This document shows positions 1 through 31,517 of a stretch of DNA of 31,517 nt, piece by piece; the stretch's first letter is position 1; the number at the start of each line of letters is the position of its first letter. This DNA is from a virus, in the IMG/VR virus record IMGVR_UViG_3300045004_000245, positions 1 through 31,517 of that record, one strand, 5' to 3'. The notes beneath the pieces were generated by a model, which ran no database searches, had not been told where the DNA came from, and saw only the letters and a list, made by a program, of their open reading frames with translations. Position numbers and translations under genes: made by a program.

Positions 1-1257
1 CTAGCGGCGCGTGATGGCCTTCGCCGCCCCCGCTAGATGGTCCGGGCGGTGGTGGCCGTAGTTGTCGAGCAGGGTCTTCAGGTTCATCCCCAGGTAGCCG
101 GCCGCCTCCCAGGGATCGCAGCCGTTTTCCATCAGCCAGGTCGCGGCGGTGTGGCGCTGCCAATGGGGGGTGACGCCGTCGCCGAGGCCGGCGTCGATCG
201 CGCACCCCTCGAACCCCTTGCGCGGTCGGCCGTGGATCGGCCGGCCGCCGTGATGGATGACGGCATTGGTGGTGGGTAGCCCGGCCTCGGCGCGGCGCTC
301 CATCACCTTCTCGTCTTGGACCTTCCAGCGCAGCATGTGCTGAAGCAGGCGGGCCGGGATCTTCACGACCGGTCGGCGCTTCGTGGCGTGCTCGCGCTCC
401 TTCTTGCCACGGCGCCAGATCATCGCCTTGTCCAGGTCGACCCAGGCCTGGGTTGGACTCTCCTCCCACAATAGCTTCGGGATCACGCCTGGTCGGGTGC
501 CGGTGTAGAGGCCGATCAGGATGAAGCGTTTCATGTGGGCGCGGTTGGCCGGCCCGCTGTCGCGAAGGCGTACCCACATCGGGCGGCCTGAGGGATGGAG
601 GGCTCCCGTCGGATGCAGACGGTAGCCGCGCGCCGCCATCAAGAGGCGTGCGGCCTGGGCCCGGGTAAGGGCGTCGCGCTGGCTCTCCGGCTTTTCCGGG
701 AGCGAGACCTTTGGTCGAACCGTGAGCGGGTGCTCGTCGCTGAAGTATCCTATGGCCGCGCTCAGGTCCTCCAGCTCGCGGCGAGCGCCCTGAGAGCTCA
801 CGAGACGTGGCTTCGCGGACTTCGTCGCCATTGCGATGGGCTGAGCGCAGCGGTGAGCGACGTAGGCCTCACAGCTCGATCGGCGGACGTCGGACAGGCG
901 CTTGTCACCCCACCAGCCCATGAGGGCCTTGACGCGGGAGCCGACCGCCTTGGGATCGGCGGTCTTGGGCGCCTTCTCGGCGAGATAGAGATCCAGGACC
1001 TCGGCTACGAAGACCTCGGATGGTGCGCGGGGACGGCTTGGGTCGAGCTCTTCAACCGTGGGCCGCACCTCCCGCTTGGCGAGGATGTACTCTGCGAGGG
1101 CTTGCGCAGCTTCGTCAGCCTGGCTTGGACCGAAGCCTGTGCTGACCTGAGCCGATCCATCTCGAATGAAGTAGATGTCTGGGATCGGCTTGCCGGTGCG
1201 CGGGTGCCGCCGGCCGGACCGGAGGTAGAGGCGCGGGCCCTTTGATGGTCTGGACAT
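1..1257 (-). CDS. int: Phage tyrosine recombinase (integrase)
   Basis: Site-specific integrase of 418 residues, expected to join phage and host attachment sites through a tyrosine-linked DNA intermediate. The catalytic half is clear: Arg255 in TGTRPG, the His-x-x-Arg block HWQRH at 365-369, and the nucleophile Tyr400 in NYGHH. The position that is often His in LGHS is Met here (LGMN), as I recall for related alphaproteobacterial prophage integrases. The N-terminal segment KGPRLYLRSG followed by a beta-rich stretch looks like an arm-binding domain and supports the ATG at 1257. It is the last gene of the leftward early operon, and its stop codon is at the window edge, so the attachment site is either outside the window or not recognisable. 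Confident as to family; the integration target is unknown. Confidence 0.95.
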   Translation of the reverse strand: MSRPSKGPRLYLRSGRRHPRTGKPIPDIYFIRDGSAQVSTGFGPSQADEAAQALAEYILAKREVRPTVEELDPSRPRAPSEVFVAEVLDLYLAEKAPKTADPKAVGSRVKALMGWWGDKRLSDVRRSSCEAYVAHRCAQPIAMATKSAKPRLVSSQGARRELEDLSAAIGYFSDEHPLTVRPKVSLPEKPESQRDALTRAQAARLLMAARGYRLHPTGALHPSGRPMWVRLRDSGPANRAHMKRFILIGLYTGTRPGVIPKLLWEESPTQAWVDLDKAMIWRRGKKEREHATKRRPVVKIPARLLQHMLRWKVQDEKVMERRAEAGLPTTNAVIHHGGRPIHGRPRKGFEGCAIDAGLGDGVTPHWQRHTAATWLMENGCDPWEAAGYLGMNLKTLLDNYGHHRPDHLAGAAKAITRR

Positions 1258-1490
1258 GACGCCTTCGGCTTGAAGAGATCGCGCATCTGCTGCGGCGTGA
1301 CGAAGAACTTCCCCGCGAGGGTGTAGGGCGTCAACTCGCCGCGAGCGATGGCGCCGCGCAGCGTGCCGACGGTGACGGGCCCGGCGGGGTAGAAGAGCGC
1401 TATGGCTTCGCGGAGGGTCAGCTTGTCGTCGTCGGCCCAGGCGGCGGGGTCAGGCAACCTCAGGACGCGAGCTAGGGGATCGCGGCTCAT
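1005..1490 (-). CDS. Excisionase-like DNA-binding protein
   Basis: Predicted 161 residues from the ATG at 1490. Residues about 25-77 (LTLREAIALF, then TLRGAIARGEL and GKFFVTPQQM) have the look of a winged-helix/MerR-type excisionase domain often found next to tyrosine integrases. Its role would be to bend attL/attR and bias the integrase toward excision. The recognisable domain ends near residue 80. The remaining half is low-complexity and overlaps the integrase reading frame by about 250 bases, which is unusually long. Either the long tail is real, or a frameshift or sequencing error has moved a normal short C-terminus out of frame. The function comes from motif recognition and position, not from a database match. 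Confidence 0.7.
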   Translation of the reverse strand: MSRDPLARVLRLPDPAAWADDDKLTLREAIALFYPAGPVTVGTLRGAIARGELTPYTLAGKFFVTPQQMRDLFKPKASCPDHQRARASTSGPAGGTRAPASRSQTSTSFEMDRLRSAQASVQARLTKLRKPSQSTSSPSGRCGPRLKSSTQAVPAHHPRSS

Positions 1491-1539
1491 ACCGCCCCCC
1501 GAGCAGCCCAGCGCGTCACGCCCGGCGGGCAGGGTTCGC

Positions 1540-1728
1540 CTACTCGGGCAATCCCTTGTAGAAGCCCGCTTGGCCACCCTTCTCGCCGGCCTTCGAGGCC
1601 AGTTCGCGATCTCGCGAGAATGCGCGCTTGTCCGCGGGCACGCTGGCGCCGCCCTTCGAGGCGATCTCCTTGCGTTTTTCTGGCGACATCGCGGCGAAGC
1701 CCCTCCGGGCCTTGGGCTTGTCGGTCAT
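1540..1728 (-). CDS. Small KGG-motif (stress-protein-like) protein
   Basis: A 62-residue basic protein. Residues 10-27 (GFAAMSPEKRKEIASKGG) match the GFAxM-x-KxxEIASKGG repeat of the KGG family, named for small stress-induced proteins such as GsiB. A second, looser copy (ELASKAGEKGG) follows at about residues 43-53. A good ribosome binding site (GAGGAGG in the mRNA, about 1733-1740) decides the ATG at 1728 over upstream in-frame starts. It sits in the leftward early operon between the four-cysteine protein and the excisionase gene. The family's molecular function is poorly known. In a phage it could be a DNA- or RNA-associated accessory protein, but that is a guess. Confidence 0.8.
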   Translation of the reverse strand: MTDKPKARRGFAAMSPEKRKEIASKGGASVPADKRAFSRDRELASKAGEKGGQAGFYKGLPE

Positions 1729-1826
1729 CAATTCCTCCTCGGTGCGCGCCATCAAGGTCGCGGCTGCCGGGATAAGCGGACAACAACGTAGGTTGTTTCC
1801 TGCTGCCTTTTCCTGCTGAGGCAGGC

Positions 1827-2072
1827 TCAAACATAGCCGCGGCGCTCCTGGCGGGGCGCGTACTCGCCGCAGCCATCCGCCTCCAACGTCTTGGGCCAGA
1901 GCGCTTGGCGTCCGAGGTCAGGAATGCCGTCGCCTGCTGCCTTTGCTGCCGCCTGCCATTCGACACCCAAGAACGGCTTCGGCGCATATCGCCTGCAGTT
2001 GCCAGTGCCTGCGCCAGCGCCCTGGTATGCCCACCAGAACCGGCAGTCCGAGCATGTGGGTTGCTTGATCAT
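1827..2072 (-). CDS. Small four-cysteine (zinc-ribbon-like) protein
   Basis: An 81-residue protein starting MIKQPTCSDCRFWW. The cysteines at the N-terminus (CxxC), in GNCRRYAP and in DGCGEYAP form a C-x2-C...C...C pattern that could bind one metal ion. Proteins with this CxDCRFW opening occur among uncharacterised prophage early genes, as far as I recall. Its ATG overlaps the TGA of the gene upstream (ATGA at 2069-2072), so translation is probably coupled. Function unknown; the zinc site is inferred only from the cysteine spacing. Confidence 0.7.
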   Translation of the reverse strand: MIKQPTCSDCRFWWAYQGAGAGTGNCRRYAPKPFLGVEWQAAAKAAGDGIPDLGRQALWPKTLEADGCGEYAPRQERRGYV

Positions 2073-2464
2073 GCCAGCCACTCCCCGATGCCGTCCCAGC
2101 GCTTTTCCATGATGTCGAGGCGGTGGGCGTGGTTGGCAGGATCGAGCGCGGCGACGCGGTCGCAGACCTCCTGCATAAGCCTGGCTCCCCCGATCTCGTG
2201 AAGACGGCGGCCGAGCGTGGTGACGCCCATCCGCGTCACCTCCCACACCGGACGCGCTAGGAGCTCGCCCGCGTCCCGCTGAGCTTGTGTCCAGGACTGT
2301 AGCCGCTTCAGGAGGTCGCCCATCACCACGCCCACGGGCATGGCGCCACGGTGCGGAAGCAGAACAGGGTCGCGGTTGGCCCGGATAGACGCAGAGAGAA
2401 GGGCGTCGAGCGCCGCTTCAATCTGAGCCGTCTCGGTCGCGATAGCGCTCACTGGCGCGTTCAT
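2069..2464 (-). CDS. Hypothetical early protein (131 aa)
   Basis: A 131-residue, mainly helical protein beginning MNAPVSAIATETAQIEAAL, with no signal peptide or membrane segment. The middle is hydrophobic and basic (GVVMGDLLKRLQSW) and the C-terminal third is rich in charged helices ending GIGEWLA. It lies in the leftward early operon and its stop overlaps the start of the four-cysteine gene. I do not recognise the family. GC-rich third codon positions and the ATGA junction support it as a real gene. It could be a small regulator or host-takeover protein, but nothing in the sequence shows which. Confidence 0.65.
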   Translation of the reverse strand: MNAPVSAIATETAQIEAALDALLSASIRANRDPVLLPHRGAMPVGVVMGDLLKRLQSWTQAQRDAGELLARPVWEVTRMGVTTLGRRLHEIGGARLMQEVCDRVAALDPANHAHRLDIMEKRWDGIGEWLA

Positions 2465-2562
2465 TTCAATGCTCGCGAATGAAGGTGGGATGCCGCCCCG
2501 TTTTGTCGGACCCGTCGAGGGGCGGCGGCACGGGTTGGAACCCCGGCGCGTGGTCGTGGACC

Positions 2563-2754
2563 TCAGCGCCGGGACCGAACCCTAGTCGCAAGAGCGTCGA
2601 GGGCCTTTTTGCTCTTGGCAGAATTTATCGCCGCCGCTTCCCTGAAAACGGCCTCGGCGTCGGGGTACTTGATAGCGGCCGCCCTGAAGGCTGCAGCCTT
2701 GATCGCCCTCGTGATGGCGACACTTATCGGTGAGACGTTCATGGAGCCCACCAT
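2563..2754 (-). CDS. Hypothetical small basic early protein (63 aa)
   Basis: A 63-residue alanine- and lysine/arginine-rich protein, probably one or two helices (AITRAIKAAAFRAAAIKY, then LDALATRVRSRR at the end). The start at 2754 is chosen because its ATG shares one base with the TAA stop of the large upstream gene (TAATG), a typical translational-coupling junction. An internal ATG at 2742 is the alternative. No family was recognised. The basic, helical character would suit a nucleic-acid-binding accessory protein, but that is conjecture. Confidence 0.55.
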   Translation of the reverse strand: MVGSMNVSPISVAITRAIKAAAFRAAAIKYPDAEAVFREAAAINSAKSKKALDALATRVRSRR

Positions 2755-3947
2755 TACTGCAGGGCCAAAGCGGCAGACGCCGATCCGACGCAGTGCCCAT
2801 CCAGATAGGCCAACACTTGTCGCAGCACGCGCTCTTCGCTGCCGGTCTCGCCCTCCGTGAAGGACCTCATAACCCATCGAAGCTTCGCCTGAGCCGCGGC
2901 GCTATCCAGGCAAGGGCTGTCCGTGATCTTCCGGATCACTGCGGCAGCCTCTTTGCCCAGGCGTGCAGCGCGGGCCGCCCCCTCCGGTGCAGTCGTGTCC
3001 TCGCCCGCTGCAGCGACCAAGAGGCGTTGCTCTTCCGCCTCCCATGTCGCGAACCTCTCCGGCGGTGCGGAAATGGATGCGCGGTCCCCAAGGCGCTCTA
3101 CGTCGGCCTGAAGGAAGCGAGCCGCAGCGTCGATTCCATAGATGCCATCGCGCTCGACAGGTTGATCGACGCCAGCCTTCACCCCCATGCCCTTGAGATA
3201 CGCGCGGAGCTTGGCGTTCAGGTCGGCGTCCGTAACCGCCGGCGTTTCCATCAGTGCCGCCCACGCCGCGCACGAAACGTCGGCGCCGACCCCCTGCGCC
3301 TCCTCGGCGGCGAGGTAGTCCGGATCTGTCTCCGCAAGGCGCCCGGCGAAGACCTCGGCTTCGACCTTGGCGTAGGCGGTGCAGGCAGCATCGTGCGCTT
3401 CGTGGGCGGCTTGGTAAGCGGCCATGGCCGCCGCGACCGGCGGGCTGATGCCACGAGGGAGGGCGTGCTTGACGACAAACTCCAGGGCCGCGGTCGCGAT
3501 GCCGCTACCGTGGAAGCGCTGCTCGGAGAGACCCTCCAGCAGCTCTTCGAGCGTGCGCTGTCTCCATTTGTGCCACGGCGTGTAGAGGGCGGAGGTCGCC
3601 CGCAAGTAGACCGTCAGGCGCTCCTCGACGTCGGGGCACGGCTCAGCAGCGTCATCGATCAAGCGGAGGGCGGCAGCGAAGGCCTCATCTTTTGCCGCCT
3701 GCAGGTCACCCTCAGCGATGGTGTGCATGCACCCGGGAAGCTGGGCCCGAATGATCAGGGGCTCGAGAGCGGCTGCGCTGGCCTGGGTGGCCTCGCTCGT
3801 GCCAGTCAGGCCTTGGAGCAGCGGAGGCAAGTGACGTTCGAGCACACGCTCGGCGGCAGCAGCGTCGATGCTTGTGGAGCGGAAGCCGTAGGGGATTTCG
3901 CTGGCAGCGGCGACTGGGTCGTGGCCGGGATAGGTGGCGGCAGACAT
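2754..3947 (-). CDS. Hypothetical alanine-rich early protein (397 aa)
   Basis: The first and largest gene of the leftward early operon, 397 residues, soluble and mostly alpha-helical with many Ala and Glu residues. It has no Walker motif, no recognisable nuclease motif and no membrane segment. A GGGAGA ribosome binding site precedes the ATG at 3947. Just upstream (3974-4014) are two copies of the operator palindrome and a TTGACC -35 box, so the repressor probably silences it in the lysogen. A long frame is also open on the opposite strand (about 2730-4127) but its translation is arginine-rich and shadow-like. In lambda-like genomes this position holds recombination or host-modifying genes; I cannot assign a function here. 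Confidence 0.75.
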   Translation of the reverse strand: MSAATYPGHDPVAAASEIPYGFRSTSIDAAAAERVLERHLPPLLQGLTGTSEATQASAAALEPLIIRAQLPGCMHTIAEGDLQAAKDEAFAAALRLIDDAAEPCPDVEERLTVYLRATSALYTPWHKWRQRTLEELLEGLSEQRFHGSGIATAALEFVVKHALPRGISPPVAAAMAAYQAAHEAHDAACTAYAKVEAEVFAGRLAETDPDYLAAEEAQGVGADVSCAAWAALMETPAVTDADLNAKLRAYLKGMGVKAGVDQPVERDGIYGIDAAARFLQADVERLGDRASISAPPERFATWEAEEQRLLVAAAGEDTTAPEGAARAARLGKEAAAVIRKITDSPCLDSAAAQAKLRWVMRSFTEGETGSEERVLRQVLAYLDGHCVGSASAALALQ

Positions 3948-3959
3948 CGTGTTCTCCCT

Positions 3960-3999
3960 TGTAGGGGTGAACTGTCGCAGAAATGCGACTTTCGGTCAA
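3960..3999 (-). promoter_or_regulatory. Putative leftward early promoter PL
   Basis: On the minus strand a TTGACC -35 hexamer (3994-3999) sits between the two operator copies. The -10 region falls on or just after OL1, with a weak ACAGTT at about 3970-3975. Repressor bound at OL1/OL2 would cover it. The -35 is clear; the -10 is poor, so the exact start is uncertain. Confidence 0.45.
3974..3989. promoter_or_regulatory. Operator palindrome OL1 (GTCGCA-GAAA-TGCGAC)
   Basis: A perfect inverted repeat with six-base arms and a four-base spacer, lying 27 bases upstream of the start of the leftward early operon. The same CGCA-N4-TGCG core occurs at 3999-4014, 4753-4768 and 4776-4791, all flanking the repressor gene. 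It is inferred to be a binding site for the repressor and/or the Cro-like protein. Confidence 0.75.
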
Positions 4000-4014
4000 C
4001 CGCAGAAATGCGAC
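3999..4014. promoter_or_regulatory. Operator palindrome OL2 (ACCGCA-GAAA-TGCGAC)
   Basis: Second copy of the operator, starting 25 bases from OL1, so the two would be roughly two helical turns apart. The outer two bases of the left arm differ from OL1. It overlaps the last base of the repressor stop codon. Together with OL1 it brackets a TTGACC -35 box on the minus strand. Confidence 0.7.
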
Positions 4015-4715
4015 TATCGAGCCATGTAGTGCATCTTCCGATGCATCGCGACAATCAAGCCCTCAACAGCGTAGGAGAACCCTTCGAGGTCCACCTGGGC
4101 ATGAAGTGGGATTGCGATTTCCTTTAGTCTGCGCCCGTCCGTCGGTGCGCGGAGTAGCGCTTGGCCGTCTTGCGCGAGCTGCATCACCTCCATCACCGTA
4201 GTGTGGGCCACTTCCGGGGATGACCTTCGCGACACCAGCAGATGATCACCCACGCTCGCGGTTATCACGCCGAGAACGTCAGCCTGGAGAACATGCAGAA
4301 GATCACCTGCGCGGTAAGCGACGCTTGCCTCTACTCGCGATACATGCGCGGCAAATTGTTTACCTCGCGCCACGCGCTCAAGGTAAACTAGCGGACTGGA
4401 GCCTGACCAAGGCTGCGACACATCAAGCGGCTGCCAGTAACCAACCGCAGTCTCCAAATCGACCTGCATGAAGTCACGATACGGATCGGGCGCTGCAGCG
4501 GCCTTTGCCAAGCCCTTCTGGGCGGCCGCATCGACCAGCGCAATCGACAACCGATCAAGCGTGCGGCTGCTGGGGACAAACTCATACTGATCGCTGAGGG
4601 CACGAAAAACCGTTGAACGATTCACCCCCGAAAGCCGGGCGAGGTCACCAGCAGTCATGCCGGTCGCCTCCAAGCCGGCCCTCAGCCACTCCCGTATTTC
4701 GGCGGCGCTTCTCAT
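4014..4715 (-). CDS. CI-like prophage repressor (XRE-type HTH plus LexA-like C-terminal domain)
   Basis: Predicted 233-residue repressor of the lysis/lysogeny switch. Residues about 18-42 (TGMTAGDLARLSGVNRSTVF) form a helix-turn-helix of the lambda-repressor/XRE type. The C-terminal half contains GDLLHV and VGDHLLV segments reminiscent of the LexA/S24 fold that mediates dimerisation. I do not see the usual Ser-Met cleavage-site motif; the corresponding stretch reads ASVAYRAGD, so SOS-type self-cleavage may be absent. The ATG at 4715 is preferred because the longer form from 4793 would run through two operator palindromes. It is divergent from a Cro-like gene and flanked on both sides by operator pairs. 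Confidence 0.85.
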   Translation of the reverse strand: MRSAAEIREWLRAGLEATGMTAGDLARLSGVNRSTVFRALSDQYEFVPSSRTLDRLSIALVDAAAQKGLAKAAAAPDPYRDFMQVDLETAVGYWQPLDVSQPWSGSSPLVYLERVARGKQFAAHVSRVEASVAYRAGDLLHVLQADVLGVITASVGDHLLVSRRSSPEVAHTTVMEVMQLAQDGQALLRAPTDGRRLKEIAIPLHAQVDLEGFSYAVEGLIVAMHRKMHYMAR

Positions 4716-4752
4716 GAGGCGCAGTTGTGCCACGGCATCAACCGAGCTGCGC

Positions 4753-4768
4753 GCCGCATTCGTGCGCT
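4753..4768. promoter_or_regulatory. Operator-like palindrome OR2 (GCCGCA-TTCG-TGCGCT)
   Basis: A degenerate copy of the operator that keeps the CGCA-N4-TGCG core. It is 23 bases from the next copy, in the divergent gap between repressor and Cro-like genes. The outer arm bases do not pair, so this may be a weaker site. Confidence 0.55.
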
Positions 4769-4775
4769 TGCAATT

Positions 4776-4791
4776 GGCGCATAAATGCGAC
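4776..4791. promoter_or_regulatory. Operator palindrome OR1 (GGCGCA-TAAA-TGCGAC)
   Basis: The operator copy 14 bases upstream of the Cro-like start codon. It differs from OL1 by one arm base and one spacer base. A TTGCAA hexamer at 4768-4773 lies between OR2 and OR1 and may be part of the rightward promoter. No Shine-Dalgarno sequence is visible before the Cro-like ATG, so that message could be leaderless. Confidence 0.7.
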
Positions 4792-4804
4792 ATTCCTGGC
4801 GCAG

Positions 4805-5014
4805 ATGGACGAGCTCGCTCAGTTTAAGGCGGATTGTGACGCCGCCCAGATCGCCCCAGCAGATGCTCTGGAACGAGGCGGCTTGCACCGCTCGACTTGG
4901 TTTCGGTGGCAGTCCGGGAGTTCGTCTCCCACTCTTCGAAAACTCCGAGCCGCTCGCGATGGCCTGTTGCTTCTGACGGCGGGCAAGGCCGGCAAAGCCA
5001 AGACGGCTGTATGA
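4805..5014 (+). CDS. Cro-like helix-turn-helix regulator
   Basis: A 69-residue protein divergent from the repressor. Residues about 15-45 (ADALERGGLHRSTWFRWQSG) form a helix-turn-helix with the HxSTWxRWxSG recognition-helix pattern common in small phage regulators. By size and position it is the Cro counterpart: the first rightward early gene, expected to bind the same CGCA-N4-TGCG operators and turn repressor synthesis down. The start at 4805 is chosen because the longer frame would cross the operators. Its TGA overlaps the ATG of the next gene (ATGA, 5011-5014). Confidence 0.75.
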   Translation: MDELAQFKADCDAAQIAPADALERGGLHRSTWFRWQSGSSSPTLRKLRAARDGLLLLTAGKAGKAKTAV

Positions 5015-5289
5015 AAATGCCCGCAGGAGCGAGATCACTTCAAGCGCGAAGAAGGCCGGGCGCTACCGACGCCCAGCCTCTTCATGCTTTCGGCCAGGAG
5101 GGTAGCTGCCCTCTGGCTGTGCGGCGCCGCCAAGCGGCCCCAAGTCTCGGCCGAACCTGGGTTCAGCCGCTCTGCCCGACGGAACACCCCCGCCGAGATA
5201 CCTGCTTCAATCGCCAAGACCACGCCTTCATCGACCTCCTCGGCGCCCACGGCGTCTCTCTGCTCCCCGTCATCGAGCGCAAGCAATGA
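5011..5289 (+). CDS. Hypothetical protein coupled on both sides (92 aa)
   Basis: Predicted 92 residues from the ATG at 5011. Both ends overlap neighbours by ATGA (with the Cro-like gene at 5011-5014 and with the next gene at 5286-5289), which is the main reason to call it. The second half (DHAFIDLLGAHGVSLLPVIERK) has strongly GC-biased third positions. The first half is arginine- and glutamine-rich and unconvincing, so the true start could be further in. An antisense frame (5035-5307, 90 residues) also reads as plausible protein and is the main rival. No family recognised. Confidence 0.5.
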   Translation: MKMPAGARSLQARRRPGATDAQPLHAFGQEGSCPLAVRRRQAAPSLGRTWVQPLCPTEHPRRDTCFNRQDHAFIDLLGAHGVSLLPVIERKQ

Positions 5290-5699
5290 CGACGATGGAG
5301 CAAACATTCATGGGCGCCGAAACCCAAGACAGTGGAACGGTTGTGTGCCTTGCGCGCGCGATCACTGCCCGGCTGCAGCGGAGCTACCCCCACCACACAG
5401 CGAAGTACGTGGCTCGCGACCTGGGCTGCACGCCGAAGGCTGCCGCGAACCTGCTCGATGGACACCTCAGCACCCCCAGCATGGGGCGGCTGATCCGGGC
5501 GTATGGCGCCGGCTGGGTCGCGGAGCGTGTCCTCGAGGCCGCTGGGCACACCCTAGAGACCTACATCGATCACCAGGCCGCGGAAGCTGAACGCGCCGCC
5601 GCCAGAGCCAGGGAGCGGGCGCGAGACGCCCGAAGCCGAGTTGAGAAGTATCAAGCTGCTCGCGGCGGCAATCCTGGCCGGGCTGGCGCGCAGCCTTAG
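5286..5699 (+). CDS. Putative HTH early regulator (CII-position)
   Basis: A 137-residue protein. Residues about 35-60 (YVARDLGCTPKAAANLLDGH) read as a helix-turn-helix; then a hydrophobic patch (GWVAERVLEAAGHTLETYI) and a long basic and acidic helix of Ala, Glu and Arg that is probably a coiled coil. The position, just after the Cro-like gene and before the replication genes, is where lambda-like phages place CII-type activators or replication-initiation adaptors. It is coupled to the preceding gene through ATGA. The regulator assignment comes from the HTH look and the position only. Confidence 0.7.
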   Translation: MTTMEQTFMGAETQDSGTVVCLARAITARLQRSYPHHTAKYVARDLGCTPKAAANLLDGHLSTPSMGRLIRAYGAGWVAERVLEAAGHTLETYIDHQAAEAERAAARARERARDARSRVEKYQAARGGNPGRAGAQP

Positions 5700-5787
5700 C
5701 CACGACGCAGAGTTCACTGCCGACCTGTCTGTCAGGCTCGCCCGAGCCGCCGCTCGCCTGCGTAATGAGGCGGGTTTCCATGGCTGA
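5641..5787 (+). CDS. Possible small protein, TTG start (48 aa)
   Basis: A 48-codon frame starting with TTG, overlapping the end of the preceding gene and the start of the next by a few bases. The translation (IKLLAAAILAGLARSLSHDA then DLSVRLARAAARLRNEAG) is an amphipathic alanine/leucine helix protein with GC-rich third positions. It fills the only gap in an otherwise gapless early operon. No ATG or GTG start is available in frame and the ribosome binding site is weak, so this is a tentative call. Function unknown. Confidence 0.35.
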   Translation: MRSIKLLAAAILAGLARSLSHDAEFTADLSVRLARAAARLRNEAGFHG

Positions 5788-6034
5788 GGTCGTCGACATC
5801 TCGGCTCGGCGCCATGCCCACGAGCGCGCGGCCGTCGCCGAGGCGGAAGACAAAGCCTATCGCGTTATCCTGGCCGCGGGCGAGGCCCTTGAGCCGACCT
5901 ACGGCATGGATGCCAGCGAGTGCGTCCTGCTCGTGGCGATGGACCTGATCGAGAAGCGCCTCGGTAAGGCCGTGCTCCGTGATGCTCTGCTCGGCCACGC
6001 CTCGTGCATCTCAGACGACCCGGAGGCGGCATGA
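5780..6034 (+). CDS. Hypothetical early protein (84 aa)
   Basis: An 84-residue, mostly helical acidic protein (MAEVVDISARRHAHERAAV opening). I prefer the ATG at 5780 over the one at 5765 because it gives the MAEVVDISAR start seen in many small phage proteins. The TGA overlaps the primase start (ATGA, 6031-6034), so the two are probably co-translated. No domain recognised. It could be a replication accessory factor because of the coupling, but this is guilt by association. Confidence 0.7.
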   Translation: MAEVVDISARRHAHERAAVAEAEDKAYRVILAAGEALEPTYGMDASECVLLVAMDLIEKRLGKAVLRDALLGHASCISDDPEAA

Positions 6035-6939
6035 ACGACCTCCGTGAGATCGTGCGTCGAGTGGGAGGCGAGATCTACGCTGGCGGCCGGGCCGCCGTCG
6101 TGCCCGGGCCCGGGCATTCCAAAAACGATCGGTCACTGAGCCTGCGGATCACCGAGACGGGCCGGATGATCTTCCACAGCCATGCCGCCGATGGCGTGGC
6201 CGACTGCATGAAATACCTCGGCTTGGAAACGAGCGAGGCCAAGCCGGCTGACAAAGCCGAGTGGGCGCGCATGAAGCGCGCGCGCGAGGAAGAGCAGCGC
6301 CAGCGTGCGGCTGAGGACGAAGCCTTCTGCGCCAGCATCTGGCGGGATACCGTCGCCTTCGAGGGAAGCCTCGCCGAAGCCTACCTTTGGTCGCGCGGCC
6401 TGATCCTGGAAGGCTGCAGCGATATCCGCTTCCACCCGGCAGCCCCGAGAGCCAAGCCGCGCCCCGCGGGAGATGATCGGCCTCTGCCGACTCCACATCC
6501 CGCCATGGTCGCGATCGTTCGCGACCGAGACGGCCGGCCCCTCGGTCTGCACCTGACCTATGTTGCGATCGACGGCACCGGCAAGGCGTTCGGGAAGCGC
6601 TCCCGGCTGATGTTCGGGGCGATCCGTGGCGGCGCCGTCCAGCTCTCTCCCGCCGGCTCCAGCCTGGCGATCGGTGAGGGCATCGAGACGTGCCTCGCCT
6701 ACCAGACCCGCACTGGCATCCCCGCCTGGGCGGCTCTGGCGACATCGCAGTACGCTACATTCCTGCCGCCGAAGCGCGTGCGCCGTCTGGTGATCGCCGC
6801 CGACGGCGATCAGGGAGGTCTGACCGCTGCGAAGGGACTTGCCGAGCGCATGGCCCGCATCTGCGACGTGGTGATCGACGCGGCGCCGGAGGGACAGGAT
6901 TGGGCCGACGTACACGCTGAGGGAGGCTCCAATGTCTGA
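6031..6939 (+). CDS. TOPRIM-domain phage DNA primase
   Basis: A 302-residue primase expected to lay down RNA primers for phage replication. The N-terminal third (GPGHSKNDRSLSL, 26-38, and FHSHAADG, 48-55) has the layout of the DnaG-type zinc-binding domain, but the cysteines are replaced, so metal binding is probably lost. The C-terminal TOPRIM fold is intact: Glu216 in IGEGIET, and Asp258/Asp260 in AADGD. This layout is common in alphaproteobacterial prophages. The gene starts on the ATGA of the preceding gene and its end overlaps the ATPase gene by 8 bases; primase and ATPase probably work as a pair. Confidence 0.9.
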   Translation: MNDLREIVRRVGGEIYAGGRAAVVPGPGHSKNDRSLSLRITETGRMIFHSHAADGVADCMKYLGLETSEAKPADKAEWARMKRAREEEQRQRAAEDEAFCASIWRDTVAFEGSLAEAYLWSRGLILEGCSDIRFHPAAPRAKPRPAGDDRPLPTPHPAMVAIVRDRDGRPLGLHLTYVAIDGTGKAFGKRSRLMFGAIRGGAVQLSPAGSSLAIGEGIETCLAYQTRTGIPAWAALATSQYATFLPPKRVRRLVIAADGDQGGLTAAKGLAERMARICDVVIDAAPEGQDWADVHAEGGSNV

Positions 6940-8080
6940 AGCCTTCGGCGGCCCGACCCTCGTGTTCTCCAGGACCAGCAAATTCACCTTCGAGTCCTAC
7001 GACGAGGTCTCGCCCTCCACCAAGCCGTGGCTGGTCAAGAACGCGCTCCCCATGAAGGGCGTGGCGTGGATCGCTGGGGCGTCCGGCGCGGCGAAGACCT
7101 TCTTCGCAATCGACGGCCTGGCGAAGATTGCGGGCGGCGCAGCGGAAATCTGGGGACGACGCGCTCAACAGAGAGGCGTGGTCTACGTGGCGGCCGAAGA
7201 TCCAGACGGCTGCCGGGCTCGTCTGAAGGCCTTTCGCGCCACCAAAGGCGCCAGGGCTGCCCAGGAAGGCAAGCGCCTCCCCTTCAAGCTCGTGCCCCAG
7301 GTGGTGAACTTGCTGGAGGAAGGCGACGTCGAAGACTTCGTCCGCAGCACGCTCGCCATCGCCGAGGAGTTTGAGGCGCAGGGCACACCGCTGGGCGTGG
7401 TCTGCTTCGACACCTTCAGCGTCTGCATCCCAGGCACGGACGAGAATAACAGCGCCGACATGAGCCGGGCGCTGGAGGCTCTCTACGCCATCTCGCGCGA
7501 GCTGGACTGCCTGGTCGTCGTGGTCGCGCACTTCGGGAAGTCCGGCACGTCTGGCGGGATCCGAGGCTGGTCAGGCCTCGGCTACAACGCCGACGGCGTC
7601 ATCGTCATCGAGCGCGACGAGGAAGACCCCGAGCTGCGCCACGTCACCTTCCAGAAGGTCAAGAACGGCGCTTCGGGCGGCCGGTTGGACTTCAGCTTGG
7701 ATGAGGTGCCGCTCGGCATGATCGACGACGCGGGCGACGCCATGACCTCGTGCGTCGTCCGGTTCGCCCCGGCGCTCAGGGAGCCCTTCAAGCGGCGAGC
7801 CGGGCCTGAAACGAAGCCTGGCCCGAAGCTGGTCCTGAAGGCCATGAACCAACTTCTGGACGTGGGACAAACCTATGTTGTCCCGCCCCTGCCCGGTGTC
7901 CCACCTAACACCGCAGGCGTGCTTCGCTCGAAGCTCAAGGATCGCGCGTACGCCATTGGCTATGGCGACGACGAAGAGAAGTCAGAGACCCGAAAGCGTA
8001 ATTTTAACAGAGACGTACAGGCGCTCCTCGCCGCCAACGTTCTTCGGGAATTTGAGGGGATCGTATGGAAAATCCGATGA
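6932..8080 (+). CDS. RepA/DnaB-like RecA-fold ATPase (replicative helicase type)
   Basis: A 382-residue protein with a RecA-type ATPase core. The Walker A motif is GASGAAKT at 49-56, with Lys55 expected to bind ATP, and the Walker B-like strand is GVVCFDTF at about residue 155. This matches the AAA_25/RepA-type hexameric helicase family encoded after primase genes in phages and plasmids. The C-terminal 90 residues look like a small winged-helix domain. It overlaps the primase gene upstream and the nuclease gene downstream (ATGA, 8077-8080). Three GGGACA/TGTCCC motifs lie inside its 3' part (7864-7902), just before the main repeat array. Confidence 0.85.
   Translation: MSEAFGGPTLVFSRTSKFTFESYDEVSPSTKPWLVKNALPMKGVAWIAGASGAAKTFFAIDGLAKIAGGAAEIWGRRAQQRGVVYVAAEDPDGCRARLKAFRATKGARAAQEGKRLPFKLVPQVVNLLEEGDVEDFVRSTLAIAEEFEAQGTPLGVVCFDTFSVCIPGTDENNSADMSRALEALYAISRELDCLVVVVAHFGKSGTSGGIRGWSGLGYNADGVIVIERDEEDPELRHVTFQKVKNGASGGRLDFSLDEVPLGMIDDAGDAMTSCVVRFAPALREPFKRRAGPETKPGPKLVLKAMNQLLDVGQTYVVPPLPGVPPNTAGVLRSKLKDRAYAIGYGDDEEKSETRKRNFNRDVQALLAANVLREFEGIVWKIR
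7864..7902. repeat. Outlying GGGACA/TGTCCC motifs
   Basis: Three copies of the 6-mer inside the ATPase gene: GGGACA at 7864-7869 and TGTCCC at 7879-7884 and 7897-7902. The first pair forms a short inverted repeat. They use the same motif as the dense array at 8101-8328 and may be part of the same origin region. Confidence 0.6.
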
Positions 8081-8778
8081 CCTCACCGGCTGAGTTTGCC
8101 GGGACAAAGCTGTCCCGCCCCCCAAAGCGGGACAACCGGGACAAGTGGGACAAAAACGGTTTGTCCCGCCTGTTTTCGGCCCTCGCCCCTAGGGGCGGCG
8201 CTGCCGGGACAGGTGGGACAACCGGGACAAAACCAATTTGTCCCGCTTGCTCCCCTAGGGGGCTCCAGCGGTGGGACAGGCGGGACAAGAAGGGGTCCCC
8301 CCTAAAGGGGGACACCCCTCTCTGTCCCGTCCCCCTGCCCCGCCGTGGCCCTGACCGGGCGTCCCGGTGGGGAATGTTCGCCACTGCCTTCGCGTTCGTG
8401 GCGAGCCCAGCCTTCGCCGACCCCTGCAAGGCCATCCCCGACAAGGGCCCTATGCCTGCCTACCTGGCGGCTGGTCGCACCATCGCGGGACCGGTCACCT
8501 ACGTCGGCGATGGCGACAGCCTCTGCGTCGCTGTGGGCAAGACGCCCGACCAATGGGTCGAGGTCCGCCTCGCCGATTTCTACGCCCCCGAGCTCAGCGA
8601 GCCCGGTGGCAAGGCGGCGAAGCGAGCGCTGGAACGGATAGCGCTAGGTGAGCGGCTCGTTTGCGTGGCTGGCCGCCGCACCTGGGATCGCGTGGCAGCC
8701 ACCTGCACGCTTCGCGGCGTGCCGGTGGCCGCTCTCATGCGCCGCGCTGGCGTCGTGGAAGGAGGGAACGGCAGATGA
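8077..8778 (+). CDS. Staphylococcal-nuclease-like (SNase) protein with repeat-encoded N-terminus
   Basis: The frame from the ATGA-coupled ATG at 8077 gives 233 residues. The first ~95 are low-complexity sequence encoded by the GGGACA array (RDNRDKWDKN, GTGGTTGTK). The last ~105 form an SNase-like domain: YVGDGDSLCV, then VRLADFYAPE with the likely catalytic Arg and Glu, GKAAKRALERI, and TWDRVA with the second Arg. An internal ATG at 8374 starts MFATAFAFVASPAFA/DPC, which reads as a signal peptide and would give a 134-residue exported nuclease. I think either start may be used. The domain is typical of small secreted or phage nucleases acting on DNA or RNA. The TGA overlaps the next start (ATGA, 8775-8778). 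Confidence 0.75.
   Translation: MTSPAEFAGTKLSRPPKRDNRDKWDKNGLSRLFSALAPRGGAAGTGGTTGTKPICPACSPRGLQRWDRRDKKGSPLKGDTPLCPVPLPRRGPDRASRWGMFATAFAFVASPAFADPCKAIPDKGPMPAYLAAGRTIAGPVTYVGDGDSLCVAVGKTPDQWVEVRLADFYAPELSEPGGKAAKRALERIALGERLVCVAGRRTWDRVAATCTLRGVPVAALMRRAGVVEGGNGR
8101..8328. repeat. GGGACA iteron array with CCCCTAGGGG palindromes: candidate replication origin
   Basis: Fourteen copies of a 6-mer in 228 bases. GGGACA occurs at 8101, 8129, 8138, 8147, 8206, 8215, 8224, 8273, 8282 and 8309; TGTCCC at 8111, 8162, 8239 and 8323. Runs of two or three copies are spaced exactly 9 bases apart. A module repeats about three times: direct-repeat run, then TTGTCCCGC, then a palindrome. The palindromes are GCCCCTAGGGGC (8185-8196), CCCCTAGGGG (8252-8261) and the imperfect CCCCCTAAAGGGGG (8298-8311). 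The array lies next to primase and helicase genes, where an iteron origin would be expected. The origin role is inferred. Confidence 0.7.
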
Positions 8779-9284
8779 GCGAACTCCGCATACTTCGCTC
8801 GATGCCTGGCATCGCCGAACTGGAGGCGCGTCTGTCGCGGATTAGCGCACATCCTTACCCGAGCTGGGCCCCCGAGGCGGAGGGCCTACAAGATGCTGTC
8901 GACCAGATTTCTCGCCAGCTTTTCGGCTTCACCGAAGACGAAACCTACTTCGTCTTCAGCGTCGAGGAGCACAAGGACCTGACAGAGGAGCAGCTCAGCG
9001 CAGCCCTTGACGCTCACGAACAGCACTTCCGTTTTCTCATCGAGGACGGAGAGGAAGCAGACCGGGCCGCGGAGATCATTCTCCAAGCCATGGGTTGGGA
9101 CGTCACCGATGGTGACGGCGGATACCTGCGTTCATTCGACAAGTTTGGGCGACAGATCGTGGCCGTCGCCAAGGGCCTGGTCGCACATCATCCGGACCGT
9201 CTTCTGGAAGAGGACGAGGCCGCCAGCCTCGAAGCCCGCCTTCGCGCCGAAGCATCCAACTTCCGCCCCCGCCGCAAGCACTGA
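8775..9284 (+). CDS. Hypothetical acidic protein (169 aa)
   Basis: A 169-residue acidic soluble protein (start MSELRILRSMPGIAELEARL). Charged helices carry many Glu/Asp (VEEHKDLTEEQLSAALDAHE) and the C-terminal part contains GYLRSFDKFGRQIV. It begins on the ATGA of the nuclease gene, so the two are likely co-translated. There is no catalytic motif, signal peptide or membrane segment. I do not recognise it. Placement at the end of the replication module suggests an early accessory role only. Confidence 0.75.
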   Translation: MSELRILRSMPGIAELEARLSRISAHPYPSWAPEAEGLQDAVDQISRQLFGFTEDETYFVFSVEEHKDLTEEQLSAALDAHEQHFRFLIEDGEEADRAAEIILQAMGWDVTDGDGGYLRSFDKFGRQIVAVAKGLVAHHPDRLLEEDEAASLEARLRAEASNFRPRRKH

Positions 9285-9291
9285 GTGCCCC

Positions 9292-9864
9292 ATGCCCCGC
9301 AAGGCCAAAGCCAAGCCCAAGTCGCCCGCCCAGATCGCCGCGGAGAAGCTCGCCCGCCGCCGCCAGGACTTCGCAGCGGTGAACCTGCAGTCTGACGGTG
9401 CGGATCTCGCCGCCCACACCGACGTCGCCATCCGCCGCGAGGGCCAGAAGAACGTCCTCACCGCCCGCCGCCTAGACGTGTTCGAGGCACTCAAGGCCGG
9501 CATGCAGCCGGGCTGCTACGACGCCGCCCGCCGTCTGGAGCGCGACATCACCATCCGCCGGGGCGAGCACGACCACGGACGGCCGATGGAACGGGTTGAC
9601 GGCGACGAGCAGGCCGCCCTCTGCCGCAACGACCAGATCATCGCTGCGGGTGAGCGGGTGGATGCCGTGTTGAAGCGCTTGAGCGGCCGAGACGCCTGGC
9701 TGCTCACGGAGCTGATCTCGCCGCAGCCGTCGCGGCCGGGCTGGCGGGAGACGGTGGCCTACATCACCGGGGAGTCTCATCTGCACGCGCAGGGCGCTGC
9801 GGTACGGGCGGCGTGCGTGAACCTGCGAGATGCTTACGAAGAGCGAAGTTGCATAGCCGCCTGA
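9292..9864 (+). CDS. Hypothetical protein in late-regulator (Q-like) position
   Basis: A 190-residue protein from the ATG at 9292, with a very basic, unstructured first 25 residues (MPRKAKAKPKSPAQ). Then follow helical segments (TARRLDVFEALKAGM, CYDAARRLERDITIRRGEHD) and a C-terminal segment (ERVDAVLKRLSGRDAWLLTELI, then HAQGAAVRAACVNLRDAYEE) seen in uncharacterised alphaproteobacterial prophage proteins. It is the last gene of the rightward early operon, where lambdoid phages keep the antiterminator Q. A strong promoter followed directly by a terminator lies about 0.75 kb downstream. The regulatory role is inferred from this position only; no zinc-binding or HTH motif is evident. Confidence 0.7.
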   Translation: MPRKAKAKPKSPAQIAAEKLARRRQDFAAVNLQSDGADLAAHTDVAIRREGQKNVLTARRLDVFEALKAGMQPGCYDAARRLERDITIRRGEHDHGRPMERVDGDEQAALCRNDQIIAAGERVDAVLKRLSGRDAWLLTELISPQPSRPGWRETVAYITGESHLHAQGAAVRAACVNLRDAYEERSCIAA

Positions 9865-9894
9865 CGCCATCCGAAGCCGAGGCCAACCGTCCTT

Positions 9895-10497
9895 TCAGAT
9901 CTCGGGATATCGAGTCTTCTGGGTATCGGGGAGCGTCGACAGGAGAGCCAAGCTCTCTGGTTTGAAGAACTGTGAGAACTGAAGGTTGGTGAGCCGAAAT
10001 AACTGACCCACAGCGTTCGAGAGGCGCAGCGATACGGCATCTAGGTCGGGCAAGTGATAGCGCTTTGACCAAGGAAATGATCTGTTTCCAGTTTGAAACC
10101 GCACGAAGGCGCCGCGGTCATTCATGCTATAGGTCACTCTGGTGTGAGCGATGTGGTCTCTCACGACCTTGCAAATGCTCACCGACTTGGCGATGCCGGC
10201 CATTTCCCCGATAAGCTCATCGTGTTCCGCAGCGAATGACTGCCATTCGGTTTGCAGCAGTTTCCACCGCTGCGAAAAGCCCCACCTCTTCCATCCGGCC
10301 TGGTTCTTCTCGGCATTTCGAAGCAGGGCCCACACCAGGACGTCAGTCTCTTGCTCGAGCATCGACCAGTGCCCGACAATTCTTCCAACGACCGGCGAGA
10401 AATTATCGTCGAACCCCGGCATCAGCTCTGGCGGTTGCCTCGGATCTTCACTGTTAGAGCCAATGATATGGTAGATTTGGAAATCATCCTTCGGCAC
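9895..10497 (-). CDS. HEPN-like / DUF-type protein, minus-strand moron
   Basis: A 200-residue protein with a GTG start at 10497, on the strand opposite to the flanking phage genes and visibly richer in A/T. After about 35 residues comes VGRIVGHWSMLEQETDVLVW, a helix pattern of HEPN-like prophage proteins. Further on, VVRDHIAHTR contains an R-x4-H motif matching the catalytic motif of HEPN ribonucleases. No signal peptide or membrane segment. Such lone reversed genes are often expressed in the lysogen and may act in abortive infection or superinfection exclusion. The motif is short, so the nuclease call is tentative; a non-enzymatic HEPN fold is also possible. Confidence 0.65.
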   Translation of the reverse strand: MPKDDFQIYHIIGSNSEDPRQPPELMPGFDDNFSPVVGRIVGHWSMLEQETDVLVWALLRNAEKNQAGWKRWGFSQRWKLLQTEWQSFAAEHDELIGEMAGIAKSVSICKVVRDHIAHTRVTYSMNDRGAFVRFQTGNRSFPWSKRYHLPDLDAVSLRLSNAVGQLFRLTNLQFSQFFKPESLALLSTLPDTQKTRYPEI

Positions 10498-10601
10498 TGG
10501 GCGCCCCGCTTCGCCAAAGCGAGAAGCTTTACCGCGGACGCGGCGCTTGGAAAGCGCTCAGCTGCACGCTCATGCCTCTCAGGGCAGAAGAAGTCGGGTC
10601 G

Positions 10602-10630
10602 TTGACCGCGGCCAACGTTCTCGGTACATT
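10602..10630 (+). promoter_or_regulatory. Strong sigma70-type promoter (possible late promoter, pR'-like)
   Basis: TTGACC (10602-10607), a 17-base spacer and TACATT (10625-10630). This is the best-spaced promoter I found. Transcription would start near 10637 and meet a strong terminator at 10655-10682 after about 45 bases. That layout resembles the lambda late promoter and its tR' terminator, which needs antitermination to read through. It could instead drive a short non-coding RNA. Confidence 0.6.
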
Positions 10631-10654
10631 CTCTACGTTGCGCGAAGCGCGTCG

Positions 10655-10682
10655 AAGCCCCGGTCACCTGCCGGGGCTTTTT
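10655..10682 (+). terminator. Rho-independent terminator
   Basis: A perfect 9-bp stem AAGCCCCGG/CCGGGGCTT with a 7-base loop, running into TTTTT. Strong on the plus strand; on the minus strand no T-run follows, so it works in one direction only. Confidence 0.85.
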
Positions 10683-10694
10683 CGTTTGGCGCTT

Positions 10695-10892
10695 TCAAAC
10701 TTCGTTGTAGCCGCCTTCTTCAGCCAGTTCTCGCAGATCATCACCCCCGTTTTGGAGGAGCATGGCGATCAACGGAGGATGTTCCAACACAGTGTAGGAC
10801 GCGGTGGGAACAACTTGGCAGGCTTGTCCGTTGACCGCCTGCCGAGAAAGGTGCCCCGCCGAAGCTGCAACTTCAGCGGGGCGGATCCCCAT
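10695..10892 (-). CDS. Doubtful small ORF (65 aa)
   Basis: A 65-codon minus-strand frame downstream of the tiny membrane-peptide gene. The last third (LIAMLLQNGGDDLRELAEEGGYNEV region) reads like protein; the first part crosses the hairpin at 10853-10882 and does not. A shorter start at the internal Met is possible. No ribosome binding site stands out and no family is recognised. Confidence 0.25.
   Translation of the reverse strand: MGIRPAEVAASAGHLSRQAVNGQACQVVPTASYTVLEHPPLIAMLLQNGGDDLRELAEEGGYNEV
10853..10882. terminator. Long GC hairpin
   Basis: A 12-bp stem with one mismatch (GCCCCGCCGAAG / CTTCAGCGGGGC) and a 6-base loop. No long T-run follows on either strand (minus continues ACCTTTCTC), so it is a weak or structural terminator, possibly for the minus-strand transcript of the tiny peptide. 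Confidence 0.45.
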
Positions 10893-10895
10893 CGG

Positions 10896-10916
10896 TCCGG
10901 AGCTATCGGCTCCGGA
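10896..10916. other. Perfect 8-bp hairpin over the tiny gene's stop codon
   Basis: TCCGGAGC / GCTCCGGA with a TATCG loop. It covers the 3' end and stop codon of the 26-residue minus-strand gene. It may stabilise that transcript or help end it together with the hairpin at 10853-10882. Confidence 0.5.
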
Positions 10917-10983
10917 TGGTTACGATGGCCATGAAAATGACCATCATCACCAGAGCACCGGGGATCGTTATGGTCATATCCAT
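10903..10983 (-). CDS. Tiny single-pass membrane peptide (26 aa)
   Basis: A 26-codon gene that standard gene finders would skip. The peptide is MDMTITIPGALVMMVI followed by FMAIVTIRSR: one hydrophobic membrane helix with a basic C-terminus. A strong Shine-Dalgarno (AGAGGAG, mRNA sense, about 10988-10994) sits at good spacing before the ATG at 10983. A second in-frame ATG is two codons later. The upstream leader is strongly structured (11002-11052). Size, hydrophobicity and leader recall type I toxins and small membrane regulators such as KdpF-like peptides; a tiny holin-like role is less likely. Family unknown; coding potential rests on the ribosome site and the clean membrane helix. Confidence 0.6.
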   Translation of the reverse strand: MDMTITIPGALVMMVIFMAIVTIRSR

Positions 10984-11001
10984 AACGGTCTCCTCTTTCT
11001 C

Positions 11002-11052
11002 GCGAGCAGGGGCTCGCAAAGGAAACAACCTTCGCTTCAGCGAATAGTTTCC
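11002..11052 (-). promoter_or_regulatory. Structured leader upstream of the tiny membrane peptide
   Basis: Two adjacent hairpins: GCGAGC/GCTCGC (11002-11017, 4-base loop), and a two-tier stem GGAAAC + TTCGCT / AGCGAA + GTTTCC (11021-11052). They would fold in the 5' leader of the minus-strand message only 10-20 bases before its Shine-Dalgarno sequence. They could control translation of the peptide or be a processed end. Confidence 0.45.
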
Positions 11053-11133
11053 TGGCGCTCAGCTGTTTTTCTGAAAAATTTCCCAGTCTAGCTGACGAAG
11101 GCCCGCCCTGGGTCCCTACGCGGCGCAGCTGAG

Positions 11134-11421
11134 CTACGGGCGGTATCTCCCCTTCTCACACCAGAAGCGAGACGTAACCCCCGGCTGCCCCTGGAACAGG
11201 TCCCCTGCGATCCGGCAGTTCTCTTGGTTGTAGGCCTCGCCCTCGCGGGCGTCGAAGGTCGCCACATGGATGCGCATTCGCTCCATTTCCGCGCGCCCCT
11301 GCTCGATGCCTGGCACTGTCCCGCCCGACCGATAGAGGGTGTAGGTACTCCCGTCGGTTCGCTGGCTGGAGCACGAGGTGACTGCAAGAGCGGCAAGGAT
11401 TGGCAGACACAGCTTGACCAT
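11134..11421 (-). CDS. Small prophage lipoprotein (95 aa)
   Basis: A 95-residue lipoprotein precursor. The signal peptide MVKLCLPILAALAVTSC ends in a lipobox (VTSC) with Cys17 as the lipidation site, so the mature protein would be anchored in a cell membrane. The mature part holds MRIHVATFDA, then YNQENC and RFWCEKGRYRP, a combination I associate with a family of uncharacterised prophage proteins. The two mature cysteines could form a disulfide. It lies on the minus strand between early and late regions, upstream of the tiny membrane peptide on the same strand. A cell-envelope role such as blocking superinfection is plausible but not shown. Confidence 0.8.
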   Translation of the reverse strand: MVKLCLPILAALAVTSCSSQRTDGSTYTLYRSGGTVPGIEQGRAEMERMRIHVATFDAREGEAYNQENCRIAGDLFQGQPGVTSRFWCEKGRYRP

Positions 11422-11615
11422 CTGGCGACCGTAAGAAGCGTGGTCGCGCAGCGCAACCGCGGGCCCAGAGTGATCGCAGAGCGTCGCCTTGTCGCCGAGG
11501 GAGGCGTTCGAGCCGCACTCTTTCCCGCTGCGTCTGCAAGACCGACCCTCAATCCCCCAATTGGCCGTTTCGGAGGCTGCATGCCCATGATCGCGCCCAT
11601 GCTAGCGCTCGTCGC

Positions 11616-11909
11616 GTGAGCGAAACACCCGAGCCTTCGAGCATCGCCTCGATCGCGGCCCGGGGTCTCTCCCAACCTGAGACCCTGACCCCTGACGAGA
11701 TCCAGTCGCTCGCCGGCTTCGTCCTGCCCAAGGCTGACGAGCCGCCTCCGCCGCCGGTCCTCAGCGACGAGGCGCGGGCTGAGCTCGTCGCCCGTCGCGA
11801 CGCCTACAAGGCCAAGGCGGACAAGCGCCGTAACGAGCCGGGCTTCGCTCGCAACGTCGCTGAGCTGGAAGAATGGATTGCTGAGATCGATGCGGAGTTG
11901 GCGTCGTGA
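11616..11909 (+). CDS. Hypothetical first late-operon protein (97 aa)
   Basis: A 97-residue acidic protein with a GTG start at 11616. A proline-rich linker (DEPPPPPV) separates two helical parts; the second (AELVARRDAYKAKADKRR, then AELEEWIAEIDAELAS) is probably a coiled coil. Its TGA overlaps the GTG of the small terminase gene (GTGA, 11906-11909), so it is likely part of the packaging operon. Function not recognised; it may assist terminase or head assembly. Confidence 0.7.
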   Translation: MSETPEPSSIASIAARGLSQPETLTPDEIQSLAGFVLPKADEPPPPPVLSDEARAELVARRDAYKAKADKRRNEPGFARNVAELEEWIAEIDAELAS

Positions 11910-12334
11910 GTGAGTTCAGCCAAGCCATCGCCGATGTGATCCTCGAGCGGATCGCCGAGGGCGAGAGCCTGCGGCGCATCTGCCGCGACGACGACATGCC
12001 GGCGCGCAGCACGGTGTTCAAGTGGCTGGCGGACCCGGCGAACGCCTCATTCGTAGACCAGTACGCCCGCGCACGCGAAGCTCAGGCGGAGGCGCTGTTC
12101 GAAGACATCCTGGAGATCGCCGACGACAGTTCGGGCGACGTGAAGATCGTCGGAGAGGACGAGCGGGAGGTCTGCAACACCGAGTTCGTGGCGCGCGCCA
12201 AGTTGCGCGTTGATGCTCGAAAGTGGATGGCAGGCAAGCTCGCCCCGAAGAAGTATGGCGATAAGATCACCCAGGAGCACACTGGCCCGGACGGGGCCGC
12301 GCTCCCGGAAATCCGGGTGACGTTCGCTGGTTGA
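11906..12334 (+). CDS. terS: Terminase small subunit
   Basis: A 142-residue DNA-recognition subunit of the packaging motor. The N-terminal half holds a helix-turn-helix (SLRRICRDDDMPARSTVFKW, about 24-43) of the kind used to bind the packaging start site. The centre (YARAREAQAEALFEDILEIAD) is helical and fits oligomerisation. The C-terminal segment (MAGKLAPKKYGDKI) is conserved among Sf6-like small terminases, as I recall. It starts with GTG overlapping the previous stop, and sits immediately before the large terminase frame. Confidence 0.85.
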   Translation: MSEFSQAIADVILERIAEGESLRRICRDDDMPARSTVFKWLADPANASFVDQYARAREAQAEALFEDILEIADDSSGDVKIVGEDEREVCNTEFVARAKLRVDARKWMAGKLAPKKYGDKITQEHTGPDGAALPEIRVTFAG

Positions 12335-13655
12335 GGTCAGCTTTCCCCGCGCCTTCCAGTTCCTGTGGGCAGAGAAGGCGGAAGATGGCATGCCGGTCCG
12401 CTACCGGGCCGCGTACGGCGGCCGGGGATCGGCGAAGTCGCACAGCTTCTGCTCGGCGGCGATCATCAAGGGCGCCCAGCGTCCGCTTCGCGTCGGCGTC
12501 TACCGCGAGATCCAGAAGTCGATCCGCGACAGCGCCAAACGCCTGCTGGACGACAAGATCGCCGAGAACGGCCTGAGCGACTTCTACGAGAGCACGGACA
12601 CGGAGATCAGGGGCAGGAACGGCACGGTGTTCCTGTTCAACGGACTGCGGACCAACCCCGACGCCATCAAGTCCACCGAGGGCCTGGACCTCGCCATCGT
12701 CATGGAGGCGAACAAGGTCGCCCAGCGCTCCTGGGACCTCCTGATCCCGACCGTGCGCAAGCCCGGGTCGGAGATCTGGGCGGAGTGGAACCCGGGCCAG
12801 CCCACCGATCCGGTGGACGTGATGTTCCGCGGCAAAGACGGCCCTCCGCCGGGCAGCATCGTTCGCCAGGTCAACTACACCGACAACCCGTTCTTTCCCG
12901 ACGTGCTGCGGCAGGAGGCCGAGTACGACCTTCGCCGCGATCCCGAGCGCTACAACCACGTCTGGCTGGGCGGCTACGAGACGAACAGCGAGGCGCGCGT
13001 CTTCCGCAACTGGCGGGTCGAGGACTTCGAGACGCCGGCCGACGCGGTGCTGCGCTTCGGCGCCGACTGGGGGTTCAGCATCGATCCGACCGTGCTCATC
13101 CGGATGCACGTCATCGGCCGCACGCTCTACATCGACCAGGAAGCCTACAAGATCGGGTGCGAGATCGACGAGACGCCGGCGCTATTCGCGGGGGACTGCC
13201 CTCCGAGCGTCCCCGAAGACCAGCGCTGGCAGAACCCGCACAAGCACCCGGGTATCAAGGGCGCGCTGCGCTGGACGATCACCGCGGACAGCGCCCGGCC
13301 TGAGACGGTGTCATACATGAAGCGCAAGGGCTTCCGGATCGTCCCGGCCATCAAGGGCCCGGGCTCGCTTGAGGACGGCATCGAGTTCCTGCGGACCTTC
13401 GACATCGTCGTCCATCCGCGCTGCAAGCACACGATCGAGGAGCTGACGCTCTACTCGTGGAAGACCGACCCGCTGACGGGCGAGATCCTCCCGGTGCTGG
13501 CGGACAAGGACAACCACCTGATCGACGCGGCCCGCTACGGCCTGGAGGCCCTTCGCCGCGGTGGCGCCAAGGCCAAGGCGCCGCCACCGCCAGCGAAACG
13601 CCGTGACTACGTGGGCCGGGACAGGGGAGGCGACAGCGAATGGCAAGCAGCGTAG
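12327..13655 (+). CDS. terL: Terminase large subunit
   Basis: ATP-driven DNA-packaging motor with nuclease. From the ATG at 12390 (421 residues) Walker A would be GGRGSAKS at residues 10-17, leaving almost no N-terminus. The codons upstream encode VEVSFPRAFQFLWAEK, which looks like the normal start of the family, and the frame is open back to a CTG at 12327 that overlaps the small subunit gene. No ATG, GTG or TTG is available there, so I propose a CTG start or reinitiation. The C-terminal RNase-H-like nuclease is clear: GADWGFSIDP, DSARPETVSYM, KGPGSLEDGI and HLIDAARYGLE. The end overlaps the portal gene by 16 bases. Confidence 0.9.
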   Translation: MVEVSFPRAFQFLWAEKAEDGMPVRYRAAYGGRGSAKSHSFCSAAIIKGAQRPLRVGVYREIQKSIRDSAKRLLDDKIAENGLSDFYESTDTEIRGRNGTVFLFNGLRTNPDAIKSTEGLDLAIVMEANKVAQRSWDLLIPTVRKPGSEIWAEWNPGQPTDPVDVMFRGKDGPPPGSIVRQVNYTDNPFFPDVLRQEAEYDLRRDPERYNHVWLGGYETNSEARVFRNWRVEDFETPADAVLRFGADWGFSIDPTVLIRMHVIGRTLYIDQEAYKIGCEIDETPALFAGDCPPSVPEDQRWQNPHKHPGIKGALRWTITADSARPETVSYMKRKGFRIVPAIKGPGSLEDGIEFLRTFDIVVHPRCKHTIEELTLYSWKTDPLTGEILPVLADKDNHLIDAARYGLEALRRGGAKAKAPPPPAKRRDYVGRDRGGDSEWQAA

Positions 13656-15472
13656 CGCCCGCCCCGCCGGCCCCCGAGGTCGCGCTCGACACGTACAAGC
13701 GCCTCTTCCAGGAGGCGCGCGACCTGACGCAGACCGCGCGCGAGTACGCCAAGCGCCACCGCCGCTACTACGACGGCAAGATCGACGAGAAGCTGCAGAA
13801 GGCTCTTCGCCGCAAGCGCCAGCCCGACTTCACGATCAACCGCATTCGCCCCGGCATCGAGGGCATGGTCGGCGTCGTGGAGCGCGGAAAGTCCGACCCG
13901 CGCGCCTGGCCGCGCACGCCGCAGGACGAGGCGTCGAGTGAGGTTGCGACCGACACGCTGCGGTACGTCTCGGACATCAACCGCTGGCACCAGAACAAAC
14001 TCAAGGTCTTCCGCAACATGCTCGTCGAGGGCACGGCGGCGGTCCTGATCGAGGTTGACGCCCAGTTCGAGGTGCGGCTGCAGCGCATCCGGTTCGAGGA
14101 GTTCTTCTACGACCCCTACAGCCGCGAGCCGGACTTCTCGGACGCGTCCTATATGGGCGTGGCCAAGTGGCAGTACGTGGACGAGATCATCGCCGCTTAC
14201 CCCGAGCATGAGACCGCACTGAGGCTGGCGAGCTCTCTCGGCGACACCGGCGACGCCACCTGGGCCGACCGGCCGCACGACAATGGCTCCACCATGTGGA
14301 CCGACCCGCGCCGCAAGCGGATGTTGCGCGTCGAGATGTACAAGCGCGAGCGCGGCGAGTGGCTGAAGTGCGCGTTCGTGGGCTCGCTGAAGCTGGAAGA
14401 GGGCGTGAGCCCCTACCAGGACAACGACGGCAAGCCCTGCAACCCGATCGAGGCCGTCTCGGCCTACGTGGACGACGAGAACCAGCGCTACGGCGTCGTC
14501 GCGGACATGACGGGGCCGCAGGACGAGATCAACACGTACCGCCGACGCGCCGCGCACCACGCGACGTTCCGGCAGGTGCAGGAGAGCGACCCGGTCGCCG
14601 CCTACGCCGATCCCGAGGAAGTCCGGCGAGAGGCGGCCAAGCCGGACGGCGTGATCCCGCCGGGCTACAGCATCGTCCCGAACGACAAGTTCCAGCTCGA
14701 CATCGCGCTGCTGCAGGAAGCGAAGGGCGAAATCGAGCGCATCGGACCGGCGCCGGAAGTGCTGGGACGCCAGAGCGCGTCGGCGAGCGGCCGGGCGCAG
14801 CTCATCCGCCAGCAGGCCGGCATGACCGAGCTCGCTCACCTTTTCGCGGGCTTGGAAGACCAAGAACTGCGCGTGTTCCGTCAGATCTGGGCGCGGGTGC
14901 GCCAGTACTGGAAGGCGCCGAAGTTCATCCGCGTCACGGACGATGAGAACGCGGTCAAGTTCGTGCAGATCAACGAGCCGGTCGTCGTCGGCGAGCGGCC
15001 GGTGATGGACCCCGCGACGGGCTTCGCGAAGTACGATCCGGTGACGCGTCAGATCGTCATGGAGCCGGTCGTCGAGGTCCGGAACAATGTCGCTCAGATG
15101 GGCGTCGACATCATCGTAGACAGCACGCCGGACACCGCCAACGTCCAGCAGGAGCAGTACGCGGCGCTGGTAGAACTGGCGAAGGTTGGCGCGCTGGGCC
15201 CGAACCCTGGACCGTTCCTGCTCAAGGCGTCCTCGCTGCCGAAGAAGCGCGAACTGCTCGAGCAATTGGAGCAGGGAAGCCAGCCGCAGCAGCCGTCGCC
15301 TGAGCAGGAGGCCGCGACGCGCTTGGCGCTGGAAGGCGAGGCCGCGAGCGTTGAGAAGACCCGCGCACAGGCCCGCCAAGCCGAGGCGAATGCGCTCAAG
15401 ACCATGAGCGACGCGCGCGTGAACGAGATGCAAGCCCTCATGCCGGCGCCCGCGCCGATGAGCGGCTTCTAG
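13640..15472 (+). CDS. P22-like portal protein
   Basis: A 610-residue protein expected to form the dodecameric ring at the capsid vertex through which DNA enters and leaves. The early segment (FTINRIRPGIEGMVGVVERG, about 62-81) and the block RFEEFFYDPYSREPDFSDAS are typical of the P22 portal family. The C-terminal 100 residues are a Gln/Ala/Glu-rich helix, matching the barrel helix of P22-type portals. It overlaps the terminase gene and precedes the scaffold gene. The long opposite-strand frame over the same region is a shadow. No 3' truncation seen. Confidence 0.92.
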   Translation: MASSVAPAPPAPEVALDTYKRLFQEARDLTQTAREYAKRHRRYYDGKIDEKLQKALRRKRQPDFTINRIRPGIEGMVGVVERGKSDPRAWPRTPQDEASSEVATDTLRYVSDINRWHQNKLKVFRNMLVEGTAAVLIEVDAQFEVRLQRIRFEEFFYDPYSREPDFSDASYMGVAKWQYVDEIIAAYPEHETALRLASSLGDTGDATWADRPHDNGSTMWTDPRRKRMLRVEMYKRERGEWLKCAFVGSLKLEEGVSPYQDNDGKPCNPIEAVSAYVDDENQRYGVVADMTGPQDEINTYRRRAAHHATFRQVQESDPVAAYADPEEVRREAAKPDGVIPPGYSIVPNDKFQLDIALLQEAKGEIERIGPAPEVLGRQSASASGRAQLIRQQAGMTELAHLFAGLEDQELRVFRQIWARVRQYWKAPKFIRVTDDENAVKFVQINEPVVVGERPVMDPATGFAKYDPVTRQIVMEPVVEVRNNVAQMGVDIIVDSTPDTANVQQEQYAALVELAKVGALGPNPGPFLLKASSLPKKRELLEQLEQGSQPQQPSPEQEAATRLALEGEAASVEKTRAQARQAEANALKTMSDARVNEMQALMPAPAPMSGF

Positions 15473-15583
15473 CCCGCCTCCGGGGCCAACGGGAGACACG
15501 GACGCGCCGCCGACACAGGCGCGACGGGCCGCCGCCGCACGGGCGCTTCGTAGCCGTCGATACCGGCAATCCAGGGATCAATC

Positions 15584-16381
15584 ATGGACCAACTGCCCGA
15601 CTTCCTGTCGGACGAGCCCGCGCACGCGCCGGCTGCGTCCGAAGCGCCCGCCAGCCCGGAGCCTGCGCCTCAGCCTGAGCCGCAGCCAACCCCCGAGGCA
15701 GGCCCGACGCGCGACGACCAGGGCCGCTTCGCGCCAGCGCAACCTGCGCCGGCCGAACAGCCGCAGCCCGCCGCGCCGGTGGCCGAAGTGCAGCATGTGC
15801 CGCTCGCCACCTTCCTCGACGTCCGGGACAAGCTCTCGGCGGCCGAGAAGGAAGCGAGGGACCTGCGCGAATGGCGTCGGCAGCAGGAAGCGCGCGCCAC
15901 CCCCGTCCCCGTGCCTGACCGGTACGAGGATCCGGAGGGCTACGAGGCCCACCAGCAGGCCACCATCGCCACGCAGATGTTCGTGACGCGTCGGGACTTC
16001 TCCCGCGAGATCGCGACCATCAAGCACGGCGAGCAGGTGGTGAACGCTGCCTGGGAGTGGGGCATCGGACAGTGCGACCGGGACCCGCATTTCGATGCCA
16101 AGGTCCGCGCCAGCGCCAACCCGGCTGAGTTCGTGGTCGCCGAATGGCGGCGCGATCAGGTGGCGTCCAAAGTCGATCCCAACGAGTTCGAGGCCTTCCT
16201 CGCCTGGAAGGCTTCCGGCGGCGCTGCCGCCCCCGCGAACCCGGCGCCCACCGCGGCGCCTACCCCTGCACCTGCGGCCCCGAGGCCAAGCCTCGCTGCT
16301 GCGCCATCCGCCGGAGCGCACGCCGCGGCCGTCCCTCGTGACGGGCAGGCGACCTTCGACGCGATGTTTGGCCCGGAATAG
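15584..16381 (+). CDS. Capsid scaffolding protein
   Basis: A 265-residue protein between portal and major capsid, the standard place for a scaffold. It is Pro/Ala/Glu-rich at both ends (residues 10-65 and 205-250), with a central coiled-coil-like segment (LSAAEKEARDLREWRRQQEA) and a short hydrophobic C-terminus (TFDAMFGPE) that could bind the coat protein. Composition, place and the repeated FDAMFG-type ending fit phage scaffolds. No enzymatic motif. The 110 bases before it hold no recognisable gene. Confidence 0.8.
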   Translation: MDQLPDFLSDEPAHAPAASEAPASPEPAPQPEPQPTPEAGPTRDDQGRFAPAQPAPAEQPQPAAPVAEVQHVPLATFLDVRDKLSAAEKEARDLREWRRQQEARATPVPVPDRYEDPEGYEAHQQATIATQMFVTRRDFSREIATIKHGEQVVNAAWEWGIGQCDRDPHFDAKVRASANPAEFVVAEWRRDQVASKVDPNEFEAFLAWKASGGAAAPANPAPTAAPTPAPAAPRPSLAAAPSAGAHAAAVPRDGQATFDAMFGPE

Positions 16382-16400
16382 GGCCGGAAAGGACTAGGCG

Positions 16401-17528
16401 ATGGCCTACTCTGAAGTTGTCTCCGACCTCGAACTGACCAAGTGGCAGTCCGACTACTGGACCGAGTACGTCCGTGAGACGGGCTACTCGCCCTACATGG
16501 GCGCGTCCATGAACGCGATCATCCAGACCCGCCGCGAGTTGATCGACGGCGGCAAGGACCTGATCATCTCGCTCGTCGGCTCCCTGAAGGGGAACGGCGT
16601 CGGGGCCGGCCTGCTGACCGGCGCCGAGGAGCGTCTCGACACCTTCGCCTTCCGGGTTCGCCCGGTGTGGCGGCGCAACGCCGTCGTGGTGAAGAAGTCG
16701 ATGATCCAGAAGAGCCAGATCGACATTCTGCGCGCCAACAAGGGTTCGCTGAAGATCTGGTCGGCGGACGACATGCGCGAGCGCATCGGCGACGCCTTCT
16801 CGGTCGTGGCCGAGGACGACACCCGCTACGACGAGGACACCGGCCTTGGCCGTCAGGTCCCGTACGCGGAAGCCACCGCCACCCAGCGCAACAACTGGCT
16901 GACGGACAACACGTCTCGCGCCCTGTTCGGCGTCACGGAGAGCAATCTCGTGGCCGGCAACATGGCCTCTTCTCTCGCCAACGTGGACACGACCAACGAC
17001 ATGTGGTCGGCGGCCATCGTGGACGCCGCGAAGGGCATGGCCCGGGTTCGCGACCGCGTGTCGGGCCGTCGTCAGATCCGCCCGTACCGCAACGGTGAGG
17101 ACGGCCGCGAGTACTACGTGCTCTTTGTCGGCACCCGGGCCTTCAACCGCCTGCGCGCCGACGCGGACATCAAGTCCTTCAACAAGGACGCCCGCGAGCG
17201 GGATGTGAGCACCAATCCGGTGTTCCAGGGCGGCGACCTGATCTGGAACGGCGTCATCATCCGCGAGATCCCCGAACTGCCGGTCCTGACCGGCGTCGGC
17301 GCCTCGTCGGCTGACGTGCAGCCGGGCTACCTGGCCGGCGCCCAGGCGCTGACCGTGGCCTGGGGCCAGGAGCCGATCGCCACCACCCGCAAGGACGACG
17401 ACTACGGCTTCATCAAGGGCGTCGGCACCGAGGAGCTCCGCTCCATCGACAAGACGTTCTTCAAGGCAACCGGCGCCGCCGGCCCCGGCACGCAGCACGG
17501 CATCGTGTCCGTGTTCGCCGCCGTCTGA
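16401..17528 (+). CDS. N4-gp56-family major capsid protein
   Basis: A 375-residue major capsid subunit. The opening (VVSDLELTKWQSDYWTEYVR), MNAIIQTRRELIDGGKDLI and RVRPVWRRNAVVVKKSMI match the N4 gp56-like HK97-fold coat proteins I know. There is no sign of a protease cleavage site or an N-terminal delta domain; a separate scaffold is used instead. A ribosome site (GGAAAGGA) precedes the ATG at 16401. It is followed closely by a decoration-like gene. Confidence 0.92.
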   Translation: MAYSEVVSDLELTKWQSDYWTEYVRETGYSPYMGASMNAIIQTRRELIDGGKDLIISLVGSLKGNGVGAGLLTGAEERLDTFAFRVRPVWRRNAVVVKKSMIQKSQIDILRANKGSLKIWSADDMRERIGDAFSVVAEDDTRYDEDTGLGRQVPYAEATATQRNNWLTDNTSRALFGVTESNLVAGNMASSLANVDTTNDMWSAAIVDAAKGMARVRDRVSGRRQIRPYRNGEDGREYYVLFVGTRAFNRLRADADIKSFNKDARERDVSTNPVFQGGDLIWNGVIIREIPELPVLTGVGASSADVQPGYLAGAQALTVAWGQEPIATTRKDDDYGFIKGVGTEELRSIDKTFFKATGAAGPGTQHGIVSVFAAV

Positions 17529-17554
17529 TCCACCCAGCCTGAAAGGACACAGAC

Positions 17555-18004
17555 ATGGCTCGCATGATGCCTTCCAGCACGGCTGGAACCACGCCCACCC
17601 ACAACACCGCCGCCAAGACCTCGACGGACAGCAATCAGCTGACCGTCGTCGGCGAGGCGATCACGGTGACCGCAGGGCAGCTCACCCTCAACGCGCTGTT
17701 CGGCAACATCCGTGTTCCGAAGGGTGCGGAGATCGCCTGGGTGATGCTCGACGCCGACGACCTGGACACGAACGGCTCGCCGACCGTGACCCTGTCGATC
17801 GGCGACAGCGGCGATGACGACCGCCTGCTGGCGGCCAACACCATCGGCCAGACGGGCGCGGCGCCGGTCGGTCCGTCGATCGCCAAGACCGGCTTCGGCT
17901 ACCGCTACACGGACGAGACGCTCGTGCAGGTGAAGGTCAAGGCCGCTCCGGCGACCGCGGCCGGCGGCGTGATCCGTTACCTGGTCGCCTTCGTCAGCCA
18001 GTAG
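17555..18004 (+). CDS. Putative head decoration/cement protein
   Basis: A 149-residue beta-rich protein (LTVVGEAITVTAGQLTLN, IPRVPK-like strands, TVTLSIGDSG) with Gly/Thr/Ala-rich loops and no catalytic motif. It lies directly after the major capsid gene, where many phages encode capsid-stabilising decoration proteins. Good ribosome site (AAAGGACA) before the ATG. A terminator-like hairpin follows at 18015-18041. The role is inferred from position and composition. Confidence 0.65.
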   Translation: MARMMPSSTAGTTPTHNTAAKTSTDSNQLTVVGEAITVTAGQLTLNALFGNIRVPKGAEIAWVMLDADDLDTNGSPTVTLSIGDSGDDDRLLAANTIGQTGAAPVGPSIAKTGFGYRYTDETLVQVKVKAAPATAAGGVIRYLVAFVSQ

Positions 18005-18014
18005 TCGGGGCAAT

Positions 18015-18041
18015 GGGGCGGTCTTCGGGCCGCCCCTTCTT
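18015..18041 (+). terminator. Terminator-like hairpin after the capsid genes
   Basis: GGGGCGG / CCGCCCC stem with a TCTTCGGG loop and a short TTCTTCT tail. It is likely a partial terminator that keeps capsid and decoration messages more abundant than those of downstream genes. Confidence 0.55.
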
Positions 18042-18057
18042 CTGAAAGGAACCGAGC

Positions 18058-18462
18058 ATGGAAGCTCGCATCGTCGGCCCTGAGGCCGAACTCGGTGACG
18101 TCCGTCAGGGCTTCACCTTCCACGGCCAGCATCTGACCCGCGAGTGGGGCAAGGTGGAGTTCAGCCCGGAGGCGCTGTCGAAGGCGCAGGGCAACCGCTT
18201 CATCGAACTGCGCGACGGCAAGGGCGGCAAAGCCAAGGCCGAAGCCGTCGATATCGACGAAGACACCGTGAAGGCGCGCCTCGACGAGCTGGGCGTCGAC
18301 TACAGCGACAAGGACAAGCTGCCCGCCCTCAAGTCGAAGCTGGACAAGGCCGAGAAGGCGCAGGCGAAGGCCGAGGCGGAAGCCGAAGAGGCCCAGGCCG
18401 AAGCCGATCGGCTGGCGGCGGAAGCCGGCTTCGGCGAGCCGGACACCCAAGCCCAGCAGTAA
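18058..18462 (+). CDS. HeH/LEM-like domain protein of the head module
   Basis: A 134-residue protein. After a beta-rich start (MEARIVGPEAELGDVRQGF) residues about 65-100 (DTVKARLDELGVDYSDKDKL) resemble the helix-extended-loop-helix fold found in phage head proteins. Then comes a long Ala/Glu/Lys coiled coil. No enzymatic motif. It sits between the decoration and head-completion genes, so a structural or connector role is likely. The HeH assignment rests on pattern only. Confidence 0.7.
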   Translation: MEARIVGPEAELGDVRQGFTFHGQHLTREWGKVEFSPEALSKAQGNRFIELRDGKGGKAKAEAVDIDEDTVKARLDELGVDYSDKDKLPALKSKLDKAEKAQAKAEAEAEEAQAEADRLAAEAGFGEPDTQAQQ

Positions 18463-18513
18463 CGCGTGGCGCCCCTGGCTTCGGCCGGGGGCGCGATCCG
18501 GAAGGAGGCGATC

Positions 18514-19143
18514 ATGGCCGCCACCACCAACGCTGACATCATCCGCCGCGCACATCGTCTCATGGGGACGGTCGCAGCCGGTCAGGACCCGCAGGGCGTC
18601 GATGCTGCCGACACCATGGAGCGGCTGCAAAGCCTCATACTGAGCCTGCCGGGCCTGATCCTCAACGCGCGCTGGTCGCAGCGAGAGGCCACGAGCGCCT
18701 ACACGGCCAAGGAAGGCGACCGGATAACTGTCGGCACGCCTGGCGCGGTGACGCTGCCCGCCACCGTTACGCCCTACGGCAGCGATGCCCGGCGCCCGAT
18801 GGACTTCGCCCGGGTGGAAATTATCGGCGCAGACGCCGACAACGCGGGTCTCTGGGTCTACGTCGCCACGAAGGGCGGCTGGTCCAAGGTCACCGACCTT
18901 GAGATCAACGACGACTTCCCGTTTGGCGCAGAAGACGTGGACGGCGTCGCAGCGCAGCTCGCGGTCGAGATGGCGCCGGAGTATGGCGAGGCCGCCACCC
19001 TACAGCAGCGCACCATTGCCAAGGCGCAGGCGTCCGTGGCGGCGTTCCGCGCGCGCTTCAAGAAGGCCGCGCCGTACGACTGCACCCGTCCGCCCGCCGA
19101 CTATGAGACCGGCTACGGCTGCACGTTCCGGGACTACGCCTGA
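18514..19143 (+). CDS. P22 gp4-like head-completion (tail accessory) protein
   Basis: A 209-residue protein from the ATG at 18514, which is chosen because GAAGGAGG stands right before it. The opening (NADIIRRAHRLMGTVAAGQD) and the later YGEAATLQQRTIAKAQASVA and C-terminal YETGYGCTF have the layout of the P22 gp4-like family that seals the portal after packaging. Its stop overlaps the start of the next gene (TGATG). Enzymatic peptidoglycan activity reported for P22 gp4 is not evident here. Confidence 0.7.
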   Translation: MAATTNADIIRRAHRLMGTVAAGQDPQGVDAADTMERLQSLILSLPGLILNARWSQREATSAYTAKEGDRITVGTPGAVTLPATVTPYGSDARRPMDFARVEIIGADADNAGLWVYVATKGGWSKVTDLEINDDFPFGAEDVDGVAAQLAVEMAPEYGEAATLQQRTIAKAQASVAAFRARFKKAAPYDCTRPPADYETGYGCTFRDYA

Positions 19144-20561
19144 TGCCAGCCATTCCGCTCGGTACGGCGGCTTTCGCGCGCTCGGAAGCGCCCCAGGTCA
19201 CGCTCCGGAACTACTACTACGAGGAAAACCCCGCCAACATCGAGGACCAGGTAACGCTGCGCGCTCGGCCCCGGCTGAAGCAGTTCGCCCTGGCCGGCTC
19301 CGGCCCCATGCGCGGCCTTTATCGTGAAGGCGGCGTGCTCGCGAACGTCGGGCTCTCCGGCTCCATCATCGCGCTGTCAGGCAGTGAGCTCTACCGGGTC
19401 ACACAGACGGGTCTTCCTGGCGTGGGCACGGCGACGCTGATCGGGACGGTCGACGGCGCGCTGAAGATGACCGCGGAGGGCAATGCCGACGTAGTCGTGC
19501 TCTGCTGCGGGGCGTCGCTCTACTCGACGGACGGTACGGCCATCACGGCCATCGCCATGCCGCCCGGCTTCTTCGCATACGCCGTGGACTACCTGAGCGG
19601 CCGCTTCCTGGTCTGCTCCGACATCGGGCGCTTCTACTGGACCAACGTCGGTTCCACGACGATCTCAGCCCTGGACTATGCGACGGCCGAGAGCCAGCCG
19701 GACGTCCTGCTGACCCTCAAGGTGATCGGCGACGAGCTCTGGCTGTTCGGGCGCTTGTCGATCGAGGTCTGGCAACCGACCGGCGACCTCGACCTGCCGT
19801 ACCAGCGCATCGGCGGGCGGATTTTCGGCATCGGCGTCACCGGACGCGAGACGGTGCAGAAGGTGAGTGTGGGTGGGCTCGACACGGTCTGCTGGGTCGG
19901 GACCGACCGACGCATCTACCGGACCAATCCGAACCCCGTCCGCATCTCAGACCACGACATGGAAGAGCGGCTGAAGGCGGTCACAGACCCCACCACGCTC
20001 TATGCCGCGCCGGACACCTGGGACGGCCACGATTGGTACGTCCTGCACATTCCCGGTCAGGGAAGCTGGGCGTACGACCTGCAGACCGAACAGTGGCACG
20101 AGCGCACCAGCTTCGGCCTGCCGCTGTTCCGCGGTGCGGTCTCGGCGCTAGGCCCGAACAACCAACCCCTGCTCGGCGACAACACCGCCGGTGTGATCTG
20201 GGAGTTCAGCGAGAGCACCCGGACGGACGGCGACGACCCGGTGCTCTACGAGTTCACAGGCCTGCTGGAAGTGGCCGGTACGCCGGTCCGCTGCAACAAC
20301 GTCTCGCTCGACGTCACAACCGGCCTCTCTCCGGATCCCGACACCGATCCGGTGATGCAGATGGCCTGGTCGGACGAGATGGGCTTCGAGGGCACCTTCT
20401 CCGCTGACGTGCCCGCCTATCTGGGCCGCCAGGGGCAGCGCCAGAATGTCGTGTCGTGGACGCGTCTTGGCATGCTGCAGCGCCCCGGACGCGTCTGGCG
20501 CTGGCGCACGACCGAGCCGGTGACGGTCCGCAAGGCCAAGTACAACGAGGCGACCCGCTGA
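19143..20561 (+). CDS. P22 gp10-like packaged-DNA stabilisation protein
   Basis: A 472-residue tail/head-plug component. Features of the P22 gp10-like family are visible: the start (LRNYYYEENPANIEDQVTLR), a run of beta-propeller-like blades (YSTDGTAI, FLVCSDIGRFYWTN, DELWLFGRLSIEVWQPTG) and TNPNPVRISDHDMEERL. It is expected to close the portal channel after packaging and to hold tail spikes. It is coupled at both ends by TGATG overlaps. Confident as to family type, less to exact name. Confidence 0.85.
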   Translation: MPAIPLGTAAFARSEAPQVTLRNYYYEENPANIEDQVTLRARPRLKQFALAGSGPMRGLYREGGVLANVGLSGSIIALSGSELYRVTQTGLPGVGTATLIGTVDGALKMTAEGNADVVVLCCGASLYSTDGTAITAIAMPPGFFAYAVDYLSGRFLVCSDIGRFYWTNVGSTTISALDYATAESQPDVLLTLKVIGDELWLFGRLSIEVWQPTGDLDLPYQRIGGRIFGIGVTGRETVQKVSVGGLDTVCWVGTDRRIYRTNPNPVRISDHDMEERLKAVTDPTTLYAAPDTWDGHDWYVLHIPGQGSWAYDLQTEQWHERTSFGLPLFRGAVSALGPNNQPLLGDNTAGVIWEFSESTRTDGDDPVLYEFTGLLEVAGTPVRCNNVSLDVTTGLSPDPDTDPVMQMAWSDEMGFEGTFSADVPAYLGRQGQRQNVVSWTRLGMLQRPGRVWRWRTTEPVTVRKAKYNEATR

Positions 20562-20917
20562 TGGCGCTGTACCGCCCGCCGTCGCTCGACAAGAACGCGC
20601 CGATCGTCAACCCGGTGGACGGGCGGATCACCCCGTACTTTCAGCGCTTCTGGCAGAACCTCAGCTTCACGGCAGCGGAGGGCGCGAGCGCCGCGCCGGA
20701 TGTCACCAACAAGGTCACCAAGCTCACCTCGACCGGCTGGACGGTCCCGACCGGCTCCGGCCTGAAGAGCGGCTTCACCGTCTACATGGCCCCGACGATC
20801 AGCGCCTCGCCCACGCAGGCAGAGGTGCAGGCCATGGCTAACGCGCTGCAGGACGTGTCGCGCACCGTCAAGGCGCTCGTCGAAGCCGGTCTCGGCTCGC
20901 AACTTCTCGGAAATTAG
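20561..20917 (+). CDS. Hypothetical small structural protein (118 aa)
   Basis: A 118-residue protein from the ATG overlapping the previous stop (TGATG). It begins ALYRPPSLDKNAPIVNPVDG and PYFQRFWQNL, a segment that resembles the start of phage tail-accessory proteins. The C-terminal half is helical (EVQAMANALQDVSRTVKALV). No signal or membrane segment. Probably a minor virion or tail-assembly protein given its place between the gp10-like and ejection genes. Confidence 0.7.
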   Translation: MALYRPPSLDKNAPIVNPVDGRITPYFQRFWQNLSFTAAEGASAAPDVTNKVTKLTSTGWTVPTGSGLKSGFTVYMAPTISASPTQAEVQAMANALQDVSRTVKALVEAGLGSQLLGN

Positions 20918-20926
20918 GAGCGCCGC

Positions 20927-22003
20927 ATGGGTCTTTTGAAGGGGCTTCTCTCTGCCGGCGGCGCCGTCGTGGGCGGCATGGTTGGTGGCCCGGCAGGCGC
21001 GAAGATCGGTGCGTCGATCGGCGGTGCTGCCGGCGGCGCCCTCAGCTCGTCCGGCGGATCGAAGAAGGCGACCCAGGCGCAGCTTGATGCCATCCGGGAA
21101 GGCCGCCAGATCGCCGGTCAGGCCTATCAAGACGTCCGGGACATCCAGTCGCCATACACCGGCCTAGGTGGAGACTCAGCGAACGCTCTGACCGCGCGCC
21201 TGGGCGTCTCTCCGACCAGCCTGCCGGTTTCGAACATCGGCGGCGGAAACGCCCTGACCGCAGGATCGGCTGGCGCCGCGCCCTCCGGCTCTGGACCGCT
21301 GCCGCAATCGGGAACCAGCCCTGGAACCTACGGCACGACGGCGAACCCGAGCGCGCCTACCCCTTATGCGTCGCCGGAGGCGCCCGGCGGCTTCAACTTC
21401 GACACCGAGGCGGCGCTCAATTCGCCGATCCTGCAAGCCGCCCTGGAGCGCGGCGCGGGTGTCATCCAATCGAGCGCCGCTGCGAAGGGCGCTCTCAATA
21501 GCGGCGCCACGCTGAAAGCGTTGAACGACTTCGGCGTCCGCACGACATACGATTTCCTGAACGATGAGCGGGACTTCGCCTATGGCGTGAACCGCGACCA
21601 GCGCACGGACTTCAACACCGACCGCGGCTTCGGTTATGGCCTGAGCCGAGACGCCCGCGCGGACTACCAGGACGACCGCGGCTATCTCACCGGACGCTTC
21701 GACCGGGGCACGGATGACCTCTTCCGTGGCGTTTCGGTTGGGCAGGGCGCAGCGAATACGGTCAGCAACGCTGCCAGCCGCTACGGCGACCAAGCGGTAG
21801 GGCTCGTGCGAGATGCAGGCGACGCCCGTGCCACCAACGCGCTGACGCAAGGCCAGATCGGATCGGGTTTCGCGACCGGCCTTGGCGGGATGCTGAGCTC
21901 GCTCGTGGGCGGCAGTGGTGGCGTCAGCCGGGCTGCCGACATCAGCGGTCTTGGCCAGGCGAACTACGGCAACTCGCTGCGCATGCCGAGCGTGAGGTAC
22001 TGA
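20927..22003 (+). CDS. Internal virion / DNA-ejection protein with glycine-zipper N-terminus
   Basis: A 358-residue protein. Residues 1-45 are a Gly/Ala-rich hydrophobic helix (GGAVVGGMVGGPAGAKIGAS), a glycine-zipper pattern that suits insertion into a membrane. The centre is Ser/Pro/Gly-rich and probably flexible, and the rest repeats RDxxxDFN-type segments (NRDQRTDFNTDRGFGYG). In short-tailed phages such proteins are stored in the head and injected to build a channel across the cell envelope. The stop overlaps the transglycosylase gene (TGATG). Role inferred. Confidence 0.75.
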   Translation: MGLLKGLLSAGGAVVGGMVGGPAGAKIGASIGGAAGGALSSSGGSKKATQAQLDAIREGRQIAGQAYQDVRDIQSPYTGLGGDSANALTARLGVSPTSLPVSNIGGGNALTAGSAGAAPSGSGPLPQSGTSPGTYGTTANPSAPTPYASPEAPGGFNFDTEAALNSPILQAALERGAGVIQSSAAAKGALNSGATLKALNDFGVRTTYDFLNDERDFAYGVNRDQRTDFNTDRGFGYGLSRDARADYQDDRGYLTGRFDRGTDDLFRGVSVGQGAANTVSNAASRYGDQAVGLVRDAGDARATNALTQGQIGSGFATGLGGMLSSLVGGSGGVSRAADISGLGQANYGNSLRMPSVRY

Positions 22004-23784
22004 TGGCCGTTCGTCCCTACGCCATTGAAACCAACCCGTGGTCGGGCGTCGCCGCCGGCCGTGAGCTCGGCAACGCGCTGCGGATGGACGTCGCTGAACA
22101 AACGGCGGGACGGGCTATCGCCGGTGGAGATTACTACTCCGGGGCCAACGCGCTCCTCACGGCGGGCGACATCCGGGGCGGCCTGACGGTGCAGGATGTT
22201 GGCCGTGCCAACGAGGCCGCGGCGGCGAAGGCCCAGGAAGACCGCAAAAAGGAACTGCTCGGCTTCACGAACGAGGCTGCCGGCCGGCTGGCCGAGATCC
22301 GCCGCGCGGGGAAGGACCCGGTCGCGGCCTTTGATCAGTACTTCGCTCCCCGCTTCAAGGAGCTCGGCGAAGACGACACGGACCTGGCGGAACTGCGCAA
22401 CGGCCTTGCGACCGATCCGGACACCACGCTGCTCGCGCTGGGGGCCGGCGCTGCGAAACAAGCCGGCTTCGACGTCCGGAATGCTGGCGACGAGGTTCTG
22501 GTGTTCGACAAGGGCACCGGCCAGCTTGTGAGCCGCTACCGCGGGGCCCGCACGGTCAACGTGCCGGAGGCCGGTGCGCTGTACGATCTCCCCGGCACGG
22601 GAGGAGAAGCGCCTCCTGCAGCCGCGCCGGCCTCCACGCCCGCTACCGCACCAGTCGCTTCCCCCGACGTCGAAAGCGTGTGGCAAGCCGCGGTGCAGCA
22701 GGAAAGCGGCGGCCGCGGCGATGCTGTCGGGCCGAAGACGCCCTACGGCCAAGCCCTCGGCTCCACCCAGATGCTTCCCGCTACGGCCGAGGCGATGGCC
22801 CGCAAGCTTGGCATTGCGTGGAACCCCGCACTTATGCGGGAGAACACCCCGAAGGCTCGCGCCTATCAGGACCGTCTCGGCCGCGCATACTTCGAAGAAG
22901 GCCTCGAGAAGTACGGCAACGTCGAGGACGCGCTCCGCTACTACCACGGCGGCCCGAACGAGGCGCTCTGGGGGCCGAAGACGGAGGCCCACGTGCGCGC
23001 CGTCATGGGCCGCGTGCAGCCCTACGAGGTCGCCGCAGCCGGTGAGACACCACCGCCGCCCTCGGGCGCGCGGCTGGTGGTGCAGCGGCCGAAACAGCGG
23101 GAGCAATGGGTTGATCTTCCCGGCGGCGGCCAGCGCAACACGCTCACGGGCAAGACCGAAGGCGTCCCGAAATCGAGCGGCCGGTTGAGCGCGACCGTCG
23201 TCAAGATGCAGAACGATCTTCTGCAGGAGTACCAAACCGCCTCGTCCATGAACTCCGTGATCGATCGGTCGATCAATCAACTCGACACCGGCGCCCTCGA
23301 TCTCGGCCTAGCCAAGAATGTGACGGCCCAGGTGCAGAACGCGGTCGGCCTCAGCAGTGAGCAGTCCCGCAACTTCGCTTCGTTCCGCGCGACGATGGAG
23401 AAGATGCGCAACGACAGCCTGCGGCTGAACAAGGGCGTGCAGACCGAAGGCGACGCCCAGCGCGCCTGGAATGAGCTGATCGCGAACCTCAACGACCCGC
23501 AGCTCGTCCGTCAGCGCCTCGTCGAGATTAAGGATCTGAACGAGATGGCCCTCGCTCTTCGCTCCGACTTGGTCAACCAGGCGCGGGAAGACAGCGGCTT
23601 CGACCCGCTCGACGTCACCCGCTTCCAGGCCCGTCCGACCGTGGGCGACCCCGGCAAGGGCAAGGGCCTAAGGAGGGACCAAGGCGCTATTGGCGAAGCC
23701 AAGCGCGCGATCCGGGCGGGTGCTCCTCGCGCGGCGGTGATCCAGCGCCTCCGTGAAAACGGCATCGATCCTGCGGGGCTCTGA
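22003..23784 (+). CDS. Virion lytic transglycosylase / ejection protein
   Basis: A 593-residue protein with a lytic-transglycosylase (SLT) domain at about residues 225-345. It contains VQQESGG with the likely catalytic Glu234, GSTQMLP, and RYYHGGPNEALWG. It would cut peptidoglycan locally during DNA entry, so it is a virion-associated enzyme rather than the lysis enzyme. N- and C-terminal parts are helical and typical of phage ejection proteins. It begins on the previous stop (TGATG) and is followed three bases later by another ejection gene. Confidence 0.9.
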   Translation: MAVRPYAIETNPWSGVAAGRELGNALRMDVAEQTAGRAIAGGDYYSGANALLTAGDIRGGLTVQDVGRANEAAAAKAQEDRKKELLGFTNEAAGRLAEIRRAGKDPVAAFDQYFAPRFKELGEDDTDLAELRNGLATDPDTTLLALGAGAAKQAGFDVRNAGDEVLVFDKGTGQLVSRYRGARTVNVPEAGALYDLPGTGGEAPPAAAPASTPATAPVASPDVESVWQAAVQQESGGRGDAVGPKTPYGQALGSTQMLPATAEAMARKLGIAWNPALMRENTPKARAYQDRLGRAYFEEGLEKYGNVEDALRYYHGGPNEALWGPKTEAHVRAVMGRVQPYEVAAAGETPPPPSGARLVVQRPKQREQWVDLPGGGQRNTLTGKTEGVPKSSGRLSATVVKMQNDLLQEYQTASSMNSVIDRSINQLDTGALDLGLAKNVTAQVQNAVGLSSEQSRNFASFRATMEKMRNDSLRLNKGVQTEGDAQRAWNELIANLNDPQLVRQRLVEIKDLNEMALALRSDLVNQAREDSGFDPLDVTRFQARPTVGDPGKGKGLRRDQGAIGEAKRAIRAGAPRAAVIQRLRENGIDPAGL

Positions 23785-23786
23785 CC

Positions 23787-25358
23787 ATGGCCGGAATGTT
23801 CGATGACCTGATCCCGGCCAAGAGCGGCGGTGGCCTGTCGTTCGATGACCTGATCAACCCGAAAGGCCGCGCCCGGAAGAAGCAACTTCGCACCGGCGCG
23901 ATGGGTGAGGTGCTGGGCGGCGCCGTGAACCTCTACAAGGCGATCCCCGGCGTTGATGAAGGGGCCGCCGCGCTCGACAGCGCCTACCGCCTCGCCACTG
24001 GCCAAGCGGGAAGTCCGGGCGAGGCGTGGCGGCAGTCTCGCGAATTGCAGGACGTCAACGCCAAGGACTTCGAAGCGCGACGACCAATCACCACGAACGC
24101 CCTGCGGGCGACGGGAGGCGCCGCGTCTATGCTGGTGCCGGCTGGTGGCGCCGCGCAGACCTTCGCCCAAGGATCTCGGACGATGAACGCCCTGCGAGGA
24201 GCGGCGGCCGCGGCGGGCACGGGCTATGTCTACGGCGTCACCGACGAAGGCTCGCTGGACCAGCGCATGCAGCGCGGAAACGCCCTGGCCTCTGACCCTG
24301 TCACTCTGGCTCTCGGGGCTGGCGCCGGCGCGTTGGCAACGCGGGCTCGCCGCCCGACACCCAAGAAGGCAAAGGCGCCTCCCGCCCCCAGTTTAGACGA
24401 ACTGAAGGCCCAGCGCGCGGCCGCCTACAAGGATGTCACCGACGCTGGCGTGACCTATGCGCCCCAGGCGACAGAGCGCCTCGCGCATGACATCACGACC
24501 GATGCCGCCGCGAACAACCTCAACCCGCGCCGACACCCGAAGGCCGCTTCCGTCGTCGAGGACGACATTTCCGCTATCGCGGGACAGGCGCCGTCCGTGA
24601 CCGAGCTCGATCAACTCCGTCAGGTCATTCGACGCGACGTCGCCAACGCTACGGACGATGCCGAGGCCTTTTTCGGCAAGCGCATGATCTCGGCGATCGA
24701 CCGGTTCATGGACGGCGCAACGGCACGCGACGTTGTCGCGGGTGATCCTGAGGCCGCTACCGAACTGATGAAGCGCGCGCGCGATCTGGCGCAGCGGTCC
24801 TACAAGATGGAAGAGGTGATCGACGCCACTGACGCCGCGCGCCTGCGGACTGGCTCGACCGGCACCGGCGGCAATATCGACAACGCCACTCGCCAGGAGA
24901 TGCGGAAGGTCTATCAGGGTCGGGAGAACTGGAGCGACGAGGAGCGAGCGCTGCTCGAGAGCATCGTCGTAGGCGACAGGGGGCAGAACTTCCTTCGCCA
25001 GGTCGGCCGCCTCTCACCGGAAGGTAATGGCCTCATGCAGGCGCTTCAGATGGGCGCCGCTGTTGCGACGAATGGTGTCAGCAGCCTCGCCGCTGCCGGT
25101 GGCGCGCTCGCCAAGGGCGGCGCCGACCGGATTACGCAGGCGAAGGTGCGGGAGCTGGTCGACCTGATCGCTGCCGGCGGATCGACGGAAGAGCTTCAGG
25201 CAGTCGAAAACGCCCTGGCGCAGATTGCTGCGACCGATCCGGCAGCGGCTGAGCTGAGGAAACGAGTGGCGGCTAGGATCGCAATGCTGGCCGGGGCGGG
25301 ATCGGCGGTAGCCCAACCAGCCGCCGCGCAATACGACGAAGACGCTTATAGCCAATGA
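23787..25358 (+). CDS. DNA-ejection / internal virion protein (523 aa)
   Basis: A 523-residue protein. The start repeats a short motif (MFDDLIPAK, then LSFDDLINPKG) seen in phage ejection proteins. The next third is rich in Ala/Gly helices with hydrophobic stretches (ATGGAASMLVPAGGAAQTF), then a long charged helical half without catalytic residues. It follows the transglycosylase gene directly and precedes the tail fibre gene. The 3' end (25273-25358) is overlapped on the other strand by a membrane-protein gene. Confidence 0.8.
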   Translation: MAGMFDDLIPAKSGGGLSFDDLINPKGRARKKQLRTGAMGEVLGGAVNLYKAIPGVDEGAAALDSAYRLATGQAGSPGEAWRQSRELQDVNAKDFEARRPITTNALRATGGAASMLVPAGGAAQTFAQGSRTMNALRGAAAAAGTGYVYGVTDEGSLDQRMQRGNALASDPVTLALGAGAGALATRARRPTPKKAKAPPAPSLDELKAQRAAAYKDVTDAGVTYAPQATERLAHDITTDAAANNLNPRRHPKAASVVEDDISAIAGQAPSVTELDQLRQVIRRDVANATDDAEAFFGKRMISAIDRFMDGATARDVVAGDPEAATELMKRARDLAQRSYKMEEVIDATDAARLRTGSTGTGGNIDNATRQEMRKVYQGRENWSDEERALLESIVVGDRGQNFLRQVGRLSPEGNGLMQALQMGAAVATNGVSSLAAAGGALAKGGADRITQAKVRELVDLIAAGGSTEELQAVENALAQIAATDPAAAELRKRVAARIAMLAGAGSAVAQPAAAQYDEDAYSQ

Positions 25359-25527
25359 CGGCGTAGTAGACCCAGTAGAACAGGAAGACCGTGAAGTCGT
25401 GGCGGCGGTGGAGTTCCTCCGCTAGCGGCCAACGGAGGTCCCAGTCAGGGTCGATTTCAATCGGGATCGGCTTCGCCAGCCCGGGTCGATAGTAGCCGTT
25501 GTGGTCGAACACTCGGCGCAGCCCCAT
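25273..25527 (-). CDS. Small membrane protein on the opposite strand (84 aa)
   Basis: An 84-residue minus-strand frame that reads as a real protein: MGLRRVFDHNGYYRPGLAKP, an acidic/tryptophan-containing stretch, then TVFLFYWVYYAVIGY as one membrane helix, and a basic, proline-rich C-terminus (GLPPIPPRPALRS). A GGAG ribosome site lies 9-10 bases before the ATG. It overlaps the ejection gene's 3' end by 86 bases and fills the gap before the tail gene. The plus strand here is closed by several stops. It may be a lysogen-expressed envelope protein or a lysis-related peptide; neither is shown. Confidence 0.6.
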   Translation of the reverse strand: MGLRRVFDHNGYYRPGLAKPIPIEIDPDWDLRWPLAEELHRRHDFTVFLFYWVYYAVIGYKRLRRIARRLVGLPPIPPRPALRS

Positions 25528-25562
25528 TCAATTGATCTCCAACCGCTACCACGGAGGCGCCC

Positions 25563-27041
25563 ATGGCGGCACGCCAAATCATTGTGCCTGGCGCTATGCC
25601 ATCGCGAGACGCGAACGGACGGGCGATACCCGGTCGCCTGCGGTTCTACGAACCTGGCACGGCGTATACGACGCCAGCCACAGTGTACGCCGACGTCGGT
25701 CTGACGGTCGCACACGCGTTCCCACTGCTCTCCGACGCCGCGGGGCGTTGGCCACAGATCTGGGCGGACGAAAGTGAAACGTTCGACGTCGCCTGGACAG
25801 ACCAGGTCTACGACCGCCCGCTCGGTGGTCCCTGGACCGACCTGGCGCCCGCCAACGACGCGGTGCTGGCGAGTGTGCTGCTGGCAGAGAGCGCTGCCGC
25901 GACCGCTCAGGCGGCCGCAGCGGCCGCTGCCGCCGCTGCAACCGGACTCAACACCGTCGGCACCTCCGCCTCAACCCGCACGATCGGTGTCGGGGAGCGG
26001 GTCTTCGCGATGGATCAGCCGGGGCTCGGCTACGCGTCTGGCCAGCGTGTCGTCGCGGCGATCATCGGCGCTGGGCAAAACAGCATGAGCGGCGTGGTGA
26101 CGGCCTGGTCCGAACCGAACCTCACCGTGCAGATGGATGACACGGAAGGCGCCGGCTCCGCCTCGGCCTGGATCATCAGCCAGGTTCCCCGAGATGGCGT
26201 TCAGTCCGTCGCAGGCTTGTTCGGGCCTGGCATTTCGAGGGCCGACCTTCGGCTTGCGCTCGGCGTCGACGGTCCAGAGACGGGCGACCTTGCATCCGGC
26301 GCGATCTTTGGCCTGGAGACGTCGCGAAACGCTACCGCTCCCACCACCAGCATCGACATCGCCGTCGGCCAAAGGCGGAGCAGCGATAACACGACGGACA
26401 TCGTTCTCGCGTCGCCTCTCACGGTCAACCTGTCGACCACTGGGCTCCTGGGCCGGGATGTCGCGACCACTTTGGCGACCGGCCAGTCCTGGCACATCCA
26501 CCTGATTTGCCGGACGGACACCATGGAGGTCAGTGCGGTCGCTTCACTGTCGCCTACAGCCCCGTCCTTCTCGCTTGTCTCGCCATACGCGAAGTCCGCC
26601 TACGTCTTCAGTCTGCCGCGCCTTGGAGCGGATACTTGGCCGGCCTCAGGCACGAATATTCCGCCTTACGTGCAGGTCGGCGATGACGTGGAGTTGGGCC
26701 TCCCCACAAATGAGTGGACCGGCCAGACCGGCAGCGCCTCGCCGTTGCTGCGTGACTTTCACGTCCCACTCGGAATGAAGGTGAAGGTCTGGCTGTACGC
26801 CCAGCTCAACTTCACCTCCGGCGCCCTACTGGTCTTTAAGGACCCCGACAATGGCGTCCCCACGGCCTTTGGAGGCACGGACCAACGCGCCGACATTCGC
26901 CTGCCCGGTAGCGACTACCGGACAGACAATGTGCAGATTTGGACCTCCACCGCCGGCCAAGTCTACGTCCACTGCTCCCAGGCGGGCGCCACCTGGGGCG
27001 CAAAGACGTACGGTTGGACCATTCCTCGGGGGCGGATGTAA
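25563..27041 (+). CDS. Tail fibre / receptor-binding-type protein
   Basis: A 492-residue protein. Residues 1-95 (IVPGAMPSRDANGRAIPGRL, FYEPGTAYTTPATVYAD) match the head-binding start seen on many podovirus tail proteins. An alanine-rich helix (AAATAQAAAAAAAAAATG) links to a beta-rich C-terminal domain with segments such as FHVPLGMKVKVWLYAQLNF. GGAGG stands before the ATG. The TAA overlaps the first SGNH gene (TAATG), so the two are probably made together as a tail tip unit. No catalytic motif seen. Confidence 0.75.
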   Translation: MAARQIIVPGAMPSRDANGRAIPGRLRFYEPGTAYTTPATVYADVGLTVAHAFPLLSDAAGRWPQIWADESETFDVAWTDQVYDRPLGGPWTDLAPANDAVLASVLLAESAAATAQAAAAAAAAAATGLNTVGTSASTRTIGVGERVFAMDQPGLGYASGQRVVAAIIGAGQNSMSGVVTAWSEPNLTVQMDDTEGAGSASAWIISQVPRDGVQSVAGLFGPGISRADLRLALGVDGPETGDLASGAIFGLETSRNATAPTTSIDIAVGQRRSSDNTTDIVLASPLTVNLSTTGLLGRDVATTLATGQSWHIHLICRTDTMEVSAVASLSPTAPSFSLVSPYAKSAYVFSLPRLGADTWPASGTNIPPYVQVGDDVELGLPTNEWTGQTGSASPLLRDFHVPLGMKVKVWLYAQLNFTSGALLVFKDPDNGVPTAFGGTDQRADIRLPGSDYRTDNVQIWTSTAGQVYVHCSQAGATWGAKTYGWTIPRGRM

Positions 27042-27661
27042 TGGGCGTCCGGATCAAAGCCCCATTCGTCATCCACTTTGGGGGCACGTCGTACACCAAC
27101 GGGCCTTTGGCAGCGCCTCCGGTCAATTGGGTGCTCGAACTCGTGCGGGTCCTCCGAGCGGACCCTCGGTGCGAAGGCGACATCGTCGCCGTGAACACCG
27201 GGAAGGGAAGCCAGCAATCGACCTGGGGCGTGGCGCAGGCTGGCGTCTGGGCTCCGCAACGGCCCGCGTTGTTGGTGAGCGAGGGCTACGGCGTGAACAA
27301 CTGCGTCGCCCTACCCTCCGTCCGGAGCATCGCCGACTGCAACGCGGACTTCGACGCCATTGTGGGCGCCTACCGCGCCGAGAACCCCGACATCGCCATC
27401 ATCCACTGGACCCCGTGCCCTGCGTCGCCGCTCGACGCGAACCGGAGTTCGGAACAGGAGTACTTCGACGCCGAATTGGCGCGGGCAGCGCTCAACGGCG
27501 TGCTCTCGGTCAATACGACACCTCTGTGGGTGAACGGGCTGCTGCCAGAGTACACCGTTGGCGGCGACAACCTGCACCCGACATGGGACGCCTTTAAGCA
27601 GTTCTCGTTCGCGCCGCTCGTGGCCGCAGTCGGGAACGCGATGGCGGCCCACTTCGCCTAG
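27041..27661 (+). CDS. SGNH/GDSL-type hydrolase, tail-associated (206 aa)
   Basis: A 206-residue protein with the SGNH signature blocks in order: Ser17 in FGGTSYTNG (block I), Gly55 in NTGKGSQ (II), Asn86 in GYGVNN (III), and Asp176-x-x-His179 in GDNLHPT (V). The family removes acyl or acetyl groups from polysaccharides or lipids through a Ser-His-Asp triad. Its place right after the tail fibre gene, coupled by TAATG, suggests it deacylates the host receptor during adsorption. No signal peptide. The enzyme type is well supported; the substrate is unknown. Confidence 0.8.
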   Translation: MGVRIKAPFVIHFGGTSYTNGPLAAPPVNWVLELVRVLRADPRCEGDIVAVNTGKGSQQSTWGVAQAGVWAPQRPALLVSEGYGVNNCVALPSVRSIADCNADFDAIVGAYRAENPDIAIIHWTPCPASPLDANRSSEQEYFDAELARAALNGVLSVNTTPLWVNGLLPEYTVGGDNLHPTWDAFKQFSFAPLVAAVGNAMAAHFA

Positions 27662-27728
27662 CCGGCGCTCGACTTCTCGCCCTCCAACCTAACAGCGCCG
27701 ACCCTGGCGCCACAACGGGAGCCCTTGC

Positions 27729-28016
27729 ATGGCCGCCTCTTGGAAAGTCTCGTCTGGCACGCTGTCGAACAACACCGTCACCATCGCCGCAAATCCGAAC
27801 CGGCGGCAGCTGATCGCGTCGAACAACTCAGACACCGTCATGACCCTCGCCATCGCCGGCGACACCGCGACGGCCGCGGTCGGGATCGCCATTCCTGCCG
27901 GCCATGCGCTGACGCTCGGCAACGGCGCGGACGGCTCCAGCAGCGTCGCGCCCTCCGCCGCCCTGTCGCTGTTCTGCGCTGGCGCGTCCAAGGACTACAG
28001 CGTCTACGAGATCTGA
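27729..28016 (+). CDS. Small beta-rich tail-region protein (95 aa)
   Basis: A 95-residue protein with alternating Thr/Ala/Val strands (NNTVTIAANPNRRQLIASNN, TVMTLAIAGDTATAAVGI) and no membrane or catalytic motif. The translation looks like a single beta-sandwich domain. A GGGAG ribosome site precedes the ATG. It lies between the two SGNH genes, and could be a chaperone, adaptor or domain that joins hydrolase to tail. Function inferred only from place. Confidence 0.65.
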   Translation: MAASWKVSSGTLSNNTVTIAANPNRRQLIASNNSDTVMTLAIAGDTATAAVGIAIPAGHALTLGNGADGSSSVAPSAALSLFCAGASKDYSVYEI

Positions 28017-28027
28017 CGGCGGTGGGC

Positions 28028-29581
28028 ATGCATCTCTCCCTCGCGCCGTACCTTTCGGGTGGCCTCGCTAGCCCGGGCGGGGGTGGTCCGCCACCGGGCC
28101 CGACGCCGTACGAGGGCATGGCGTCGAACGTCATGCTCGGGAACACCGTCGCCAACCTCCCGCAGTCGAGCGGGTGGAAGCTGTTCGTCCGTGAGGTGTT
28201 CGTCGCGGTCGAGGACATCACCCACATCCGCATGGGGATCATGTCGCAGGGCATCGGGCGCGACGGCCTGGTGGGCCCCACGTCCTCGTCCAGTCTCACG
28301 TGGACGTCAGTCGCCATCGAGTGGTCTGAGAGCGGCCTTGGACCGAGCAACCCGCAGAACACCACGGGCCATCCAACGCACCTTTTCAGCTTCGATGGCA
28401 GCCAGTCCAAGAGCGGCGTCGGCTACAGGGACGTCACGATATCCGACGAGCTGGAGCTACCTTTCACGATCCCGGCAGGCAGCAGCTACGCGGTGTGGGG
28501 CCATGCCACGCTTGGGGTAGGATCGACCGGTAACGGCGTCCCCTATCGGGCCAACACTCGAGAACCTGGCGACTTCTACGCCGCCTATAACAGCGCCACG
28601 AGCGACACGGTGGCGATCGGGACCGTCCCGAACTTCTCAGGCGCCACGCACAAGCCGTGCTGTTTCTTCCCGATCAACACGCGCCGCACTGGGGACAGCT
28701 TGATCGGCGTGGGTGACAGCCACTTCCACGCCAACATCGAGCTGAACCGCCAGCACAATTACCAGCGCCACGGCTTCTTCAAGCAAGTGCCGATGGACGA
28801 CACCGCCCTTATCGTCTTTGGCATCAAGGGCATCGCGGCGGTCACAGGCGGCGCCGGAAGTTGGCGCACGCAAAGCCAGTTCTGGAAGCTGCTCCAGTAC
28901 GCGTCGGCGTTCTTCTGCAACCTCGGATACAATGAGGATAGCCTGAACGCCGCCTACCGGACGGAGATGAACTATCTGGCCTCGCTGGCGACGCGGGCCA
29001 CGAAGAAGTTCATCTTCACCATCGGTCCGAGCGTCGGCTACAGCATGGCCCACAAAGGCTGGACGCAGGTTGCGGGCCAGTCCGCCAGCGCCTCTTGGGC
29101 TACGAAGCAGGACGCGTTCAACGAGACCTACGCCCGGCCCCTGCATCCGGACGTCGGCAACTACACCCACTGCATGGACTGGGCGCTGGCTCTGTGTCCG
29201 CTGGGCACCGGTCGTTCGGGCCTGTTGAAAGTCTCGGCTGTGGGCCAGGAACTGGCGCTGAGCTTCGCCCTCGCCTCCAACACCATGACGGCGGTCGGCG
29301 CGGGGTTCACCGCGGCGCTGGACGAGTACGGCTATAACTACAGCACGGCGGCCGTAGGCAGTCCGCTGACCGCACACAGCTGGGTCGGCGCAGTCACCTC
29401 TGCAGACACCTTCACCCAACAGTCCGGCAACTCCGCAGCGGACGCGTCTGGGAGCCCTGGGGTGCTGCACGTCGGGGTCTATACGAAGGACGGTCTGCAC
29501 ATAACGCAGCCCATGCACGACCTTGAAGTCATCCCGGCGCTGGGCCTTGACGATCCCGCCACCTGGGCGCGGGCGGCCTAG
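28028..29581 (+). CDS. Large SGNH-type hydrolase / tail spike (517 aa)
   Basis: A 517-residue protein from the ATG at 28028 (a GTG at 28022 is possible). The first ~220 residues are beta-rich with a Gly/Pro linker (GGLASPGGGGPPPGPTP). From about residue 225 an SGNH-like domain begins: GDSHFH with likely nucleophile Ser231, and Asp488-Gly-Leu-His491 in KDGLHIT near the end, completing the triad. The insertion between these blocks is long. It is a second, unrelated-looking esterase beside the 206-residue one. By place it should be a tail spike acting on the cell-surface polymer. The stop overlaps the PEP-CTERM gene's stop by four bases. Confidence 0.75.
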   Translation: MHLSLAPYLSGGLASPGGGGPPPGPTPYEGMASNVMLGNTVANLPQSSGWKLFVREVFVAVEDITHIRMGIMSQGIGRDGLVGPTSSSSLTWTSVAIEWSESGLGPSNPQNTTGHPTHLFSFDGSQSKSGVGYRDVTISDELELPFTIPAGSSYAVWGHATLGVGSTGNGVPYRANTREPGDFYAAYNSATSDTVAIGTVPNFSGATHKPCCFFPINTRRTGDSLIGVGDSHFHANIELNRQHNYQRHGFFKQVPMDDTALIVFGIKGIAAVTGGAGSWRTQSQFWKLLQYASAFFCNLGYNEDSLNAAYRTEMNYLASLATRATKKFIFTIGPSVGYSMAHKGWTQVAGQSASASWATKQDAFNETYARPLHPDVGNYTHCMDWALALCPLGTGRSGLLKVSAVGQELALSFALASNTMTAVGAGFTAALDEYGYNYSTAAVGSPLTAHSWVGAVTSADTFTQQSGNSAADASGSPGVLHVGVYTKDGLHITQPMHDLEVIPALGLDDPATWARAA

Positions 29582-30174
29582 GCGTGACTCGCGCGCCGTC
29601 GGCGAAGCACGGACCCGGCGAACCCGAAACCTCCGATCATGAGCGCCCAAGTCGAAGGTTCAGGGACAGCCATGAACTCCCCGATGCCGCGGAACGTCAC
29701 GAAGTCTACCGCCTGCTCATCGTCTGGGCGGCTCGCGACGATCGTAAGGCGACCATAGTACGGGAGAGGTCCCCACAGGACCTTTCCTTGCACGGGGGCA
29801 ACTGTAGCCTGCTTCACAGCGATGCGGACGCCGCGGCGGCCACTTAAGATGCTCAAGAACGGGCCGCCGCTAGATCCAGAGTAACCTCCGCAGCCTTCAG
29901 CTCCGGAAGCTTCTATGTTGCACCAGGAGTAGTAGCCGAAGTTATTCGTATTGATGGGATCCTGCTCAACAAGCCAGTCGTCCTCTCGGACGAACTCGAG
30001 TGAGTGGATCTTCGTGCCCGGCAACAGCTCAATGTGTAGTGAGTAGTCTGTTGTGGGTTCTGGAGAATTGATCCAGGACCACTCCAACGGCGTGTACGTG
30101 CGGGTAACTGCGCTCGCAGCAGGCGCGGCCACGCAGGCGATAAGAGCGGCAGCAGCCGCAGCGATCCAGCGCAT
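29578..30174 (-). CDS. PEP-CTERM sorting-domain protein
   Basis: A 198-residue exported protein. A signal peptide (residues 1-22, ending AAPAASA) precedes a mature domain with four cysteines. The C-terminus at 171-198 has the full sorting signal: PEPSTWALM, a Gly/Phe-rich membrane stretch (GGFGFAGSVL) and RRRR. The start at 30174 is chosen because it places the signal peptide at the N-terminus. Exosortase (EpsH) systems process such proteins at the envelope, often linked to exopolysaccharide. The host must supply the exosortase; none is in this window. The stop overlaps the large SGNH gene tail to tail. The role of the mature domain is unknown. Confidence 0.85.
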   Translation of the reverse strand: MRWIAAAAAALIACVAAPAASAVTRTYTPLEWSWINSPEPTTDYSLHIELLPGTKIHSLEFVREDDWLVEQDPINTNNFGYYSWCNIEASGAEGCGGYSGSSGGPFLSILSGRRGVRIAVKQATVAPVQGKVLWGPLPYYGRLTIVASRPDDEQAVDFVTFRGIGEFMAVPEPSTWALMIGGFGFAGSVLRRRRASHA

Positions 30175-30385
30175 TGAAAACCCCCGATTGTGTTGCGGAA
30201 GATCACAAGCAGTTAAGGTTACCTCGTCAAGCGGTCTCGCCGGCTTGATTACCCACATTGGGTGCCCTGCAATCGGAGCCACAAGGCACATGCTGGGATG
30301 CTCGCCGACTACCTGCCGGCTGGTAGTGGCGACGGCGGGGGTGGCCGCAGGTTCATCCTGATCCTCGCGGAACAGTCGAGCTGTG

Positions 30386-30413
30386 CGTGGTTGCGGTCGA
30401 AACGCAACCCACG
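30386..30413. other. Hairpin upstream of the beta-helix gene
   Basis: A 10-bp stem with a one-base bulge (CGTGGTTGCG / CGCAACCCACG) and a GTCGAAA loop, ending 33 bases before the beta-helix start codon. No T-run follows. It may be a leader structure or weak terminator. The rest of 30175-30446 holds no recognisable gene. Confidence 0.4.
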
Positions 30414-30446
30414 GGTGACGGCCACGCATTTCACGGAGACACCCCC

Positions 30447-31517
30447 ATGCGTCATCGTCTCAGCGCCGCCCTGGCGTTTGCCTTGTCGTGCCTAGTCGTC
30501 GCGCCTGCCCTGGCGCTGGAACGACCAGCGACGTGCGCCACGTTGTTGTCCGTGTTGCAGGCCGCCAAGCCCAGCGACGTGGTGAAGGTGGCGGCCGGCG
30601 ACTGCGCGGCGATCAACGCGCCCAGCGCCTCGACCCGGTTCCGGGTGGCGGCGCCGGGGGCGGTGGTGGAGCCGGACGGTTCGGGGCCGGTCTCGATCAA
30701 GGGGCTGACGCTGAACCTCTGGCAGGGGTTCACCTTCCGCGGCTTCACGATCAACGGTCCCGTGGTCATCAACCAAGGCCAGCGGATGCGCGTGCTGGAA
30801 AGCCGCATCGTCGGACAGGAGCCCGACTGGACGGTGGCGAAGGCTGTAGGCGTTCGGATCACCGCCGGGTCTGACGTCGAGCTGAGCGACAGCGTCATCA
30901 CCGGCTGGGGCCAGGGGATCAGCGTCGCGGGCATCAACGCCACCTTCCCGGCGACGCGCATCACCATCGCGCGCAACACCCTGCAGCGCATCGCTTTCGA
31001 CGGGATCCGGGGTTTCGCCCACACGGACGGCCTGACGATCGACGGCAACACCCTGCGAGAGTTCGCGAAGAACGACCTGGCCCACAAGGACGCCATCCAG
31101 GGGTTCGACGGACCGGCGGCGAACCTGACGATCACGAACAACGTCTACGACGGTAGCGCTACCGGTGCGCGGCGGCAGTTCATCTTCCTGCAGAACCGAC
31201 TCACGAACGTTCGGGTGACCAACAACTGGGCCTTCGGGGCAGGCCCGTGGGGCGTGGCGGCCAACGACGCGCAGTCTGGCGTAATCGCTAACAACTACGT
31301 CGTCCCCTTCGAAGGGTTCAGCGCCCGGAACGTCACGCCAAACGCTGGGGCGGCCCTCACGGTCGAAGGGAACGTAGAAGCGCCTGCGGTGAGGCCGGGA
31401 GACGCGACCGCCTTGCGCGCGTGGACCGCACGCTTCGCGCCCAAGCCCGAACCGAAAACCCTGGAGCAGCGTGTGGCGGACCTTGAGGCCGCCGTCGCCG
31501 CTCTGCGTACCCGTTAA
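30447..31517 (+). CDS. Secreted right-handed beta-helix protein with C-terminal coiled coil
   Basis: A 356-residue exported protein. The signal peptide (1-23, ending VVAPALA) is clear. Residues about 80-320 repeat beta-helix rungs with asparagine/valine ladders (VRITAGSDVELSDSVITG, LTIDGNTLREF, LTITNNVYDG, VRVTNNWAFG), typical of the pectate-lyase/tail-spike fold that binds or cuts polysaccharide. The end (LEQRVADLEAAVAALRTR) is a heptad coiled coil likely to trimerise. GGAG precedes the ATG at 30447. The stop codon is the last base of the window. It may be a lysogenic-conversion gene or host gene. Substrate unknown; active-site residues cannot be named. Confidence 0.8.
   Translation: MRHRLSAALAFALSCLVVAPALALERPATCATLLSVLQAAKPSDVVKVAAGDCAAINAPSASTRFRVAAPGAVVEPDGSGPVSIKGLTLNLWQGFTFRGFTINGPVVINQGQRMRVLESRIVGQEPDWTVAKAVGVRITAGSDVELSDSVITGWGQGISVAGINATFPATRITIARNTLQRIAFDGIRGFAHTDGLTIDGNTLREFAKNDLAHKDAIQGFDGPAANLTITNNVYDGSATGARRQFIFLQNRLTNVRVTNNWAFGAGPWGVAANDAQSGVIANNYVVPFEGFSARNVTPNAGAALTVEGNVEAPAVRPGDATALRAWTARFAPKPEPKTLEQRVADLEAAVAALRTR

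Follow-up and report, generated by a model that had tools for sequence, protein, structure and literature searches.

A repeat array past the stop of a phage helicase gene

The window, by which we mean the whole stretch of DNA analysed (31,517 nucleotides), is a 31.5-kb virus contig that encodes an integrase, a terminase and a portal protein (Pfam/PHROG). It holds further structural-type genes, which make the element a tailed phage or prophage, and because of these it lacks the satellite character of a PICI and is not filed as one. In its replication operon a primase gene is followed by a helicase gene, and copies of the 6-mer GGGACA on both strands cluster past the helicase stop codon. The features of the locus are these, with the palindromes read from the sequence:

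6004-6939, plus strand: Toprim/DUF7146 primase, upstream gene of the replication operon (Pfam/PHROG)
6932-8080, plus strand: RepA-fold (AAA_25) helicase of 382 aa, the proposed initiator (Pfam AAA_25, E=7e-32)
7808-8080, plus strand: predicted C-terminal winged-helix domain of the helicase, about aa 293-382, the proposed iteron reader (AlphaFold2)
7864-7902: three outlying copies within the helicase gene (7864+, 7879-, 7897-)
8081-8373, no strand assigned: proposed origin region, intergenic
8101-8328, no strand assigned: main iteron array, 14 GGGACA copies on both strands (exact count)
8101-8116, no strand assigned: leading inverted copy pair (8101+, 8111-)
8129-8167: module 1, three direct copies at 9-bp pitch and an inverted copy 15 bp on (8129+, 8138+, 8147+, 8162-)
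about 8184-8197: palindrome CGCCCCTAGGGGCG, centred on CCTAGG, between modules 1 and 2
8206-8244: module 2, identical in geometry to module 1 (8206+, 8215+, 8224+, 8239-)
about 8252-8261: palindrome CCCCTAGGGG, centred on CCTAGG, after module 2
8273-8328: module 3, degenerate or partial (8273+, 8282+, 8309+, 8323-)
8374-8778, plus strand: gene after the array, likely start ATG 8374, with a signal-peptide-like N terminus

An exact count gives 17 copies of GGGACA or TGTCCC between 7864 and 8328, 14 of them within the 228 bp from 8101 to 8328. The whole window holds 26, and shuffled sequence has a mean of 17 per 31.5 kb, so that about 0.12 would be expected in 228 bp; our recount thus agrees with the first-pass annotation, which had given the same numbers and a chance expectation below one. 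GGGACA is the most clustered 6-mer in the window, the next unrelated 6-mer reaching 7 against its 14 per 228 bp, and in Markov-1 resamples the maximum was 3 for GGGACA and 8 for any 6-mer. Most copies extend to the unit YGGGACAR.

Start-to-start spacings along the array are 15, 18, 204, 10, 18, 9, 9, 15, 44, 9, 9, 15, 34, 9, 27 and 14. The module described earlier as repeated about three times at 9-base pitch resolves into two perfect copies of a +++- arrangement (spacings 9, 9, 15), followed by a degenerate third. The two identical modules lie 77 bp apart, and multiple short iterons are in this way arranged in two sets. The 15-bp inverted geometry is also found at the outlying pair 7864/7879, and because it recurs there with a different spacer sequence, it would fit a pair of protein-binding sites whose distance is fixed.

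The array had been placed inside coding sequence. This holds for the three copies at 7864, 7879 and 7897 and not for the other 14, which lie between the helicase stop at 8080 and the likely next start, the first of them 21 bp past the stop and hence 3' of the helicase gene. The open frame that spans the array has a GC content of 0.63/0.68/0.73 by codon position; that of the helicase gene is 0.65/0.46/0.82. ATG 8374 is likely a better start for the next gene than this array-spanning frame. Since 14 copies fall past the stop, the codon-position composition is not that of a gene and a start is available at ATG 8374, we regard the array as mainly intergenic. The gene from 8374 to 8778 had been called a nuclease; it has no Pfam or PHROG match, and the name is at most provisional.

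Two compositional signals were sought in the window. GC skew, a check suggested with the original origin proposal, shows neither an origin signal nor an inflection at the array. An AT-rich spacer between the iteron sets is absent, AT content between the modules being 0.24-0.44 against a window mean of 0.34; the nearest rise in AT, at 7975-8099, precedes the main array, and in relatives the spacer is AT-rich.

Arrays beside helicase genes in other phages

BLAST with the window array returned only short, chance-level matches, so iteron arrays of this kind are invisible to ordinary similarity search. A query of three GGGACA at 9-bp pitch matched at least 119 stretches in IMG/VR and at least 118 in genome contigs, and many of those listed are one-strand tandem repeats. 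Among the matches listed, 55 of 76 both-strand arrays lie at the 3' end of a replication helicase gene and 0 of 76 at a 5' end, with a median distance of 19 bp from the helicase stop, and one-strand arrays are near a helicase 3' end in 5 of 46 cases; the helicase profiles behind the 55 of 76 were built partly from the same loci, and the orientation and one-strand contrasts serve as internal controls. Pfam independently assigns the array-adjacent helicases to AAA_25, VapE, DUF5906/D5, DUF927 and DUF3987. GGGACA is thus found with several helicase families, which may reflect convergence among many addresses or exchange of C-terminal domains. The arrays are followed by small genes and by terminases that belong to several unrelated types, and besides the helicase no protein type recurs beside most array loci.

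Some further observations came from this sample. The one-strand GGGACA tandem arrays (L125-L242) occur in cyanobacteria, actinobacteria and planctomycetes, mostly away from helicases, and are a different kind of repeat. The pattern GGACAGNNN was rejected as a clean control, as it matched additional both-strand arrays beside helicases; these are sister iteron classes. At three loci (L001:3150-3560, L028:5870-6180 and L303:260-720) the spacer that separates the inverted triplets is not AT-rich but a long run in which purines and pyrimidines alternate (GTGTGTGCGCGCG type); it may be Z-DNA-like or easy to strain.

A sample free of selection on the motif was obtained by fetching AAA_25 and VapE helicases through their protein sequences; after thinning to less than 70% identity 69 loci remained, and the most repeated 6-mer was sought in the 500 bp around each stop. 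(With the window helicase as sole query, IMG/VR yielded no relative, and family alignments were needed; an alignment of D5-type helicases proved too divergent for searching.) At least six copies of one 6-mer surround the helicase stop in 64% of these 69 non-redundant loci, against 7% within the gene, 10% at 900-1400 bp past the stop and 0% in dinucleotide shuffles; for at least eight copies the figures are 45%, 1%, 0% and 0%. About a third of the 69 have no array of at least six copies around the stop. The arrays found in this way have a pitch mode of 9 bp. Those of at least six copies use both strands in 43 of 44 cases, start at a median of 28 bp past the stop, and have a largest internal spacer that is AT-rich relative to the locus (44 arrays, Wilcoxon p=1e-5).

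The repeat itself varies from phage to phage (GTTGCA, GGTGCA, CGAACA, CCCACA, GCTTCA, GGAACA, GGTACA, CGGACC, GGGACA and others), and position, pitch and both-strand layout are kept. Conservation in relatives, which had been proposed as a check on the array, therefore extends to its position and layout and not to its sequence. Because the repeats of the helicase-first sample differ between phages, GGGACA is, as far as sequence can tell, one address class of a general layout. The idea that all arrays share a GGACA core, recognised by a common factor, was rejected on the same sample, where GGACA is one class among many.

A CA/TG step is present in 39 of the 44 iteron consensus units, often at the unit end, while the rest of the unit varies; it occurs in 28 of 71 best 6-mers within genes, the comparison set. 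Among the 12 eight-copy arrays of the AAA_25 loci L350-L429, five (L412, L356, L370, L371 and L361) have the strand order +++-++--. A strand pattern common to different iterons suggests a fixed protein arrangement.

The closest full-length relative of the window helicase, L512 (34% identity over residues 18-374), was found among 299 genomes of the order around a Brevundimonas locus, and eight CGAACA on both strands lie directly past its helicase stop. In the cultured Rhizobium phage 16-3 (DQ500118, L530:3063-3440), 15 GTGACA (CGTGACA) iterons extend from 4 bp before to about 355 bp past the stop of the RecA-family ATPase gene p101, and the annotation of DQ500118 marks neither an origin nor a repeat there. 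The +++- module of phage 16-3 aligns with module 1 of the window, and the two differ at the same base, G versus T, in all four units; a single reader imposing a single sequence would be expected to produce such concerted change. Arrays of 13 copies also follow the helicase stop in Alteromonas phage PB15 and Rhizobium phage RHph_N65; Caulobacter phage GB2A and Gordonia phage Trine have none there. In the open-licence literature we found no description of the phage 16-3 array and nothing relevant on GGGACA or TGTCCC iterons.

The helicase C-terminal domain as candidate reader

By Pfam AAA_25 and by Foldseek, whose best match to the ATPase domain is RSF1010 RepA (E 1e-10, TM by target 0.7), the window protein has the core of a RecA-fold hexameric helicase. 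AlphaFold2 predicts a C-terminal domain (aa 296-382 in the model), set off by a low-confidence linker that precedes it, with the order helix-strand-helix-helix-strand-strand (H-E-H-H-E-E) at a pLDDT of about 90, which is the winged-helix order. Among its PDB matches are many winged helices, those of MCM, Rpa2, CRP and the pCW3 relaxosome accessory protein included; the matches are weak, with a best E of 0.08.

If this domain reads the array, its sequence and that of the iterons should change together, and 33 AAA_25 helicases with arrays allow the comparison. Iteron similarity is correlated with similarity of the C-terminal domain when the ATPase core is controlled (partial r 0.29, Mantel p 0.001) and not with the core when the C-terminus is controlled (0.08, p 0.21); the effect is modest, and Mantel tests leave part of the phylogeny in. 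Rank statistics for iteron and C-terminus give 0.16 (p 0.014), or 0.25 (p 0.014) for arrays of at least eight copies, and the covariation holds when any one locus is left out. Among pairs with similar cores, those with similar C-termini have similar iterons (median 0.62 vs 0.39, p 1e-4). The array is probably read by the adjacent helicase itself, through its predicted C-terminal winged helix. The first-pass annotation had offered the HTH protein at 5286-5699 and the acidic protein at 8775-9284 among its candidates for binding, and neither finds support as reader, because only the helicase recurs beside most array loci.

A probable PICI-like origin in a tailed phage

We consider it likely that the array is the replication origin of the phage, similar to those of PICI and SaPI elements and read by the C-terminal winged helix of the helicase. 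The array had been named a candidate origin on first inspection, and that part of the claim gains from the recurrence of its position and architecture in many phages and from the PICI and SCC precedents; the part that set it inside coding sequence does not stand. As we picture it, an iteron origin directly follows the gene that encodes its initiator, an arrangement shared with PICI/SaPI islands, and the initiator would be the neighbouring RepA-fold helicase (6932-8080). Its C-terminal domain would bind YGGGACAR iterons on both strands, and because it does so, two helicase rings would be brought to the DNA in opposite orientations. Local melting could then let the rings load, and the adjacent Toprim primase would start synthesis. 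From the analogous SaPI Rep, SCC Cch2 and PICI origins we infer the binding, melting, ring loading and origin activity.

Phage P4 alpha is a phage-type replication protein that reads iterons itself (ori/crr); it differs in being one fused primase-helicase-binding protein of another helicase family. The RSF1010 RepA system uses a separate initiator, and by analogy this counts against the helicase as initiator, RSF1010 RepA being its solved structural relative. RSF1010 RepA (PDB 1g8y, 1nlf, 1olo) shares the helicase fold with the window protein; its chain has 279 aa, whereas the window helicase has 382 aa with an extra, predicted C-terminal winged helix.

PICI origins lie immediately 3' of rep and contain two iteron sets (PMC6092414, where P4 alpha is mentioned too, with its cognate ori site), and in 2018 this layout was described as unique to PICIs. 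The window resembles the PICI/SaPI rep-ori in that the putative origin directly follows the initiator-helicase gene on its 3' side, the short iterons form sets, and initiator and primase are adjacent or fused. Unlike these islands, it is a tailed-phage genome with a RepA-fold (AAA_25) helicase and a different iteron, and it is without an AT-rich spacer between the sets. (A region of E. coli CFT073 considered as a source of PICI iterons was rejected, as it is a lambda-like prophage.) For binding by the C-terminal domain there are precedents: SaPI Rep recognises iterons just downstream of its own gene in this way (PMC7581432), and so does Cch2 of SCCmec (PMC7581432). Cch2 is like the window in having iterons directly past the helicase gene and a separate primase, and the C-terminal binding itself is that of Cch2 (PMC7581432); it differs in being a D5-type helicase with three AAGTG iterons, whereas the window has a RecA-fold helicase and 17 both-strand copies. 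For pRN1 ORF904, the essential origin region lies in the 166 bp that follow the gene of the replication protein, and the authors propose a winged-helix contact (PMC4234260), although that origin is a 100-nt stem-loop with no iterons identified and the window has an iteron array. The architecture is thus already known as the PICI-type origin, and what is new is that it occurs in a tailed phage and with a helicase of RepA fold. Also new is the sequence evidence for wide use by phages with interchangeable addresses.

Other explanations of the array have to be set against an origin read by its own helicase. The array could be an origin whose iterons are read by another protein of phage or host, such as DnaA or the HTH protein at 5286-5699, and to which the helicase is only recruited. 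RSF1010-type RepA helicases do work with a separate initiator and the HTH-like protein is 2.4 kb upstream, but small protein clusters do not recur across array loci as helicases do and the iteron sequence follows the helicase C-terminus, and we think this reading unlikely. The same covariation argues against a packaging or regulatory site (pac/cos or an operator) that owes its place between the replication and packaging modules to the accident of gene order. Terminase genes do lie within a few kb downstream in many loci, with a terminase-type gene at 12390 in the window; they are, however, of several unrelated types and variable in distance, whereas the distance to the helicase stop is fixed (median 19 bp among the matches listed), which makes a packaging or regulatory role highly improbable.

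It is also very unlikely, in our judgement, that the array works as RNA or single-stranded DNA, with hairpins of inverted copies terminating transcription of the helicase operon or presenting priming sites as in pRN1, which requires a stem-loop downstream of its replication gene (PMC4234260). The predicted fold is very strong (z -8.25) and includes one terminator-like hairpin on the plus strand (8145-8169), but this z-score is not independent evidence, because any strand with inverted repeats will fold well; hairpins leave the direct copies at 9-bp pitch unexplained, and the window has no Rfam match to a known RNA family. Given the strong fold, an additional hairpin or terminator role is possible. 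We give almost no weight to low-complexity coding repeats that drifted by slippage and have no function as DNA. A 9-bp pitch does equal three codons, and repeats of that sort exist, as shown by the one-strand GGGACA arrays that are rarely near helicases (5 of 46 among the matches listed); yet slippage accounts poorly for copies on both strands, two identical modules, a codon-position composition unlike that of genes and a fixed position in many phages.

Beyond an origin read by the window's own helicase, one may ask whether tailed phages with at least five helicase families share one modular origin, in which the array past the stop serves as a private address and the helicase reads it with its own C-terminal domain, address and domain changing together. 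We put this forward tentatively, as plausible rather than probable. If it is true, origin and specificity would be predictable from sequence, and RepA-fold helicases would be self-targeting initiators. Judging by these data, the layout is common among tailed phages and occurs with several types of helicase. Most prophages and metagenomic phages have unannotated replication origins, and in a large share of them origin and reader could be located from sequence alone if the proposal is right; a specificity code between winged-helix domains and iterons of 6-9 bp could then be tested across many natural pairs.

Two other parts of the window drew our attention. A 358-aa gene (20927-22003) contains a two-copy tandem repeat of 54 bp with 75% matches at 21574-21683. 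On the minus strand, 29578-30429 encodes a predicted protein with a terminal PEP-CTERM-like sorting signal (VPEPSTWALMIGGFGFAG...RRR), which is odd for a phage contig and is perhaps host DNA or a moron.
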